NCBI GenBank assembly: GCA_021793235.1
Contig: JAJYTD010000014.1
Location: 1 to 64,000, forward strand
Direction of reading: 5' to 3'
DNA from: Actinomycetes bacterium
Lineage (GTDB): Bacteria; Actinomycetota; Actinomycetes; Streptosporangiales; Streptosporangiaceae
Length of the DNA: 64,000 bases
Made by a program: the position numbers and the translations under genes. Shown one piece after another: positions 1 to 64,000 of this stretch (position 1 is the first letter of the stretch; every line of letters begins with the position of its first letter). Below the pieces are notes generated by a model. That model worked only from the letters and a program-made list of their open reading frames with translations, had not been told where the DNA came from and did no database searches.

Positions 1-88
1 GGTCTCATTCCGAACCCGGTCGTTAAGCCTTCCAGCGCTGATGGTACTGCCTCCATGGTGCGGGGTGGGAGAGTAGGTCGCCGCCGGA
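1..88 (+). rRNA. rrf: 5S rRNA, 3' part
   Basis: The first bases read as the 3' two thirds of a bacterial 5S rRNA: the CCGAAC loop, GTTAAGC, the GATGGTACTGC helix and the closing GGGAGAGTAGGTCGCCGCC. The 5' end lies outside the window, so an rRNA operon extends to the left. The 3' end is placed just before the terminator and is approximate by a few bases. Confidence 0.9.
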
Positions 89-100
89 CATCTTTTTTGT

Positions 101-136
101 GGGGGGTTCCCGTTTTCGGGGACCCCCTCTTTTTTG
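101..136 (+). terminator. rRNA operon terminator
   Basis: A GGGGGGTTCCCG / CGGGGACCCCC hairpin with a TTTT loop is followed by CTCTTTTTTG. It lies about 12 bases after the 5S gene and fits an intrinsic terminator of the rRNA operon. Confidence 0.85.
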
Positions 137-143
137 TGCGCCT

Positions 144-472
144 GTTTGTGAGCGTGTGAACGTGGGGTGGTGGTGATCTTGGCGTTGTGCACCTCGAGAT
201 GGCGTGCGAGGTGTGTATAAGGTCAAGATCGCCGGCTTGCCGGCGTGCTCGCTGCGCGAGTCGCGCCCCATTGCCGCAACCCTCGCGACCGCCCCCGCCG
301 CCTTCAGCAGGTCAGACAGGGCAGGAAACCGCCTGGGCTCTTTTCTATCCCTGAAGCGAGGGCTATGTGGCTTCTACGGCCATTCAGCCCGATATCCGCG
401 CGGATCCGATAGGTGACTGGCACCCTGGTGGACACACTGTGTCTCAGCGTCTCAGCGAAAAGGGGGATGCCC
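144..472. other. no gene seen
   Basis: This spacer between the rRNA terminator and the winged-helix gene holds only short reading frames without a convincing ribosome site or recognisable family. Confidence 0.5.
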
Positions 473-1594
473 GTGCCTATGGCCCTCTCTGATGATCGAT
501 TCCGCCTTGCCCGGATGCATGCGCAGTTATTGGCCGGCCCACCAGCCGCGGGGGTGGCCGGGGCGGTACGCGGGGCCGCTGCTATTCAGGCGCAGGATCT
601 GGATGCTTCCCTGTTGGCGATTCGGGCGCGAACGTCGGGACTCGTCGCTGATGACGTGCGCCGTGCGGTGGGTGAGGAGCGGTCGGTCGTTCGAACATGG
701 GCTATGCGGGGAACGCTGCACATGGTCCCTACCGCGGATGTGGGCTGGATCGTGGATCTGCTCGGCCCCGTGTTCATTCCGCGCTTTCGCCGTCGCCGAC
801 TGGAGCTGGGGCTGGACGATGACCTGTGCGAGCGCGCTGTGCATGCTATGGCGGAGATCCTTTCGGGGGGACGGGCACTGACACGGTCCCGTCTGGTGGC
901 CGGGCTTCGGGAAGCGGGTGTTCCTGTTCCGCCGACCGGACAGGCACCGGCGCACGTGGTCCTCTTCGCGGCGCTGCGTGGAGTGGTGTGCCGAGGCCTC
1001 GATGGAGAGGGGGGCGAACCGTCCTATGTACTGTTGCGGGAATGGGCGGGGCATTGGGAAGGCCGGGATGAGGATGCAGCCCTGGCCGAGTTGGCCCGCC
1101 GCCATGTCTCGGGGTACGGTCCGGCGACACCCGCGGACTTCGCCGCATGGTCAGGGCTGCCCGCACGGCAGGCACGGCGTGGCTGGGAACAGATCACGGG
1201 CGAGCTTGCCGAGGTGGCGACGGCCGCGGGGCCGGCCTGGGTATCGCGCGAGGCGGTGGACTCACTACCGAAGGCAGCCGAGCGGTTTTCAGCCAAGCTG
1301 GTGGGCGCGTTCGACGGGGCTCTACTCGGTCACAAAAGACGAGACCTGATGCTTGAGCCGGAACATGCCCGGAACGTGGTCCCTGGTGGGGGAATCATCC
1401 ATCCAGCGGTTCTGGTGGACGGGCGGGTCGTGGCGCGTTGGAAGTGGGGGCGGAGGAGCAAGAAGAACGCAGTGGTCGTGGAACCTTTCGTTCCGCTTGT
1501 CCCTGAATTGCGGTTCGTGCTTGAGGAAGAGGTCGCCGACATTGGCCGGTTTTTGGGGACAAGGACGTGTCTGGAGCTCGTTGAGGAGCAGTGA
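473..1594 (+). CDS. winged-helix DNA-binding protein, AlkZ/AlkX-like (HTH_42)
   Basis: The protein begins with the segment LARMHAQLLAGPP and continues with AAIQAQDLDASLLAIRAR and RTWAMRGTLHMVP, the signature of the actinobacterial HTH_42 family. This family includes the AlkZ/YcaQ interstrand-crosslink glycosylases and AlkX-like DNA-binding proteins. I cannot tell whether this member cuts bases or only binds DNA; the glycosylase QxQ motif may be the QAQ near residue 40. I chose GTG 473 because AAGGGGG ends six bases before it. The frame is open further up (to GTG 413), but without a better ribosome site. About 373 residues, a normal family length. Stands alone. Confidence 0.8.
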   Translation: MPMALSDDRFRLARMHAQLLAGPPAAGVAGAVRGAAAIQAQDLDASLLAIRARTSGLVADDVRRAVGEERSVVRTWAMRGTLHMVPTADVGWIVDLLGPVFIPRFRRRRLELGLDDDLCERAVHAMAEILSGGRALTRSRLVAGLREAGVPVPPTGQAPAHVVLFAALRGVVCRGLDGEGGEPSYVLLREWAGHWEGRDEDAALAELARRHVSGYGPATPADFAAWSGLPARQARRGWEQITGELAEVATAAGPAWVSREAVDSLPKAAERFSAKLVGAFDGALLGHKRRDLMLEPEHARNVVPGGGIIHPAVLVDGRVVARWKWGRRSKKNAVVVEPFVPLVPELRFVLEEEVADIGRFLGTRTCLELVEEQ

Positions 1595-1812
1595 GCCACT
1601 ACCGACGTGGAAGCGTTCAACATCCCGGAGTATGCGCCTTGGGGCATGACCGAGCAGGGCTGTGGCTGCTGACTCTTGCCGGAGCGGTGCAGGCTGACGG
1701 CACCGTGTCCGGAGCAGTCCATCGACTGGAAGCGGCGGGAGAGCTCAACGACGGGGGCATTGCGCACACGCCACCTGAGCGGGGGTGCTTCCCCGCGAAC
1801 ACCGAGGCGAAG

Positions 1813-1917
1813 CTATTCCTCTTCGGAGTCTGTTCCGATCGGTGTGTCCACCAACTGGCGCACCAGCGCCATGAACTCTTCGTCGCTCATTGCGGCCCAG
1901 TCCACACGCTCATTCAT
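1813..1917 (-). CDS. small acidic protein, 34 aa
   Basis: A short frame encodes an acidic peptide beginning MNERVDWAAMSDEEFMALV and ending in SEEE. GGGGAAAG lies eight bases before the ATG. The frame stays open to an ATG at 2004, but that start has no visible ribosome site. I do not recognise the family. It lies in the same orientation downstream of the HTH protein at 2015-2323 and might be its partner. Being short, it could be chance. Confidence 0.4.
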   Translation of the reverse strand: MNERVDWAAMSDEEFMALVRQLVDTPIGTDSEEE

Positions 1918-2014
1918 GTTGAGCGCTTTCCCCAGCTTCAAGATCAATAAGCCTGAAAGGCCGGATCCGGCAGATAAATCTAGGTGGCCAGCGGGGATTA
2001 CCATGTGGCGCTAC

Positions 2015-2323
2015 TCAGAGCAGCCGGTTCACCGCGCTCCGGCACTGTGGGCATCGGCAGCGCTTGTTGTAGCCGGTGACCGTGCCATGGGGCAGATCGG
2101 GGTCGCGTTCCGCGGTGAGGGTCGCGTCGAGCTGGTCTCCGAAGGAGTTCAGGATACGCGCCGCCGAAAAGACACGTTTCGAGCTGACACCCAGCTCACG
2201 TGCTGCGTCGTCGATGTGGACGCCTTTGCGCAGTTTTGCGATCAACCGTGACCGTGTGGACGGCGGAAGCTCCTCTTCGGCGTTCGCGATCAGTTGCTCG
2301 GTGTCGTCAATGGGATAGCTCAT
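2015..2323 (-). CDS. small HTH protein with C-terminal CxCxxC motif
   Basis: A 102-residue protein. Its middle (VHIDDAARELGVSSKRVFSAARI) reads as a helix-turn-helix. Its end has the motif HGTVTGYNKRCRCPQCR, a short cysteine cluster common at the ends of small actinobacterial and phage proteins and possibly metal-binding. AGGAA stands five bases before the ATG at 2323, which is better than the longer upstream frame. Function unknown; probably a DNA-binding regulator. It is divergent from the riboswitch-exporter unit. Confidence 0.6.
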   Translation of the reverse strand: MSYPIDDTEQLIANAEEELPPSTRSRLIAKLRKGVHIDDAARELGVSSKRVFSAARILNSFGDQLDATLTAERDPDLPHGTVTGYNKRCRCPQCRSAVNRLL

Positions 2324-2534
2324 CGGATTCCTAGCGTGTACACGGGTGTGTCGTCCCGCTCGGTCCATCCTGCATCGTATGTTCTTCCACCTGTCGCGGG
2401 TGTTATGTGATGCCAGCCACTTTCGTGGAGTGTGGTGCTCTTCTGCTCGCCTGGTGTGTGCCGCCACCGCCCTGTGAGAGTTCCTGAACAGCAAGATTGC
2501 TAATGTTATGGATGGGACAGGCCGACCTGGCCGC

Positions 2535-2579
2535 CCCCGGACGAGGTGCGCCGTACCCGGAAACGACAAGACGGCGCGG
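2535..2579 (+). promoter_or_regulatory. guanidine-III riboswitch
   Basis: The sequence CCGGACGAGGTGCGCCGT, then ACCCGG, then GACAAGACGGCGC, matches the guanidine-III (ykkC-III) aptamer as known from Thermobifida. Both helices of its pseudoknot are visible: GCGCCGT (2548-2554) pairs with ACGGCGC (2571-2577), and CCGG (2537-2540) pairs with CCGG (2557-2560). The ribosome site GGAGG of the exporter starts 10 bases after the aptamer, which suggests control of translation start by guanidinium. Confidence 0.93.
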
Positions 2580-2598
2580 ACCGGATTCGGAGGCGTGT

Positions 2599-2913
2599 AT
2601 GGCATGGCTGATTCTTGTCGCTTCGGGCCTGTTGGAGACCGCGTGGGCGACCGCACTTGCCCGGTCTGAGGGTTTCACCAGGTTGTGGCCGTCGGTCACC
2701 TTTATCGTCACGCTGACACTGAGCATGGCCGGCCTGGCATTCTCACTGCGCACGCTTCCGGTCGGCACCGGCTACGCGGTGTGGGTCGGCATTGGCGCTG
2801 TCGGTACCGCCATCGTCGGTATGACCTGGCTAGGTGAGGCTGTCAGCATGGCGAGAGTTTTCTGTCTTCTGCTGATCGTCAGCGGGATCGTGGGTCTCAA
2901 ACTCTTGCATTGA
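2599..2913 (+). CDS. gdx: guanidinium exporter, SMR family (Gdx/SugE)
   Basis: A 104-residue four-helix small multidrug resistance protein. The start MAWLILVASGLLETAWA carries the essential membrane glutamate (Glu13), and the segment LPVGTGYAVWVGIGAVG is the Gdx/SugE signature rather than the EmrE drug-export type. Gdx proteins swap guanidinium for protons across the inner membrane as dimers of opposite orientation. GGAGG lies five bases before the ATG. The gene follows a guanidine-III riboswitch, which agrees with the substrate assignment. Confidence 0.92.
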   Translation: MAWLILVASGLLETAWATALARSEGFTRLWPSVTFIVTLTLSMAGLAFSLRTLPVGTGYAVWVGIGAVGTAIVGMTWLGEAVSMARVFCLLLIVSGIVGLKLLH

Positions 2914-3060
2914 GCACCTCGCGTCTCTTCTTGCCCCAGATACAGCGCGGAATCGGCCGGCTCCACCGCCAGCCGATTTGTAGAAACTCATTGCTAGAGG
3001 CTAGTGCGAGTGTTTCCCTGGTGCTACAACGTTAGTACTCAGCGTGTACGGATCAGCGCT

Positions 3061-3894
3061 ATGACCAGTCCCACTGTTCGCCGCCGTCGCCTCTCAGCCG
3101 AATTGCGGCGGCGACGTGTCCAAGCCGGAATGACTCTCAGCGATGTCGCGGATGTGCTCGAATGGTCACCGGCCAAACTCGGGCATATCGAGACGGGGAT
3201 TCGTAAATGGCCATCAGTCATGGAGGTCTCCGCGCTGCTCAAGCTCTACGGGGTGACCGGAGGGCAGCGCGAGGCGATCCTGACCATGGTGCGGGAATCC
3301 CGGCTGCGCCCATGGTGGACGGAGTACGAGGACGTTCTTTCCTCCGCCTATGTCGGAAACGAGGCGGGAGCGGTCGCCATCGACACTTACGCGGGACTCC
3401 TCGTACCTGACCTGCTCCAGGTTCCCGAGTACACCGCCATGCTCGCTCGCTCCCAGAGGCGCGGTGAGCGCGGCGTGGAACGCATGGTCGCTGCCTTCCT
3501 CAAACGCCAGGATGCGCTTGAGCGGGACAACATGGAGCGCTATCACGCGATCCTCGAAGAGGACGCCCTACGGCGTATGAGCGCGACCCCCTCGCTACTG
3601 CATACCCAGTTGCGTCGCCTCATCGAAGTCGGGACCGGGCATGGAAATGTCGTACTCCGGCTGCTGCCCACATCCGCTGGTCTGCACGCGGGTAGCGCGG
3701 GGCCCTTCACGGTCCTGGAGTTCGACGAGGGCGAGTCATCGTTGGCCTTCGTCGAAGCTACGCACGGAGGAGCCATCGTCGAGTCGGAGAACGGAGTGGC
3801 GGCCTGCCAGGAGGTGTGGCGCAGGCTGGATGAGACCGCACTCGGCCCTGACGCGACGATCACGACGTTGCGACGCCTTTCGCTGTTGACCTGA
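3061..3894 (+). CDS. XRE-type regulator with DUF5753 domain
   Basis: Residues 8-65 form a lambda-repressor-type HTH (LSAELRRRRVQAGMTLSDVADVLEWSPAKLGHIETG). The rest is the actinobacterial DUF5753 domain (AGLLVPDLLQVPEYTAML through TTLRRLSLL). Such proteins usually sit next to a DUF397 gene and influence development or antibiotic production. No DUF397 gene is next to this one. ATG 3061 directly precedes the conserved N-terminus; a GTG at 3004 would add 19 unlike residues. 277 aa. Confidence 0.88.
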   Translation: MTSPTVRRRRLSAELRRRRVQAGMTLSDVADVLEWSPAKLGHIETGIRKWPSVMEVSALLKLYGVTGGQREAILTMVRESRLRPWWTEYEDVLSSAYVGNEAGAVAIDTYAGLLVPDLLQVPEYTAMLARSQRRGERGVERMVAAFLKRQDALERDNMERYHAILEEDALRRMSATPSLLHTQLRRLIEVGTGHGNVVLRLLPTSAGLHAGSAGPFTVLEFDEGESSLAFVEATHGGAIVESENGVAACQEVWRRLDETALGPDATITTLRRLSLLT

Positions 3895-4129
3895 GCCGCC
3901 GCGACCGAATGATTCACCCGGGAGGGCCGGAACGCGCTTGTCCGATCAGGGTTGTCCACCGAAGGTTGCTAGTCTGCTGGGGGACAACCCCATAAAGTTC
4001 TCTACTGACGCCTTCCGCTCGGGTGGATGGACAGAGACGCTGGTCGGCATCACGGCCAGGCCTTTCCGAATATCCGAGCCATGCGTCCAATCCCGACCGA
4101 ATAACCGTGATCGAAGAAGGGTCCACACC

Positions 4130-4249
4130 GTGAAGAAGATCATTGTCCTGGTGCTGGTGGCCCTCGGGGCGTTCGCCGTCTATCGCAAGATTCAGGCCGA
4201 CCGCGCCGAGCTCGACCTGTGGACAGAAGCCACGGCCGGCGACAACTAG
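4130..4249 (+). CDS. DLW-39 family small membrane protein
   Basis: A 39-residue protein starting MKKIIVLVLVALGAFAVYRK, with one membrane helix, followed by a tail containing RAELDLW. Length and the DLW triplet match the actinobacterial DLW-39 family, found near gyrA and tRNA-Ala in relatives. The GTG start has GAAGAAGGG upstream. Function unknown. It stands 200 bases before tRNA-Ala, which supports the call. Confidence 0.85.
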   Translation: MKKIIVLVLVALGAFAVYRKIQADRAELDLWTEATAGDN

Positions 4250-4448
4250 CCGCAGTACCGAGCAGCCCCGGACCGTCTAGACGCGCCGGTGGCTGTTGTC
4301 TTTGTGCCAGAAGCCGTGGGCGGACGTTCGTCCCCTGCGGCGCCCACGCTTCTGGGCACATGTGGACGGTATCCGTGAGGCCTGTGCCGATCGCCGGACA
4401 CCCGGACCATCGCCTCCGCTGGGGCGGTATGCTCGGACTGACCACACA

Positions 4449-4521
4449 GGGGCCATAGCTCAGCTGGCAGAGCGCCGGTTTTGCATACCGGAGGTCTGGG
4501 GTTCAAATCCCCATGGCTCCA
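4449..4521 (+). tRNA. tRNA-Ala (TGC)
   Basis: A full cloverleaf: acceptor GGGGCCA / TGGCTCC with the G3-U70 pair that marks alanine tRNA, D arm AGCTCAGCTGGCAGAGC, anticodon loop TTTGCAT and T loop GGTTCAAATCC. CCA is not encoded. Its 3' end is a usual integration site, and an integrase relic follows. Confidence 0.96.
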
Positions 4522-4550
4522 CAGTTATTTCCGCAGGTAGGAAGAACGTA

Positions 4551-4585
4551 AACGGCCGCCCAGGTCTCGCATCAGGGCGGCCGTT
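4551..4585 (+). terminator. hairpin after tRNA-Ala
   Basis: AACGGCCGCCC (4551-4561) pairs perfectly with GGGCGGCCGTT (4575-4585). Probably ends the tRNA transcript; it is not followed by a long T run. Confidence 0.65.
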
Positions 4586-4611
4586 GCACATTTAATGCAC
4601 ACTGCTCGGAG

Positions 4612-4785
4612 CTACCCCGAGTTCTTCTGGCCCCGCGCCCCGGTGGAGTTCGCCTTGCGGAGCGCCGCGGCCCGCTGCTCGCTCATGTGCTGGGCCACCT
4701 CATCGAGGCGGTCCGGGAAGAGATGCCCGTAGGTGTCGAGCGTCATCGTCGCCGTCTTGTGCCCGAGCATCGTCTGTGGCAACGA
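4612..4785 (-). pseudogene. tyrosine integrase relic, C-terminus only
   Basis: The last 58 residues of a tyrosine recombinase remain: QTMLGHKTATMTLDTYGHLFPDRLDEV holds the catalytic His of the LGH motif and the nucleophile Tyr of DTYGHLF. The N-terminal and core regions, with the first catalytic Arg, are missing. It lies just downstream of tRNA-Ala, pointing at it, which is the layout of an element integrated in the tRNA 3' end that has since decayed. It is related to the relic at 55149-55433. Confidence 0.85.
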
Positions 4786-4921
4786 CCGATGAGTTCCGCG
4801 CCCTTCGGTGGTCAGAACCTGTGAACAGGGATCAGCCTTCCGTCGACCCAGGAGTGAATGCATGAGTCAACATGCGGACCACGGTACGCAGGCAGGTCAG
4901 CACCTTCCTGGCAAGGGATCG

Positions 4922-5260
4922 ATGACGCATCTGTACTGCGTGGTGCCGGTGACTGATCGAAGGACTGCGCTCGAGTGGTTCGCGGTGTTCTTTGGGCGAC
5001 CGGCAGACGAGGTCGTCGGCAGCGAGGCGCTCTGGCAGGTCGGTGAGACCGCATGGGTCGTTGTCGACGAGCACCCCGAGCGGGCAGGCCATGCCCTACT
5101 CACGCTCGGGGTGGAGGGCCTCGATGAGATCTTGGCTCGTCTCCTCGCCCACGGCGTGGGTCACCAGCCGGTCGAGACCTACGGCAACGGCGTGCGCCAT
5201 GTCGTGATCCTGGATCCGGACGGAAATAGCCTGTCGCTCGCCGAGGCGCCTACCGGGTGA
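4922..5260 (+). CDS. VOC (glyoxalase/bleomycin-resistance) family protein
   Basis: A 112-residue single vicinal-oxygen-chelate domain. It starts MTHLYCVVPVTDRRTALEWF and ends with VILDPDGNSLSLAEAP, the usual C-terminal metal-site strand (DPDGN.L.L). These proteins bind a metal and act as lyases, dioxygenases or drug-binding proteins; the substrate cannot be read. AAGGGA precedes the ATG at 4922. The upstream in-frame ATG at 4862 gives an unlike N-terminus. It sits next to the integrase relic and may be cargo of the lost element. Confidence 0.75.
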   Translation: MTHLYCVVPVTDRRTALEWFAVFFGRPADEVVGSEALWQVGETAWVVVDEHPERAGHALLTLGVEGLDEILARLLAHGVGHQPVETYGNGVRHVVILDPDGNSLSLAEAPTG

Positions 5261-5499
5261 GGTAATCCAGCGACCTGAGCCGGCCAAGGTCGAGCCCTGC
5301 CAACTGACTCAAGGCCGATGTCTGGGAACGAACAGGTCGAGCTCGCACTTGCCGAGCCTGTCCACGCCGCCGGAACTCCCGTGGCAAGCGCGCGGGCTGA
5401 TTACGACTTCTCACCGGACTTCGTGATGTTCACGGCTGCCGGGCTTGCCGTCGGTAGTGGCTGGTTCGAGCGCGCCGGTCAGCCCGGTACCTCAGTCCA

Positions 5500-5524
5500 G
5501 GCCCTGTTCGGAAACAGCAGGGCC
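5500..5524 (-). terminator. possible terminator
   Basis: GGCCCTGTT and AACAGCAGGGCC form a stem with a two-base bulge and a four-base loop just after the stop of the minus-strand membrane gene. There is no T run. Confidence 0.4.
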
Positions 5525-5526
5525 CC

Positions 5527-6810
5527 TCAACCGCCCGGGAACAGGTCGGGGCGGGTGGCGCGCAGCGCTTGGACGATTTCTGCGTGTCTCGCTTTGCTCG
5601 GCCAGATCCGGACCGTGTCACCATCGGGGACGGCCCAGGTCGGAAGCTCAGTGCCGCGGAAGGGGGCGCGCAGTTCAATGTCGATGATGTACTTGAGGTC
5701 GCGGTTGCCGCTGGGGGTAGCGACGTCCTGGCTGATATGGCGGACCTGGGGCCAGGGGATATGCGCGGTACGGTCGGAGAACCACCGCTTCGGTTCCTGC
5801 ACCAGCGTGATCCCGGTGCTGTCCGCTGAGACCCCTTGGCGGGTAGAGTAGCGCGGCGCCATCCGCACCAGGGGCCAGCTCAGCAGGCCACAGAGCAGCG
5901 CCAGAGCCAACATCACTGGGCTCGCACCGATTTCCCCGGTGTCCGTAGCGACCACTGCTATCACGATCGCCACCACGGTCAGACCGACCGTGAGGTAGAC
6001 GCAGAGCCCGGTGGCGACGGCCCATCCCAGAGCGCCCTGCCAACGCATGCTCACCCAGTGGGAGGGGCCTGGTGTCGTCTCCGGCGCCGAGGGCGGCCGC
6101 GCGTCCCTCTGCGGGGATCCCTGTGCGGGTTCGGCTGGTGCGGTGGGTGTGCCGCGTTCTGCCGGTTCTTTGAACAGGTCGGGGCGCAGGGCCGCGAGCT
6201 CTTCCTTGAGTCGGGTCAGGATCTTGCGGTCGAGGTCGAAGATGATCCGGGGGCGGGAGGCCGTTGAACCCCACTTCTCCTTGCCCGCGAGCACCAGCGT
6301 GGCCCAGCGCGGCGGTAGCCGCATGGCGTGGTCAGCTTGACGCAAGTGCACCTCCAGAGTGCGCCGGGGGTTGCGTCCTTTGCGTAGCCCCCAGGCGATT
6401 TGGTGCACGTCGGCCCACGGGACGAAGCCGGTCTCACCGCGGAGCCACCACTTGGAATGGTGCACAATTCCGATGCCCCGCTCACTCAGCTCAACCCCCT
6501 GGTGGGTCAGGTAGCGCGGGGCGTTGACCACCAGTAGCCCGCCCAGTACGAGCAGCGGAACTCCGAAGAAGAGGGCGAACACGGAGACATATTCCCGCAG
6601 GGTTTCGCTGTCCCCGCTGGTTGCCGCACTGTATGCGGGGATGGCGGAGATCGCCATCGGAAGTCCGAGGAACAGGCCGAGGAGGACCCAGTAGGCGATC
6701 CAGGTGAGCCTCTGATCTTTGCCCAGGTCGACCCAGCCCGAACCGTGTGTCCCAGGAACGGTGGGGCGGGACGGCTGGTGGTCAGACGACGCAGGAGGGT
6801 CGTGGGGCAT
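5527..6810 (-). CDS. membrane protein made of two tandem homologous halves
   Basis: A protein of 427 aa. Each half has two membrane helices (WIAYWVLLGLFLGLPM... then VFALFFGVPLLVLGGLLVV; and in half two VATGLCVYLTVGLTVVAIVIAVVA then VMLALALLCGLLSWPLV). Each pair is followed by a cytoplasmic PH-like strand domain. Matching landmarks are APRYLTHQGVELSERGIGIVHHSKWW / PWADVHQI in the first half and APRYSTRQGVSADSTGITLVQEPKRW / PWPQVRHI in the second, and both halves end near LRATRPDLF or LAALRPDLF. The internal duplication is plain. I do not recognise a named function. ATG 6810 was chosen because AGGAG stands 10 bases upstream. Confidence 0.8.
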   Translation of the reverse strand: MPHDPPASSDHQPSRPTVPGTHGSGWVDLGKDQRLTWIAYWVLLGLFLGLPMAISAIPAYSAATSGDSETLREYVSVFALFFGVPLLVLGGLLVVNAPRYLTHQGVELSERGIGIVHHSKWWLRGETGFVPWADVHQIAWGLRKGRNPRRTLEVHLRQADHAMRLPPRWATLVLAGKEKWGSTASRPRIIFDLDRKILTRLKEELAALRPDLFKEPAERGTPTAPAEPAQGSPQRDARPPSAPETTPGPSHWVSMRWQGALGWAVATGLCVYLTVGLTVVAIVIAVVATDTGEIGASPVMLALALLCGLLSWPLVRMAPRYSTRQGVSADSTGITLVQEPKRWFSDRTAHIPWPQVRHISQDVATPSGNRDLKYIIDIELRAPFRGTELPTWAVPDGDTVRIWPSKARHAEIVQALRATRPDLFPGG

Positions 6811-7006
6811 AGGGCTATGGCTCCTGCCGAGTCGCGGATCAGGTCGGTGCTGCCGCAGTGTCAGACGGGCTTGAGGCAGGCGAGGTTCCGGCAAGCGGAA
6901 CAGCCATCACAGATTCCATCGATCGTGAAGTTTCTTCCGGAATTCACGTCCGAAGTGGCCGCAAGAGCACGGTGGATACCAGGGCTGGAGCCCACAGCCG
7001 CGTGCA

Positions 7007-7654
7007 TCACCAGCCGGTCACCAGATGGGGCCCGGAGAGCCGGGGGTCTGTGCTGAGGGCATCGATGAGGGCCAGCGCGTAGTCCTTGTAGGAGATCGCG
7101 TAGTGCCGGGCAGCCGCTGACTCAAGGGTGGGCGGAACAAGACGGTAGCGCGCTGTCCGGGGTCCGTCAGCGCTGAACGACGGGGGCGGCACCAGGTACA
7201 GCCAGCGCAGTAGTTGTTCTTCGCGCTTCAGGTGCTGCAGCAGATGGAAGTGCGCGACTCCTCGTGGCAGTGCCTGCGAGGGGAAAGCGGGGTGCGCGTA
7301 GAAGGGTTCTCCTTGGCAGGGGAGCGATCCGGCGCCGCCGACGATCGTGAGGTGTTCGACCGCTGCCTTGTGCAGCCCGAGAGTGAGGCCACGGTGCAGG
7401 CCGACGAGGTGGTCCGGTTCTATGCTGCCTGGCGAACGAGTGGCGTTGATGGCATGTGTGCATCCGGTGGCGGCGCGGGCGACCGCTGCCGTATCGCTTG
7501 CGTCCAGCTTTTCGATGTGGGCACGGGGATCGATGACAGGGCGGTCCCGGCCTATGTCGCGAACTGCCGCGATGGTTTCTATGCCGCGGTCGACTGCCTC
7601 TTGGACGATCATCCGGCCGGACCGGCCCGCTGCTCCGAACACGATGATCCGCAT
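7007..7654 (-). CDS. NAD(P)-binding oxidoreductase (atypical SDR, NmrA/YwnB-like)
   Basis: Starts MRIIVFGAAGRSGRMIVQEAVDRG, a Rossmann fold with a GxxGxxG dinucleotide motif. AGAGSLPC-type and KDYALALIDAL segments are typical of small NAD(P)H-binding proteins of the YwnB/flavin-reductase group. 215 aa, full length. AAGGTGG lies six bases before the ATG. The substrate is not evident. An inverted repeat 180 bases upstream is a likely operator, but no regulator gene is adjacent. Confidence 0.8.
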   Translation of the reverse strand: MRIIVFGAAGRSGRMIVQEAVDRGIETIAAVRDIGRDRPVIDPRAHIEKLDASDTAAVARAATGCTHAINATRSPGSIEPDHLVGLHRGLTLGLHKAAVEHLTIVGGAGSLPCQGEPFYAHPAFPSQALPRGVAHFHLLQHLKREEQLLRWLYLVPPPSFSADGPRTARYRLVPPTLESAAARHYAISYKDYALALIDALSTDPRLSGPHLVTGW

Positions 7655-7831
7655 CAGGCGCCACCTTTTCCAGGGAGGTTCCACGTGCTTGGTTCGAAAG
7701 GAGGATCGCGAACACAAGGACTGTGGTGATTGATGTGAGCAGGAAGATCGGAGCCGGCGGTCCCCGGGACAGGGCCGAGGTCGGCTCCGAAGAAGTGGAA
7801 GATCGACGCTAGCGTCAAGATCAAATTACCC

Positions 7832-7851
7832 TGACGTTCACGGTAACGTCA
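7832..7851. promoter_or_regulatory. inverted repeat, likely operator
   Basis: TGACGTT-N6-AACGTCA is a perfect dyad of 7+7 bases between the oxidoreductase gene and the reductase relic. An outer TTACC...GGTAA dyad overlaps it. This looks like a regulator binding site. Confidence 0.6.
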
Positions 7852-7856
7852 AACTT

Positions 7857-8095
7857 TTACCGCGGGTCGACCTGATGGACCCCTTGCCCGGCTCGGGCCC
7901 GGTCCGTGCGGAGTGGGCGGGGGCGTGGGCTCCGCTGCCGAAGGTGCGCGGCGACCAGGCCGAACGCCACCGGTGAAAAATCGGCGTCGAATAGCGGGAT
8001 GCCGTTTCCGATGACGGGCGGGTAGAGCTTGGCCACGAGTCCGTTGACATCAAAGAGCAGTTTCTCGGCCGTTGACCTCCGCCGAGGTCAAGCAC
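7857..8095 (-). pseudogene. dihydrofolate-reductase-like (RibD C-terminal) relic
   Basis: One frame reads GLVAKLYPPVIGNGIPLFDADF followed by SPVAFGLVAA, matching the conserved end of RibD_C / DHFR-like proteins (LYPVVLGxGxPLF...). The next frame continues with ARTFGSGAHA, the usual following motif, which suggests a frameshift near 7930. The N-terminal two thirds are absent. Family identity is by eye. Confidence 0.5.
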
Positions 8096-8362
8096 GGCCT
8101 TCTCGGCTGATCACGGACGCGAAGAGCCTCGGCGGGCAGAGCCGCGCGGCCGGCGCGGGAAGGCGGCCGCGTCGGCCAAGAGCGAAAGGTGACTGGTCAC
8201 GGCTGGTCGGTAGGGTGGAAGTGGAACAGATAGATACCGTGGCTCCGCGGAATCCAGGGTCGCGTCAGGGGAATCCCCCATAGCGCCGGTGGCGTTCACA
8301 ACGCATGATGGTAAACGGGGAGGAATCTCCGACCCGGTATCGGCAAGCGCCAAGGAGTGAAC

Positions 8363-8989
8363 GTGGCTGTGCACGAACCGCCGTCTGCTTCGAGCCGAGG
8401 TGCTCATTGGGGATCGGTCCCGGACCGTCGCGGACCGTCGGGGAACACGCACCTTCGGCTGACCCATGCCGACCGCGATGCCGTGACGGAGAAGCTCAAG
8501 GAGGCCTACGCTTCGGGGCAGCTTGACGAGGACGAGTTCGACGAGCGCGTTGATCTGGCGATGAGCGCCAAGTTCCCGGCAGATCTGGAACCGTTGCTCA
8601 GCGACCTCGTCCCGGAGCCGACGGCGGCCTCGGCTCCGCCTGCTGCTCGCGCTCAGGGGCCGGTGGCGGGTAACGAGCGGCTGCTGGCGTTTTTCGGGCA
8701 CGGATCCGGGTACCTCCTCTCCGCCCTCGGTCCCCTGGTGGTGCTGCTTCTCAACGGCAACAGTTCGGCCTTTGTGCGCAGGCACGCCACCGAGGCACTG
8801 AACTACCAGCTCACCGTGATCGTCGGTTCGATCGTGATGCTGGGCTTGGCGTGGCTGGTGATCCCCGCCATACTCTGGGTGTTCATGATCCTGGGGTGGG
8901 TCTTCATGCCGGGAATCGCCGCGCTGGTGTCTCTGCTGGGCGGCGGCTGGAAATACCCCTTCACCTGGCGCCCGGTCAAGAACGAGTAA
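8363..8989 (+). CDS. DUF1707 and DUF4870 membrane protein
   Basis: A protein of 208 aa. Residues 27-80 carry the actinobacterial SHOCT-like DUF1707 motif (LTHADRDAVTEKLKEAYASGQLDEDEFDERV). Residues 110-205 form a DUF4870 domain with three membrane helices (LLSALGPLVVLLL, VIVGSIVMLGLAWLVI, GWVFMPGIAALVSLL) and the motif HATEALNYQ. Function unknown; probably an inner-membrane protein. AAGGA lies seven bases before GTG 8363; GTG 8357 is too close to it. Confidence 0.82.
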   Translation: MAVHEPPSASSRGAHWGSVPDRRGPSGNTHLRLTHADRDAVTEKLKEAYASGQLDEDEFDERVDLAMSAKFPADLEPLLSDLVPEPTAASAPPAARAQGPVAGNERLLAFFGHGSGYLLSALGPLVVLLLNGNSSAFVRRHATEALNYQLTVIVGSIVMLGLAWLVIPAILWVFMILGWVFMPGIAALVSLLGGGWKYPFTWRPVKNE

Positions 8990-9086
8990 GCGGGGGAAGT
9001 CGTGTCCCCGTACAGGCCGGTGGCCCCGCTGCGGACAGCGGGGCCACCGGAGGCTGCTCTGAGCGGCGCTGAGTGCGTTCGCTCGA

Positions 9087-9686
9087 TCACTTCGCCACGT
9101 GGCCGTTGAGGTCCTGAGCGGACTTCTTTCCGCCTACGGCGGCGGCCTCCTTTGCCTGCTCCGCGTCGGCCTTCACTTCTTCGGACGTTCCCTTGACCCT
9201 GTTCCTGGCATCCCGGGCCTTCGCCGCGATCTGCTCGCGGGTCTCGCGTACCTGCTCGCGCGCTTGGTCGAGGTTCTCCTGCCACTCAGCGTCCTGCGCC
9301 GCCCGACGCAGCCTGAGCACGCCGTAAACGGCGGCGGCCCCCAAAGCGGCCGCACCGACGAGGACTACCGCGCGTGGACGCATCCGGCGGCTCCTCCCGA
9401 TAGCGAACAGCCCACGGCGGCCCTTGTGCGGCTCCACCTTCTGAGCGGTGGAAGTGAGGAAGTCGGCCACGCGCGGTGCGACCGTGTCCTCGACGCGCTG
9501 CGCGGCCATTTCCAGGCGGGGAGCGGTCCAGCCGCGGGCCTGGTAAAGGCGCTGGGCAGCGGTCGCCCTGGCCAGATCCGCGTAGGGGCCGAACCGCTCG
9601 CTCTGCTCACGGGCGAGTTCCTGCAGACGGGCCAGTGCCGCTTCGGCCTCGAAGTCGCCCTTGCGGCGCTTCTCCATGACGGGCAC
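9087..9686 (-). CDS. single-pass membrane protein with long charged helices
   Basis: A 199-residue protein. An N-terminal amphipathic stretch (LQELAREQSERFGPYADLA...) is followed by one membrane helix (AVVLVGAAALGAAAVYGVLRL, about residues 108-128). A C-terminal segment rich in Ala, Lys and Glu (QVRETREQIAAKARDARNRV) probably forms a coiled coil. AGGAGGT stands four bases before GTG 9686. Similar genes lie next to ppiA in relatives, but no function is known to me. Divergent from ppiA. Confidence 0.75.
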   Translation of the reverse strand: MPVMEKRRKGDFEAEAALARLQELAREQSERFGPYADLARATAAQRLYQARGWTAPRLEMAAQRVEDTVAPRVADFLTSTAQKVEPHKGRRGLFAIGRSRRMRPRAVVLVGAAALGAAAVYGVLRLRRAAQDAEWQENLDQAREQVRETREQIAAKARDARNRVKGTSEEVKADAEQAKEAAAVGGKKSAQDLNGHVAK

Positions 9687-9945
9687 AGTGACCTCCTTTG
9701 CTCTCGACTCTCGAATGGGACTGCCCGAGCACGTTCTTCCTATGCGCAAGGGGCAGGTCGCACGTCTCACACCTTCCGTTATCCGTGCGTTATCTCAACA
9801 TACGTTCTTTGCGTCCACTCCGAGACGGGCCGACACACGATGTCGGTGTCATCCGTATCAGGCCGGATTGGTGCGACGCCGCAGTCGGCGGGAACGAGGA
9901 GGGGTAACGTGGGGCCGTAAGCAACCGCAATGGAAAGGCACCCAG

Positions 9946-10473
9946 GTGTCCGACGTCAACGGTCAGCCTCGCGCGCGGCTGAACACCTCCATGGGAACGA
10001 TCGTCGTGAAGCTCTTCTCCGAGCAGGCGCCGGAGACGGTCGCCAATTTCACCGGCCTCGCCCAGGGCACGAAGCAGTGGATGGACCCCACCACGGGGCA
10101 GCCGAGCAACGGCAGGCTCTACGACGGAACGATTTTCCACCGGATCATCGCCGATTTCATGATCCAGGGCGGCGACCCGTTGGGCAACGGCCGGGGCGGC
10201 CCCGGCTACAAGTTCAAGGACGAGTTTCATGACTCGCTCACGTTCGACCGCCCCTACCTGCTGGCTATGGCCAACGCAGGGCCCAACAGCAACGGTTCGC
10301 AGTTCTTCATCACTGTGGGAACGCCCGATTGGCTCAACCGGAGGCACACGATCTTCGGTGAGGTAGTCGAGGGCACTGATGTCGTCGACGCGATCTCCAA
10401 GGTCCGTACCGATCCGCAAGACCGGCCGTTGGAGGACGTCACCATCAACTCCGTGGAAATCGAGCAGGCCTAG
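9946..10473 (+). CDS. ppiA: peptidyl-prolyl cis-trans isomerase, cyclophilin type
   Basis: A 175-residue cytoplasmic cyclophilin. The landmarks FHRIIADFMIQGGDP (catalytic Arg of the FHR motif), NSNGSQFFI, the WLN motif and HTIFGEVVEG are all present. It speeds proline isomerisation during protein folding. GTG 9946 has GGAAAGG seven bases upstream. The rhomboid gene follows six bases later, so the two are probably one transcript, as is usual near the actinobacterial origin. Confidence 0.95.
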   Translation: MSDVNGQPRARLNTSMGTIVVKLFSEQAPETVANFTGLAQGTKQWMDPTTGQPSNGRLYDGTIFHRIIADFMIQGGDPLGNGRGGPGYKFKDEFHDSLTFDRPYLLAMANAGPNSNGSQFFITVGTPDWLNRRHTIFGEVVEGTDVVDAISKVRTDPQDRPLEDVTINSVEIEQA

Positions 10474-10479
10474 GCGCCC

Positions 10480-11367
10480 ATGAGCTCCTCCGCTTCCTCC
10501 GATCCCGGGGCGCAGGCGGTTCCCACCTGCTTTCGGCATCCGGACCGTGAGACCTACGTTCGCTGCACCAGGTGTGACCGCCCCATTTGCCCTGAGTGCA
10601 TGCGTGAGGCTCCGGTAGGGCACCAGTGCGTCCAGTGCGTCGCCGAGGGGCAGAAAAGCGTCCCGCGCACGCGCACCGTTTTCGGTGGAGCGGTGGCGCA
10701 GCGCCCTTATGTGACACTGGCGCTGCTCGGCCTCATAGTGGTGGGTTTCCTGGCCCAGGCCGTGGTGCCGCAGTTGACATGGCTGCTGGGCATGTGGGGC
10801 GGGATGGTCCAGGGCCAGGTGGTCGGCGGGGTAATGGCCGGGCAGTGGTACCGGCTGATCACCGCGGCCTTCCTGCACGGCGGGATAGTGCACCTGCTGT
10901 TCAACGGGTTCGCGCTGTTCATCATCGGTCGGCAGTTGGAGGACTGGCTCGGCGCGGGCCGCTATCTGGCCTTGTGGGTGCTCAGTGCGCTCGGAGGGTC
11001 GGTCCTCAGCCTGCTGGTGCAGCCGGAGCAGCTCTCCGTGGGCGCTTCGGGGGCGATCTTCGGCCTGTTCGGCGCGATTTTCGTGATCGGACGGCGGCTC
11101 GGTAAGGACACCCGGTTCGTGGTCGGGCTGCTGGTGATCAACCTGCTGTTGACCTTCACGGTTCCACAGATCTCATGGACCGGGCACGTTGGAGGGCTGG
11201 TCACGGGTTTGGCTTTGGCCGCGGCCTACGCTTACCTGCCGCGGTCGGCCCCGGCCGGTCCCGCAGGGCAGCAGGCCCGTACACGCCTGCACATCGCCGC
11301 GACGGTGGTCTGTGTCCTGGTACTGGGGCTGCTGGCTGCAGCGGGCGTGCTCTATTGGCAAAGGTGA
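10480..11367 (+). CDS. rhomboid intramembrane serine protease with N-terminal zinc finger
   Basis: A protein of 295 aa. Residues 17-55 carry a B-box-like zinc motif (CFRHPDRETYVRCTRCDRPICPECM...). The rhomboid core follows with six or seven helices, the HGGIVHLLFNG motif, the catalytic Ser190 in GASGAIFG and the catalytic His236 in TGHVGG. It should cut membrane-spanning substrates in the inner membrane; the substrate is unknown. Immediately follows ppiA. Confidence 0.95.
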   Translation: MSSSASSDPGAQAVPTCFRHPDRETYVRCTRCDRPICPECMREAPVGHQCVQCVAEGQKSVPRTRTVFGGAVAQRPYVTLALLGLIVVGFLAQAVVPQLTWLLGMWGGMVQGQVVGGVMAGQWYRLITAAFLHGGIVHLLFNGFALFIIGRQLEDWLGAGRYLALWVLSALGGSVLSLLVQPEQLSVGASGAIFGLFGAIFVIGRRLGKDTRFVVGLLVINLLLTFTVPQISWTGHVGGLVTGLALAAAYAYLPRSAPAGPAGQQARTRLHIAATVVCVLVLGLLAAAGVLYWQR

Positions 11368-11385
11368 GGAGTGGGTCGGTGAACA

Positions 11386-11426
11386 CCGCGGCGGGCCGGA
11401 GATCACGAATTTCCGGCCCGCCGCGG
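11386..11426 (+). terminator. terminator after the rhomboid gene
   Basis: CCGCGGCGGGCCGGA pairs perfectly over 15 bases with TCCGGCCCGCCGCGG across a loop of about 10 bases. No clear T run follows. Confidence 0.7.
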
Positions 11427-11485
11427 TCTTCATGCTTTCCGGAGCCGATCCGTGCCGGGCACGCCGAAGACAGCTAACCACAGGC

Positions 11486-11506
11486 TGTGGATAACTCTGT
11501 GGAAAA
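11486..11506. other. pair of DnaA boxes
   Basis: TGTGGATAA (11486-11494) is the exact complement of the consensus DnaA box. TGTGGAAAA (11498-11506) differs at one base and has the same direction. They lie between the convergent rhomboid and crgA genes. Confidence 0.5.
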
Positions 11507-11563
11507 GAGTGCGACTGACTGTGGAGAGAGGCCCAACACTCTTACTGGGCAGCGGAAACGCGC

Positions 11564-11818
11564 TCAATGCCAGCGTGTGGACAAGATGACGCAGATAATG
11601 ATGCCGCCGAACCCGATGGCCAGATTCCAGTTCCCGAGGTCCTGCATGTAGGGGACCTGAGCGCCGGCGATGTAGTACACCGCGATCCACAAGATGCCGA
11701 GAATTCCGAAGGCGAGCATCGTCGGAACCAGCCACCGCGGGCTGACTTTCGGCTTCGCCGCTGAAGGAGGAGGCGTGTAGACGGCCTTCTTCTTGCGATC
11801 GTTGCGGGACTTGGGCAC
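11564..11818 (-). CDS. crgA: cell division protein CrgA
   Basis: An 84-residue protein with two membrane helices (LVPTMLAFGILGILWIAVYYIA and LAIGFGGIIICVILSTRW) and the PKSRNDRKKK N-terminus of the CrgA family. CrgA helps place FtsZ and the septal wall machinery and interacts with penicillin-binding proteins. It lies just downstream of pknB at the end of the wall cluster, as in other actinobacteria. Confidence 0.95.
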   Translation of the reverse strand: MPKSRNDRKKKAVYTPPPSAAKPKVSPRWLVPTMLAFGILGILWIAVYYIAGAQVPYMQDLGNWNLAIGFGGIIICVILSTRWH

Positions 11819-12020
11819 GGTCGCTGCTCCAAAACGAATCGGCCGGAACTTAGGATCGCGCTGACAGTGCTGCCGGCGGCGTCCGGGAACGCCTCACTGG
11901 TCCGGTGCCTTTTCGCGCGACCCTCTCAAACGTGATGTCTATCCAGTCTAGCCTTCCATCCCGGGTAGGCGGGACGGGCCGCCCTCGCGAAGGCCCGATG
12001 CAGCAACCGCTGAACAGCAG

Positions 12021-12072
12021 AAAGGGCCGTGCGCGGCCCGTGGAATCCACCTCCGCCGCGCACGGCCCTTTC
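12021..12072 (-). terminator. terminator after pknB
   Basis: GGGCCGTGCGCGGC and GCCGCGCACGGCCC form a 14-base perfect stem. Flanking AAA and TTT extend it. It ends about 10 bases before the pknB stop on the minus strand. Confidence 0.8.
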
Positions 12073-12081
12073 CCGGCTCAT

Positions 12082-13899
12082 CTATCCCTGTGGCCAGTTT
12101 CGATTCCGGTTATCGGACGCATTGCTGTCATCACCCACCGGAGGCCACGGCTGATCGGTCGGCCACCAGTCCGGTGGCTCGCCCCCGGGGTCACCCGTTT
12201 CGCCATCGTCGTTGTCGTCATCGTCTGTGGGACGTTCCTCCGGCTCCTCGGGAGCCTTGGCGATCCATACGTTCACCGTGCTGTTGGGATCGACCTCAGT
12301 GTTGGGGCCCGGGTCCTGGCGGGTGACCCGACCGGCCTCGGCGTCGCTCTCCTCCTCCTGGAAGTTCGCGCTGAGCCCTCGATCGCTGAGCGCGGACTCG
12401 GCCTCGCCCTGGGTCATCCCCGACAGATCGGGAACCTGCACCTGTTCCGGTCCGGTGGACACCCACAGGTTCACCTTGCTTCCGGGGTCGGCCATGCTGC
12501 CGCCTTCGGGGTCGGTGCGGGTCACCTGTCCCTCGGGGACGGAATCGGAGGCTTCCTCCTTCGTGTTCCCGATCTCGAAATCGGCGTCCTGCAGCTGCTG
12601 TACAGCCTCATCCTGGGCTTCCCCGACGACATCGGGGACTTCGGTCGAGCCGGGGCCCGTGGAGATGAGGAGCAGGATCTCAGAGTCCTCTCTGCGATTC
12701 TGCCCGGCCGCCGGATCCGTCCCGATCGCGTCCCCTTCCGCTACCTCGTCGTCGTTCTTCTCCTCGACCTTGACATCGGTGAATCCGGCGTCTGCCAGTA
12801 TCTCCTCGGCATCTGCCTGTGATTCGTTCGCGACGTCGGGGATCTTGATCGGCTCCGACGCCGGCTGCAGGAATATCCACAGGAGGAGCCCCAAGGCGGC
12901 GACGACGGCCAGGGCCAGCATGGTCCACAGCACGGTCTTCTTGCGGCGGTCCCGGGAGTCGTCGTAATCGTCATAGTCGTCGTAGCCGTCCTGGTGCTCC
13001 TGCACCGGCGGCAGCGCGGTGGTGGCACCGGCCGCGGCCATGGAGCCGGCCTCGGTCGGCATACCCTGCAGCCCACGCTGGATATCCTGGCGCATCTCTT
13101 CGGCGCTCTGGTACCGCTGGTCGCGGTCCTTGGTCATGGCGCGCAGCACGATGTCCTCGATCCACTGCGGGATCTCCGGGTCGACCTGCGAGGGCGGAAC
13201 CGGCTCCTCGCGCACGTGCTGGTAGGCGATGGAGACCGGGGAGTCGCCGACGAACGGGGGACGGCCGGTGAGCAGTTCATACAGGACGCAGCCGGTCGAG
13301 TAGATGTCGCTGCGGGCGTCTACCCGCTCCCCTCGGGCCTGCTCCGGGGAGAGGTACTGGGCTGTTCCGATGACCTGCGACGTCTGGGTCATCGTGGCCT
13401 GGTTGTCGTTCATCGCCCGTGCGATGCCGAAGTCCATGACCTTGACCTCGGCCTGGCGGGTCAGCATCACGTTGGCCGGCTTGATGTCGCGGTGAACGAT
13501 GCCGTTGCGGTGGCTGTATTCCAGCGCGCGCAGAATGCCGTCTGTGATCTCCGCACACCGGTCGGGGAGCAGTCGGCGGCCGTCGTCGAGCAGCTCCTTG
13601 AACGTCCGCCCATCGACGTATTCCATGATGATGAAAGGAATCGAGACACCGTCGACCATGTCCTCGCCGGTGTCATAGACGGCGATGATCGAGGGGTGAT
13701 TCAGCGACGCGGCGGACTGTGCCTCGCGTCGGAACCTGGCTTGGAAGGTATGGTCGCGAGCCAGGTCATGGCGGAGCGTCTTGACGGCCACCATCCGGTC
13801 CAGGCGGAGATCACGGGCGCGATAGACCTCGGCCATGCCACCGCGTCCGATGACGCCGTCGAGCTCGTAGCGACCGCCGAGTAGGCGTGGCTGAGACAT
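12082..13899 (-). CDS. pknB: Ser/Thr protein kinase PknB with PASTA domains
   Basis: A 605-residue membrane kinase. The kinase domain (10-270) has Lys40 in VAVKTL, the HRDIKPAN loop with Asp138, DFG at 156-158 and an activation loop with Thr169, Thr171 and Thr173. An Asp/Tyr-rich linker (DDYDDYDD) precedes one membrane helix at about 320-345. Outside are three PASTA repeats (starting IKIPDVANES, TEVPDVVGEA, VQVPDLSGMT) and an acidic tail. PASTA domains sense muropeptides; mycobacterial PknB has four. Last gene of the wall cluster, 72 bases after pknA. Confidence 0.96.
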   Translation of the reverse strand: MSQPRLLGGRYELDGVIGRGGMAEVYRARDLRLDRMVAVKTLRHDLARDHTFQARFRREAQSAASLNHPSIIAVYDTGEDMVDGVSIPFIIMEYVDGRTFKELLDDGRRLLPDRCAEITDGILRALEYSHRNGIVHRDIKPANVMLTRQAEVKVMDFGIARAMNDNQATMTQTSQVIGTAQYLSPEQARGERVDARSDIYSTGCVLYELLTGRPPFVGDSPVSIAYQHVREEPVPPSQVDPEIPQWIEDIVLRAMTKDRDQRYQSAEEMRQDIQRGLQGMPTEAGSMAAAGATTALPPVQEHQDGYDDYDDYDDSRDRRKKTVLWTMLALAVVAALGLLLWIFLQPASEPIKIPDVANESQADAEEILADAGFTDVKVEEKNDDEVAEGDAIGTDPAAGQNRREDSEILLLISTGPGSTEVPDVVGEAQDEAVQQLQDADFEIGNTKEEASDSVPEGQVTRTDPEGGSMADPGSKVNLWVSTGPEQVQVPDLSGMTQGEAESALSDRGLSANFQEEESDAEAGRVTRQDPGPNTEVDPNSTVNVWIAKAPEEPEERPTDDDDNDDGETGDPGGEPPDWWPTDQPWPPVGDDSNASDNRNRNWPQG

Positions 13900-13971
13900 G
13901 TCGTGAACTGTTCCTCGAATCTCCGCCGTTGTGCGGGGACTGGCGGGTGTTGGGTGCGTACTTCCTTGCGG

Positions 13972-15462
13972 CTAGGAGTCCCCCGATTCACCCTCGCCTG
14001 GATTGCTTCCGTTGCCTGAGTCCCCGTTGCCTTCACCGGATCCGGAATCACCATCGCCGGGATCCGGCTGGCCTCCGCTGTCCCCCGGGTCCGTGTTGTC
14101 CACGGGCGGATCCTCCCCAGGAGTGCCAGTGGGTTCCTCAGGAGGTTCCGAGTACGTCGGCGTATTCGTCTCCACCGGCTGATCCGGGATTTCAGTGTTG
14201 TCGTATCCGGTATCGGGGTTCTCGATCGGCGTTTCCTCGTCTTCGCTGGGGGAAGGTGGGGCAGAGCTGCTCGGTGAGGGGTCGGGTTGCCTGTTTCCAG
14301 CCGGAGCACCCTCTGACTCGGAACCGCCCCACAGCCGACCGGCCATCACCACCCCCGCTACCAGGACGATCGCGGCGGCGACCGCGGCCAGTACGACGGG
14401 CAGGCTCGGCCGTCGCGCTTGCGATGGTTCTCCGGAAACCTTACCGAAGTGGTCTCCGTCATCTGGATATTGGGTGTCCGCTCCGGTGGCCGGTCCGGGG
14501 CCGGTTGCACCGAGCGCCGTGGGTGACGTGGCCGCGCCTGCACCGACCACCATGGTCTGGTCCAGGTCGGGAAGGTCCATCGCGGTTGTCGCCCCACCCA
14601 GATCAGGGCCGATACCGCCGCGTAGCTGCTGTGCTAGTTGGGCCACCTCACCGGCGGAGCTGGGGCGGTCTTCGGGGGACTTCTCCAGCAGTCTTTCGAC
14701 GAATGCGGTGACCTGCGGCGGAATGGTGTCGGGCAGCGGCGGTGGTGTTTCCCGGGTGTGCGCGAGGGCGAGGGCCAATGGGGTGTCCGCGGTGAACGGC
14801 GGATGTCCGGCCAGACACTCGTAGGCCACCACACCGAGTGCGTAGAGGTCGGAGGCGAAGGTGGCCGAACGGCCCGAGGCCTGCTCCGGGGAGATGTACT
14901 GCGCGGTGCCCATGACCATGCCGGTCTGAGTGAGGGTCACCGACTCGTTGCCGCGGGCGATGCCGAAGTCGGTCAGCTTGACTGTGCCGTCCTCGGTGAC
15001 CAGCAGGTTGCCCGGTTTGATGTCGCGGTGGACGACACCGCGCGCATGGGCGGCGGCCAGCGCCGCGGCGGCCTGTCCGGTGATGTCCAGGGTGGCGTTG
15101 GGCTCCAGGCCTTCATTGCGCCTGAGGATGGAGGACAGCGGCTCGCCGGAAACGAGCTCCATGATCAGAAACGCGCGGTCATCCTGCTCGCCGTAGTCGT
15201 AGACCTGCGCGATTCCGGGGTGGGAGAGTCCGGCGGTGATGCGTCCTTCGGTGCGGAACCGCTCGCGGGAGGTGGGCTCGGCCATCTGCGCAGGGTGCAG
15301 CAGTTTCACCGCCACCTCGCGGTTGAGCAGGGTGTCGTCCGCACGCCAAACCGTGCCCATGCCGCCCGACCCGATCTGCTCTTCGAGGCGGTACCGGCCG
15401 CTGAGCACAAGACCCGTGAGCTCGTCGCCGGGGCTGGGGTTGTCCGCGTCGTTCTCGCTCAC
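13972..15462 (-). CDS. pknA: Ser/Thr protein kinase PknA
   Basis: A 496-residue membrane kinase. The domain has the GSGGMGTVW loop, Lys53 in EVAVKLL, HRDIKPGN and DFG. A membrane helix (LPVVLAAVAAAIVLVAGVVM) is followed by an extracellular tail of about 125 residues, rich in Pro, Gly, Ser, Asp and Glu and without PASTA domains. PknA controls growth and septation and phosphorylates wall enzymes. Its ATG overlaps the pbpA stop by four bases (ATGA), showing coupled translation. Confidence 0.95.
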   Translation of the reverse strand: MSENDADNPSPGDELTGLVLSGRYRLEEQIGSGGMGTVWRADDTLLNREVAVKLLHPAQMAEPTSRERFRTEGRITAGLSHPGIAQVYDYGEQDDRAFLIMELVSGEPLSSILRRNEGLEPNATLDITGQAAAALAAAHARGVVHRDIKPGNLLVTEDGTVKLTDFGIARGNESVTLTQTGMVMGTAQYISPEQASGRSATFASDLYALGVVAYECLAGHPPFTADTPLALALAHTRETPPPLPDTIPPQVTAFVERLLEKSPEDRPSSAGEVAQLAQQLRGGIGPDLGGATTAMDLPDLDQTMVVGAGAATSPTALGATGPGPATGADTQYPDDGDHFGKVSGEPSQARRPSLPVVLAAVAAAIVLVAGVVMAGRLWGGSESEGAPAGNRQPDPSPSSSAPPSPSEDEETPIENPDTGYDNTEIPDQPVETNTPTYSEPPEEPTGTPGEDPPVDNTDPGDSGGQPDPGDGDSGSGEGNGDSGNGSNPGEGESGDS

Positions 15463-16898
15463 TCGTTGATCACAGCTTCCATGATCCTCTTCGCGATCGG
15501 AGCAGCCAGCGTGCCGCCGCTGCCGCCGCCGTGCTCAACGACGACTGCGACAGCGACCTGGGGGTCGTCAGCGGGCGCGAAGGAAATGAACCAGTTGTGA
15601 GTAGGACCGCTACTGGTCTCGGCTGTACCGGTCTTGCCTGCCACCTGCATACCATCGATCGCACCCCCGAGGCCCGATCCTTCCGCGCCTTCGGTCACCA
15701 GAATCATCATCTGGGTCAGGTCCTCGGCGGTTTTGGCGCTTACGGCGGTGGAGAAGACTTCGGGACTGGCCGACTTGATCTCGGAGAGGTCGGAGTCTTT
15801 CACCGACTCCACAAGGTAGGGCTTCATGACGTCGCCGTCATTGGCCACCCCTGCGGCGACCATGGCCATTTGCAGCGGTGTCGCCTCTACATTGCCCTGC
15901 CCGATACCGGAGCGGCCGAGGATGTTGTTGTCGGATTCCGACGGGTACAGGCTCTCGGTGACCGGCAGCGGGATGTCGAAGGACCCCTGGTTGAATCCGT
16001 AGGCGTCCGCCTGCTCGGTCATCTTCTCAGCACCGAGATCGATCGCCCAGTTCGCCATCGAGGTGTTGCAGGAAATCTCGATCGAGTGCGCCAGAGTGTC
16101 GGGAGACCCGCCGTTGCACGGCTGGCGGGACGCGTTGAACATGGGCGCGCCCAGGTCGAGGGAGGCCGGCGCCTCCTGGGTCGATTCAGGAGTGTGGCCG
16201 TCCTCCAAAGCCGCCGATGCGGTCACGATCTTGAAGGTCGACCCCGGAGGGTAGCGCTCGTTCAACCCGCGGTTGAGTAGCGGCTGCTGCTCGCTCCCCT
16301 CAAGAGAGGTCCAGTTCTCGGCGGCCTCGGACGTCTCGGTGACGCTGGCGACGTCATTAGGGTCGTAGGTCGGGTTGGAGTAGGAGGCCAGAACCGCCCC
16401 GGTGGAGGGGTCGAGGGCGACCGCTGCTCCGTTCTGACCGAGTTCGTTGAACCCGTCCATCGCGGCCTGCTGCGCTTCGGCGTTGACGGTGAGTTCGACG
16501 TTCGCGCCCTTTTTCTCCTTGCCCGTGATGGTGTCGAGGAAGTTGCTCACGGCGAGCCGGTCGTCGGAGCCGTCGAGGAGGGAGTTCTCCGCCTTCTCGA
16601 TCCCGGTCGCACTGCCTGCGCGAAAAGCGCCCGTCACAGGGGCGTAGAGCTGACCGTTCTCGTATTCGCGCTGGTACTGGTCGCTGTCTCCGCCGACGGG
16701 TTCGGAGAAGGCGATCTCCTCGCTGCCGACGAGGATGGCGCCGCGGGCTTGGGTCAGGCTCTCCACGAACTGGCGGCTGTTGAACTCGTGCTCGCGCAGC
16801 GCATCGGCCTGGAACCCCTGGATCCAGGTGATGTTGAGCAGCAGCACGCCGAACAGCGCCATGGAGAACACCGCGAGGCGGCGGATCGGTTTGTTCAT
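15459..16898 (-). CDS. pbpA: penicillin-binding protein 2 (PbpA), transpeptidase
   Basis: A 479-residue class B penicillin-binding protein. It has an N-terminal membrane anchor (LAVFSMALFGVLLLNITWIQGF). The active-site serine is in STFK (Ser220), the SxN motif lies in EISCNTS, and KTGT begins at Lys422. It cross-links peptidoglycan together with RodA. The start overlaps rodA's stop by four bases. Confidence 0.95.
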   Translation of the reverse strand: MNKPIRRLAVFSMALFGVLLLNITWIQGFQADALREHEFNSRQFVESLTQARGAILVGSEEIAFSEPVGGDSDQYQREYENGQLYAPVTGAFRAGSATGIEKAENSLLDGSDDRLAVSNFLDTITGKEKKGANVELTVNAEAQQAAMDGFNELGQNGAAVALDPSTGAVLASYSNPTYDPNDVASVTETSEAAENWTSLEGSEQQPLLNRGLNERYPPGSTFKIVTASAALEDGHTPESTQEAPASLDLGAPMFNASRQPCNGGSPDTLAHSIEISCNTSMANWAIDLGAEKMTEQADAYGFNQGSFDIPLPVTESLYPSESDNNILGRSGIGQGNVEATPLQMAMVAAGVANDGDVMKPYLVESVKDSDLSEIKSASPEVFSTAVSAKTAEDLTQMMILVTEGAEGSGLGGAIDGMQVAGKTGTAETSSGPTHNWFISFAPADDPQVAVAVVVEHGGGSGGTLAAPIAKRIMEAVINE

Positions 16899-18328
16899 CG
16901 TTGGATCACCTGGGTAGCGCCTTCGTCCTGGATGGCCTGCGGAGCAGGTTTACGCGCGTTGTTGCTCATCCGCATCAACAACGCGAGCATGATCCAGCTC
17001 GACAACAGGGCCGAACCGCCTTTCGCGACAAAGGGGATGGTCGCACCCGTCATCGGGATTACCCGGGTGACCCCGCCGATGACGACGAAGGTCTGGAACG
17101 CCAGCAGGAAGGAGATTCCGGAGGCGAACATCTTGATGAAGAGTTCCTTGGAGGCCAGTGCGATGCGCATCCCCCGCTCCGCGAGCAGGGCCAAGGCCAT
17201 GAGCATGACCATGACCCCCGCCAGCCCGAGCTCCTCACCGAATGCGGAGAAGATGAAGTCGTTCTGCACTTCGGGGACGTTTCCCGGTTTGCCGCCCCCC
17301 ATGCCCGCACCGGTGAGACCGCCCTGCGCGAGCGCGAACAGCCCTTGTACGAGCTGCTGGCTGTTGCCGAGGGTCTGGCAGAACGACTCAGGGTCGTTGA
17401 GGAACTCATCGGTGCAGTACACATCCGGCCGGAAGGCGTCCAGCCAGGTGATCATGCGGACCCGGAAGTGCGGAACGAACGGGTAGAGCGCGGTACAGGC
17501 GCCGAAGAACGCGGTGAGGCCGATGATGATCCAGGATGAGCGCTGGGTCGCCACATAGATCATCGCCAGGAACGTGCTGAAGAGGAGAAGCGAGGTTCCC
17601 AGGTCGTTCATCAAGATGACCAGCACGATGATGCAGAAGCCCCACATGACCGCCATGGGTGCCATATCGCGGGCTCGCGGCAGGTCGAGGACCTTCACCG
17701 GGCCGATTTTGACTTCCTTGCTGGCCAGCGACAGTACGTCGCGCTTGGTCACCATGTACCCCGCCAGGAAGATGACCAGGGCGATCTTGGCGAATTCCGA
17801 GGGCTGCAGCGAGGTGAACCCGAGGTTGACCCACTGGCGGGCACCGTTGATGGTCATGCCCAAGCCGGGGATCAGCGGCAGCAGCAGCAGCAAGACCGCG
17901 CTGATCGCCATGATGTAGGGGTAGCGCTGGAGCGTCCGCGGCTCTTTGAGGAAGTAGACGATGACCGCGAATACCACCATGCTCGCGGCGGTGAGGATCA
18001 GTTGGGTCATCGCGCTGCCCCCGGAGGTGTCCCCCGTGGCCTCGAAGAGGCGCCACAGCATGGCGAGGCCGAGGCCGTTGAGCAACGTGGCCAGGGGCAG
18101 CAGAAGCGGATCGGACCAGGGGGCGAAGAAGCGGATGAAGAAGTGGGCGAGCACCGAGAGCCCGCCGAAGAGGATGCCGTAGACGAAGAGGCTCGGCGGC
18201 ATCTCACCATTGCGGGTGAGACCCGCTTCGATCATGGCGAACAGGGTGATGCCGATGGCGACCAGCGTCATCACCAGTTCGGCATTGCGCCGTTTGACCG
18301 GCGGAAGCGCGGTGGGGGCCTCGCTCAT
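16895..18328 (-). CDS. rodA: SEDS peptidoglycan polymerase RodA/FtsW
   Basis: A 477-residue protein with about twelve membrane helices. The SEDS landmarks INGARQWVNLGFTSLQPSEFAKIAL and NDFIFSAFGEELGL are present. SEDS proteins polymerise glycan strands from lipid II with a partner PBP, here the overlapping pbpA. The start directly abuts the pstP stop. Confidence 0.95.
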   Translation of the reverse strand: MSEAPTALPPVKRRNAELVMTLVAIGITLFAMIEAGLTRNGEMPPSLFVYGILFGGLSVLAHFFIRFFAPWSDPLLLPLATLLNGLGLAMLWRLFEATGDTSGGSAMTQLILTAASMVVFAVIVYFLKEPRTLQRYPYIMAISAVLLLLLPLIPGLGMTINGARQWVNLGFTSLQPSEFAKIALVIFLAGYMVTKRDVLSLASKEVKIGPVKVLDLPRARDMAPMAVMWGFCIIVLVILMNDLGTSLLLFSTFLAMIYVATQRSSWIIIGLTAFFGACTALYPFVPHFRVRMITWLDAFRPDVYCTDEFLNDPESFCQTLGNSQQLVQGLFALAQGGLTGAGMGGGKPGNVPEVQNDFIFSAFGEELGLAGVMVMLMALALLAERGMRIALASKELFIKMFASGISFLLAFQTFVVIGGVTRVIPMTGATIPFVAKGGSALLSSWIMLALLMRMSNNARKPAPQAIQDEGATQVIQR

Positions 18329-19729
18329 CTACGCCCCTCCCTCCGTCTCCTCAGCGGATGTGTCACTGGGACCGTCCTGCACAGTGTTCGCGTTCTCGCC
18401 GCGCGGACTCGGCTCGTCCTCGCTGCCGCTCACCGATTCGTTCTCGGCGCTGTCCTCGGACATTCCGCAGGATTGCGGGTCCTGCTCGCATCCATCGGCC
18501 TTCTCCTGGAGATCGGCGATCTTTCCGTTCGCCTCCTCGCGGTCGGCGAGTGGGATGGTGTCGGTGACCGCGCTGCGGTCGGTCTCGGGAAGCCCTTCCA
18601 GCGGAATCCCGGTGTCCTCAACCTGCTCGGCGAGGCTGTATCCGGCCACATCGGTGTTGATGCCCTGGTGCACCGCTACGTTCTGGCCGTCCTCGGACGG
18701 TCCGATGAAGTATTGGGAGTTGAGGTACCGCGAACCGAAGTAGAAGCCCGCGCCGGCGACGATGGCGACGATGACCAGGAAAGTCAGCACCATGGGCCAC
18801 CAGCGCCGGGTGCGCTGCTCGGGCTCGGCGTCATCGGGATCCGGTTCGAAGGCGGGGATCCGGTCCATCTCCGCGGTGTCGCCACCGCCGCGGTTCAGCC
18901 CTTGGGCGCGGCCTGCGGGGGTGTCGGGCGTCATGATGGGCTCGCGCCGCTGGTCGGCGGCGCCGACGACGCTCGGCTCCTGGGTCGGGCCGTGCGGGTC
19001 GGTGGCGGTATCGATGACATCGGCGACGACGGCCGTGATGTTGTCGGGCCCGCCGCCCCGATTGGCGAGATCGATCAGCCGTCGAGCTGCGGCGTCGACG
19101 CTGTCCTCGGTCTCCAGAGTCTCGCGGATGGTCTCTGTGCTGACGACTCCGGACAGGCCGTCGGAGCACAGCAGGTAGCGGTCGCCGACCTTGGCTTCGC
19201 TGATGGAGATATCGGGATCGACCTGGCTGCGGCCGTCGAGAGCACGGAGCAGCAGTGAGCGCTGGGGGTGGGTGGCGACCTCCTCCTCGGTGATTTTTCC
19301 CTCGTCAACGAGGGTCTGCACCAGGGTGTGGTCGTGGGTGATCTGGCCGAACTCGTCTTCGCGCAGCAGATAGGCGCGGGAGTCGCCGATGTGGATCATG
19401 GCCACCCGGGCCCCCGACCACAGCATCGCGGTCAGGGTCGTGCCCATGTTCTCCAGCCGGGGTTCGTCCTTTACCCGCCGGGACAGTGTTTCGTTGGCCT
19501 GCTCGACGGCCTGCTGGAGGGAGCCGGCCATCTCTTCTGAGCTGGGGACGTCGTCGTCGAGCGGCATGAGTGTCGAGATCGCGATCGCGCTGGCGATCTC
19601 ACCGCCGGCGTGTCCGCCCATCCCGTCGGCGACCGCGAGGAGGTACGGGCCGGCGTAGGCGGAGTCTTCGTTGCCTTCGCGGAGGCATCCTACGTCGGAG
19701 TACGCCGCGTATCGGAGAGCGATTGTCAT
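18329..19729 (-). CDS. pstP: PP2C-type Ser/Thr phosphatase PstP
   Basis: A 466-residue membrane phosphatase. The catalytic PP2C domain (1-240) has the metal motifs GNEDSAYAG, ADGMGGHAGGE, SDGL and GGPDNITAVV. A cytosolic linker leads to a membrane helix (WWPMVLTFLVIVAIVAGAGFYFG) and an extracellular acidic tail of about 135 residues. It reverses phosphorylation by PknA and PknB. Overlaps fhaB by four bases. Confidence 0.96.
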   Translation of the reverse strand: MTIALRYAAYSDVGCLREGNEDSAYAGPYLLAVADGMGGHAGGEIASAIAISTLMPLDDDVPSSEEMAGSLQQAVEQANETLSRRVKDEPRLENMGTTLTAMLWSGARVAMIHIGDSRAYLLREDEFGQITHDHTLVQTLVDEGKITEEEVATHPQRSLLLRALDGRSQVDPDISISEAKVGDRYLLCSDGLSGVVSTETIRETLETEDSVDAAARRLIDLANRGGGPDNITAVVADVIDTATDPHGPTQEPSVVGAADQRREPIMTPDTPAGRAQGLNRGGGDTAEMDRIPAFEPDPDDAEPEQRTRRWWPMVLTFLVIVAIVAGAGFYFGSRYLNSQYFIGPSEDGQNVAVHQGINTDVAGYSLAEQVEDTGIPLEGLPETDRSAVTDTIPLADREEANGKIADLQEKADGCEQDPQSCGMSEDSAENESVSGSEDEPSPRGENANTVQDGPSDTSAEETEGGA

Positions 19730-20211
19730 TTGCGCAATTCCAGGACGGTTTTGCCGATGCGGATGGGTTGCCCCACCGTGATGGGCTGAGGGCGGGTCAG
19801 GCGCTGCTGGCCGAGATAGGTGCCGTTCGTCGAGCCGAGGTCTTCCACGATCCAGCGCCCGTTGTCGGAGAAGATCCGCGCGTGGCGACCCGAAGCGTAG
19901 TCATCGTTGATGACCAGCGTCGCGTCCTTGGCCCGGCCGACGACGATGGGGTGCGAGGAAAGGTTGAGGGTGGTCCCTGTAAGCGGCCCTTTGGTGACGA
20001 CCAGGGAGCGCGGCTCGTTGCGTTTCCCGCGAGGGGTGCGAGGGGCGCGGGAAGCGGCGGAACGGCGTGGTTCAGAGCGACTGCTGCGCTTGGTCTTCTT
20101 CTTGGCGGGGCCAAGGAGATCAGTACGGATCACTCCGACTGCCATGATCACGAACAGCCACAGCACCCCGAGGAACGTGATCTTGATCAACATGAGGGTC
20201 AAGTCGGACAT
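19726..20211 (-). CDS. fhaB: FHA-domain protein FhaB (FipA)
   Basis: A 161-residue protein with one N-terminal membrane helix (ITFLGVLWLFVIMAVGVI), a basic linker and a C-terminal FHA domain. The phosphothreonine-binding motifs VGRAKDATLVINDDYASGRHARI and DLGSTNGTYL are present. It should bind phosphorylated PknA/PknB targets at the membrane. First gene of the overlapping fhaB-pstP-rodA-pbpA-pknA run. Confidence 0.94.
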   Translation of the reverse strand: MSDLTLMLIKITFLGVLWLFVIMAVGVIRTDLLGPAKKKTKRSSRSEPRRSAASRAPRTPRGKRNEPRSLVVTKGPLTGTTLNLSSHPIVVGRAKDATLVINDDYASGRHARIFSDNGRWIVEDLGSTNGTYLGQQRLTRPQPITVGQPIRIGKTVLELRK

Positions 20212-20474
20212 TGAACTGCTCTTCAGCCCCTGTCGTGTTCCGGCGGGGTGGCGATCGTCGGTGCCGCCACCGCCTCTTCTCGGCGTCGAACCCTAAGAGA
20301 TCGTGTCGGAAAAGCCCAACGAACTCAATGGAGGGGAACATTGCGCTCGATCGACAGGATCTCTGGCGAGGCTTGTCTCTTGGCCCGGGTGCGGCTGTCG
20401 AGAATCTCCTTCGTTTGAGCCTGTTCCCTCAGATGCCTGGAGAACAGGTTTGGTTGCGGTCGACCACCGGATTT

Positions 20475-21239
20475 TTAGTCCCGGCGGAAGGTCATGGTCG
20501 TACGTCCAAGGCTGATCCGGGTTCCGTCCACCAGACGCGCCCGCTTTGTCTGCTGGCCGTTGACGAACGTGCCGTTTGTGGAACCCAAGTCGATGAGGAC
20601 CGCGTCGTCGTCATCTACCCGGATCTCGGCGTGGTGGCGGGAAACGCCGTTGTCGACCAGTCGGAGGTCGCAATCTGTTCCCCGGCCCATCAGTGTGACC
20701 TGCGTGTTCAGTTCGAACGACTGCTGCATGCCCTGGCTGGCGGAGGTTCCCTCGGTGGCGGCGCCGCCGGGTGAGATCAACAGGCGGGGGCGCCCCGGCA
20801 CCTGCTGGTCTCCGCGGGGGTGGTCGCTGACCGGCTGGCGGATCTCGCCGCCCTCGAAGGTGGTACCGCGGATGACGCCAGAGCGGATGCGGAAGCGTCC
20901 CGTCGTCTGCAGGTCGTCCTCGGCCTTGAAACGGACCCGCACCGGTCCGACGAACGAGTAACCCTGTTCGGTGGCGTAGTCCCGCGCGAGTTTCGCCAGC
21001 TCTTGGCCGATACTCTCAGCCAGGGCGTCCAGGCGCTCCTTGTCGTCTGCTGATAGTTCCACGATGAAGTCGTTGGGAACCAGGGTTCGGCCTTGTGCGA
21101 CGATCGCGGCGCGCTCGTCCATCTCTCGCTGAACCGCGCTGGCGATCTCGACGGGCTGAAGCTCCGACTTGAAGGCCCGCGCGAAGGTGCCTTCGATCAT
21201 GCCTTCAAGCCTGCGCTCGAAGCGTTGGAGCACTCCCAC
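20475..21239 (-). CDS. fhaA: FHA-domain protein FhaA (DUF3662)
   Basis: A 254-residue protein. The N-terminal FhaA_N/DUF3662 domain is at 1-125 (MGVLQRFERRLEGMIEGTFARAFKSELQPVEIA). A Gln/Pro-rich linker leads to a C-terminal FHA domain with GRGTDCDLRLVDNGVSRHHAEI and DLGSTNGTFVNG. FhaA binds phosphorylated partners such as MviN and PbpA in mycobacteria. A gap of 263 bases separates it from fhaB, so the rest of the cluster may have its own promoter. Confidence 0.94.
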   Translation of the reverse strand: MGVLQRFERRLEGMIEGTFARAFKSELQPVEIASAVQREMDERAAIVAQGRTLVPNDFIVELSADDKERLDALAESIGQELAKLARDYATEQGYSFVGPVRVRFKAEDDLQTTGRFRIRSGVIRGTTFEGGEIRQPVSDHPRGDQQVPGRPRLLISPGGAATEGTSASQGMQQSFELNTQVTLMGRGTDCDLRLVDNGVSRHHAEIRVDDDDAVLIDLGSTNGTFVNGQQTKRARLVDGTRISLGRTTMTFRRD

Positions 21240-21473
21240 GAGGTACCTCCCTTACTCCACTCCGGATGTACTGACGATCGTAACCGGGTAATCGTGCTCT
21301 TGGTTTCACACGCACCCCCAAACGCCCTTCCGGACACCTCGCCGCCCCCGGAGTGGAGTGTGAACGGTGGGGGAGAAAAAGTGCGCGGATGGTGTTGCGA
21401 CCGTGCTAGCCTTGTGTCTGTCGCCGAGAGGCCGGAATCCGGATCTGGCGGACACTCTATGTATATGTCACTC

Positions 21474-21556
21474 GGGCGGGTGGCGGAACGGTAGACGCGC
21501 ACGGTTCAGGTCCGTGTGTCCGAAAGGATGTGAGGGTTCAAATCCCTCCTCGCCCA
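21474..21556 (+). tRNA. tRNA-Leu (CAG)
   Basis: A class II tRNA with long variable arm. Acceptor GGGCGGG / CTCGCCC with discriminator A, D arm GGCGGAACGGTAGACGC, CAG anticodon in the loop TTCAGGT, and T arm AGGGTTCAAATCCCT. CCA is not encoded. It is at the usual place near fhaA. Confidence 0.95.
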
Positions 21557-21595
21557 CAGAGCGCAGCGGCATCGGCCGGGTGTAGCGCAGACATC

Positions 21596-21635
21596 AGGTC
21601 CTGTGCCACTGGATTGATCCAGCGGCACAGGACCT
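21596..21635 (+). terminator. terminator after tRNA-Leu
   Basis: AGGTCCTGTGCC pairs perfectly with GGCACAGGACCT, with an inner CTGGAT/ATCCAG extension and TTTC after. Confidence 0.8.
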
Positions 21636-21708
21636 TTCGCTGTTTCCAGACGGGTTCGCGACGCGAGATCGTCGCCTGATCGATACCTGCGAAGCTCCGG
21701 CGAGGGCA

Positions 21709-22260
21709 CTAAGGGTCGAGTACGGATCCCATGGTGCTGTAGCGCTCCATCTCGCAGCCGCCCGATTTGGTGAACTCCGTGTCGATCTCGGTGCCGCCGA
21801 CGTGCCCGGTCACCTTCGCCACCTCGGGACCGCCGTAGATCTCGGTACATATCTGATCGGCGGGGACCTCCTCGAGGGCATCGACGCCGCCGGCCTGGTC
21901 AAGGTCGGAGCAGGCTGCTTCGGGAGCCGGGTGCGATCCGCCCGCGGGTGAGCACGTCAGTGTCCATTTCCGCGGCTCGGGTGTATCGGTGCCCTGCCCG
22001 GCCTCTTCGCCGATGGAGATGTCGATGACCAGTTCCGTCTCGGCAGCACCGTCGGATGGCGACGCGGTCTCGCCGTCTCCCGACGGGGAGGAGTCCGCAC
22101 CGTTGGACGCGGAAGGGGATGGGGATGCTGTGGCCGGTGTGGAACCGCCAGGTGGCGGCTGGACCTCGGTGGCGCCTTCGCCGCAGCCTGCGACCAGGAA
22201 GCCTGTGGCCGCGAGTGATGTGAGGCGTACCAGCACGGCCGCCCGGGTACGCGTGCGCAT
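21709..22260 (-). CDS. lipoprotein with subtilisin-inhibitor (SSI) domain
   Basis: A protein of 183 aa. The signal sequence ends with the lipobox LVAGC (Cys about residue 26), so it is lipid-anchored outside the membrane. A Ser/Pro/Asp linker follows. Residues 78-180 are an SSI fold (KWTLTCSPAGGSHPAPEAACSDL, then DQICTEIYGGPEVAKV, then GGCEMERYSTMGSVL), with the four cysteines of the two family disulfides. Normal SSI proteins are freely secreted. By alignment with Streptomyces SSI (CPMVY), the P1 residue here is Glu (CTEIY). The start site is not certain. Confidence 0.82.
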   Translation of the reverse strand: MRTRTRAAVLVRLTSLAATGFLVAGCGEGATEVQPPPGGSTPATASPSPSASNGADSSPSGDGETASPSDGAAETELVIDISIGEEAGQGTDTPEPRKWTLTCSPAGGSHPAPEAACSDLDQAGGVDALEEVPADQICTEIYGGPEVAKVTGHVGGTEIDTEFTKSGGCEMERYSTMGSVLDP

Positions 22261-22335
22261 ACCCTGTTCGACGTGGTGGACCTCCACACGGTTCCCACTT
22301 GTGATGTCGGAAATACAGAACGTGGGGTTTTCTGG

Positions 22336-22668
22336 GTGTTTGGGGAGAATGTTCCGGTCGTGGAGGTGAGCACGGTTCCACACGACGGCTTCCTGCTCGA
22401 TGTCCGGGAAACGGATGAGTGGCAAGCAGGCCATGCGCCGCAGGCCGTCCACATTCCGCTGCACGAACTGGCTCAGCGTGCGGGAGAGATCCCGCGGGAC
22501 CGGCAGGTCTATGTCGTATGTCGGGTCGGTGGCCGCTCCGCGCAAGCGGTCCAGGCGCTCAACCAGGCTGGATGGCAGTCGGCCAATGTCGCTGGGGGCA
22601 TGCAGGCCTGGGCGCTCTCGGGGCGCGATATGACCAGCGACACAGGAGCCGCACCGCAGGTCATCTGA
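22336..22668 (+). CDS. rhodanese-like domain protein
   Basis: A single rhodanese domain of about 110 aa: LLDVRETDEWQAGHAPQAVHIPLHEL and the active-site loop VVCRVGGRSAQAVQAL with the catalytic Cys. It may carry persulfide sulfur. GTG 22336 is the start I prefer; the frame is open upstream to 22273 without conserved residues. Divergent from the SSI lipoprotein. Confidence 0.82.
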   Translation: MFGENVPVVEVSTVPHDGFLLDVRETDEWQAGHAPQAVHIPLHELAQRAGEIPRDRQVYVVCRVGGRSAQAVQALNQAGWQSANVAGGMQAWALSGRDMTSDTGAAPQVI

Positions 22669-22781
22669 GACCTGCGGGGGCGTTCCCGCGGCCGGAGGGC
22701 AGCGTTCTCGTGCGCATCGCCCGAGTATCGCTTTGGCCAAACGCCGGCCGCGCGGACCACCCCGGGTGGCACTATGGCAGG

Positions 22782-24695
22782 GTGGCCCCCGACCATGCAG
22801 CCCTCAGCGCCGACGCCGTGCTGGCGTTCTCGGCCGATGCGATCGTCGCCGTGGACAGCAGACTTCGCGTCATACTGTGGAATCCCGCCGCGGAACGAAT
22901 GTTCGGCTGGACAGCCGAAGAACTGGTGGGTTTCACACCGCCGATCGTGCCGAACGAGCTCATGGCCGAGTACCACGCGGTGCTGGAGCGGGTCCGTGAG
23001 GGCGGACCGCTGTCGATCATCAGCAAGCGGCTTCGGCGCGACGGCATGGTCATCGACGTGCGTGTCGATACGAATTGCCTGTTCGACGCCGAAGGGCAGG
23101 TCACCGGCTGGGTGACGGTCTTCCATGCCTACGAGGACGAGGGCGCTGTCCAGACCCACATGACGGAGCGGGCGCGGTTGGTGCGCAGGCTGACCGATGT
23201 TGTCGCCGACATCAACGCCGACCTGGACCTTAGAGCGGTGCTGGACCGCATCGCGCACAGCCTCACGGAACTGACCGGTGCCGACGCCGGCGGCTTCGCG
23301 CTCATCGAAGATGATCAGCTGCGCCTGGTGAGTCTCACCCAACTCTCCGACCACTTGCGCGGCTACAGTGCGCCGCTGCACACGAGCCTCTTCGGCGAGC
23401 TGCTGCGCAGCGGCAAGACGGTACTGCTGGCCACTGACGACACCCGCAGTCTTGATGACCTGATCTGGGCGGACCTGGAAGGGCTGCACACCATCGCGCT
23501 CGGTGTGTCGAACGTGCAAGGAAGACCCTTCGGTGCGCTGTACGCGCTCTACAGCAGGCGCAAGGTCGGGCATATCGAACTGGAGCTGTTGGAGCTGCTG
23601 GCAGCGCATGCCGGGGTCGCCCTCGGCAACGCCATGGCCTATCAGGAGATCGTCCGGCAGCGCGCGCACGAGAACGCCGTGGTCGATTCCAGTGCCGACG
23701 GCATTGCGGTCCTCGGAGAAACCGGCCGGATACGCAAGTGGAACCGGTCCGCGGCAGAGTTGACCGGCTACTCGACCACCGAAGTCGTCGGTCACCATCT
23801 TCCCTTCCCCCTTCCCGCGCGCCCGGGGGAGCACATCAAGCATCGGATCGACGGCGGACGCTGGTTGGAGATCCTGAGCGCCGACATCCCGGAGACGGGC
23901 GAGCGCGTGGTCGACTTCCGCGACATCAGCGAGGCCAAGGCACTGGAAGAGGAGAAGGACTTCTTCTTGGCGACCGCTGGGCATGAGCTCCGCACCCCCA
24001 TCACGGTGATCCAGGGCTTCGCCAACACGCTGGTGCAGCGATGGGAGCAGCTCGACGACGCGGCACGGCGCAGCGCGGTCGGGACGATCGCCGAACGCTC
24101 GACGACCCTGGCCCATCTTGTGGAGAACCTGCTGCTGGGTTCGGACGCGGACAGTGGTGAGCTGGAGGTCGGCAACGCCCCGTTCGACCTGGCCCGGCTG
24201 CTGGAGGACACCACAGCGGCGTTCCGGACGTTCTCGGACCGGCACATGCTGCTGCTGGAACTGCCGGAGCGGCTGCCGCCGGCAGTGGGCGATCCGGTGG
24301 CGACGGACGTCATCATCGGCCAGTTGCTGGAGAACGCGTTCAAGTACTCCCCCGAAGGCGGGCGGATCGTCGTGCGCGCCGCGGTGGAGGACGACCATGT
24401 GGTCACCACTGTGGAGGACGAGGGGGTCGGGCTACCGCCGGGTGACGAGGAGCGGATATTCGGCCGGTTCGTGCAGGGGGAGGCCGGGGACCGGCGTAGG
24501 TTCGGCGGCATCGGACTGGGCCTCTACATCGCGCGTCGGCTTGCTGATGCGCAGGGTGGTGAGATCACAGCCCACACCGGTGATCCGCAAGGAGCGCGAA
24601 TGAGATTCGCATTACAGTGCGCGGAGGTTCCGGAAGCGGATACGCCTGCTGTGCGGGGGGATCGGGATGGCGGCGGGGCGCCCGGTCAGGCCTGA
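22782..24695 (+). CDS. soluble sensor histidine kinase, PAS-GAF-PAS
   Basis: About 637 aa with no membrane helix. The order is PAS (about 8-110: VDSRLRVILWNPAAERMFGW), GAF (about 140-295), PAS (about 300-390: GETGRIRKWNRSAAELTGYS), a HisKA dimerisation domain with the phospho-His401 in AGHELRTP, then an ATPase domain with NAFKYSP, DEGVGLPP and GIGLGLYIARR. No response regulator is adjacent; the two following genes are an anti-sigma-type ATPase and a STAS protein. The GTG start at 22782 is the first plausible one. Confidence 0.85.
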   Translation: MAPDHAALSADAVLAFSADAIVAVDSRLRVILWNPAAERMFGWTAEELVGFTPPIVPNELMAEYHAVLERVREGGPLSIISKRLRRDGMVIDVRVDTNCLFDAEGQVTGWVTVFHAYEDEGAVQTHMTERARLVRRLTDVVADINADLDLRAVLDRIAHSLTELTGADAGGFALIEDDQLRLVSLTQLSDHLRGYSAPLHTSLFGELLRSGKTVLLATDDTRSLDDLIWADLEGLHTIALGVSNVQGRPFGALYALYSRRKVGHIELELLELLAAHAGVALGNAMAYQEIVRQRAHENAVVDSSADGIAVLGETGRIRKWNRSAAELTGYSTTEVVGHHLPFPLPARPGEHIKHRIDGGRWLEILSADIPETGERVVDFRDISEAKALEEEKDFFLATAGHELRTPITVIQGFANTLVQRWEQLDDAARRSAVGTIAERSTTLAHLVENLLLGSDADSGELEVGNAPFDLARLLEDTTAAFRTFSDRHMLLLELPERLPPAVGDPVATDVIIGQLLENAFKYSPEGGRIVVRAAVEDDHVVTTVEDEGVGLPPGDEERIFGRFVQGEAGDRRRFGGIGLGLYIARRLADAQGGEITAHTGDPQGARMRFALQCAEVPEADTPAVRGDRDGGGAPGQA

Positions 24696-24905
24696 CCGCG
24701 TAGTTCAGGAGTTCGGTGATGATGAAGTGTTTTCAACGAGGCTGAACCGGGCATTTCGGTCCTGGCGGGGTTCCTAGCCGAAATTTTGCCGAATCTCGGC
24801 CAGAAGAATACGGAACAGGGCCGGTGGGTGCGGAAGCCGTGCGCAGTCGGACCTGTGCGGGACCGGCTCCACGGGGGCGAGCAGGCAATGAACGGAGAGA
24901 AGGAC

Positions 24906-25409
24906 GTGTCGAGGGCCGTACTGCTGCCACATGCGCCGTCGAGTGTGACCAGTGCACGTCAGCGCCTTTGCTCCGATTTGCGTGCTTCCGGCCTTGGTGC
25001 GGCCAGGGTGGACGATGCCGCGCTCGTTCTCAGCGAGCTGTTGAGCAATGCTCTTCGGCACGCCGCACCGCTCCCCGAACCTTTTCCACCTGGAAACGTC
25101 CAAGCGGTGTGGGAGGTCAGGGGGGACGCGGGGATGGGGGTCGGCTGGCTGGAGATCTCGGTCCGCGATGGAGGAGCCGAGACGCTGCCGCGTCTGGCCC
25201 GCCCTTCACGGTCTGCGCTGGGCGGTCGCGGCCTGGGGCTCGTCCAGCACATCGCCGCCAAGTGGGGGACCGAGGTCGATGGCCAGGTCACTACGGTCTG
25301 GGCGGTGCTGGATGTCGCTCTCGACGGTGCCGCGGACTCTGCGGGGCCCGTAGTAGTGGGAGCCGATCCGACCCCTGCGCTGGGGCGGCCCGAGACCACG
25401 ATCGCGTGA
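24906..25409 (+). CDS. anti-sigma-type ATP-binding protein (HATPase_c_2)
   Basis: A protein of about 167 aa. The N box VLSELLSNALRHA, the DGG at 115 and GGRGLGLVQHIAAKWG form the GHKL ATP-binding site of RsbW/SpoIIAB-like kinases common in actinobacteria. Such proteins may bind a sigma factor or phosphorylate a STAS antagonist. The next gene is a STAS protein, its natural partner. GGAGAG lies six bases before GTG 24906; an ATG at 24888 is also possible. Confidence 0.85.
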   Translation: MSRAVLLPHAPSSVTSARQRLCSDLRASGLGAARVDDAALVLSELLSNALRHAAPLPEPFPPGNVQAVWEVRGDAGMGVGWLEISVRDGGAETLPRLARPSRSALGGRGLGLVQHIAAKWGTEVDGQVTTVWAVLDVALDGAADSAGPVVVGADPTPALGRPETTIA

Positions 25410-25512
25410 GTTTCCCCGGATCGGGCGATCCTAACCATCCGATCCCGGCCGATCTCGCAAAACACCGATGACGAGCTGGCTAGCGGTGCGCCTGACCGCT
25501 ACAGTCTCGAAT

Positions 25513-25857
25513 GTGGAGTTGAAGATCTCACGTCGGTCTCATGCCGATTACGCAGTGGTCACTGTCCGTGGCGAGATTGATCTTTACACGGCACCGCAGA
25601 TGCACAGCGCGCTGGTCGACGCACTCGGGGATGGCGCCCAGCGCCTCATTGTCGATATGTCGCGGGTGGAGTTCTGCGATTCGACCGGTATAAGCGTTCT
25701 GCTGTCGGCCATGAAACGCGCGCGGGAGAAGGATGGCGAACTCGAACTCGTCGCCCCCAAACCGGCCGTCATGAAGATCTTGGAGGTCACCGGGCTCGAC
25801 GCCGTCTTCACGATCCAAGAGACGACTGATGCCCTCCCAATGGCGGCGACTCCGTAG
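25513..25857 (+). CDS. STAS-domain anti-sigma factor antagonist
   Basis: A 114-residue SpoIIAA/RsbV-like STAS domain: VVTVRGEIDLYTAPQMHSAL and the loop VEFCDSTGISVLLSA with the phosphorylatable serine (DST). It should free a sigma factor by binding the partner ATPase encoded just upstream. No ribosome site precedes GTG 25513, but TACAGT stands 11 bases before it, so the transcript could be leaderless. Confidence 0.88.
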   Translation: MELKISRRSHADYAVVTVRGEIDLYTAPQMHSALVDALGDGAQRLIVDMSRVEFCDSTGISVLLSAMKRAREKDGELELVAPKPAVMKILEVTGLDAVFTIQETTDALPMAATP

Positions 25858-25866
25858 GCGAGCGCG

Positions 25867-26658
25867 ATGAGCGACGGTGCGCAGGCTTCCCAAAGCGGTG
25901 TCGCGGTCGTCATATCGGCCAAGAACGAAGCCGATCGGATCGCGGCCACCGTGCGCGCGGCACTGGATCTTCCCGAGGTCGACCTCGTGGTGGTCGTCGA
26001 TGACGGCTCGACCGACGAAACCGCCCACGCCGCCAGGGAGTCGGGGGCCCGTGTGCTGAGGCACCGTCGCAACCGGGGCAAAGGTGCCGCGATGGAGACC
26101 GGGGCGGAGGGCGTCCGGCTCATCGAGGAATGCAGCTCGACGTCCGATCCGCCTCGCCACATGCTTTTTCTCGACGCTGACGTGGGAAGCACGGCTGCGG
26201 GAGCGGTTCCGCTGATCGAATCGGTGCGTTCGGGAGCGGCGGACATGGCGATTGCGCTATTCCCGGCGGCCCGGATGCGGCTCGGTGGGCGCGGGTTCGT
26301 GGTCCGGTTGGCCCGCGACGGGATCAGCCGTACGACAGGATGGCAGCCGGAGCAGCCGCTCAATGGGCAGCGCTGCATTACCCGCGCCGCTTTCGAGGCG
26401 GCGCGTCCGCTCGCTGCCGGATTCGGCGTCGAAACCGGGTTGACCATCGATGTGCTGCACAGGGGTTTCCGGGTGATCGAGGTCGGTGTCTCGCTGGAGC
26501 ACCGGGCCACCGGGACCGACCTGCACGCCCAGTTGCACCGTGCCCGGCAGTTCGTTGATGTGGGGCGGGCACTCGCAGCCCGGGAGCTGCGTCCGGTGGT
26601 GACACGCCGAATGCGGCGGCTGCGGCATGCAGGCCGCCGCTGGGCCCAATCTCAGTAA
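25867..26658 (+). CDS. family 2 glycosyltransferase
   Basis: A protein of 263 aa with a GT-A fold: AVVISAKNEADRIAATV, the nucleotide-sugar motifs VVVVDDGSTDET and MLFLDADVG, and RNRGKGAAMETG. It resembles dolichyl-phosphate-mannose-synthase-like or glucosyl-3-phosphoglycerate-synthase-like enzymes, but without membrane helices. The acceptor is unknown. It starts 10 bases after the STAS gene and may share its transcript. Confidence 0.82.
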   Translation: MSDGAQASQSGVAVVISAKNEADRIAATVRAALDLPEVDLVVVVDDGSTDETAHAARESGARVLRHRRNRGKGAAMETGAEGVRLIEECSSTSDPPRHMLFLDADVGSTAAGAVPLIESVRSGAADMAIALFPAARMRLGGRGFVVRLARDGISRTTGWQPEQPLNGQRCITRAAFEAARPLAAGFGVETGLTIDVLHRGFRVIEVGVSLEHRATGTDLHAQLHRARQFVDVGRALAARELRPVVTRRMRRLRHAGRRWAQSQ

Positions 26659-26732
26659 AACCATGCGAAGCCGTCGCGCGAAACACTGAAAGTAGCAATA
26701 GAAAAACAGAAGGTAACGTATACGCTCGCAGT

Positions 26733-27287
26733 GTGTTGACGACGATCCTGGCCATCATCGGCATGCTGGCAGGCCTGGGCGGGCTGGCCCTCAGCGGATA
26801 CGTGCTCCTGCAGGCCCGCACGGCGGCCGATGAGTGCCGCGCTCTCATCTACCGGTTGCTGCCCGAGAACAGCGGGGTGGACGTGCGAGCCGTCCGCGAC
26901 ATCGCAGTGGTGCACTACGACGCACTGGAGGAGATGTCCGGTGCGCGCTCGTTCTCCCTCGCCATGCTCAACGCCGGGGGCGATGGCGTAGTCGTGACCT
27001 CGATCAACGGGCGGACCGAGTCCCGTACCTACGCCAAGACCATCGAAGGCGGACAGACAGCCGAAGAATGCTCCCCGGAGGAGTACCGTGCTATCCGCGC
27101 CGCCCGGTTGGGGCAGGGGCCGGGCGACACCGTTCCCACAGGCGAGGAACCAGAGCGCGTTTCCGCTCCGGTCGATACACCCGAGCAAGTCGATGCCGAC
27201 GAGAGCAGGCCGGCCGTGAAGACACTCGACGGGGAAAGCGGCGGATCCGGCACACATCTGCAAGAGGTTTCCGAGACGTCGAAATAG
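26733..27287 (+). CDS. DUF4446 family membrane protein
   Basis: A 184-residue protein. An N-terminal helix (ILAIIGMLAGLGGLALSGYVLL) is followed by the conserved DUF4446 core (RDIAVVHYDALEEMSGARSFSLAMLNAGGDGVVVTSINGR) and an acidic, poorly conserved tail. Function unknown; it precedes pheA in many actinobacteria. No ribosome site is seen before GTG 26733, while TATACG lies 8 bases upstream, so the mRNA is probably leaderless. Confidence 0.85.
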   Translation: MLTTILAIIGMLAGLGGLALSGYVLLQARTAADECRALIYRLLPENSGVDVRAVRDIAVVHYDALEEMSGARSFSLAMLNAGGDGVVVTSINGRTESRTYAKTIEGGQTAEECSPEEYRAIRAARLGQGPGDTVPTGEEPERVSAPVDTPEQVDADESRPAVKTLDGESGGSGTHLQEVSETSK

Positions 27288-27342
27288 CGGTCGCGCCGCG
27301 GATATCCGAGGTCACACCAGGCACGGGTATAACCTGCTAAGT

Positions 27343-28290
27343 ATGCCGACCCGTTATGCCTATCTCGGACCCGAGGGCACATTCACCGAAGCGGCCCTCC
27401 GCACGCTCAAGCCCGATGCCGCCGAAAGCGCGTTCGTCCCGTGCTCCGGCGTTGACGCGGTGTTCGCGGCGGTCCGGCGTGGCGACGTGGACGGCGGGGT
27501 CGTGCCGCTGGAGAACTCTGTCGAGGGCGGGGTCACCGCCACCATCGCCGAACTCATCAACGGCGATCCGCTGCTCATCGCGGCCGAGGTAACGGTGCCG
27601 GTGCAGTTCACCCTGTTCGCCCGCGAGGGTGTCGCGCTCACTGACATCAAGCGGGTCGCCACGCACGCGCACGCGCTTGCGCAGTGCCGTTCCTGGCTGG
27701 CGCGCTACCTGCCGGACGCGGAGACCCATACGGTCTCCTCCACTGCTGCGGCCGCCCAGGCGGTAGCCGAGCCGGGGGCGCCCTATGACGCCGCCATCTC
27801 CGCGCGTATCGCCGGTGAACGTTACGGGCTGCGCCCGCTCTTCGACGGGATCGGAGACCGTTCTGACGCCGCCACCCGCTTCATCCACCTGGTCCGCCCC
27901 GGCTCGTTGCCGAGTCCTACCGGTACCGACCGTACGTCGCTGGTCGCTTTCCTCACCGACGACCATCCCGGTGCCCTGGTCGAACTACTCAATCAGTTCG
28001 CTGTACGCGGAGTGAACCTGACCCGCCTGGAATCCCGGCCCACCGGTGACGGGCTGGGACGGTACTGCTTCTGCCTCGACGCCGACGGGCATGTCGCCGA
28101 CGCGGGTGTCGGCGAGGCCCTCATGGGGCTGCGGCGGGTCTGCAAGGACGTCCGGTTCCTCGGAAGCTATCCCCGCACCGGCGATGCCACCGAGCTCACC
28201 CCCTTCATGCCGACTCGCGGTACCACCAACGCCGACTTCCAGGAGGCCGAGCAGTGGCTCGCCCGTATCCGTGCGGGCCAATCCGGTTAG
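27343..28290 (+). CDS. pheA: prephenate dehydratase
   Basis: A 315-residue enzyme of phenylalanine synthesis, turning prephenate into phenylpyruvate. The catalytic domain starts [16 protein letters not shown] and contains the TRF motif ([10 protein letters not shown]). The C-terminal ACT domain ([18 protein letters not shown], then NLTRLESRP with the phenylalanine-binding ESRP motif) gives feedback inhibition. Followed by serS. Confidence 0.96.
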
Positions 28291-28370
28291 ACCTTCTACC
28301 AGCGTCGAGAAGCGTCAACGCGAAAAACCCGGATGTGGTGCCGCGGCCATCCCCGGTAGTCTGTGCTCTC

Positions 28371-29633
28371 GTGATCGACCTTCGTGCTCTCCGAGACGAC
28401 CCTGACCGCCTCCGCAGCTCACAGCGGGTCCGCGGCGAAGACGACTCCGTCGTCGATCGCCTGCTCGACCTCGACTCCCGCCACCGCTCCGCGCTGTCGC
28501 GCTTCGAGACGCTGCGCGCCGAGCAGAAGAGTGTCGGCAAGTCGGTCTCCAAAACCTCCCCCGAGGAACGCGAGGAGCTGCTGGCCGCGGCCAAGAAATT
28601 GGCCACCGAGGTCAAAGAGGCCGAGGCCGAGGCCGGCCGGCTCGGTTGCGAACTCGAATCCGAACTCAAGAACATCCCCAACATCGTCGAGGAAGGGGCG
28701 CCAGCGGGGGGTGTCGACGACTTCGCCGTTATCGACCAGGTCAAGACCCCGCGCGAATTCGATTTCACTCCGCGCGACCACCTGGAACTGGGCGAGATGC
28801 TCGGTGCCATCGACACCGACCGCGGCGCCAAGGTCTCTGGTGCGCGTTTCTACTTCCTGACCGGTGTCGGTGCCATGCTGGAGCTGGGGCTGCTGAACAT
28901 GGCCATGCAGCAGGCCATGGCCAACGGGTTCACCCCGATGGTCCCCCCGGTTCTGGTCAAACCCGAGACCATGGAGGGCACCGGGTTCCTCGGGGCACAC
29001 GCCGACGAGGTCTACCACCTCCCCTCCGACGACCTCTACCTCGTAGGGACCTCCGAGGTGCCTCTCGCCGGCTATCACGCGGGGGAGATCCTCCCCGCTG
29101 ACACGCTGCCGATCCGCTACGCGGGCTGGTCGTCCTGCTTCCGCAGGGAAGCCGGCTCCTACGGCAAGGACACCCGCGGCATCATCCGCGTGCACCAATT
29201 CAACAAGGTCGAGATGTTCGTCTACACCCACCCGGATGCGGCCCATGAGGAGCATCTGCGACTGCTCGCGTGGGAACGCGAGATGCTCGACCGGCTGGAG
29301 CTGCCCTATCGCGTGGTCGACATCGCGGGGGGCGATCTGGGCGCCAGCGCCGCTCGCAAGTACGACTGCGAGGCGTGGATTCCCACACAGGGCCGCTACC
29401 GCGAGCTGACATCCACTTCCAACTGCACCGACTTCCAAGCGCGGCGGCTGAATATCCGCTTCCGCGGTGAGGACGGCAAGCCGCGCTTCGCCGCGACGCT
29501 GAACGGCACCCTCGCCACGACCCGTTGGATCGTCGCCATCCTGGAGAACCACCAGCAGGCCGACGGTTCGGTCGTGGTCCCCGAGGCCCTCCGTCCGTTC
29601 GTGGGGCAGGACGTCCTCGAACCGGTGGTATGA
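28371..29633 (+). CDS. serS: seryl-tRNA synthetase
   Basis: A 420-residue class II synthetase. The N-terminal coiled-coil tRNA-binding arm spans about 25-105, followed by motif 2 ([17 protein letters not shown]) and motif 3 ([17 protein letters not shown]). It charges tRNA-Ser. GTG 28371 is preceded by TAGTCT at -10 distance and no ribosome site, so the mRNA is likely leaderless. The pheA-serS order is common in actinobacteria. Confidence 0.97.
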
Positions 29634-29646
29634 CACCGGCCGAATC

Positions 29647-29679
29647 GGTAGGTAGGGGCGGAAACCGCCCCCACCTACC
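29647..29679. terminator. bidirectional hairpin between serS and bpa
   Basis: GGTAGGTAGGGGCGG (29647-29661) pairs almost perfectly with CCGCCCCCACCTACC (29665-29679) around AAA. It separates two convergent genes. Confidence 0.75.
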
Positions 29680-29701
29680 GCAGTAAGGGGACTTTCCGGA
29701 G

Positions 29702-30253
29702 CTAAAGGTAGGGCCCCGACCCCGGAGTGGGGCGGCCACCGCGTTCCTGTTCCGCGGTACCACCCATGCCCGCGGGCAGGGCTTTGCGCATGTTCTCCAA
29801 CTGGGCGCGTGCGGCCATCTGCTGGGCGAACAGGGTGGTCTGGATACCGTGGAACAGCCCTTCCAGCCATCCCACGAGTTGCGCCTGGGCTACCCGTAGC
29901 TCCGCGTCGCTCGGTGTGTCGCCTTCGGCGAACGGCAGGGTGAGGCGCTCCAGTTCCTCGATGAGCTCGGGGGCCAGGCCGTCTTCGAGCTCCTTGATGG
30001 AGTTGGTGTGGATCTCCTTGAGACGCGCTCGGCTGGCCTCGTCCAGCGAGGCGGATTTCACCTCCTCCAGGAGCTGGCGGATCATGCTGCCGATCCGCAT
30101 GACCTTGGCCGGCTGCTCCACCATCTCGCTGAGAGGGCGCCCTTCCTGCTCCTGCTCCCCCTCGCCGGCGGACCCCTGTCCGGCGCCGACGGCGGATCCG
30201 CCGGGGCCCACGATCAGGACGTGCGGCTGCTGTTCTTCGTTTCCGTTGCTCAT
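29702..30253 (-). CDS. bpa: bacterial proteasome activator Bpa
   Basis: A 183-residue protein of the DUF2587 family. It starts near QPHVLIVGPGG and has a four-helix core (EQPAKVMRIGSMIRQLLEEVKSA, LKEIHTNSIKELEDGL, AELRVAQAQLVGWLEGLFHGIQT). Its C-terminus GPYL is a HbYX-type tail that docks on the 20S proteasome. Bpa forms a 12-mer ring that opens the proteasome without ATP and feeds unfolded substrates. The organism must therefore carry a proteasome, not seen in this window. Confidence 0.93.
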   Translation of the reverse strand: MSNGNEEQQPHVLIVGPGGSAVGAGQGSAGEGEQEQEGRPLSEMVEQPAKVMRIGSMIRQLLEEVKSASLDEASRARLKEIHTNSIKELEDGLAPELIEELERLTLPFAEGDTPSDAELRVAQAQLVGWLEGLFHGIQTTLFAQQMAARAQLENMRKALPAGMGGTAEQERGGRPTPGSGPYL

Positions 30254-30293
30254 CGAACCCTCACTCAGAGGCGGTTGCAATTCCCGGCTTGGT

Positions 30294-31277
30294 TCAAAGG
30301 GTGAGCACGATCTTTCCGACGTGCGTACTCGACTCCATGACGCGGTGCGCCTCAGCAGCGCGCGGCATGGCGATTGTCTGATCCACGATAGGCCGGATTG
30401 TGCCCTCCTCGACCAGAGGCCATACATGTTCGCGTACGCCTGAGACGATCCGTGCCTTTTCCTCAGTTGGGCGCGACCGCAGGGTCGTGGCATGTACCGA
30501 GAGCCGTTTGACGAGCATCCGACCGAGGTCCAGCTCGGCCCTGCGTCCGCCCATCAACCCGATGATGGCCAGCCGTCCGTTCACGGCCAGGGAGCGCACA
30601 TTGCGCTCCAGGTAGGAGCCGCCCATGATGTCCAGGATCACGTCGGCGCCCGCTCCTCCCGTCTCATTCTTCACCCGCGCCGCGAAGTCCTCCTCGCGAT
30701 AGTTGATACCCACATCAGCGCCCAGCTCCCTGCACCGGGCGAGTTTGTCGTCGCTGCCGGCCGTGGTGATGACGCGGGCGCCGAGTGCGTGGGCGAGTTG
30801 GACGGCGAACGTGCCGATACCGCTGCCGCCACCGTGGACCAGCAGGGTCTCACCGGGCTGCAGCGCGCCCACCATGAAGACGTTGGACCAGACGGTGCAG
30901 GCGGCCTCAGGCAGCGCCGCAGCGTCGACCAGGCCGGTTCCCCGGGGAACCGGCAGCAATTGGCCGACGGGGACCGCGACGCGCTCGGCATATCCGCCTC
31001 CGCTCAGGAGAGCGCATACTTCGTCGCCGATGGACCAGCCTGAGTCCTCGGTGCCGGGGCCCAGTTGGGCGATCCGGCCGGAGCACTCCAGCCCCGGGTA
31101 CTCCGGAGCGCCCGGTGGCGGCGGGTAGTTGCCTTGGCGCTGGTTGATGTCGGCGCGGTTGACCGCTGTCGCGGCAACGTCGACGAGGACCTCGCCGGGA
31201 CCGGGGACTGGGTCGGGGACCTGAGCCCAGGTCAGGACATCGGCGGTACCGGGTTCGCTGATGACGATCGCGTGCAT
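30294..31277 (-). CDS. NAD(P)H quinone oxidoreductase (MDR family)
   Basis: A 327-residue member of the medium-chain reductase family without catalytic zinc ligands. The signatures are NRADINQRQGNYPPPPGAPEYPGLECSG, the nucleotide-binding GGGSGIGTFAVQLAHALGA, and DVILDIMGG. It resembles human TP53I3/PIG3-type quinone oxidoreductases. The start at 31277 fits the family N-terminus MHAIVISEPG; no good ribosome site is visible. Confidence 0.9.
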   Translation of the reverse strand: MHAIVISEPGTADVLTWAQVPDPVPGPGEVLVDVAATAVNRADINQRQGNYPPPPGAPEYPGLECSGRIAQLGPGTEDSGWSIGDEVCALLSGGGYAERVAVPVGQLLPVPRGTGLVDAAALPEAACTVWSNVFMVGALQPGETLLVHGGGSGIGTFAVQLAHALGARVITTAGSDDKLARCRELGADVGINYREEDFAARVKNETGGAGADVILDIMGGSYLERNVRSLAVNGRLAIIGLMGGRRAELDLGRMLVKRLSVHATTLRSRPTEEKARIVSGVREHVWPLVEEGTIRPIVDQTIAMPRAAEAHRVMESSTHVGKIVLTL

Positions 31278-31500
31278 GCTCTGAACGGTACCCATGGGAC
31301 GGGTGGTAAGGGAGAGCGGCCGGTTCACCCGGACGCCGCCAGGCCGTGGTGTGCGGCTTTGCCGATGCGCCTATCTTTGTTGACTGAGGCGAAGTTAATC
31401 GTGAGGCTGGGTGCCGATCTGCCTGTTTCGTTCCGGTTGTGGAGGGGCACTCACCGTTCGAGTATTTGCGCACCTGAGCAAGTTTTTGAGGAGAACCGCG

Positions 31501-33780
31501 TTGGCACAGAGAGAGCACGACGGTTCGGAGCATGCCGGTACGCGTTCGTGGGACGGAAGGCATGATCACGATGCCGACACGGACAATCGGCACGAGGAGG
31601 ATCTGGCGGCTCCAGCCGAACAGTCTGCCCTGTCTCCGGCCGATCAGTGGTTCGGTGGTGGCGCGATCCCGCCACCGCCACCTTATGCCATAGGCGGCGA
31701 AGCCGTTCCGCCCCCGCCGCCCTACGCGGTGGAGGAGTACGAGTCTCCGGCTGGTTCACCTCCCGGACCTCCTGCTCCCGAGGCTTCTGCTCCCGAGGTT
31801 GCTACTCCCGAGGTTGCTACTCCCGAGGTTGCTACTCCCGAGGTTGCTACTCCCGAGCCGTCTGTGCCGCCGGTGGGCGGCAACGGTCACCAGCCACCGC
31901 CTACTCCCGACCTTCCTTCCGTGGCCGGATCAACCCGGTTGGAACAGGGCCCCGGCTTCTCGGACGCGCCGCTCACCGAACCACCGGAGAACAAGGAACG
32001 GGCAGCAGACCACGCGAGGCCGGAACCGGGGTCGGCTGTGCAGCAAACGGCACAACCCGGAGGGCTGGAACAGGTACCGGAGTACCCGGCGGATGCCGCA
32101 CCAGCGGCAGAGCCGTCGCCTTGGGCTCCGCCCGCCGATTACCGGCAGCGCTCGGGAGAGTACGCCCCCAGCGCAGCCTCACTCCCAGGTGAAGCGTTCC
32201 GGACACCGCGGGACCCCCGGCCACCAGCGGGGCACGGTCCGGCCCCGGCGCACACGGCGGATTCCGCCCCTGTGTCCTCGAACCGGGAAAGCCCGGAAGA
32301 GGAGGCCGCCAAGGCGGCCGACCCGGGCACCGGTCCGCTGATGAGCCGTCGGCAGAGCCGCCCCTCTTTCAACGAGGACGTTCCCGAGCCCGAGCAGCTT
32401 CCTCCCCTCGATTCGCCCCAGGGGCACCTGGAGGCAGAGTGGCAGGAACCACCGCAGCCATCGCCGTGGTCTCCTTCCGGTGCTCCCGGTGCTCCCGATA
32501 CGTCGCGGATGCCGGATCGAACCAGTTCCACACCCCCGCAGGCGTCGGCGGACAATACGTACCCGCCTCCGCCCGAGCGGCCGCAGCCGCCCCGGCGCCC
32601 CGAGCCGCAACCGTGGCGGCCGGGGCCCGGCACAGGGCCGGGGCCCGGACTGAGCAGTCCGGCGCACCCCCAGCAGCAGGGCCGGCCCCCGGGCTCCCCC
32701 CAACAGCCTGGCGCGCTCATGCCGCCGCAGCCGGACAACCGGCCGCAACAGCCCTCGGCACAGCCCCAGGGGCAGCCGTTTCAGTACCGTGCGCACTTCA
32801 CCGACAGCTATCCGCAGCAGACCGGGGAGCAGAAGCAGGACACGCCGTCCGAAACAGCCGAGGCGCTCAACGCCGAGACACTGGTCAGCAGCAAGCGCCA
32901 AGGCCCCTCGAAGGGGTGGCGGAAAGCACTCCACTCGGCAACCTTCGGCCTGATCAGTCCCAGGGAGTCGGCAGCGGAGCTGCGCCGCAGGGAACTCACC
33001 GCGCGGGCACGTACACACGTGGCGGGCGGGCACCATCGCGTTGCGGTCCTCAGCCTCAAGGGTGGCGTCGGCAAGACCACGACCACGGTGGCATTGGGAT
33101 CGATGCTGGCCTCACTGCGCGGAGACCGGATCCTTGCGGTGGACGCCAACCCCGATCGCGGCACGCTCTCGGACAAGGTGCGCCTGGAGACCGCGGCCAC
33201 GATCCGCGACTTGCTCAACGAGAAGGAGACGGTCTCCCGATACGCTGACATCCGCGGGTTCACCTCCCAGGCCGTGAGCCGCTTGGAGATCCTGGCGTCC
33301 GACCGCGACCCCGCGGTCTCGGAGGCGTTCAGCGAGAACGACTACCGGGAGGTCTCGCGGATTCTGGAGCACTACTACTCCATCTGCCTCACTGACTGCG
33401 GAACAGGGCTGCTGCACTCGGCCATGCGCGGTGTACTGGGCCTGGCCGACCAGGTCGTGCTGGTCAGCTCGGCTTCGGTCGACGGCGCCCGCAGCGCCAG
33501 CGCCACGCTCGACTGGCTGGAGGCACACCAGTACGGATACCTGGTGCGCGGGGCGGTCGTCGTGCTGTCCATGGTCCGCACCGATGGCAAGAGCAGCGTC
33601 GACCTCGACCGGTTGGAGCAGCATTTCTCCAGCCGCTGCCGCGCCGTGGTCCGGGTTCCATGGGACTCTCATCTGGAAGAAGGCGCCGAGGTCGATCTGG
33701 AGCGCCTGGCACCGGCCACCCGCGACGCCTACCTCCGCCTGGCGGCCACCGTGGGCGAAGCTTTTGCCTGGCCCCGCTGA
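31501..33780 (+). CDS. ParA/MinD-like ATPase with long proline-rich N-terminus
   Basis: A protein of about 759 aa. Residues 1-505 are disordered and rich in Pro, Gln, Glu and Gly, with a VATPE repeat near residue 100. The C-terminal 250 residues are a MinD/ParA domain: deviant Walker A LKGGVGKTTTT, then DANPDRGTL and SICLTDCGTGLL. The layout resembles EspI of mycobacterial type VII secretion, but no ESX gene is near. GAGGAG stands before TTG 31501 with good spacing, so I prefer this rare start over the frame's upstream extension to 31411. Confidence 0.8.
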   Translation: MAQREHDGSEHAGTRSWDGRHDHDADTDNRHEEDLAAPAEQSALSPADQWFGGGAIPPPPPYAIGGEAVPPPPPYAVEEYESPAGSPPGPPAPEASAPEVATPEVATPEVATPEVATPEPSVPPVGGNGHQPPPTPDLPSVAGSTRLEQGPGFSDAPLTEPPENKERAADHARPEPGSAVQQTAQPGGLEQVPEYPADAAPAAEPSPWAPPADYRQRSGEYAPSAASLPGEAFRTPRDPRPPAGHGPAPAHTADSAPVSSNRESPEEEAAKAADPGTGPLMSRRQSRPSFNEDVPEPEQLPPLDSPQGHLEAEWQEPPQPSPWSPSGAPGAPDTSRMPDRTSSTPPQASADNTYPPPPERPQPPRRPEPQPWRPGPGTGPGPGLSSPAHPQQQGRPPGSPQQPGALMPPQPDNRPQQPSAQPQGQPFQYRAHFTDSYPQQTGEQKQDTPSETAEALNAETLVSSKRQGPSKGWRKALHSATFGLISPRESAAELRRRELTARARTHVAGGHHRVAVLSLKGGVGKTTTTVALGSMLASLRGDRILAVDANPDRGTLSDKVRLETAATIRDLLNEKETVSRYADIRGFTSQAVSRLEILASDRDPAVSEAFSENDYREVSRILEHYYSICLTDCGTGLLHSAMRGVLGLADQVVLVSSASVDGARSASATLDWLEAHQYGYLVRGAVVVLSMVRTDGKSSVDLDRLEQHFSSRCRAVVRVPWDSHLEEGAEVDLERLAPATRDAYLRLAATVGEAFAWPR
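31795..31854 (+). repeat. 15-base tandem repeat, four units
   Basis: GAGGTTGCTACTCCC is repeated four times without a change inside the ATPase gene and encodes EVATP four times. Perfect identity shows a recent, possibly variable, expansion. Confidence 0.9.
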
Positions 33781-33805
33781 TCGGCGGACGGATTGGCTCC
33801 TGTCG

Positions 33806-33859
33806 CATAGTTCAGGCCCGCTCCGGCGCGGCGAACGCGGGGAACGGGCCTGAACTATG
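33806..33859. terminator. large hairpin, terminator between ATPase gene and tRNA-Ser
   Basis: CATAGTTCAGGCCCG and CGGGCCTGAACTATG form a perfect 15-base stem with a loop of about 24 bases. It can serve both converging units. Confidence 0.7.
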
Positions 33860-33866
33860 TGCTGTG

Positions 33867-33956
33867 CGGAGGGTGTGGGATTTGAACCCACGAGGTCGGG
33901 GCTACCGACCTAGCGCTTTTCAAGAGCGCCGCACTCGGCCGCTATGCGAACCCTCC
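33867..33956 (-). tRNA. tRNA-Ser (TGA)
   Basis: A class II tRNA on the minus strand: acceptor GGAGGGT / ACCCTCC with discriminator G, a long variable arm (TAGGTCGGTAGCCCCGACCTC), anticodon TGA in CTTGAAA, and T arm GTGGGTTCAAATCCCAC. CCA is not encoded. Confidence 0.95.
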
Positions 33957-34259
33957 AGTACGGGAACTGAAAGTTCCCCCCAGATGGTAACCCACTCTGC
34001 TGAGTCCTGGCCGCCCTGGTTCTCGCCGCAGAGCGGTCGGTCGGGAGGGGTCTTGCGCACCGGTACTCATGGGGTGCGCGCCTTGGCAGACCAGGGTGGT
34101 CCCGCTGGGCATCGCCACCGCTATCGTCGTCCTCACCGTAGGTGTGCTCATCCGGCACGGGCCCGATGGCCTTTTGCCCGACGGGCCGCGGTGGTGCGGC
34201 CCCGCGCCTCCGGCCGCGGAGCGGGCCGCAGATCGCGGAACGCGGGGTACAGGTCTTCG
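33957..34259. other. no gene seen
   Basis: Upstream region of tRNA-Ser. A small hairpin GGGAACT-GAA-AGTTCCC lies at about 33962-33978. I see no supported reading frame. Confidence 0.4.
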
Positions 34260-34427
34260 TCAATGCTCTTTTTCGCCGCGCTTCTCGGAGAACGCGAGGC
34301 CGAATGTGGTGGCCATAGCAAGCCCGACCGCGATCCCAATGGCAATGCTGTCCATAGTTATTCCCAGGGCTACGCCGATCGCCAGCCCGATGGGTACTCC
34401 CGCCCCGTATGCCGCTTGGTTCTTCAT
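34260..34427 (-). CDS. small membrane protein, glycine-zipper type
   Basis: A 55-residue protein beginning MKNQAAYGAGVPIGLAIGVA and ending FSEKRGEKEH. Two short hydrophobic helices have regularly spaced glycines (GLAIGVALGI and GIAVGLAMATTFGLAF). This composition matches small glycine-zipper membrane proteins found in Gram-positive bacteria. TGGGGACAG precedes the ATG. No function is known. It stands alone between tRNA-Ser and a thioesterase gene. Confidence 0.7.
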   Translation of the reverse strand: MKNQAAYGAGVPIGLAIGVALGITMDSIAIGIAVGLAMATTFGLAFSEKRGEKEH

Positions 34428-34660
34428 ACTGTCCCCAGGAGTCGGTGGATGCGGATTTCTCTACTCCGACGCGGCAGGGGCACACAGCGTTTCGCTGAAA
34501 TCGGCCACTGGTGGACAGACCGAACATCTTGCGGTGCGGGTTCATGCTGGTATCCAGGTCCGGCTCCGCGGGAGACGTGCATGCCGATCGCACCATCGGG
34601 GCTTTGGATCCAAGCAGTCGGGCATGAACCTCGATGTTACTGCCAAGTAGAATTCTGGGC

Positions 34661-35128
34661 ATGGCAATGATGAGCGCCGAAACGGCGGACACGGTCAAGT
34701 CCGGATTCCTCGCTGCGGTCCCCTTCGCCCGGACTCTGGGGGTGGAGTTCGTAGAGCTGGACCACGGCAGAGCCGTGATGCGGCTTCCGGACAGCCCCGA
34801 CCACCACAACCATGTCGGCGGCCCGCACGCCGGAGCGATGTTCACGCTGGCGGAGTCGGCATCGGGCGCGGTCGTGATCGGCACCTTCGGTGACCAGCTC
34901 GACCGGGCGGTACCGCTCGCCGTGAAAGCCGAAATCCACTACCACAAACTCGCCACGGGTGACGTGGTCGCCGACGCCCGGATCGGCCGCACCAGAAAGG
35001 AGGTCGTCGCCGAGCTCGACGCCGGCCGGCGCCCGGAGTTCCCGGTCGAGATCGAGCTCCGTACCGAGGATGGCACGGTGACGGGGGCGATGACCGTGGT
35101 ATGGACACTCAAGCCGGGGCGGAAGTAA
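34661..35128 (+). CDS. hotdog-fold thioesterase-like protein (PaaI/DUF4442)
   Basis: A 155-residue hotdog protein: GVEFVELDHGRAVMRLPDSPDHHNHVGGPHAGAMFTLAES holds the HNHVGGPHAGAMF signature of PaaI/DUF4442 thioesterases, with the acidic residue of the central helix (Glu of LAES). It probably hydrolyses acyl-CoA; substrate unknown. TAGAAT lies 7 bases before ATG 34661 without a ribosome site, which suggests a leaderless mRNA. Confidence 0.85.
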   Translation: MAMMSAETADTVKSGFLAAVPFARTLGVEFVELDHGRAVMRLPDSPDHHNHVGGPHAGAMFTLAESASGAVVIGTFGDQLDRAVPLAVKAEIHYHKLATGDVVADARIGRTRKEVVAELDAGRRPEFPVEIELRTEDGTVTGAMTVVWTLKPGRK

Positions 35129-35339
35129 GCCCCGACCAGGGCGGACATGGCGGCTTCCGGGGCCTGCCCACGATCGGCGCGTGTCGTGCACCGCCACGGC
35201 GGCCGCGTTGCCGGCTGTCCTTCGGCCCCGGCGCCTCTCTACAGTACAGGCCGATTACCGCATGGTCGGATGTCAGTATCGCTGGGTACGGTCTCTTGAG
35301 CCCGGACGAAGCCGGATTGAGAGCAGAGCAGGAGGCGGC

Positions 35340-36494
35340 GTGAGGTTTCGAGTCGACCGCGATGCGTTCACTGATGCGGTGGCGTGGACAGCAAGAGCGC
35401 TGCCCGCGCGGCCTGCTATGCCGGTACTCGCCGGAATGCGTCTGGAACTGCCCGGAGGCGGGGCAGCGCTGCGGCTGTCGAGCTTTGACTACGAGGTTTC
35501 GGCGCGGGCCGAAGTGGCGGTCGACACCGAGGAGACCGGTGCGGTCCTGGTCTCCGGTCGGCTGCTCGCCGAGATCGCGCGCAACCTCCCCGCTGAACCG
35601 GTGAACGTCGAATCCGACGGCGCGCATGTGGTCGTCACCTGCGGCAGCGCCCGCTTCACCCTGCTCACCCTGCCGCTGGAGGACTACCCGACGCTGCCGG
35701 ACATGCCGCAGACCACCGGTTCCCTGGCAGCCGGCACTTTTACCACAGCGGTACGGCAGGTGAGCCCGGCCGCGAGCCGCGACGACACCCTGCCGATGCT
35801 CACCGGGGTGAACATCACCTTCTCCGGCGATACGTTGACCCTTGCCGCCACCGACCGTTACCGGATCGCCGTACGGGAACTGTGGTGGCGTCCGGAGTAT
35901 CCCGACCTCTCCGCATCTGCACTGGTTCCGGCGCGCACGCTGCACGACACCGCGCGCTCCTTGGCCCCCGGATCCAACGTCGATATCGCCCTGTCCACGG
36001 CTTCGGGGGGCGACGGCGCCATCCTGTCACAGGGGGAGGGAATGATCGGCTTTGAGAACGGCGGTCGGCGGACCACCACCCGGCTGATCGACAGCGACTT
36101 CGTAAAGTACGAGACCCGGTTTCCCGCCGATTTCGCCGCACGCGCCGAAGTCGCCACCGCACCGCTCATCGAGGCGGTGAAGCGGGTGGCGCTGGTCGCT
36201 GACCGGAGTACGCCACTGCGGCTCTCCTTCGTTGAGAGCGAAGTGGTACTCGAAGCGGGGTCCGGCGATGATGCTCAGGCGGCGGAGGCGCTCGGCGTGA
36301 ACTTCCAGGGCGAACCGATGCGGATCGCGTTCACTCCCGAGTACTTCCTCGACGGCCTCGGCGCCGTACAGAGCGAACTCGCCCACCTGAATTTCACCAC
36401 TCCCACGAAACCCGCGGTGATCAATGACGCTCCCGCGGAGGAGGGCGCGCGGCCCGAGTTCCGCTACCTGGTCATGCCGCTGCGTGCCTCCTGA
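35340..36494 (+). CDS. DNA polymerase III beta clamp paralogue
   Basis: A 384-residue protein with three clamp domains. It begins RFRVDRDAFTDAVAWTARALPARPAMPVLAGMRLEL and contains ATDRYRIAVREL; it ends in FRYLVMPLR, the usual clamp C-terminus. No dnaA, recF or gyrB is adjacent, so this is probably the second DnaN found in several actinobacteria rather than the replicative clamp. AGGAGG precedes GTG 35340. Whether it works in repair or replaces the clamp is unknown. DnaA boxes lie 650 bases downstream. Confidence 0.88.
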   Translation: MRFRVDRDAFTDAVAWTARALPARPAMPVLAGMRLELPGGGAALRLSSFDYEVSARAEVAVDTEETGAVLVSGRLLAEIARNLPAEPVNVESDGAHVVVTCGSARFTLLTLPLEDYPTLPDMPQTTGSLAAGTFTTAVRQVSPAASRDDTLPMLTGVNITFSGDTLTLAATDRYRIAVRELWWRPEYPDLSASALVPARTLHDTARSLAPGSNVDIALSTASGGDGAILSQGEGMIGFENGGRRTTTRLIDSDFVKYETRFPADFAARAEVATAPLIEAVKRVALVADRSTPLRLSFVESEVVLEAGSGDDAQAAEALGVNFQGEPMRIAFTPEYFLDGLGAVQSELAHLNFTTPTKPAVINDAPAEEGARPEFRYLVMPLRAS

Positions 36495-36504
36495 GGCCAG
36501 GGCA

Positions 36505-36933
36505 CTAGTCGGGGCACCCTTCCATGTTCTCGATGTCAGCGCTTTCGTCGAGGGGAACGAGTTCGAAATGCAGGGTGCGGTACCGCAGTAGGCGGTGGGA
36601 TATGGGAACCGCCCAGCCCTGCAGCATGGGATGGCTGCGGCCCAGCAGCCGGGCCGCCTGCTGGGCTTCCTTGCCCTCGAGAAGTCGGACTCTGCCGCGG
36701 ATGGGTTTGCCGGTCGGTTCGCCGCGGAAGGTGCACGGACGCATATCGGCCATGGGATGGCGGCGCAGCCGCTTTGCTTTGCCGGAGTCCTCCCAGGTCC
36801 GAAACACCACTCGCCCGTTGTCGACGACGATGCTCACTGGGGTGTCCACGCACGTCACGCCATCGCTGCGGTAGGTGGTGAGGAGGGCGGTCTTGTGGCT
36901 GCGAAACGGTTGGAGGAGCGCGGCTGCGATCAT
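36505..36933 (-). CDS. PPOX-class F420-dependent oxidoreductase-like protein
   Basis: A 142-residue split-barrel flavin/deazaflavin protein: SHKTALLTTYRSDGVTCVDTPVSIVVDNGRVVFRTWEDSGKAKRL matches the actinobacterial PPOX class F420-dependent family. The LRRHP and RLLEGKEA segments continue the barrel. The reaction is unknown. It is convergent with the clamp gene, with 10 bases between stops. Confidence 0.85.
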   Translation of the reverse strand: MIAAALLQPFRSHKTALLTTYRSDGVTCVDTPVSIVVDNGRVVFRTWEDSGKAKRLRRHPMADMRPCTFRGEPTGKPIRGRVRLLEGKEAQQAARLLGRSHPMLQGWAVPISHRLLRYRTLHFELVPLDESADIENMEGCPD

Positions 36934-37137
36934 CCTCGGGCCTCCTGCGGAGAAAGTGATGGTCCTACAACCACTCTTCCCTTATGGTGACCTACATCAC
37001 TTTCCAATTCCAGTGATGAGTCGCGGCGGCTTTCCGACGGATCGATTTCCTGGAGGGCCCCGGGCCGAATGCAGAGTCCGCGCCCGACCGGAGAGGACAC
37101 CTCTTCGCGTGGCCGAAAAAAGGGGCGGGAGAGTGGT

Positions 37138-37210
37138 TTATCCACAGGGGATTCTGGCCCCCTAGGGGGATCCCGCGCTTTTCCCCAGGTTTCCCACAGG
37201 GTTATCCACA
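37138..37210. other. DnaA-box cluster
   Basis: Two exact TTATCCACA boxes (37138-37146 and 37202-37210) flank a weaker TTTCCCACA (37190-37198), all in the same direction. A further TGTGGAAAA lies at 37424-37432 in the next gene. The spacer between the PPOX and DUF2786 genes (36934-37281) otherwise holds no gene. Confidence 0.6.
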
Positions 37211-37281
37211 GGCTGGTGTGTAGTTGGGAAGAGGGTTTCGGCCGCAAAGACGCCGACCGGAACCGAGCTCTGTGGGGACGA

Positions 37282-38130
37282 CTATTCTCGTCCGTCGGCC
37301 AGCGCCGAGGTGCCGCCCTGGCCGACGGAGTTTTCCATACCCAATTCCGCGCGGCGCCCACGGAGATACCCGGCGCGATATCCGGCACGGTGGTGGGTGC
37401 GCTCCGGGCGAGTGGGACGAAGCTGTGGAAAACGACGCTGGAATTCCTCATGAACGCGGTCCACGTCAGTTCTCAGCACCACTTCAGCGCCGTGTGCCGC
37501 CGAACCCTCATCGCTCCCCGCCGCTGAAGCGGCTCCCCCGGGCCGCGACGGGTCCTCCCGCAACCGGGCCCGGAACTCGCGGATGCGCTCGGCGACCGCA
37601 TAGCCGTATGCGCGGATGAAAGACCGGTAGAACCGGCTGCGTTCAGTAGCCAGTGCCGACCGGTCGTAATTGCGGAGTTCGCGCAGGTTCAGCACATGTT
37701 CGCGCGCGGTGAACCGGGCAGAGGCCTCCATTTGCATGGTGATCGACGGCAGCAGCACGCGCAGTGAATCCAGGGCGGTCACAGTACCGACGATGATGAG
37801 CGTGCGTTCGGTGTTCGCTGAAGTGTTGCCGCGTACCGCCGACTGGCAGCCATAGGCCGCCGCGATTCCGGCCAGCGCTTTGACGCGAGCCTTGCCGTGT
37901 CCGCCGACCCCCGAGACCGGAAAGTCCAGCCGGGTGATCGACTCGGCCGCCTCGCCTCGTTGGGCGCGTGCCTCGGCCTCAGCGATGGCGTGCCGGGTCA
38001 TGAGCTCGGCTGCCTTGGCGGTGAACGCCTGGCTTTCGGCATCGGTGACCGCCGGATCCTCCGCCATCCGGAGAAGCCCACGGACTCGCTCGATCATCTT
38101 CTGGCGAGCTTCTGTGGTCTCTGTAGACAT
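37282..38130 (-). CDS. DUF2786 domain protein
   Basis: A 282-residue protein. Residues 8-50 are the DUF2786 domain (MIERVRGLLRMAEDPAVTDAESQAFTAKAAELMTRHAIAEAE). The middle (VRGNTSANTERTLIIVGTVTALDSLRVLLPSITMQME) matches the extension seen in long actinobacterial members. The C-terminus is basic. Function unknown. The start MSTETTEARQ at 38130 gives the family N-terminus. Confidence 0.82.
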   Translation of the reverse strand: MSTETTEARQKMIERVRGLLRMAEDPAVTDAESQAFTAKAAELMTRHAIAEAEARAQRGEAAESITRLDFPVSGVGGHGKARVKALAGIAAAYGCQSAVRGNTSANTERTLIIVGTVTALDSLRVLLPSITMQMEASARFTAREHVLNLRELRNYDRSALATERSRFYRSFIRAYGYAVAERIREFRARLREDPSRPGGAASAAGSDEGSAAHGAEVVLRTDVDRVHEEFQRRFPQLRPTRPERTHHRAGYRAGYLRGRRAELGMENSVGQGGTSALADGRE

Positions 38131-38737
38131 AGGGCGGTTGGTCGTCTCCCCTGGTGAGTTCGGCCGGACCTTCGAGCTTAGGTGTTCGCGCTCCCCGCAG
38201 CCATCCGAACGGTACCGGGTATATGACAGATCGCGAACACGCAGGTGGGCGGCTGCGACACAGCCATAGTCATCCACAAGGGCCTACCACCGGCCCGGCA
38301 GGCCCGCTGCGCTGTCTCTCACCATGGCCAACGTGACGGATCAGATGTCTCCCCCAGACTCAGTCCCCCCACTACCGCCGTGCTTCCCGCACACTCTGTG
38401 GAAGGCGTCGCTTGGCATGGGCAAGGCTGCTCGGCCGTGCGCCGATCAACCGCGTGTACTACCACGCTGTTCCGGCGCTGTTCGGCCGGAACCGCAGGGG
38501 CGCCGACGCGTTCGCCAACGCCTGGTCGCGGTAGGTCTCAGCGGTCCAGCCGGTGTACACCCAAACTGAAGAAGGCCGCGAACTGCTCTATCTGCACTAC
38601 GCCACCGCTCCCTACGCGTCCACTACCGCCTCCCGCCTCACGTGGTCGTGACAGAGAGGCCCACCGTGTCGGCGAGCACATCGAGTCCGTGCTGAGCAGG
38701 GGGCGACACGGAAGCGGTGCGGGCCGGCACCGCCGGG
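38131..38737. other. about 600 bases without a confident gene
   Basis: Several short frames overlap here. One from about 38385 to 38532 reads RLAWARLLGRAPINRVYYHAVPALFGRNRRGADAFANAWSR before a stop, and another continues with GRELLYLHYATAPY. These look like protein sequence in broken frames and may be a decayed gene, but I cannot name a family. Confidence 0.35.
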
Positions 38738-39184
38738 TCAGGCGGATTTGTTGCCGGCGACCATCCCGATGATGCCCAGAATGACCCAGATCAGCGCTGC
38801 GGCACCGAGGCCGGCGAAGGCCGCGCCGAACAGGCCGGAAATGAGCGCACCGGCAAAGACATAGCCGATGTAGGACACGACCGCGGTTCCCGCGCCGCCG
38901 ACCACGGCGGGAGCGGCCGCGAACCGCCACGGGTACTGTCCGGCGTAGCGCCGGGCGCGGCGGTCGCCCTTACCGCCCAGCAGCGCGACGGCACCGCCGA
39001 CCAGAGCGAAGAAGAAAATCCCGGTGGTGAGTCCGGAGGAGAGCGCTCCGAGTACGCTCGGTGAAAGGTTCAGCAGGAACGACCCGATTCCCGTTACCGC
39101 TCCGGCCGCCATTGCCGTTCCCCAAGGCCAGATCATCGTCGCCGAGGCGACGGGGGTGAAGGCGTTGCCGCGCTCAAGCGCCAT
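38738..39184 (-). CDS. four-helix membrane protein
   Basis: A 148-residue protein with four hydrophobic segments (TMIWPWGTAMAAGAVTGIGSFLL, LTTGIFFFALVGGAVALLGG, AVVSYIGYVFAGALISGLF, ALIWVILGIIGMVAG). No catalytic motif is visible and I do not recognise the family. ATG 39184 starts a plausible short cytoplasmic N-terminus. Confidence 0.7.
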   Translation of the reverse strand: MALERGNAFTPVASATMIWPWGTAMAAGAVTGIGSFLLNLSPSVLGALSSGLTTGIFFFALVGGAVALLGGKGDRRARRYAGQYPWRFAAAPAVVGGAGTAVVSYIGYVFAGALISGLFGAAFAGLGAAALIWVILGIIGMVAGNKSA

Positions 39185-39613
39185 GTCCGCTCCTCTGTTC
39201 GTAGGCCCGTGCCCAGCTGGGCCCGCAGGTCGGGTCCAGATACTTCCAGCATGCCCCCGACGTGCCGCCGGCGCATCAGGGCACATCCCTGACATACCCC
39301 TGACCCCGCCGTCTGGCACCTGCCGTGGGCGCCATCCACAGGGCTGTGGACGGCTCTCATGCGATCAACGATGCGAGCGACGGAAAAGTGCCGCCGAGGG
39401 CGGATACCACGTTGCGGTGACCCGCGATTCCGCGTCATCGACGCCTTCGACACCTGGACCTAGCGGCTGGGCCGCTCCTCCTTCGCTGCTCTGCAGGTAA
39501 CGGCCCGTACCGGCCGGGCCGCGGCTGCCCGGCGACGCCCTCCGGGGCGTCGCCGGATCGGCCGCCAAGGTCGACGAAGGAGAACTGCGGGCCTGACGGC
39601 CACGTTGGCGGGA
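39185..39613. other. no confident gene; one hairpin
   Basis: No supported frame. GGCGACGCCC and GGGGCGTCGCC form a strong hairpin at about 39533-39556, close to the end of the minus-strand NUDIX gene and a possible terminator for it. A short dyad CATCCACAGGGCTGTGG lies near 39335. Confidence 0.45.
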
Positions 39614-40537
39614 TCAGCCGGCTGGTTCGCGGTGATCCCCGTCCACCCGGTTGAGGGCGGCGGACAACCACTGCGGGGAGACCACCTGGCTGCCCGCGAA
39701 GAGGGCGGGCCTTCCGGTGGCGACCAGTGCGCCGGGGCCCCTCCCAATGCGGGCCGTGTCGGCGGCGCCCTCGGCATCGGCCTCGGGGCCGCCGAGCGCC
39801 TGCACCACGTCGATACCAGGGACCGGCAACGGGGCGGGGACTCCCTTCTCGACCAGCAGCCGAACATGGGGAAACCAGCGGTGGAGGGGGGCCAGGGACA
39901 GCCCGTCCGGCAGTTCCGTGCCGTCGATCCCGGTCGCAGCGAGCGTGGCGAGGTCGTCGCGGAGCCGGGTGGCGGCCTCCGCGGTGGTGCCGCTGTTCGT
40001 TTCTTCCCCGCCGAAGCGGTGGCCGAGAACGGTCGGCACGTCCACGACCAGGACGAGTCGCTGGGCCAGCGCCTCGCGGATCTGTGGCCAGATCCGGCCG
40101 AACGCCGGGAGCAGTCGCAGACCGGTCACCTCGTCAAGGGGGACCCACCGGATGGCCGAGCTCTCGTTGTTGCCGGGGGAGAAGACCCGCTTCTCCGCAG
40201 CCCTCGCCAACACGGTGTCATAGCGCCAGACGGAATGGTCCTGCCGGTGAACACCGCTCAACATGATCTCGCCCAACTCTCCTGCGACTTCCTCGCCGAA
40301 CTCGCGCAGAGCGGCCTGCACCGCGGACTCGCCGCTGTTGAGGGCACCACCGGGCATACCCCACGTATCGCCCATGTGACTCCACCACGCCCGGTGCTGC
40401 AGCAGTACATGACCGGTCCCCTTGGGGTCGGTCGCATGCAGCAGCAGCCCGGAGGCCCCGTACCGTCCCCACCGCCGTGAACCGTCGGGCAGGACCACCC
40501 AGCCGTCGCCGTCGCCCGTATGCATCCACGCCTCCAT
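39614..40537 (-). CDS. NUDIX hydrolase with C-terminal extension
   Basis: A 307-residue protein. Residues 25-155 form a NUDIX domain with the Nudix box GALNSGESAVQAALREFGEEV (GX5EX7REUXEEXGU pattern). The last 150 residues (RLVLVVDVPTVLGHRF, then LHRWFPHVRLLVEKG, then VVQALGGPEADA) look like a separate folded domain resembling nucleotide-binding NYN/NTP-handling proteins, but I cannot name it. Substrate unknown. ATG 40537 is the only good in-frame start near the domain. Confidence 0.78.
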   Translation of the reverse strand: MEAWMHTGDGDGWVVLPDGSRRWGRYGASGLLLHATDPKGTGHVLLQHRAWWSHMGDTWGMPGGALNSGESAVQAALREFGEEVAGELGEIMLSGVHRQDHSVWRYDTVLARAAEKRVFSPGNNESSAIRWVPLDEVTGLRLLPAFGRIWPQIREALAQRLVLVVDVPTVLGHRFGGEETNSGTTAEAATRLRDDLATLAATGIDGTELPDGLSLAPLHRWFPHVRLLVEKGVPAPLPVPGIDVVQALGGPEADAEGAADTARIGRGPGALVATGRPALFAGSQVVSPQWLSAALNRVDGDHREPAG

Positions 40538-40641
40538 CGCCGTGCTGACATGCTGTCCCGTATTCAGAGTGCCTGTTCCGGCCGACTTCGGCCACCGCGG
40601 AGGGGGCGGAAGTCTTCCGCTCCCGCTAGGATTTGCCCGCG

Positions 40642-41928
40642 ATGACCACAATGGCGATGTCCACCGCGAAGCTCCCCCTGTACACGCTCGACCTGGTGAG
40701 GCGGTACTGGGCGCCTCTGCTGTGCGTCTATGCGGTGGGGACCTTCGCGCACGACATGCTGATCCGGGGCATGGTGTGGGTCTCTGAGGAAGACACGATC
40801 CTGCCGCTCGTCGGATTGAGCATCTCGGTGCTGATCACACTGGCGACCACCATCCTCATGTTCCACATGCTCCGTCCGGGACTGCCCGCCGTGGACACGG
40901 AGCTGATCGGAACGGCGCGCGCCGCCGACCACAGTAGCTTCAGCAAGCGGGAACGGCATGTGGTGGACGCGGTGGCGATGGCCATCCTGCCCTTTCTCGT
41001 CTTCTACAGCGCGTGGGGGATGTTCGGCGAGGAGTTCCGCCTCTACAGCGTCTCCCTGCTCAACGAGCGCGGCCTCGAGGCATACGCGGAACCGACCGAA
41101 CTCAACGCGTTCGGCGTGCCGCTCGTGGTCGCGCTGGCCTCATGGGGCCTGCGTATCCTCGTCGAACGTTTCTACAAGCGCAACGAGAACAAGTTCCTCG
41201 GCATGCTGGTGGCGCTGTTCGAAGCGAACTGGATGTTCTTCGCGGTCTTCTCGGTGGCCCAACTGATCAGCAACTCCAAGACGTGGGTCTCCGGCCGGGA
41301 GGTCGTGGCCTCCCTGCAGTACGCGACAGTCGACCTGACGAGGTGGCTGGGCGATCTCACCGCGCTCCCCGTGGAGGCGGGCTACCTCGCGCTGCTGGGA
41401 GCGATCGCGACGGGGTGGGGGCACCTGAAGGACGGGCTCTTCGAACCGCTGCTGTGGCTGGCGATCGCCGCGGTCGTGTTCGGCGCCGAGGTCGACCGGC
41501 ACGAGTCGCTGTTCCGCAAAGGTACGAGGGGCGCCCAGATCGAGGAGGTCGTCACCCGTCCATCCGGCTTCATCCGCGGTGTCACCAGGTTCACCAGTCG
41601 GGACATGCTGGACAAGTACATGCCCGTCTTCAACGCTCTCCGCTTCGTCCTGCGTGTGGGGCCGGTGTTCTGCCTCTCCTTCTGCCTCTACTACGTCCTG
41701 GTGGAGCTCGCGTTCAGTTGGCTGCACCGCGGAATACTCGTCTTCATCGGGCCGAATGAATTCCTGGGCTGGTGGTGGCAGTGGCTGCTACCGATCGACT
41801 TCGCGGTGGAGGCCTTGCATGAGCTGGTGCGGGTCTGTCTGCTCGCGGCGACGTTCGAGCTGACGCTGCGCCTGGTGGCGACCAAGAGCACCGGCCGCCG
41901 GGCACGCCGGCACAGCCGCGCCGTCTGA
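40642..41928 (+). CDS. large multi-pass membrane protein
   Basis: A 428-residue protein with about eight hydrophobic segments (for example APLLCVYAVGTFAHDMLI, LPLVGLSISVLITLATTILMF, MFFAVFSVAQLI, VFCLSFCLYYVLVELAFSWL, VCLLAATFELTLRLVA). No known motif. It converges with a three-gene membrane operon (42124-44322) and may belong to the same function, but that is only position. Confidence 0.72.
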   Translation: MTTMAMSTAKLPLYTLDLVRRYWAPLLCVYAVGTFAHDMLIRGMVWVSEEDTILPLVGLSISVLITLATTILMFHMLRPGLPAVDTELIGTARAADHSSFSKRERHVVDAVAMAILPFLVFYSAWGMFGEEFRLYSVSLLNERGLEAYAEPTELNAFGVPLVVALASWGLRILVERFYKRNENKFLGMLVALFEANWMFFAVFSVAQLISNSKTWVSGREVVASLQYATVDLTRWLGDLTALPVEAGYLALLGAIATGWGHLKDGLFEPLLWLAIAAVVFGAEVDRHESLFRKGTRGAQIEEVVTRPSGFIRGVTRFTSRDMLDKYMPVFNALRFVLRVGPVFCLSFCLYYVLVELAFSWLHRGILVFIGPNEFLGWWWQWLLPIDFAVEALHELVRVCLLAATFELTLRLVATKSTGRRARRHSRAV

Positions 41929-42089
41929 GGAGCGAATCGAATCGCGCCCGTCCGGTTCCGGTAAAGAGCCGGCTTCTGCCTGCGCTGCGGTACACACGTC
42001 TGAGCAGGCCAGCCGATTCGGCCGATCGGGCGGGCTATCCGTTCGGCCACCGTCCCCGGACCGGTGGCCTCGGTCACTACCGCCGTGCC

Positions 42090-42121
42090 GTTTCCCCCCG
42101 CCCGATCGGGCGGGGGGAAAC
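42090..42121. terminator. bidirectional terminator, 32-base perfect palindrome
   Basis: GTTTCCCCCCGCCC and GGGCGGGGGGAAAC around GATC form a perfect 16+16 dyad. It sits between two convergent membrane-protein units and can serve both. Confidence 0.85.
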
Positions 42122-42123
42122 AG

Positions 42124-43068
42124 TCAGTCCTGCTGCTCGAATAGCAGTACCCCTGGGCGGGGCTTCTCTGCGTCCGTGCTGGTTTTGGCGCCGACCTCGA
42201 AGCTCAGCTTCTTCGCCGCGTCCTTTGGTACCAGATAGCTGACGACAAGGCCGGTCTCCTCCCCGGCGGGGATCGGGTCGCCCCCCGCATTGGTGCAGCC
42301 GGACACGACCGAACCCACGTCCTCGGGCAGTGGTCGGCCGCTGAACTCCACCGTCGGATCCCAACTCCGCCCCTGATCGTCCACGGCGCGGAACTGGCAG
42401 GACAGCAGCAGCTCGCTCGCTCGTTCGTCGCTGGGGGTCACTTTGAAGACGGCATCGACCAGCTCCAGCCCTTTGGGCAAGGGAGCGCCTCCGGTCTCAC
42501 CGAACACCGCTCCGCGGAACTCCCAGTCGCTGCCGGCCAGTGTGGCGGTGGTCCCGGAGACGAGCTCCGCCTCCGGCGGCATGGCACCACGTTCGAGCAT
42601 CGTTCGGCGCTCCAGCCACCAAGGAACGCCCATAGCCAGGGGTAGCAGCACGAACAGCGCTAAGACGTAGGGCAACTGGAGCCGCTTCCACAGGGGCATG
42701 GCGCGCTTTGCCCGCGGCGAGGGCGCAGGGGGCGGCGGTGGCCCCTGGTGCATCGGCGGACCGGGCTGCATCCGCCCGTCCGGAGGGCCGTAGTGCCCTG
42801 GAGGCCCTGGAGGTCCCGGAGGCCCTGGAGGTCCCGGAGGCCCTGGAGGCCCTGGAGGTCCCGGAGGCATGGGAGGGCCGTAGGGGCCGGGATAGCCCGG
42901 AGGTGCGGGATGGCCGTGCGCTCCCGGAGGCGGAGCGTAGGGGCCCGGTGGTGGTCCGGGAGGACCGGGCCGGCCGGGAGGGGGGCCGTGCGGACCCTGG
43001 GGCCCATGGCTTCCGGGAGGGAGGAAGCCGGGCTGCTGCGCCCGGCGGCGGGGATCATTGGGGTGCAT
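42124..43068 (-). CDS. type II membrane protein with collagen-like GPP repeats
   Basis: A protein of 314 aa. Residues 12-125 are a cytoplasmic low-complexity tail in which GPPGPPGPP triplets dominate. One membrane helix ([21 protein letters not shown]) follows. The outside domain of about 160 residues reads [34 protein letters not shown] and [19 protein letters not shown], like a DUF4352-type immunoglobulin-like fold. Last of three genes in a row with the same topology. Confidence 0.75.
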
Positions 43069-43081
43069 GTCCTGCTCTCCC

Positions 43082-43696
43082 CTAACGTCTCTCGGCGGGC
43101 GTGATGGTCACGGTCTCCTCGGCCTGGTCGACCATGTCGGCGAGTTCGGCACCGTAAAGCCCAAGATCCACATTGGCCTGGGCGGACAGCCGGTCCTGGC
43201 CGCCTTTGCCGAGGCGTATGCGAAAAGTCGGGTCGGTGAGGCGCTCCTTGGGGACCTCGAACGCAACGGCGCCGTAGACGGGGATGCCCGGGTCGAACAC
43301 CGCTCCCGTCCCGCCGAAGGCGTTCAACGGCAATTTGCTCATGGAGTAGGTGTAGCCGTCGCCGGTGTCCAGATCAGCTTGCACGTTTCTCAAGGTGTCC
43401 GATGTCGATGTGACCGTGGCCCAGACGATCACCCAGATCTCCTCCGTCTCGAAGGAAGCCTGGATGCCTGAGTCGTCCCCGTCGGCGATGGATTGGGTGA
43501 TCTGGACCTTCTCGACCTTGATGGTGTAGCGGTCGGCGTCAATGGTGGAACCGATATCGCCGGAGGAGGCGATCGGTTCCGTCTGGTCCGAATCGGAGAG
43601 GATCAGCGAGTGCGCTCCCATGATCAGGGCGAGCAGCACCAGGCTGAGGACCGCGGTCAGCGCACGGTGGACGAAGGATCCGGACATGGCGTTCAC
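43082..43696 (-). CDS. single-pass membrane protein, outside Ig-like domain
   Basis: A 204-residue protein. One N-terminal helix ([22 protein letters not shown]) leads to an outside domain ([35 protein letters not shown]) resembling DUF4352. It starts inside the end of the upstream gene (ATG at 43696 against stop at 43693). It is a probable paralogue of its neighbours. No function known. Confidence 0.75.
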
Positions 43697-44322
43697 CCCT
43701 TCTCAAAAGGAAGGGAGACATTGGCGATGACCTTGTCGGTGGGAAACCAGCTCTCACTCTGGTCGGTGAACCCCGACTTAAGCTCGGCACCCATGATGGT
43801 GAAGGCGACTCCTTCGAACTTTTCCGGATCGGTCTCCTCCTCGGGCATCGGCCACGTGAGCACGACCTCCTCGGGCATCTCCGGCTGGATCATTCCGGCG
43901 GGAGTGTCGGGGCGCCGTTCAAGGAACGCGGAGGTCGCCTTGAGCTCCACATCGCCGGGAGTCAGCTTCGGGTTCAGGATCAGGCGGAGCTCCGCCGGCC
44001 AGAAGGGTTCGGTGTGGTGCGACGTGAGGTCGGCCCGCACCCGTACTTCCAACGTACCGAGGATCTCGTTCTCGACGAGTTCGGCCTCGTGCAGGGTGAT
44101 CGTGAACATGTCGTTGGTGACGGGCGTTCCCGGATCGGTGAGGGGAGGCTTCGCGGGGGCCAGTCCGCCCAATGCCCAGATGAGAAGTATGGCCCCGCCG
44201 GCCACCGCCGTGCCCACGAGAACAATGGCGGCGCGCAGGGGGCCGCTTCTGGGCAGCAGGCTGCCAGGGCCGTCATCAAAGTCAGGAGCGTGGTGTGCCA
44301 CGAGGAAGAAGTCTAGAGGCAA
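43693..44322 (-). CDS. single-pass membrane protein, outside Ig-like domain
   Basis: A 209-residue protein with a short cytoplasmic start, one helix (IVLVGTAVAGGAILLIWALGG) and an outside domain (DMFTITLHEAELVENEILGTLEVRVRADLTS). First gene of the three-gene run; its stop overlaps the next start by four bases (ATGA). Function unknown. Confidence 0.75.
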   Translation of the reverse strand: MPLDFFLVAHHAPDFDDGPGSLLPRSGPLRAAIVLVGTAVAGGAILLIWALGGLAPAKPPLTDPGTPVTNDMFTITLHEAELVENEILGTLEVRVRADLTSHHTEPFWPAELRLILNPKLTPGDVELKATSAFLERRPDTPAGMIQPEMPEEVVLTWPMPEEETDPEKFEGVAFTIMGAELKSGFTDQSESWFPTDKVIANVSLPFEKG

Positions 44323-44634
44323 CTATCCGTTTCGGGGCTTTCGCGGCCTGATGAGGACAGAAGCTCAAGGTGTGGAACCGAACGAGGGCGGGAAGCATCA
44401 GGTGCCGGCTCGGGGAGCGGGCCGACCGGGTACCGCTGGAGATCACCGAGCTCGCGGTTCCAACTCTGGATAAATCAGGTGTAAGTGGACTGAAAGCGGC
44501 ACGCAAGACGCCCTCTCTAGGGTGAATCCTGTTCGGCGAGACCGGTATCCGCAGGAGGACGGCCTGCGGGCACCGGTCCGGCGTTCGTCAGGGTCCGGGG
44601 CCGTCGGCCCCTCGCTTGCTGGAACGGATGGGTG
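44323..44634. other. no gene; promoter region of two divergent units
   Basis: The stretch separates the membrane operon from the small acidic genes. CGGGGCCGTCGGCCCC near 44596-44611 could form a small hairpin. No supported frame. Confidence 0.45.
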
Positions 44635-44838
44635 ATGGGGCAGATGCTGGTTGCGGAGCCGGACCGGGTCGATGCCGAGTTCCTGGAGACTGTGGCGGGT
44701 CTGGGGATGCTGGATCCGGTGGTTCGCGCGGCCGCCAAGGCCAGTCCTTTCAGCGATGACGACGAGCCTGTACGGCAGGACGACATGGAGCCGTTCGAGG
44801 ATGACGACCTTGATGACACGGTCGTCGATTGGCCTTAG
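44635..44838 (+). CDS. small acidic protein 1 of a paralogous pair
   Basis: A 67-residue acidic protein starting MGQMLVAEPDRVDAEFLETV. Shared with the next gene are MGQ at the start and the pattern VDxEFxxxVAG followed by AKAxPFxD. The tail is Asp/Glu-rich and ends DDTVVDWP. No membrane helix, signal or cysteine. I do not recognise the family. Its ATG overlaps a GTG three bases upstream. It lies 37 bases before its paralogue and about 350 before a STAND regulator. Confidence 0.6.
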   Translation: MGQMLVAEPDRVDAEFLETVAGLGMLDPVVRAAAKASPFSDDDEPVRQDDMEPFEDDDLDDTVVDWP

Positions 44839-44875
44839 GGTTTCGCGGGATCTGATCGAGAGCGGAGAAGTACGT

Positions 44876-45073
44876 ATGGGGCAGCAGTCGAGTTCCGGCC
44901 TGTGGTGCGTGGACGAGGAGTTCGCGAAGATCGTGGCCGGCGTGCAGGGGGCGCTCGTCGCGAAAGCGCATCCCTTCCAGGACCCTGTGCCGGAAGAGCA
45001 GGAGCGGGACGAAGAAAGCTCCAAGGAGGACTCTGCGGCCACAGAGGAGGACGCGGAGAAGTCCGCCGGCTGA
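44876..45073 (+). CDS. small acidic protein 2 of a paralogous pair
   Basis: A 65-residue protein starting MGQQSSSGLWCVDEEFAKIV, with AKAHPFQDP in the middle and a tail of Glu, Asp and Ser. GGAGAAG lies five bases before the ATG. It aligns with protein 1 over the first 45 residues. The family is unknown to me. The pair may be ligands or partners of the regulator encoded next, or ribosomal-peptide precursors, though no modifying enzyme is adjacent. Confidence 0.65.
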   Translation: MGQQSSSGLWCVDEEFAKIVAGVQGALVAKAHPFQDPVPEEQERDEESSKEDSAATEEDAEKSAG

Positions 45074-45180
45074 TCGGCAACTCGCCACCGTGGCTCCAGT
45101 ACTTGAGGGAGGGAGGTACCGGAGCGCGATGGCGGTCTATCGATATCGAATGATTCCTCATGTACCGCAAATGGCCTTGC

Positions 45181-45186
45181 TACAGT
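45181..45186 (+). promoter_or_regulatory. -10 box for a leaderless regulator mRNA
   Basis: TACAGT ends seven bases before GTG 45194, the spacing expected when transcription starts at the start codon. No ribosome site is visible. Confidence 0.5.
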
Positions 45187-45193
45187 GCCATTT

Positions 45194-48100
45194 GTGGAAT
45201 TTGGTGTCCTCGGGCCGATTTCGGCGTGGTATGGCGGCGAACCGGTCTCCGTCGGCGGGCCGAGACAACGATGTGTACTGGGGGCGCTACTCGTCAATCT
45301 CGGCCAGGAGGTGACGGTCGAGCGGCTGATCGACTACCTCTGGGACGACAACCCGCCCCGGACGGCACGTTCGGTCATCCAGGTCCAGGTTTCGCATCTG
45401 CGCCGGGCCTTCCCTGACGTGATCCACACTACAGCAGGCGGGTACCTGGCCAGGGTCGATCCAGAACGGGTCGACCTGCACCGGTTCCGCGGCCTGGTCG
45501 CACAGGCGCTCGCCGCTGAGGATCCCGCTGCGGCCGTCCTGCTCTGGGAGCGCGCACTCGCGTGCTGGCGGGGCAAGCCGTTCTCGGGGACGGGGTCTGA
45601 CCGACTGTGGTACACGGTGTGTCGCCCGCTGCTGGAAGAGCACTGGGCCGCGGTCACGGGATGGGCGGAATGCGCTTTCTCGCTGCACCGCTATTCGGAG
45701 ATCATTACCCGCGTCACCCCGCTCGTGCGTGAGGACCCTCTGCGGGAACGGTTGCAGTACCTGCTCATCGCCGCTCTGCATAAGAGCGGGCAGCGAGCGT
45801 CAGCACTCACCGTGTTCCACGAGACCCGGAAGTATCTGGCCGAGGAGCTCGGAGTCGATCCGAGTCCCGAAGTCATGGAGCTCCACCAGCAGATCCTGCG
45901 GGATATGGACGGTGCGGCGGAAGCGTCGCCAAGCTCTCCCGCCTCGGTTTCAGCGCGAGAAGCGCTGCCGCCCGCCGCAGACGAGAATCCCCCGGAGCTG
46001 GTGGCGCGTAACGATCTGCCTCGCGATACTCCTGACTTCACCGGTCGAGAACATGATCTGGCAGAGATCCTGCGCGTGGACGAGGGAAAAGAGAAGCGCG
46101 CGGAAATATCGGTCATCACCGGTCCGGGAGGTGCGGGAAAGACGACTCTGGCCGTTCATGCGGCGCATCGGATCGCTGAACGCTATCCCGATGGACAGTT
46201 ATTCATTGATCTCCACGGATACACGGTGGACCAGGACCCGTTGGGTGCTTTCTCTGCGCTCGGGATTCTACTGCGGGCCATCGGCCTCTCTCCGAAGGCA
46301 GTTCCGGATTCGCTTGAAGAGCGATCTGCTCTTTGGCGAAGTATGCTGGCGGGAAAGCGCGTCCTCGTCGTTTTGGACAACGCCATAAATTTCGCCCAGG
46401 TGAGTCCGCTGCTCTCGGCGGCACCCGGTTCGTTCACGATTATCACGACGCGAAATGACCTTCCGGGGCTGAGCGGTGCCCGGTATTTGTCTTTGGGAAT
46501 GTTCAGCGAGGATTCATCTCTTCAGTTCTTCTCCGCTGTCCTGGGAGATGACCGTGTCAAGCAGGAGTACGATCGGGCGCTGGACGTCGTTCGTCTTTGC
46601 GGAGGGTTGCCGCTCGCACTGCGCATCGTTGTCGGACGAATGCTCAACCGTCCGCAGTGGACTTTCTCCCATATCAGGCAGCGGCTGAGCGAGCATCGAC
46701 GCAGATTCCGCGAATTACGCGTCGACGGGAAGAGCGTCGAGGCCGTGTTCGAGCTCTCGTATCAGAGCTTGAACGAAGGCCAGAAGACGACGTTCCTCTT
46801 CCTCGGAATGATGATCGGAGGAAGCGTCGACCTGCACGGCGCAGCAGCGCTGCTGCACCGCGACCCTCCCGAAACCGATGATTTACTGCAGGAGCTGGTC
46901 AGTGTCCGGCTCCTGGACGAACCGGCTGCTGACCTCTACCGGTTCCACGACCTCATCGGCGCTTACGCACGGCAGAAGGCGCTGGCCGAACTCTCCGGGA
47001 ACGAGATCGACGCCGCGCGCGGGCGGCTCGCCGAGCACTACCTGGACATGGCCGACCGCGCCGCTGACTGGATAGGGCTGCGCGGCCACGAGTACGAGGT
47101 CGATTCGGCGAACTCCTCACGGTACCGAAGCGAGTTCTATGATCGGGTCCATGCGGTTTCCTGGTTCGAGAGGAACCAGGAGAATCTCGCTTCGGTGGTC
47201 GATTTTTTCGCTGCCATCGGAGCTGGTGAACAAGCCTGGCAGCTTGCTGATTCGCTGTGGCGGTTCTATGCGACCTACGGCAGGACCGAACTGCTGATCT
47301 ACACGCAGGAGAAAGCGCTTGCGGTGAGCCGTGCACAAGAGAACCGAAGGGGAAGCGCGGTCAGCCTGATCGGCTTGGGGATCGCCCATTGCATGGCCGG
47401 AAGGTTCGATGTGTCCCTTGCGCTGCTGAACGAGGCGCGAGAAATGCTGGAATCGATCGATGACCCGAGAGGGAAGGTCCGGGTATACGGGAATCTCGGC
47501 ATGGTGTACGAGCGTGTCGGCCGGTTCCATGACGCCCTCTCGTGCTTCTGGAAGGTCTTCGAATATGCAGTGTCCGTGCAAGATGTCCGGCTGGAGGCGC
47601 TGCAAAGGATCAACATCGCGCTTATGTACCAGATCTTAGGAGACTGGGAAAAATGTATCGATTTCTGTGCGGCCTCGATCGAGCTCAAAGGTGATGAGGG
47701 GCAACTCGAGACCCAGGCCGCCGCAATGCGCATCATGGGTGAAGTAAACGCCCATATGGGAAAGACCGATGAGTCGTTTCGGCAACTGAAGACGTCACTT
47801 GAGCTGACGCAGGCCCTTGGCGCACAATCAGAGGAGATCTACTGCCGCAACGGATTGGCCGTGGCCCTCCGTAAGGCGGGAAAAACCGACGATGCGATCG
47901 ATTCGCATCTGCAGGCGCTGGAAATCGGTGAAGAACGCGCGTTGCACAGCGCGGACGCCGAGATTCTGACCGAGCTGGGGCTTACCTACGCGCAGGCAGC
48001 GCGATATGAGGACGCACGGGTGTCCCATGAGCGGGCGCTCACCATCGCCAAGGAGCGGGGCGAGCGTCATGTAGAGGCACGCGCGCTCATGGGATTGGGC

Positions 48101-48250
48101 ATGCTGCCGCGGGACGTGATCGAACGGGATGCCGCTGTCTCCTCCCTGGCCACCGCGGTGACCATCTTCGAAGAACTGGGCGTGCCCGAGGTAGGGAAAG
48201 CCAGAAGCGGACTCCAGCGGTTGCGCGGCGAAGACAACGGCCAGGACTGA
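45194..48250 (+). CDS. SARP-type regulator with STAND ATPase and TPR repeats (AfsR-like)
   Basis: A protein of about 1018 aa. Residues 1-90 are the OmpR-like DNA-binding domain (VEFGVLGPISAWYGGEP), and about 95-240 the bacterial transcriptional activation domain. The NB-ARC/STAND ATPase follows, with Walker A GPGGAGKTTL, Walker B VLVVLDNA and GLPLALRIV. The C-terminal half has tetratricopeptide repeats. AfsR-type proteins activate secondary metabolism or other loci after ATP-driven oligomerisation. The two small acidic genes upstream in the same direction are natural candidates for its targets. GTG 45194 gives the family N-terminus. Confidence 0.92.
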   Translation: MEFGVLGPISAWYGGEPVSVGGPRQRCVLGALLVNLGQEVTVERLIDYLWDDNPPRTARSVIQVQVSHLRRAFPDVIHTTAGGYLARVDPERVDLHRFRGLVAQALAAEDPAAAVLLWERALACWRGKPFSGTGSDRLWYTVCRPLLEEHWAAVTGWAECAFSLHRYSEIITRVTPLVREDPLRERLQYLLIAALHKSGQRASALTVFHETRKYLAEELGVDPSPEVMELHQQILRDMDGAAEASPSSPASVSAREALPPAADENPPELVARNDLPRDTPDFTGREHDLAEILRVDEGKEKRAEISVITGPGGAGKTTLAVHAAHRIAERYPDGQLFIDLHGYTVDQDPLGAFSALGILLRAIGLSPKAVPDSLEERSALWRSMLAGKRVLVVLDNAINFAQVSPLLSAAPGSFTIITTRNDLPGLSGARYLSLGMFSEDSSLQFFSAVLGDDRVKQEYDRALDVVRLCGGLPLALRIVVGRMLNRPQWTFSHIRQRLSEHRRRFRELRVDGKSVEAVFELSYQSLNEGQKTTFLFLGMMIGGSVDLHGAAALLHRDPPETDDLLQELVSVRLLDEPAADLYRFHDLIGAYARQKALAELSGNEIDAARGRLAEHYLDMADRAADWIGLRGHEYEVDSANSSRYRSEFYDRVHAVSWFERNQENLASVVDFFAAIGAGEQAWQLADSLWRFYATYGRTELLIYTQEKALAVSRAQENRRGSAVSLIGLGIAHCMAGRFDVSLALLNEAREMLESIDDPRGKVRVYGNLGMVYERVGRFHDALSCFWKVFEYAVSVQDVRLEALQRINIALMYQILGDWEKCIDFCAASIELKGDEGQLETQAAAMRIMGEVNAHMGKTDESFRQLKTSLELTQALGAQSEEIYCRNGLAVALRKAGKTDDAIDSHLQALEIGEERALHSADAEILTELGLTYAQAARYEDARVSHERALTIAKERGERHVEARALMGLGMLPRDVIERDAAVSSLATAVTIFEELGVPEVGKARSGLQRLRGEDNGQD

Positions 48251-48948
48251 GGCCGGTGCCGCCGCACGTTCACGGTGTGAAGCGCATGGCGGGGCGCCAT
48301 CGCGGTCCTGGTGGGTGAGCGCTGGCGCCCGAAGTCATCTGGCCTTCTCACCTACCCTCGCCGAGGGTGCCGACCGCGGGCGGCGACGGGGCCGGCCATT
48401 GCGGCGGCGCCGAAGAACGAAGAAGACCGGGCGGGTGAACGCGGACCCGACGGCACCGATCCGCGAGCGGCCACGGTCTGCCCGTGTTCTTCGGCGGTTT
48501 TCGGAACACGGGCGTGCATGCGGGTGCAGCGGATCCACGCGGTTCACATATCTTTGCCGGCGTAGTTCCCTATCTCGGCCAGAACGAGCAGGGAGGCCGG
48601 TACGAGCGGGGCGGCCAAGAATTCTGCGATCGCCGTACGCGGATCTTCTCCGCTGCGGGCGCCGGAAGCCGGAGAGCGCACATGTCGTGTGTAAGGCCGG
48701 TCTTCTCCGCTGCGGGGTCGACCGCCGGAATGATCGCAGTCGACACGGACGTCCATCGGCCGGTCCTATCGCTCGCCTTCTCGCGGAGGTGCGTCCGTTC
48801 GCGGCCGGTCCCGTATCGGTGGAGAGACGGCAGCGAGCGCCGCTGAGCCGCTCCCGCGTGGCCGGCGTTTCCGGGTCTGTACGTGTGTGTCCGGGGCTGC
48901 TGCCGTGCACCACGGCATTCACGGCCCTTGGTCTCCAAGGGGTGGATC
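48251..48948. other. about 700 bases without a confident gene; repeats
   Basis: Frames here are arginine-rich and do not look like real proteins. GCCCGTGTTC and GAACACGGGC form a perfect 10-base dyad at 48480-48513. TCTTCTCCGCTGCGGG occurs twice in direct repeat (48644-48659 and 48701-48716). Confidence 0.45.
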
Positions 48949-49290
48949 TCATGGTGACGTATCTGGTCGTGATCGGGCATTCGGGGCGTTCCAGCGGCCG
49001 GAGCCGAACGCGGCGGCGTCGGTGTCGATCAGAGCGGCCTCGCGGTGGAAGAAGCAGAGTCGGTCGCTGCCCTCGCGCGGTTCGGCGCAACGGGGAGTGG
49101 CGCAGGCGTGGTCTCCCAGGTCCGTGCGGAAGGCTCGAATGTGTGTGGTGCAGTAGGGTTCGGTCGGCTCGGTGAGTTCGATGCAGTTGTGGACGGAGCA
49201 CACGCGTGCCCCGTTGAGCCAGCGGGATAGGCGGACCCACCATGGGGAGGGCCGCAGGTCAGGGACAGGGACGTTGTTCGCGGCACCCAT
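48949..49290 (-). CDS. small protein with two tandem C-x4-C-x10-C-x2-H motifs
   Basis: A 113-residue protein. After MGAANNVPVPDLRPSPWW come two spaced copies of the same metal-site pattern: CSVHNC...CTTH and CATPRC...CFFH, both exactly C-x4-C-x10-C-x2-H. This strongly suggests two small zinc fingers. ATG 49290 was chosen because conserved-looking sequence begins there. No family name comes to mind. It lies just left of the tRNA-Pro insertion site. Confidence 0.65.
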   Translation of the reverse strand: MGAANNVPVPDLRPSPWWVRLSRWLNGARVCSVHNCIELTEPTEPYCTTHIRAFRTDLGDHACATPRCAEPREGSDRLCFFHREAALIDTDAAAFGSGRWNAPNARSRPDTSP

Positions 49291-49586
49291 GGCTCCAACG
49301 TGAATCCGCAAATGGTGCTCAGCAAGGGCAACGGCCGCTCCTGGCCGATCTTCTCTAGAGACGTTTCGTTGTACCCAGAGGCAGGGAAGCCAGCCGGTCA
49401 GCCCGCGAACGGTACCGATGCCGTCCTGGTCAGCCCCTGCCCCCTTCCGGACCGCCCTCATTCACGTTCTGATCCGCCCCGTTCATGTGATCGACGGGGG
49501 AGGGATCGGCCTCCCCATCCTCGCCGCCGTCTGTATTCCCGTGTGCGAGCACCCCCGAGGGTCCGCTAGACTGTTCAACGTCGCAT

Positions 49587-49660
49587 CGGGGTGTAGCGCA
49601 GCTTGGCAGCGCGCTTCGTTCGGGACGAAGAGGTCGTGGGTTCAAATCCCGCCACCCCGA
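49587..49660 (+). tRNA. tRNA-Pro (CGG), site of integration
   Basis: Full cloverleaf: acceptor CGGGGTG / CACCCCG with discriminator A, D arm TAGCGCAGCTTGGCAGCGC, anticodon stem CTTCG / CGAAG around loop TTCGGGA (anticodon CGG), and T arm GTGGGTTCAAATCCCGC. CCA is not encoded. Bases 49617-49662 recur with three changes at 55026-55071. Confidence 0.96.
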
Positions 49661-49693
49661 CAGGTGACTAGGGGGCGTTCTCCCTGGTCAACG

Positions 49694-49739
49694 GTGGTCA
49701 CCTAGTAGATAGCCGCTACTGGGTGGCCACTCTTTTTTT
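49694..49739 (+). terminator. terminator after tRNA-Pro
   Basis: GTGGTCACC...GGTGGCCAC form a hairpin (49694-49730) followed by TCTTTTTTT. This is the strongest intrinsic terminator of the region. Confidence 0.85.
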
Positions 49740-49871
49740 GTCCCGCGTGCACTAATCTGCACCATCGGCCCGCGGCCAAGGTGTGTGGCCGGTCAGTGGA
49801 CACTTCAGCCTGCGGCTCGTCGGCGTGCCCACGCTTCCCGGATCTTGTCGTGGTTGTCCGGGGCGAGGTGT

Positions 49872-49907
49872 GCGCCCCGCTGCCTCGTCACTGAGGCAGC
49901 GGGGCGC
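49872..49907 (-). terminator. terminator of the RiPP enzyme operon
   Basis: GCGCCCCGCTGCCTC pairs perfectly over 15 bases with GAGGCAGCGGGGCGC. It lies 20 bases after the methyltransferase stop. Confidence 0.75.
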
Positions 49908-49927
49908 GCTTCGTGCTGTCCGTGGTC

Positions 49928-51136
49928 TCAGAGCAGCGGCCACCGCCGGCCGTCCGTCGGCGAACCGTGCCAAATGACGTCGCCGTCGGGCGCGGCCGTC
50001 AGTCCGAAGGAATCACGCGAGGGCTCCCCCAGCTCGACCCATTCGCGGTACAGCGAGAGCACTTCGTCGAACAGTCGCCGGTCGCCGCCCTGTTGCACGG
50101 TCAGGCATCCACCTTCCGACGTCGCGAAGGCCCATGACCCGTCCGATGCCAGCAGCCACCGCTCGGCGGGATAGTCCGGGTACCGCACGCCGAGTTCCTC
50201 GACATCGCTGCGCAGCGCGAGGAAGAACCGCAGATCCGGCGTGTCGAGCACCGTGTTCAGGTCGACGTCGACGGCCTCGGGCGTCGCCGCGTTCTCCTGT
50301 TCCTCGGTGATCTGTTGGTACAGGCGCTGCGCTGCGGGGGCGTGCTTGCCGCGCGTCGGCATGAAGCCCGCCGTGCGCGCGGAGAACCTGCCTTCCGCGG
50401 TGCCGTCGCGCACCGTCAGTCGAGCGAGCGCGCCACCACCGAGAGGCCGGGTCAGGTTGGCGAGGATCAGGCCGCCGTTCGACGTCTGCTCGATCCACGC
50501 GCGGGGGATCACGGGGAAGGACGCCGTCGCCATCACCCGCGTGTAGGGCGCGGTTTCGGCGAGGCCGAGGGCGCCGTCGAGAGCTGCCAGCGTCGGGGCG
50601 TATCCGAGCTCGCCGAGCGCCGCGCGCGCCTGGTCGACGAGGACTGGGTCGATGTCGATGCTCGTGACCGAGTTCGCGCCGACGCGCTCGCAGATCAGGG
50701 CCGCGTTGTACCCGGTCCCCGTCCCCACTTCGAGGACCCGGTCGCCCTCGCTCAGGGCGAGTTCTTCCAGCATGGTCGCCATGAGGGTCGGCTGCGAGCT
50801 CGTGCAGGTCATCTCGGTCGCCTTGACCTCGCCCTCGCGGGTGGCGGTCTCCCATGCCCGGTCGTCGCCGTCGAGCTGGGTGATGCAGATGTCGTCCTGG
50901 TAGACGTGCCGCAGCCATGCCGTCCGGTTCTCCGGCCGGGTTCCGTCCAAGGGGTGGTAGCGCCCGTCGTTGGCGGGGAAGGGGAGGAACACCCGGGGGA
51001 CGAAGGGGTGCCGCGGGACGGCGGTGAAGATCCGGTGCCAATCCGGATCGGTCACGGTGCCCTCGTCGCGCAGCTTGTCGGCGAGCGCGGCCCGAAGGGA
51101 TCGGGCTTCGTTGTCGTCGTTGGTGTAGTCAGTCAT
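49928..51136 (-). CDS. PIMT-like methyltransferase of ATP-grasp peptide systems (TgmC/ThfM type)
   Basis: A protein of 402 aa. The central domain is a protein-isoaspartate-methyltransferase-like SAM fold (SSQPTLMATMLEELALSEGDRVLEVGTGTGYNAALI). The N-terminus FTAVPRHPFVPRVFLP and the C-terminal half (RFFLALRSDVEELGVRYPDY, SDGSWAFATSEGGCLTVQQGG) match the methyltransferase of ATP-grasp peptide maturation systems. In fuscimiditide biosynthesis such an enzyme methylates an Asp, leading to an aspartimide. Its ATG overlaps the end of the ATP-grasp gene (ATGACTGA), so the two are translated together. Lies in the tRNA-Pro island. Confidence 0.88.
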   Translation of the reverse strand: MTDYTNDDNEARSLRAALADKLRDEGTVTDPDWHRIFTAVPRHPFVPRVFLPFPANDGRYHPLDGTRPENRTAWLRHVYQDDICITQLDGDDRAWETATREGEVKATEMTCTSSQPTLMATMLEELALSEGDRVLEVGTGTGYNAALICERVGANSVTSIDIDPVLVDQARAALGELGYAPTLAALDGALGLAETAPYTRVMATASFPVIPRAWIEQTSNGGLILANLTRPLGGGALARLTVRDGTAEGRFSARTAGFMPTRGKHAPAAQRLYQQITEEQENAATPEAVDVDLNTVLDTPDLRFFLALRSDVEELGVRYPDYPAERWLLASDGSWAFATSEGGCLTVQQGGDRRLFDEVLSLYREWVELGEPSRDSFGLTAAPDGDVIWHGSPTDGRRWPLL

Positions 51137-52202
51137 TCGGGCTCTTCTCCAGTGCGGTTGCCAAGGCACGGGCGATGTCAGGGGCGAGCTCCTTGATCCA
51201 TGCCCATTGGCCGTTCGGGTTGACTTCCAGGAACACCCACTCGCCGGACGGGGTGACGAGGAAGTCGAGCGCGCCGAAGCGCAGTCCGAGCTCGTTCATG
51301 AACGCCGTTACAGCGTTGCGCACCTGCGCCGATGGGGTGGTGACTTTGTAGGTCAGCGACTCGTAGTCGCTGCGCCAATCGAGGTCGGCGGCGGGTGAGT
51401 CGCTGTGAATCTCGGCGGTGAAGCACGCGCCGTCGACCACGGTCATCCGGATCGCGTGCGTGTGGGGTATCCACTCCTGCACCATGTGCGCGGTGAGGGA
51501 GATCCCGGGATCGTCAAGCTGTTCGGGCGTTACCTTCACCGTGTAGAGCAGCCGCTGCCGACCGCCCTCGATCACGCCGCGGGGTGAGAACGGTTTGTAG
51601 ATGACCTCGCCGACGGACTCGGCGAAGCTGCGGGCGTCCGCGGGCACATTGGTCACGATGGCCTGCGGGACGAGCATCCCCAGGGCCTTCGCCAACCGCA
51701 GTTGCAGGGGCTTGTACTCGGCGTTGGCGATCCGCGCGGGGTGGTTCAGCCACTGCGGGACGGCGGCGAGCGTGCCGAGGAAGCCGAGCTTCGCTTCGAC
51801 CGCGGCCCATTCCCGGTGAGCCTCGGTCATGTCGTCGGGGAAGGTGAACGGGAGGGGGCGGCGGTAGTAGATGCCGCTGATCCGGGACAGGTCGAGGGAG
51901 CGGTGGCCGACGCGAAGGGCGCCGGCCCATTCGGTGTCGAGCGTCGCCGTGAACTCGGTGTTCATGGGGAAGTCGGCGATGTCGAACCGAAGGACCGGCA
52001 CCTCGACGCCGTCGACCTCGACGAGCGAGATCTGACGGTCCGGGTCGAGGTAGGAACGCTCGGCTTCGGCGCGGGCTTCCGCGCCCGCATCGATTTCGGG
52101 CACGTCCAGGGCGAAGCGGGTGCCGAACGGGACGTTGCCCGCCGGCCGCTCCCGGACGGCCGTGGCGGCCGTTCCGATCGGGAAGGGTTCGTGGAACTGC
52201 AT
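51129..52202 (-). CDS. graspetide ATP-grasp ligase with precursor-like leader fused at its N-terminus
   Basis: A protein of 357 aa. From about residue 70 it matches graspetide maturases (VLRFDIADFPMNTEF, YYRRPLPFTFPDD, WLNHPARIANAEYKPLQL, VQEWIPHTHAIRM, FLEVNPNGQWAW), which make ester or amide side-chain links in peptides. The first 25-30 residues of a normal maturase are absent. In their place are about 65 residues resembling a SAV_5884/TgmA precursor leader: PFGTRFALDVPE and SYLDPDRQISLVEVDG. Family and leader assignments are from memory. AGAGGA lies six bases before ATG 52202; the frame extends upstream, without signs of coding. No separate precursor gene was found nearby. Confidence 0.82.
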   Translation of the reverse strand: MQFHEPFPIGTAATAVRERPAGNVPFGTRFALDVPEIDAGAEARAEAERSYLDPDRQISLVEVDGVEVPVLRFDIADFPMNTEFTATLDTEWAGALRVGHRSLDLSRISGIYYRRPLPFTFPDDMTEAHREWAAVEAKLGFLGTLAAVPQWLNHPARIANAEYKPLQLRLAKALGMLVPQAIVTNVPADARSFAESVGEVIYKPFSPRGVIEGGRQRLLYTVKVTPEQLDDPGISLTAHMVQEWIPHTHAIRMTVVDGACFTAEIHSDSPAADLDWRSDYESLTYKVTTPSAQVRNAVTAFMNELGLRFGALDFLVTPSGEWVFLEVNPNGQWAWIKELAPDIARALATALEKSPND

Positions 52203-52384
52203 TCGCATTCCTCTCGTGGGGGGTGGGAACGTGGGATTCGTTCCCCTGGAACCTCTCGGGCAAAGGGCTGTCAGGTGGTGCAGTCTCCCTTCGGTCGAGG
52301 ATGGGACCCTGTCGCCCGCCGGGCGCATCACAGCGAGCGACAGGGGTCGATGGTCGTGCGGCTCCCCGGACCGCACGACCGGCC

Positions 52385-52627
52385 TTAAGGGGCGCTGGGG
52401 CGACGACTCGCCCGAGACCGTTCCCAGGCTGACGGCAGCGGACCGCCGGCGACGATGGAGTCGTGCAGCTCCTGAAAAGCCATGTCGCCGCGCGCCATGC
52501 TGCGGCGCAGGTCCGCCTCGGTCAGCTCCTGCTCGTAGTGATCGCGGAGCGCCTCAGACACGATGTCGAACAAGGCGTCAGCGCGTTCCGTGCTGCTTGT
52601 CTCCGGAACGACGGGTTCCTCGTTCAT
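52385..52627 (-). CDS. small acidic protein, third gene of a coupled trio
   Basis: An 80-residue protein starting MNEEPVVPETSSTERADALFDIV. A helical middle (EALRDHYEQELTEADLRRSMARGDMAFQELHDSI) is followed by a short basic end. Its ATG overlaps the stop of the preceding gene by four bases (ATGA). No recognised domain. It ends 182 bases before the start of the ATP-grasp gene and could be in the same transcript. Confidence 0.65.
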   Translation of the reverse strand: MNEEPVVPETSSTERADALFDIVSEALRDHYEQELTEADLRRSMARGDMAFQELHDSIVAGGPLPSAWERSRASRRPSAP

Positions 52628-52941
52628 GCCCTCACCCCTGCTGCGAGTGCAGGCACCTGTCGCCGCGAAGGATGAGGCATAGGACCGGCATGGTCCGCTC
52701 GCGCTGTGTTCCGTCTCGGCGCGTATCGGCGTTCCAGTTCGAGGCTGTGTGCGTGCCGTTCAGCCTGCTGAATCACAGCAGGGACCTCATCGACCGAGGC
52801 AGGGGTGAGCAACCCAAGGGGCCACCCGCCACGGCGAGGCATCGCGTAGAGGTGGCCGTTCTCTTGCATCCGCCACACGAGCCAGCCGGGGGGAGCGGGC
52901 AGGTACTCGACCATCGGACGCTTGTCGCTGCCGACCGTCAT
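52624..52941 (-). CDS. unknown protein, second gene of a coupled trio
   Basis: A 105-residue protein starting MTVGSDKRPMVEYLPAPPGW, with LVWRMQENGHLYAMPRRGGWPLGLLTPASVDEVPAVIQQAERHAHSLELERR in the middle and a disordered, basic C-terminus. Start and stop overlap the neighbours by four bases each. I do not recognise it. The coupling shows that the three proteins are made together. Confidence 0.65.
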   Translation of the reverse strand: MTVGSDKRPMVEYLPAPPGWLVWRMQENGHLYAMPRRGGWPLGLLTPASVDEVPAVIQQAERHAHSLELERRYAPRRNTARADHAGPMPHPSRRQVPALAAGVRA

Positions 52942-53294
52942 CGTTCCCCCCTTGGCGCGCTGACGACTTCTGCCTCGGACTGCGGCAGGCGTAGCTCGAC
53001 ACCAGAGGATGAACGTGTCCTGATCATGTGGTCGGCGCCCCGGCGGTTCGCTCGTTCGTACCCGATGATCTGGTCCGGTTCCGGTCGCCGGCTGCGAGCG
53101 CCCCGAACCCATGAACCAAGCGGGAAATCCCTGTTGAGCTCCCGCCACAGCGTTTCGAGGCGCGCCTGCTCGATCAGGTCGGCGATGTGCGTGATCTCCT
53201 GACCGGTCAGCTCACGCCCACCTTCGATCACAGCGTCACCGGTCAGGATCAGCTCACGGTCTTCGGGAAGCAGCGGACTACACGTATCCGGCAC
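52938..53294 (-). CDS. unknown protein, first gene of a coupled trio
   Basis: A protein of about 118 aa: a helical N-terminal half (LILTGDAVIEGGRELTGQEITHIADLIEQARLETLWREL) and a basic C-terminal half. AGAGGGA lies six bases before GTG 53294, which I prefer to the ATG at 53315. The promoter is probably in the operator-bearing spacer shared with the XRE regulator. No recognised family. Confidence 0.6.
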   Translation of the reverse strand: MPDTCSPLLPEDRELILTGDAVIEGGRELTGQEITHIADLIEQARLETLWRELNRDFPLGSWVRGARSRRPEPDQIIGYERANRRGADHMIRTRSSSGVELRLPQSEAEVVSAPRGER

Positions 53295-53547
53295 GGCGTA
53301 TCCCTCTCGTGTCATCAGGCGGCCCGGAGGTCTGCGAGGACGGGTTCGGCGTGAAGCACGCGGTGAAGCGCACCCCAGGTTTCGGCCACGACCTCCACGC
53401 CGCTACGGCAAGCGCGCCGCCGTTCGCGACCGTGTCGAACGTCCACTGCGGCCACATCCGGAACATGGGGTGACTAGGAGAGAGAGGGCGAGTTTCCGTG
53501 TGAACTCGGCGCTTGCTCCTAGATTTCCTCGTCTTCATGGTGGACAT
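53278..53547 (-). CDS. possible small basic protein, 89 aa
   Basis: The frame starts MSTMKTRKSRSKRRVHTE and includes PSHPMFRMWPQWTFDTVANGGALAVAAW. Its end overlaps the start of the next gene by 17 bases. The middle looks protein-like, but there is no family match and the ribosome site (AGGTG) is weak. It could be chance or a decayed gene. Confidence 0.3.
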   Translation of the reverse strand: MSTMKTRKSRSKRRVHTETRPLSPSHPMFRMWPQWTFDTVANGGALAVAAWRSWPKPGVRFTACFTPNPSSQTSGPPDDTRGIRRAGYV

Positions 53548-53571
53548 ACGGGTGTTCACCTACCCTAGGTT

Positions 53572-53585
53572 GTAAAGGGCTTTAC
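53572..53585. promoter_or_regulatory. operator-like palindrome
   Basis: GTAAAGGGCTTTAC is a perfect 14-base palindrome in the divergent spacer. A wider GGTTGT...ACAACC dyad (53568-53597) surrounds it. It is likely bound by the XRE regulator encoded 90 bases away. Confidence 0.6.
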
Positions 53586-53634
53586 TCAGGTGACAACCAT
53601 GGTTTCGCAGGATCTCCTTTACCACAACCATAAA

Positions 53635-53647
53635 GTAGAGATTCTAC
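53635..53647. promoter_or_regulatory. operator-like palindrome
   Basis: GTAGA-GAT-TCTAC lies 28 bases before the XRE-DUF5753 start, where autoregulation would act. Similar half-sites to the palindrome at 53572. Confidence 0.55.
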
Positions 53648-53675
53648 GATTCTGGCGCCCGGTTAGACTGCTTCT

Positions 53676-54545
53676 ATGGCACGTCCGCAGTACTCCTCAC
53701 CCTCAGTACGGCGGCGTCGGCTCGGGGCGCAGCTACGGCGTCTGCGGGAAGACGCCGGCTATACGCTCGCCGAGACCTCGGATCGCCTCGGCTGGGCGAA
53801 GGCCAAGATCGGCAAGCTCGAAACCAGCGAGCTCAAGACCGTCAAGCCGACCGACCTCGACGCGCTGCTGACGCTCTACAACGTCACCGATGAGGCGACC
53901 CGCGCCGAGATGCATCAGCTCGCGAGGGATGCCAAGATCCGCGGTTGGTGGTGGAAGTATCGCGACGTCTTCGGTCGGGAACCGCTGCCCGACTTCGAGG
54001 CCGAGGCGTCGCTGATACGAACCTACGAAGTCGCCACCATCCCCGGTCTGCTACAGACTCCCGAGTACGCCGGGGCGGTGTTCCGAGGCGGGCGCTACAG
54101 CGCGCCGGAACAGATCCAACGACAGGTCGAAGCCCGCATGGAGCGCCGCGAGATCCTGCACAGGTTCGAGAATCCGCCCCGACTGTGCGCGGTGATCGAC
54201 GAGGCAGCACTGCGCCGACCGATGGGTAGCGAGCAGGTCATGCAGACGCAGTTCGAGTACCTGCTGCGGATCGGCCAACTGCCGAACATCGACATTCAGG
54301 TGTTGCCTTTCGAGGCCGGCGCACACGCGGCACTCGGCAACGCCTTCACCATCCTCGATTTCCCCGAACCCCTCGACCCGACGATCGTGTACACCGACAA
54401 CGTCGGATCGGGGCTGTTCGAGGAAGCACGCGACGAGGTCGACCGATACGTCGCAGTCTTCGGCGAGGTACAAGCTGCGGCACTGACAACGCAGCGGAGC
54501 GCCGAGTTCATCGAGGACATCCGGAAGCAAGAGAGCGAGTCATGA
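53676..54545 (+). CDS. XRE-type regulator with DUF5753 domain
   Basis: A protein of 289 aa. The HTH (LGAQLRRLREDAGYTLAETSDRLGWAKAKIGKLETSELK) is at 13-70, and the DUF5753 domain runs from about 100 to the end (EVATIPGLLQTPEYAGAVF, IQVLPFEAGAHAALGNAFTILDFPEP). Its last codon overlaps the DUF397 start (ATGA), the classic pair. Two palindromes upstream suggest autoregulation and control of the divergent genes. Confidence 0.92.
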   Translation: MARPQYSSPSVRRRRLGAQLRRLREDAGYTLAETSDRLGWAKAKIGKLETSELKTVKPTDLDALLTLYNVTDEATRAEMHQLARDAKIRGWWWKYRDVFGREPLPDFEAEASLIRTYEVATIPGLLQTPEYAGAVFRGGRYSAPEQIQRQVEARMERREILHRFENPPRLCAVIDEAALRRPMGSEQVMQTQFEYLLRIGQLPNIDIQVLPFEAGAHAALGNAFTILDFPEPLDPTIVYTDNVGSGLFEEARDEVDRYVAVFGEVQAAALTTQRSAEFIEDIRKQESES

Positions 54546-54727
54546 CGTCTACACCTGAGTTCCGTAAGAGCAGCTACAGCCAGAACAGCAACGCATGCGT
54601 CGAGGTTGCCGACCTTGACGGCACGCACCTGGTGCGCGACACACAGAACCGCGAGGCGGGTCACATTGGCTTCCCTGCGGCCGAGTGGCGCGCGTTCCTC
54701 GACGAGATCAAGGCGGGGCGACTCTAA
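54542..54727 (+). CDS. DUF397 protein
   Basis: A 61-residue protein with the family pattern FRKSSYSQNSNACVEVADLDGTHLVRDTQNREAGHIGFPAAEWRAFL. DUF397 proteins are partners or modulators of DUF5753 regulators. Translationally coupled to the regulator by a four-base overlap. Confidence 0.95.
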   Translation: MTSTPEFRKSSYSQNSNACVEVADLDGTHLVRDTQNREAGHIGFPAAEWRAFLDEIKAGRL

Positions 54728-54745
54728 CCCCGGCTGGAAACCACG

Positions 54746-54777
54746 CGACCCCCGCGCCGTGCTCGGTGCGGGGGTCG
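54746..54777 (+). terminator. terminator after DUF397
   Basis: CGACCCCCGC and GCGGGGGTCG form a perfect 10-base stem around a 12-base loop. Confidence 0.7.
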
Positions 54778-54978
54778 ACGTGTACCTGAGTGCCCTAAGG
54801 GCATGGCCGAAGTCTATCGGGCGCCACGGGGAGAACCAAGGCGCCGGGGGCGCTGCCGTGGTCACTTCGGCGTCGTCGAAGAGGTCATCAGGTACCCGCT
54901 GCCCGTGAGCTGTCGTGAACTATGAGGCGTCCACTCGGTGCGACACCCCAGGTCAACGGGTTACGCCTCGAAACACGG

Positions 54979-55021
54979 AACCCCAGGTCAGATAGGGGGC
55001 ACCTCTCTGACCTGGGTTTTT
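54979..55021 (+). terminator. terminator beside the right att copy
   Basis: AACCCCAGGTCAG pairs with CTGACCTGGGTTTT and ends in a T run. It lies 5 bases before the partial tRNA-Pro copy. Confidence 0.75.
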
Positions 55022-55025
55022 CATA

Positions 55026-55071
55026 CGTTCGGGACGAAGGGGTCGTGGGTTCGAATCCCGCCATCCCGACA
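55026..55071 (+). repeat. partial tRNA-Pro copy, attachment site
   Basis: Forty-six bases match the 3' part of the tRNA-Pro gene (49617-49662) with three changes. They run from the anticodon loop through the T arm to the acceptor end. There is no 5' half, so it is not a gene. It is the displaced or duplicated attachment site of an integrated element. Confidence 0.9.
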
Positions 55072-55074
55072 GAG

Positions 55075-55107
55075 AAACGGGTGTCCACGCAGGTGGGCAC
55101 CCGTTTT
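55075..55107 (+). terminator. hairpin after the att copy
   Basis: AAACGGGTG pairs with CACCCGTTT, followed by T. Probably the former tRNA-Pro terminator. A close copy stands at 59735-59768. Confidence 0.7.
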
Positions 55108-55148
55108 GTGTGTGCGGGGGGTGTGGGCTCTCAGTGTCCGGTACACAT

Positions 55149-55433
55149 TCAGTGCACATGCTCCGGAGCGGTGAGGGTTTTGGCGCGCGCCGCAGCGGCC
55201 TTCATCCGCCCGGCGTCCATGGCGTCGGCGACCTCGTCCAGGCGGTCAGGGAAGAGGTGACCGTAGGTGTCGAGCGTCATGGTCGCGGTCGCGTGGCCGA
55301 GCATCTGCTGAACCACCTTGACGTCCGCGCCGGCGGCGATCGCCAGGGACGCGGCGGTGTGCCGGAGCTTGTGCGGAGTCAGCCCGAGACCGTCCAGGCC
55401 CGCGTTCTTGCGCGCGTTGCTGAACTCGCGCAT
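55149..55433 (-). pseudogene. tyrosine integrase relic, C-terminal part
   Basis: About 95 residues of a tyrosine recombinase. LTPHKLRHTAASLAIAAGADVKVVQQMLGH holds the HxLRH and LGH motifs, and DTYGHLFPDRLDEVADAM the nucleophile Tyr. The N-terminal DNA-binding part and first Arg are missing. It lies next to the partial tRNA-Pro copy, its natural target. A hairpin (55439-55472) follows where the frame loses likeness. Confidence 0.88.
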
Positions 55434-55438
55434 GCGCA

Positions 55439-55472
55439 AAACGCTCGGCTGGGAAACCCCAGCCGAGCGTTT
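55439..55472. terminator. strong hairpin at the edge of the integrase relic
   Basis: AAACGCTCGGCTGGG pairs perfectly over 15 bases with CCCAGCCGAGCGTTT around AAACC-type loop. It is at the point where integrase likeness stops, so it may mark a deletion junction. Confidence 0.7.
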
Positions 55473-55563
55473 GGCTAAGCTCCTGGCCGTGGCCAGTTGA
55501 TCAGCAGTGTTGCGACGACCCCTCGAATTCGCCGAAGGCCGGGGGCTTCGTTGTTGAGTAGGG

Positions 55564-55740
55564 CTACAGGCGGCCGCGCCGAGCGTCGGCCAGGAACGCC
55601 GGCCACTCGGACGCCGGGAAGGCGAGGTGTCCCGCCTCAGGGTGCTTCGAGTCGCGCACAGCCGCACCCGCGGGCAGGTCGGCGACTCGACGCAGTCCTC
55701 CCCTTTGGCCGCGCTGTGCGAGGTGTTCCCCGAGCATTGA
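55564..55740 (-). pseudogene. DUF397 gene with a frameshift
   Basis: The C-terminal part VRDSKHPEAGHLAFPASEWPAFL is a typical DUF397 end. The N-terminal part CSGNTSHSAAKGEDCVE is in another frame. One base is missing between GTCGAG and TCGCC (near 55690), where the family has CVEVADL. Upstream the first frame meets TGA, so the beginning is also gone. No DUF5753 gene is next to it. Confidence 0.82.
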
Positions 55741-55742
55741 CG

Positions 55743-56315
55743 TCAGGTGGTTCCCTCGGGACCGCGACCCTCGGCTGTGGTCGAAGCTCGTCTGCGAGCT
55801 CGATACGCCGCAGCCTTGACGCGGTTGCCACACTGGTCCATCCCGCACCAGGTGCGCCGGGCGCCGCGTGAGCGGTCGAGATAGATGCGGGTGCAGCCAG
55901 TGCGACCGCACTCCTTGAGACAGGCGTGAGGATCAGCGAGCACGGCGATACCGCTTCTCGCCAATTGAGAGAGCGCTGCGCGGAGGTCTCCCGTCATGCG
56001 CAGCCCCGCGTCGCTGAGCTCGATCGTGGGCACCGGCCCAGCGGCCATGTCGTTGACGATCTCGAGGCTGCCCGGGTCGAAGGGCCGATCGAGCACACGA
56101 TCGAGAGCAAGTCGGTAGGTCGCTTCGCGCAGTGACAGTGCGGACTCGAAGGTTGCGAAGTCAGCGGTAACACGGTCGGGGAGCCCGTCACATTCGGCAA
56201 CCCACCGCTCAAGGTCGGCAGGCGCGGCCAGGAGATCGCTGGGCTCGTCTCGACGAGACCCCACAGTGCCGGCCAAATCGAGGGCTGGGTTGCCGCTCAC
56301 GAACGCAAAATCCAC
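55743..56315 (-). CDS. ABATE/CGNR zinc-finger transcription regulator
   Basis: A 190-residue protein. The N-terminal stress-response ABATE domain starts FVSGNPALDLAGTVG. The C-terminal CGNR zinc finger has CGRTGCTRIYLDRSRGARRTWCGMDQCGNRVKAAAYRARRR, with the cysteines and the name-giving CGNR. It likely binds the palindrome in the divergent spacer. GTG 56315 is the best start; its ribosome site is weak. Confidence 0.88.
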   Translation of the reverse strand: MDFAFVSGNPALDLAGTVGSRRDEPSDLLAAPADLERWVAECDGLPDRVTADFATFESALSLREATYRLALDRVLDRPFDPGSLEIVNDMAAGPVPTIELSDAGLRMTGDLRAALSQLARSGIAVLADPHACLKECGRTGCTRIYLDRSRGARRTWCGMDQCGNRVKAAAYRARRRASTTAEGRGPEGTT

Positions 56316-56354
56316 GTCACCATCTTGACCGGTAACGGCATTGATGACAAGCTC

Positions 56355-56375
56355 GTCACCTGTTAAGCAGGTGAC
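56355..56375. promoter_or_regulatory. operator between the CGNR and HAD genes
   Basis: GTCACCTG-N5-CAGGTGAC is a perfect 8+8 dyad centred 30-40 bases before both divergent starts. It is the likely binding site of the CGNR regulator. Confidence 0.65.
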
Positions 56376-56397
56376 GCCAAGGCGAACGGGAGAACTT

Positions 56398-57090
56398 GTG
56401 GTCGAGATCTGTGACATCGAGGTCGTCGTCTTCGACGTCCTCGGAACACTGGTCGACGAGCCCAGCGAGCTTCGTACGGAAATTAGCGACGCGCTGCCGG
56501 CGTCCGACGATGCGTTTGTCGACGAGCTGCTCGCCTCGTGGCAGCGGCATGTCGAGCTCGAGCAGCAACGCATCGCGCAAGGGCACCGCGCCTACGTCAA
56601 CACCGAGATCATCGACGCAGAAGCCGCTCAACGGGTGGCCGACCATGCCCGACTCGCCGATCCGGCGACCATCGCCCGGCTGGCCACAGCGGGTCAGCGC
56701 TTGCCCCCTTGGGACGACTCCGTCGCCGGTCTCGAGCGGCTCGCGCAGCGGTTCCCCGTGCTCGGGCTCTCCAACGCCAGCCGCACCGCTCTGCTGCGAC
56801 TCAACGCACATGCTGGGCTGCGCTGGCACCAGGCCCTGTCCGCCGAAGCCGTTCTGGCCTACAAGCCGGCTCCGGAGGTCTACCAACTCGCCATCGACAC
56901 CGCCGGATGTCCACCCGAACGTGTGCTCATGGTGGCCGCCCACGCCTGGGACCTCCGCGGAGCTCAGGCGAGGGGCATGCGGACCGCCTACGTCCAGCGG
57001 CCGGTCGGAGACCCGCCGATGACCTCCGATGTCTTCGACTGGCGGTTCAATGGACTCAACGACCTGGTCACCGCGCTGACGGCCAGGTAG
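56398..57090 (+). CDS. HAD-superfamily hydrolase, haloacid-dehalogenase type II
   Basis: A 230-residue protein: nucleophile loop VVVFDVLGTLVDE (first Asp of DxxGT), motif II LGLSNAS, motif III Lys in YKPAPEVYQLAI, and motif IV VAAHAWDLRGAQ. The HAWDLRGA motif is typical of (S)-2-haloacid dehalogenases. GGGAGA precedes GTG 56398. The substrate is not proven. Regulated with the divergent CGNR protein through the operator. Confidence 0.88.
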   Translation: MVEICDIEVVVFDVLGTLVDEPSELRTEISDALPASDDAFVDELLASWQRHVELEQQRIAQGHRAYVNTEIIDAEAAQRVADHARLADPATIARLATAGQRLPPWDDSVAGLERLAQRFPVLGLSNASRTALLRLNAHAGLRWHQALSAEAVLAYKPAPEVYQLAIDTAGCPPERVLMVAAHAWDLRGAQARGMRTAYVQRPVGDPPMTSDVFDWRFNGLNDLVTALTAR

Positions 57091-57153
57091 CCAGGCCGAT
57101 CCGCACTCCGCGCGCCGGCATGATGAGTTTCGGATCGAGCACGCCGACCAGGC

Positions 57154-57183
57154 AGAACGCCGGTCCTTCGGGACCGGCGTTCT
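57154..57183 (+). terminator. terminator after the HAD gene
   Basis: AGAACGCCGGTCC, loop TTCG, GGACCGGCGTTCT: 13 perfect pairs with a stable tetraloop. Confidence 0.85.
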
Positions 57184-57221
57184 TGCGTTGGGGGCCAAAT
57201 AGGGGCCAGCGGGTCACGGTT

Positions 57222-58106
57222 TCAGTCTTCGGCGGCCGAGGTGAATGCCGTGGCGTGGTCACGGACGAAGTCGGCGATGTCGCGCGGGGGGTGGCCGAGA
57301 AGGTCGGCGACCGTATCGGTGGTGAAGTCTCCCCAGCCGGAGGCATACGCCTGCGCGTACTCCTCGAGCATGTCGACGATCCATTCCAAAACGCCGTAGC
57401 CGAGCAGTGTCTTGCGCTTGGCGTCGTCGCTGACCGGCAGGTACGCGATGGACCTGCCGAGATCGAGGCTCAATTGGTCGGCGACCTCGCCGAACGTCAC
57501 TGAGCGCGGGCCGGTTAGGGTGTACGTCTTGCCGTGGTGGCGATCCGGGTCGTCGAGGAGCACGCGGGCAGCGCACTCGGCGATGTCGCGTACGTCGATC
57601 ATGCTGAGCCGCGCCGAGGCCATGTTCAGTGAGAACGTGCCGGTGGCGGAGATGTCGCCCGCCTCGTTCAGCAGGTTCTGCATGAACCAGAGAGGACGCA
57701 GGATCGTCCAGCGCATACCAGACTGTTCGGTCTCCTGGTCCGACAGCGCGTGCAATCTACCGCTGCGGTTCGGCGCGTCGTGTGCCGCGCCGACGGCGGA
57801 CAAGCGCACGATGCGCTCCACCCTGGCTCGGCGTGCCGCCCACACGGCGTTCATGTTGTTCTCCGGAGCGCGCGGGCCGTTGGGGGTGAGCAGCCACACG
57901 TCCTGCACGCCCTCGAAGGCGGGCGGCAGCGACCGAGCGTCATCGAGGTCACCGACGAAGATCTCGACGCCCTGCTTGCGAAGGACGTCTGTTCTGGACT
58001 CTTCGCGGACGAGCGCACGAAGATCCACATCGGCCCCTTCCAGCGCATTCATCAGCGCGGTGGACACGGTTCCGGTGGCTCCGGTGATCAGCACGGTGCG
58101 TGACAT
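57222..58106 (-). CDS. NmrA-like NAD(P)-binding oxidoreductase
   Basis: A 294-residue atypical SDR: TVLITGATGTVSTALMNALEG dinucleotide motif, RIVRLSAVGA, and HGKTYTLTGPRSVTFGEVADQLS. It resembles NmrA/azoreductase-like or ergot-type NAD(P)-binding proteins; the substrate is unknown. AGGAG lies seven bases before ATG 58106, inside the end of the EamA gene, so both are one operon. Confidence 0.88.
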   Translation of the reverse strand: MSRTVLITGATGTVSTALMNALEGADVDLRALVREESRTDVLRKQGVEIFVGDLDDARSLPPAFEGVQDVWLLTPNGPRAPENNMNAVWAARRARVERIVRLSAVGAAHDAPNRSGRLHALSDQETEQSGMRWTILRPLWFMQNLLNEAGDISATGTFSLNMASARLSMIDVRDIAECAARVLLDDPDRHHGKTYTLTGPRSVTFGEVADQLSLDLGRSIAYLPVSDDAKRKTLLGYGVLEWIVDMLEEYAQAYASGWGDFTTDTVADLLGHPPRDIADFVRDHATAFTSAAED

Positions 58107-58108
58107 GT

Positions 58109-59053
58109 TCATTCTCCTCTGGGGGGCGCGGGGGTACGGATGAGATTGCGGACGACGTCGGGGGTCAACTGCGCGGCGGCGATGGCGGCCAGCGCGAGCA
58201 CGAACCCGACACCCTGCCACGGCGTCAGGGATTCACCGAGGAACAGCCAGCCCAGGATCGCGGCGACCGCGGGTGAGAGCAGGGGAAGGAACGACACGGC
58301 GACCACGGGCAGCCTGCCGATGCCGTGGAACCAGATCGGGTAAGAAAGCAGGGCGCCTACAACGGCCAGCCACGCGTAGCCGCTGATTGCACGAAGATCC
58401 AGTCCGGGCGGAAGTCCCTCGAACGCAAGCGCGAGCGGGACGAGCACGAGACCGCCGGCGGTGAGCTGCCAGCCGGCGAGGGCCGCTGCGCCGACGCCCT
58501 CCGGACGCCCCCAACGTTTGGTCAGGACGATCCCGCCGGCCATCGAGCCGGCGGCTGCGATACCGGCCAGGATGCCGAGCAGGTCGAAGGAGAGCTGGCC
58601 GCGCAGGACGATCAGCCCGACACCCATCACGCCGACCAGGCCCCAGCCGAGCCGCCAGCGTGTGGGTTTCTCACCGAGCAGCAGGAACGCCAGAGCGACA
58701 ACGAGCAACGGTTGGAAGGCGGTGAGGGTCGCCGCGACGCCACCCGGTAGTCGATAGGCGGCGACGAACAGCAGTGCGAAGAACGCGCCGATGTTGAGGG
58801 TGCCGAGCAGCAACGAGCGCCACACCCACGTGCCGTGCGGCAGCTTGCGCGTGATGGCGAGCAGAAGCAGCCCCGCCGGCAGCGCGCGGATCACACCGGA
58901 CACCAACGGGTGGCCGGGCGGGAGGAATTCGGTGGTGACCAGGTACGTGGTGCCCCAACTGACCGGCACGGCCGCGGTCAGCGCGGTCAGTCCCAGGGGG
59001 CCACCGGGCGGGGACGTGCTGCCCGAGTCCGCCCGGTTCGAGGTCTGAACCAT
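58109..59053 (-). CDS. EamA-family exporter (DMT superfamily)
   Basis: A 314-residue ten-helix membrane protein with two EamA repeats (SWGTTYLVTTEFLPPGHPLVSGVIRALPAG and GILAGIAAAGSMAGGIVLTKRWG). It is a metabolite or drug exporter like RhtA/YdcZ-type members. First gene of the operon, divergent from marR with a perfect palindrome at its promoter, so it is probably under MarR control. Confidence 0.9.
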   Translation of the reverse strand: MVQTSNRADSGSTSPPGGPLGLTALTAAVPVSWGTTYLVTTEFLPPGHPLVSGVIRALPAGLLLLAITRKLPHGTWVWRSLLLGTLNIGAFFALLFVAAYRLPGGVAATLTAFQPLLVVALAFLLLGEKPTRWRLGWGLVGVMGVGLIVLRGQLSFDLLGILAGIAAAGSMAGGIVLTKRWGRPEGVGAAALAGWQLTAGGLVLVPLALAFEGLPPGLDLRAISGYAWLAVVGALLSYPIWFHGIGRLPVVAVSFLPLLSPAVAAILGWLFLGESLTPWQGVGFVLALAAIAAAQLTPDVVRNLIRTPAPPRGE

Positions 59054-59064
59054 CCAATCTCCTT

Positions 59065-59085
59065 AACGTTGAAATATTCAACGTT
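59065..59085. promoter_or_regulatory. MarR-type operator
   Basis: AACGTTGAA-N3-TTCAACGTT is a perfect 9+9 palindrome 12 bases before the EamA start. A second, weaker site with AACAT...ATGTT and ACGTTAAG lies at about 59118-59139, before marR. Confidence 0.75.
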
Positions 59086-59156
59086 GGCGAGAGTAGCCGC
59101 CTGTTAGGATGGCGTCAAACATTTTTACGTTAAGATGTTCTGGAGGGGGCAGACTC

Positions 59157-59672
59157 GTGGAGGACAACGTCGACTGGCGGATGAACCAGTGGCGGACCGA
59201 GCGGCCCGATATCGATCCCACGCCGATGGGCGTGGTGGCCCGGATCCAGCGCGCCTGCCGGCTGCTCGAACGCGAGCTTCAGAACAACTTCGCTAAGCAT
59301 GACCTGCAAATATGGGAGTTCGACATAGTGTCGACGCTGCGCCGGTCCGGGCACCCGTATCAGCTCACCGCAGGGCAGTTGGTCACGTCGTCGATGGTCA
59401 CCTCCGGAGCGGTCACCAACCGGATCGACCGTCTCGTCGCCAAGGAACTGGTGACCCGCGAGGTCGATCCCCTGAACCGGCGCAGCGTGCTGATCACACT
59501 GACCGAGCGCGGCAAGGAGCTGATCGACCGGGTCGTCGTCGACCATGTCGACCTGGAGGCGAAGCTCCTCAGTAAACTGAGCGGCCGTGACCAGGAGCAT
59601 CTCGCCGGATTGCTACGCGAGCTGCTCACCGGCCTCGGCGACCACTCGCCTGGCAACCCCCTGAATCATTAG
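59157..59672 (+). CDS. MarR-family regulator
   Basis: A 171-residue winged-helix protein. QIWEFDIVSTLRRSGHPYQLTAGQLVTSSMVTSGAVTNRIDRLVAKELVTREVDPLNRRSVLITLTERG is the complete MarR DNA-binding core with its wing. GGAGGGGG stands seven bases before GTG 59157. It should repress the divergent EamA-SDR operon and itself until a small ligand binds. Confidence 0.93.
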   Translation: MEDNVDWRMNQWRTERPDIDPTPMGVVARIQRACRLLERELQNNFAKHDLQIWEFDIVSTLRRSGHPYQLTAGQLVTSSMVTSGAVTNRIDRLVAKELVTREVDPLNRRSVLITLTERGKELIDRVVVDHVDLEAKLLSKLSGRDQEHLAGLLRELLTGLGDHSPGNPLNH

Positions 59673-59720
59673 CGACCGACGTGCAGGGATTCCGTGCCCT
59701 TCGGGCCTGAGTGCCGCGCT

Positions 59721-59770
59721 GCCTCCCCGACAAAGAAGCGGGCGTCCACGCAGGCGGGCACCTGTTCTTC
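59721..59770 (+). repeat. third copy of the tRNA-Pro end/terminator sequence
   Basis: CCCCGACA-AAGAAGCGGGCGTCCACGCAGGCGGGCAC matches the 3' end of the att copy and its hairpin at 55061-55110, about 41 of 49 bases. The tRNA T arm is no longer recognisable. It may be the outer boundary of the second island segment. Confidence 0.7.
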
Positions 59771-59844
59771 GTATTGGCCTTGAGAGGATGGGGATCCCAC
59801 CGCATATTGTGCGGCCGGTACCTCCGATATCAGCATAGAAGTAG

Positions 59845-60615
59845 TCAAGAGGCGGCCGGGGCATGCAATACGCATATCTCTGGGTCGTATCGTATCCCTG
59901 TCGCCTTGTTGACCAACGGTGCGGCATGTCCATAGTCGGGGTTGATCTGGCGTGCCAGGACGATTGTCGCAACCCGAGCCGCACCGGCTTCTTTCAAGCA
60001 GTAGGCGGCTGATTGCACCCGCGCGCCCGTCACCCACGTGTCGTCGATCAACAGAACCGCTGACGGACGTGCTGATATCGAGCGGATGGGGTCGGTTTTG
60101 AACCAGTCGAGGTTCAGGTTCCGGCTGTAGGGGTCGATGCTGTTGTTCAGCACCAGCTCGACAAGGTCCAGTGGCACCATCGGCTTGAGCATGGCCTGCA
60201 GCGGATGTGTCACCATGGGGCTTTTCGTGCTGGGTACGAAAGCCACATGCGTGAAGTGATCGATGCCGAGCCGTCTCTTTACGCAGGCCAGATGGCGCAC
60301 GCAGAAGTGCCAGAACAGGCAGGTAAGGCGCAGCCGGGCTTCAGCGCTGGAGGGTGTCGCCTTGTATGCACGTAGGTCGTGAGCGGCCTGGCGAGTGTAT
60401 CCGATTCGGTAAGTAATGGGGACGACTACGTCCGCCAGCACACCGCCGGACCGGTGGTGTGCTTCCGCGCACTTGCCACACCGTGTCGATGCGACGTGCA
60501 CGGCTCCGAAGCAGACCTGACATACCCCCGGAGAGTCGGTGAGCACGGGACTGAGGTAGTTGGTCTGCTCGGCGACCGAGCGCTCTACGACCTCCCACGC
60601 CGGGCTACCAGGCAA
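59845..60615 (-). CDS. ComF-like phosphoribosyltransferase
   Basis: A protein of about 256 aa. An N-terminal zinc finger (CQVCFGAVHVASTRCGKC) is followed by a phosphoribosyltransferase fold. The PRPP-binding loop VLLIDDTWVTGARVQSAAYCL is intact, and the FVPSTKSPMVTHPL segment is as in ComF proteins. ComF helps natural DNA uptake in other bacteria. The start is uncertain: TTG 60615 overlaps the dprA stop; no better start is visible. Coupled to the DprA-like gene. Confidence 0.8.
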   Translation of the reverse strand: MPGSPAWEVVERSVAEQTNYLSPVLTDSPGVCQVCFGAVHVASTRCGKCAEAHHRSGGVLADVVVPITYRIGYTRQAAHDLRAYKATPSSAEARLRLTCLFWHFCVRHLACVKRRLGIDHFTHVAFVPSTKSPMVTHPLQAMLKPMVPLDLVELVLNNSIDPYSRNLNLDWFKTDPIRSISARPSAVLLIDDTWVTGARVQSAAYCLKEAGAARVATIVLARQINPDYGHAAPLVNKATGIRYDPEICVLHAPAAS

Positions 60616-61558
60616 CTGAGACTGTCTTGGCGATATCGGCGGTGGTCGTCTCGGCGTCGCTGATGCGTTTCTCCACCGTCGAGAGCATCTGGTCCATGTC
60701 GTTGACGATGTACACACCTGGGCGCTTAGCGAAGTCGCGTGCCCATGCGTTGACCAGTAGTTCGCGGGGGAAGATCAGCGGACGGCCGTGCTGCAGCGCG
60801 TATCGGGCCTGAATCCGAGCGCCACTGTGCTCGCCGGCTTCCACTACGATGGTCGCTGCTGCGTATCCGCTCATCATGGCATTTCGCATGGGAAAGGACT
60901 GGCGCGTGGGGGGCGCGTCCGGCAGGAACTGAGAGATGACCATGCCGTGCTCGGTGATCGCCTCCTGTAGTTCCTGATTCTGTCTCGGATAGGCGCGGTT
61001 GATGCCGGTACCGATCACCGCGACGGTGCGGCCTCCCGTATCCAGAGCCGCAGTGTGCGCAGCGGTGTCCACGCCCGCAGCGAGCCCGCTCACCACAGTG
61101 ACATCGCGAGAAGCCAAGTGCGCAGCAATGCTGTATGCCATCTTCAGACCGTACTCGGATGCCTTCCGGGAACCGACGACGGCTATGGCCCGCCGGTCAG
61201 GCCGAATACGGCCACGTGTGAACACGATGGGCGGCATCTCATGGATGTCGCGCAACCGGGCCGGATACTGCTCATCAAGGAAGCAGAAGACCTGCACTCC
61301 GCGGCGTGTGCAGGAGTTCATCAGCGCCAGGGCTTCGGCAACTTCGGGGCACTGCTCTGGCGGGTCCGGAAACAGCGTCTCGTCACCATGTGCTTTTCCC
61401 AGCACCGTGCGGGCGCTTCCGGTGTCCATCACCTCCTCGGTGATCGACGACCATCGCGCGTCCTTGCGCAGCACAAGAGCGAGCATCGCGGTTCGCTCAT
61501 CGATCGGCTGCATGCTCTTGATGGTAGAAGCCGATGCCGCGGTTCCCAACCCCGACAT
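60605..61558 (-). CDS. DprA/Smf-like Rossmann protein
   Basis: A 317-residue protein with the DprA core: AIAVVGSRKASEYGLKMAYSIAAHLASRDVTVVSGLAAGVDTAAHTAALD, then GTGINRAYPRQNQELQEAI and FPMRNAMMSGYAAATIVVEAGEHSGARIQA. It lacks the C-terminal winged helix of some DprA proteins. DprA loads RecA on incoming single strands. The housekeeping dprA usually sits elsewhere (near rnhB/yraN), so this is likely a second, module-specific copy. Overlaps the PRTase gene by 11 bases. Confidence 0.9.
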   Translation of the reverse strand: MSGLGTAASASTIKSMQPIDERTAMLALVLRKDARWSSITEEVMDTGSARTVLGKAHGDETLFPDPPEQCPEVAEALALMNSCTRRGVQVFCFLDEQYPARLRDIHEMPPIVFTRGRIRPDRRAIAVVGSRKASEYGLKMAYSIAAHLASRDVTVVSGLAAGVDTAAHTAALDTGGRTVAVIGTGINRAYPRQNQELQEAITEHGMVISQFLPDAPPTRQSFPMRNAMMSGYAAATIVVEAGEHSGARIQARYALQHGRPLIFPRELLVNAWARDFAKRPGVYIVNDMDQMLSTVEKRISDAETTTADIAKTVSVAW

Positions 61559-61816
61559 GTTCGTTTCTTCCCCTGACCTCGTATTTCAGATCACACCATG
61601 ATAGAACACTTGTACGTCTCATGTCTCAGGGGTGCGGGCGGCTTCGCCGGGGTGCCAGTGCTGTCAGTCGGCGGGAACGAGCGAGTCAATCGAGCAACAG
61701 ACCCGCATGAGCCCACCACCCGGTATAGAAGCTGACCGAATAGCCGGATGGCTCCACTGTCGACGTGTCCGTTTCCTTCAAGACCGGTGCGCGGCACCAC
61801 CCCTACCGTGGCGGCC

Positions 61817-62218
61817 ATGGCACCTGTATTCGATCTGGTCGGCCTGGTCGTGACCGATATGGGAGCGTCACTCGCCTTCTACCGCCGTCTCGGGATCGAC
61901 ATCCCCGCGTCGGCCGATGACGAGCCGCATGTGGAGGCGGCACTGCCGGGCGGGCTGCGCCTGGCGTGGGACACCGTCGACACCGTCCGCTCCTTCGATC
62001 CCGACTGGGCCCCACCCCGGGGCGGACCTGGTATCAGCCTGGCCTTCGCCTGCGCGGACCCCGCGGAAGTGGACCGTGTCTATGCGGATCTCGTCGGCGC
62101 CGGATACATCGGGCACAAGAAGCCCTGGGACGCCTTCTGGGGGCAGCGGTACGCCGTAGTGGCCGACCCGGACGGCAACGACATCGACCTGTTCGCGCCG
62201 TTGGAAGTTAAGCCGTGA
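61817..62218 (+). CDS. VOC-family protein
   Basis: A 133-residue protein: VFDLVGLVVTDMGASLAFYRRLG, then AVVADPDGNDIDLFAPL. A single glyoxalase-like fold; substrate unknown. No ribosome site before ATG 61817, and TACCGT lies 8 bases upstream, so a leaderless start is likely. Its end overlaps the convergent AraC-type gene by 11 bases. Confidence 0.85.
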   Translation: MAPVFDLVGLVVTDMGASLAFYRRLGIDIPASADDEPHVEAALPGGLRLAWDTVDTVRSFDPDWAPPRGGPGISLAFACADPAEVDRVYADLVGAGYIGHKKPWDAFWGQRYAVVADPDGNDIDLFAPLEVKP

Positions 62219-62900
62219 GCTCGGTGATCGGCGCCCCGGCCAAGATCTTCACCTCACGGGTGAGGTGGGGCTGGTCGGCGTAGCCGGCCGCGGCCGCCGC
62301 GGAGGCGATGGGGACACCGGCACGGACCATGCCCAGCGCGCGGTTCATCCGCAGGATGCGGGCCAGAGTCTTGGGGCCGTAACCGAATGCCGCCAGGCAG
62401 CGACGGTGTAGTTGCCGCTCACTGAGCCCCGTGGCCTGGGCGGTGGCCGCGACCGCGGAGCCGGCGCGCAACCGGTCGACGATCGCGGAGAGCACAGGGG
62501 CGTCGCCCGGCGGGTTCTCGCCGAGCCGCCGCACGGCGACCTCCTCCAGGACCGCACCCGCATCCGCTGTGTGCGCGAGCTGGTCGGTGAGCCGGCGGAC
62601 GCGCGCCGCGGGCCACATGTCCGCAAGGGGCACTCGCTGGTCGCGCAGTTCGTGGGCCGGCACACCGAGGACGGCGGGAGCAGTGCCGGGCGCGAACCGC
62701 AGCCCGACGTAGTCCCGGCCGGGGACCCACTCGGCAAGGTGTGCCGTGGTGTCCGGGCCCGCGACGAGAAGAGTGCCACCGATCCAGATCAAGTCCATGC
62801 AGCCGTCCGGCAGGACCCGCTGCGTCCGGCTCTCCCCGGGCGACGTGCCGTACCACACGACCGCGCCAAAGACCTGCGGCGACGTCCTTTCCCGGTACAT
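62208..62900 (-). CDS. AraC-type transcription regulator
   Basis: A 230-residue protein. The N-terminal sensor (RVLPDGCMDLIWIGGTLLVAGPDTTAHLAEWVPG) is the DUF6597-type domain. The C-terminal double HTH (VAATAQATGLSERQLHRRCLAAFGYGPKTLARILRMNRAL and ASAAAAAGYADQPHLTREVKIL) is AraC-like. It may control the convergent VOC gene or genes outside; no operator was recognised. Confidence 0.9.
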   Translation of the reverse strand: MYRERTSPQVFGAVVWYGTSPGESRTQRVLPDGCMDLIWIGGTLLVAGPDTTAHLAEWVPGRDYVGLRFAPGTAPAVLGVPAHELRDQRVPLADMWPAARVRRLTDQLAHTADAGAVLEEVAVRRLGENPPGDAPVLSAIVDRLRAGSAVAATAQATGLSERQLHRRCLAAFGYGPKTLARILRMNRALGMVRAGVPIASAAAAAGYADQPHLTREVKILAGAPITELTA

Positions 62901-62949
62901 GCCTTTTAGTTTCGCACCCGGCGCCGACCGGTGCGGGCACGGACGGCGG

Positions 62950-63867
62950 TCAGCTTCTGGCGACCAGATCGATCAGACTCGCCTCCGGACGGCAGCAGAA
63001 CCGCACCGGTGCGTAGGGGGAGGTGCCCAGACCGCCCGACACGTGCAACCACGCTCCGCCGTAGCGGTGCAGCCCCCAGGCCCGGCGCCGGTCGATGCCG
63101 CAGTTGGTGACCAGAGTTCCGTAGAACGGCAGGCAGAGCTGCCCGCCGTGGGTGTGTCCGGCGAGCAGGAGCCGGTAGCCGTCGGCTTCGAACCGGTCCA
63201 GGTTGGCCGGTTCGGGAGAGTGCATGACCCCCAGGCAGAGATCCGCGTCCGTGTCGGCGGGGCCGGCGATGCGGTCGTAGCGGTCCAGGCCGATGTGCGA
63301 ATCGTGCACGCCGGCCACCGCGATATCGAGTGTGCCCGCCTTCAGCGCTCCTTTGCGGTTGTTCAGGTCGAGCCAGCCCGACGCGCTCATCGCCGCTCCG
63401 AGCTCACGCCACGGCAGGTCCGGCGTCCGGCGCTTCTTGTAGTCGGCTCTACTGCTTCGCCACAGGTAGCGGGCGGGGTTCTTGAACTGGGGAGAGAACA
63501 GGTCGTTGGAGCCGTACACGAACGCCCCCGGGCGGTCCAGCAGCGGGCCGAGGGCGTCGATGAACGGGCCGACGGCGTCCCGGTGGGCCAGCGAATCGCC
63601 CGTGTTGATGACGAGGTCCGGTTCGTAGGCGTCGAGTCCGCGAATCCAGTCGATGAGCATGCGGCGCCCAGGTGTGAGGTGGGCGTCGGACAGGTGCAGT
63701 ACGCGCAGTCGTGGACTTCCCGGCGCCAGCAGCGGGAGTTCGTAGCGCCGCAGCCGGAACCAGTTCCGCTCGATCACCGACGCGTATCCGATCCCGGCGG
63801 CGCCGATCGCACCCGCCACCATGGCCGCTCGGCCCGCTGTGCGCAGCGTTTTGTGCATCGTGGTCAC
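62950..63867 (-). CDS. metallophosphoesterase
   Basis: A 305-residue protein. An N-terminal membrane helix or signal (RAAMVAGAIGAAGIGYASV) precedes a calcineurin-like phosphoesterase domain: LSDAHL, NTGDSL, YGSND and AGHTHGGQLCLP supply the two-metal ligands. It resembles YkuE-type membrane phosphodiesterases and stands near ponA and GatB-like genes in relatives. AGGAGGT precedes GTG 63867, which is preferable to the upstream frame. Confidence 0.9.
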   Translation of the reverse strand: MTTMHKTLRTAGRAAMVAGAIGAAGIGYASVIERNWFRLRRYELPLLAPGSPRLRVLHLSDAHLTPGRRMLIDWIRGLDAYEPDLVINTGDSLAHRDAVGPFIDALGPLLDRPGAFVYGSNDLFSPQFKNPARYLWRSSRADYKKRRTPDLPWRELGAAMSASGWLDLNNRKGALKAGTLDIAVAGVHDSHIGLDRYDRIAGPADTDADLCLGVMHSPEPANLDRFEADGYRLLLAGHTHGGQLCLPFYGTLVTNCGIDRRRAWGLHRYGGAWLHVSGGLGTSPYAPVRFCCRPEASLIDLVARS

Positions 63868-63992
63868 TTTCTGCACCTCCTGCACCGATGGTGGCAGATC
63901 CCGGGGGCCGCTCTGGCCGCTCAGTGCCGCCACGATCAGCCACAGCGGAAAAGGCTTCGGCATCGAGCAGCGGAAACCTTATGATTTCTGCC

Positions 63993-64000
63993 ATGGCCGA
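63993..64000 (+). CDS. possible start of a gene cut by the window end
   Basis: TATGAT ends seven bases before ATG 63993, the spacing of a leaderless start. Only MA and part of the next codon are inside. In relatives a GatB/YqeY protein is divergent from this metallophosphoesterase, which would fit. Confidence 0.25.

Follow-up and report, generated by a model that had tools for sequence, protein, structure and literature searches.

The reverse-strand frame at 51129..52202 of the window, by which we mean the whole stretch of 64,000 nucleotides analysed here, is confirmed as a real fusion in which the leader of a graspetide precursor is joined in frame to an N-terminally truncated ATP-grasp maturase. 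It most likely belongs to a broken biosynthetic cluster rather than representing a new kind of enzyme. We consider it highly probable that a deletion at a short repeat broke a fuscimiditide-like (graspimiditide) cluster, and that this happened recently.

The fused frame and its neighbourhood

The fused frame encodes 357 amino acids and was delimited by its translation, NCBIfam models, a search of its own genome and alignment A3. Its leader part, residues 1-66 (52003..52202, reverse strand), is homologous by sequence matches to the separate precursors of four related loci (L005-L008). Identity to separate precursor leaders is 52-64%, and L005, L006, and L007 have precursors that begin in the same way, with MQFH.PFP. 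When the 96 amino acids given for the L006 precursor were searched against the window's own genome, precursor residues 1-69 matched window 52199-51984 (E 1.1e-15, 52% identity), and the sole other match in that genome had an E value of 1.0. The original prediction of a precursor-like leader of about 65 residues is thereby upheld. A VPFG recognition-type motif occupies leader residues 24-27 (52133-52122, reverse strand). As expected of a ThfA-type precursor, the leader is homologous to the precursors of related clusters; the core that should lie C-terminal to it is absent.

The precursor model TIGR04186 also matches the leader over residues 25-66 (positions 3-38 of 72, E 0.02); with 15 bits against a cut-off of 25, this match is weak alone, and the direct precursor match is stronger. 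Run on the own genome, TIGR04186 gave four matches below the cut-off (best E 0.098), the fused leader not being listed, and matches below the cut-off also appeared in 6 of 14 control genomes. Because the model is too weak for a leader of this type, the L006 precursor and core queries were relied on instead.

The maturase part (51132..51995, reverse strand) lacks about the first 27 residues, as judged from the start of the TIGR04187 profile match, alignment A3 and a control model of the L006 maturase; a leader running straight into a maturase without its first 25-30 residues had been proposed from the outset. Residues 62-352 match TIGR04187 at profile positions 19-312 of 312 (340.8 bits, E 7.2e-102, NCBIfam); the missing N-terminus keeps the score just below the curated cut-off, 350 bits. 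The stop of the fused frame overlaps the start of the neighbouring gene (ATGA), which encodes a PIMT-like O-methyltransferase of graspetide clusters (49928..51136, reverse strand), identified by TIGR04188 and by tblastn to relatives. It aligns with profile positions 1-360 of 363 at 354 bits, short of the cut-off of 380. This TIGR04188 or PCMT type of methyltransferase is called ThfM in the available literature, and its presence fits the aspartimide-forming, fuscimiditide-like system suggested earlier.

A Shine-Dalgarno-like AGAGGA (52209..52214, reverse strand), noted by sequence reading, stands six bases 5' of the ATG at 52202 and may be a carry-over from the precursor gene. Further upstream lies a small gene (52624..52941, reverse strand) with no Pfam match. 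Part of it, 52911-52802, resembles the DNA upstream of the L006 precursor, so that some gene order is common to both loci. The cluster is adjoined by a pair encoding an HTH_31-DUF5753 regulator and a DUF397 protein (53676-54727); the available text of PMC8939145 counts regulators of the DUF5753 type among the frequent neighbours of graspetide loci in actinobacteria. The methyltransferase is closely followed by a tRNA-Pro gene (49587-49661), and a fragment of the integrase family is found some 3 kb upstream of the fused gene (55149-55667). With these two elements at its flanks, the segment may be, or may have been, a mobile insertion.

Separate genes in relatives and the junction

Queried with the fused protein, 224 of the 341 genomes of the family gave matches. 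The genus that carries the fusion holds one genome only. In the four best whole-length relatives (L005-L008, 54-65% identity to the fused protein), a separate precursor gene lies just upstream of a full-length maturase, and the methyltransferase follows downstream. More widely, 24 of the 29 loci from L005 to L033 have a recognisable precursor next to the maturase; a script found 21 of these, and inspection by eye the other three (L027, L029, and L030). None was recognised there in L010, L012, L017, L023, and L025. Further searches found three relatives in a contig collection, two distant matches in phages and 71 plasmid records (best 47.1% identity); none of the 30 plasmid matches listed extends into residues 1-49.

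It might be argued that residues 1-66 are an ordinary N-terminal extension of the maturase family, since BLAST-type matches to intact relatives start at residue 49-53 in several cases. Such matches begin near residue 50 in ordinary searches because a DP...VP stretch of the leader aligns with a DP...AP stretch of the lost maturase start. Moreover, 26 of the 27 maturase starts compared (L014 and L017 were not among them) begin with a short strand, such as MTVLILT, that is missing from the window maturase. Together with the identity of residues 1-66 to precursor leaders, these starts rule the extension out, and we give it practically no credence. The exception among the 27, L025, has an unrelated start (MALVFGMLMG...) and methyltransferase matches on two strands; on its contig of 7.4 kb it is probably a damaged, rearranged locus. 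The maturase frame of L014 is interrupted by an early stop, and the same holds for L055 and L056, where a precursor frame persists upstream. In this family, damaged graspetide loci such as these three seem not to be rare.

The junction itself combines features of both genes. Precursor leaders end in Gly-x-x-Val-Pro-Met-Met, and the first helix of the maturase ends in Arg-x-x-Pro-Val-Leu-Arg; the window reads Gly-Val-Glu-Val-Pro-Val-Leu-Arg. In blastn comparisons with L005, L006, and L007, precursor similarity extends to window 51996, and maturase similarity starts at 52002 (L005, L007) or 52011 (L006). The two similarities thus overlap by the 7 bases GGTGCCG (51996..52002, reverse strand) in L005 and L007, and by 16 bases in L006. 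In L005, which has the ancestor-type sequence, GTGCCGAT is present at both deletion points. The distance from the Val-Pro codons to the x-Pro codons is 183, 180, 182, and 190 bp in L005, L006, L007, and L008, respectively. The values for L005 and L006, the two most similar full-length loci, are divisible by three, and a deletion at the repeat therefore preserves the frame. Some 180-190 bp are accordingly missing from the window, comprising the core peptide (in L006, the 31 residues that start with Met-Met), the precursor's stop codon, the spacer, and the maturase start. In L006 numbering, the missing maturase piece is 27 residues long, and in the AlphaFold2 model of the intact L006 protein the lost stretch forms strand 2-6 and helix 12-23.

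From these comparisons we propose the following course of events. The ancestral cluster would have begun with a precursor, made up of a leader of about 66 residues and a core of some 31, followed by an intact maturase and then by the PIMT-like methyltransferase. About 180-190 bp would then have been deleted between a GTGCCG-type repeat at the leader end (Val-Pro codons) and the matching Val-Pro or Ala-Pro codons of the maturase, so that the precursor lost its core and its stop and the maturase roughly its first 27 codons, along with the spacer between the two. The repeat would have caused this through slippage or recombination. Since the two genes probably shared a reading frame, their remains would have formed a single chimeric frame that is still read from the precursor start. 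Its product should have neither its substrate nor the first strand and helix of the pre-ATP-grasp domain, which most likely leaves the pathway dead.

An error of assembly or sequencing would give the same picture if the organism held intact, separate genes and the 180-190 bp had been lost in the draft. That the draft genome consists of 119 contigs and that the junction sits at a short repeat are consistent with such an artefact, which we nevertheless regard as improbable. The locus is internal to a contig of 96,011 bases, the genome (4,817,083 bases) has an estimated completeness of 99.97%, and usual assembly k-mers far exceed a repeat of 6 to 8 bases. In addition, the most similar locus, from another species and likewise known from a draft, has real-looking deletions of its own.

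That locus (L002, identical with L017; 4069-5669) comes from Nocardiopsis endophytica, and it is also broken, by different deletions. Its maturase match covers the C-terminal third only (84% over 134 codons), and its methyltransferase is the most similar one (73%). The 5' flank, similar to window 52280-52213, abuts sequence similar to window 51535 onward, which resumes at maturase codon ~222; nothing is left of the precursor, and the maturase has lost about two thirds of its length. The methyltransferase is without about 60 bp, two blocks overlapping by 6 bases. Searching its genome (G128) with the L006 precursor gave six matches, the best with E 0.031 in a 1199-aa frame, and no credible precursor among them. 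Because the deletion spans the junction, the locus is uninformative on the age of the fusion relative to the species split. It is like the window in the loss of the precursor and in having the most similar maturase fragment and methyltransferase, and differs from it in the larger deletion, in the damage to the methyltransferase and in that no leader was left to fuse.

Searches for a core and for further fusions

If the fused ligase had a substrate, a core might be encoded elsewhere, as the original prediction envisaged when it called for an orphan core search. Searched against the own genome with E values allowed up to 10, the 31-residue L006 core gave no match; a leaderless core with another sequence would go undetected in such a search. 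As a positive control, the same core was found in all four relatives searched (G127, G225, G224, and G134; E 1.9e-13 to 3.7e-8), with matches in three other genera at E 6.2e-11, 5.0e-10, and 3.7e-8. That the genome encodes another maturase or precursor at a different place was considered and rejected: there is a single maturase, the L006 precursor matched nothing beyond the fused frame except at an E value of 1.0, and the core search came back empty.

Profile A1, built from leader-maturase chimeras, was run on 341 genomes of the family and 394 of the class; alignments A2 and A4, which set precursors wrongly, were left out of model building. Matches were obtained in 177/341 family genomes and 65/394 class genomes, the class sample partly repeating family members. 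Among the A1 matches listed, which were the best-scoring ones for the family and a sample for the class, the window's own is the only fusion; A1 scored 13 (family) or 11 (class) candidates per genome, and rare or diverged fusions could be missed at that depth. None of the 16 candidates inspected in full frame is fused. All seven other listed family matches that start at or before model position 10 and reach position 110 (L040, L041, L045, L046, L052, L053, and L054) have a precursor frame that ends before the maturase or lies apart from it. Four class matches that start at model positions 12-16 and cross the junction (L042, L043, L044, and L051) are not fused either, no precursor being recognised in L044, and spot checks of L047 and L055-L058 gave the same result. 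We therefore discarded the idea that the fusion is a conserved architecture, there being no second case among the 16 inspected candidates or the matches listed.

These results bear on the two explanations first offered for the fusion. The deletion has held up: the genes are separate in close relatives, a repeat lies at the junction, no core was found in the genome, no second example was found among the candidates searched, and the nearest locus is broken. The other explanation, a natural ligase that a tethered leader switches on in cis and that cross-links leaderless peptides or proteins encoded elsewhere, has not fared well and appears very unlikely. It can point to the in-frame fusion, to the conserved leader and catalytic residues, and to a moderate model confidence at PFGTRF. 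Engineered leader-ligase fusions, moreover, are described as constitutively active on leaderless cores (PMC9826346, PMC13003496; available text). Against it, the fusion occurs once among the matches listed, the genome yields no core-like match while the control is positive, no candidate substrate was found, and the model gives low confidence to most of the leader. The maturase has also lost its first strand and helix, unlike the engineered versions as far as PMC9826346 describes them.

The state of the remaining protein was examined by conservation and by structure prediction. Of the 36 positions beyond the junction that do not vary among 25 other maturases (A3), 35 are retained in the window maturase; L005-L008 keep all or all but one of them. 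Compared with L002, dN/dS is 0.17 for the maturase fragment (134 codons) and 0.22 for the methyltransferase, rough values given synonymous distances of at least 0.55. The leader's dN to L005-L008, 0.26-0.37, is like the 0.32-0.41 found among L005-L007, these values also being rough. With no decay visible in the maturase, either little time has passed since the deletion or the chimera remains under constraint; we prefer a recent deletion because the substrate is gone.

In AlphaFold2 models, mean pLDDT is 81.0 for the fused protein versus 94.1 for the intact L006 maturase. The catalytic part is predicted with high confidence over most of its length, and pLDDT is below 50 at residues 1-19, 37-40, and 42-55, that is, in most of the leader. 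Residues 21-30, which hold PFGTRF, average 71 against 41 and 53 in the flanking blocks. The TM-score (target length) to 5ig9_D falls from 0.89 for L006 to 0.82 for the fused protein, and the alignment with MdnC (5ig9_H) leaves out the first eight MdnC residues, its range opening at residue 48 of the model and residue 9 of the chain.

The 18 residues LDPDRQISLVEVDGVEVP that close the leader can be aligned gap-free with FDPTSDHVIEELNRRGAP, the equally long L006 counterpart of the lost maturase stretch (A3; window 52020-51995). These last 18 residues share few conserved residues with the lost helix region (FDP...AP), and the gapless alignment is probably a coincidence. Taken with the confidence at PFGTRF, it gives a faint hint from the model that the leader could still dock. 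One may then imagine that the deletion itself made a working, self-activated ligase: the leader would dock in cis, DP...VP would replace the lost first helix, leaderless substrates would be cross-linked, and the methyltransferase would act on the products. We rate this, too, as very unlikely. The undecayed maturase, the in-frame fusion, the kept start and the confidently predicted catalytic part do speak against a dead cluster, and a recent deletion that broke the cluster remains the preferred reading.

Significance and comparison with known systems

As a broken cluster, the locus has little import beyond annotation, where gene callers and miners of graspetides would count a product-less cluster from its maturase and methyltransferase. 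It is also a clean case of how deletion at a short repeat can merge two genes of the same frame into one chimera, and Nocardiopsis endophytica offers a second copy of the locus that is broken in another way. An active chimera would amount to a natural leader-activated RiPP enzyme, the counterpart of engineered leader-fused ligases. No report of a natural leader-ligase fusion was met in the available text of the literature, including PMC13003496, PMC8939145, PMC13097080, PMC12291112, and PMC9826346, and one may still be in print.

The structures of MdnC (5ig9, with MdnA), AMdnB (7m4s), CdnC (7mgv), and PruB (9bou) share the fold of the fused protein over model residues ~50-357, with sequence matches from residue 55-68; they differ in that the fused leader has no counterpart in the enzyme chain. 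The closest designed analogues are LP-MvdD and LP-MvdC, in which, according to the available text of PMC9826346, a leader was placed on the ligase N-termini via a 30-residue linker. There, as in the window, a leader stands N-terminal to a graspetide ligase in one chain, whereas the window ligase is without about 27 residues and has no added linker.

The nearest natural system is that of fuscimiditide, ThfA/ThfB/ThfM (TIGR04186/04187/04188), as far as it is described in the available text of PMC13003496. ThfB depends on the leader, in which a conserved RPFG is the likely recognition sequence. The likeness lies in the maturase and PIMT-like methyltransferase families, in the gene order, and in the PFG motif of the leader (VPFG in the window against the conserved RPFG). 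It extends to the relatives' cores, in which some stretches are rich in Thr and others in Asp, as expected for Thr-Asp ester cross-links. The difference is that the window, without a separate precursor, a core or the maturase start, has the leader fused to the maturase.
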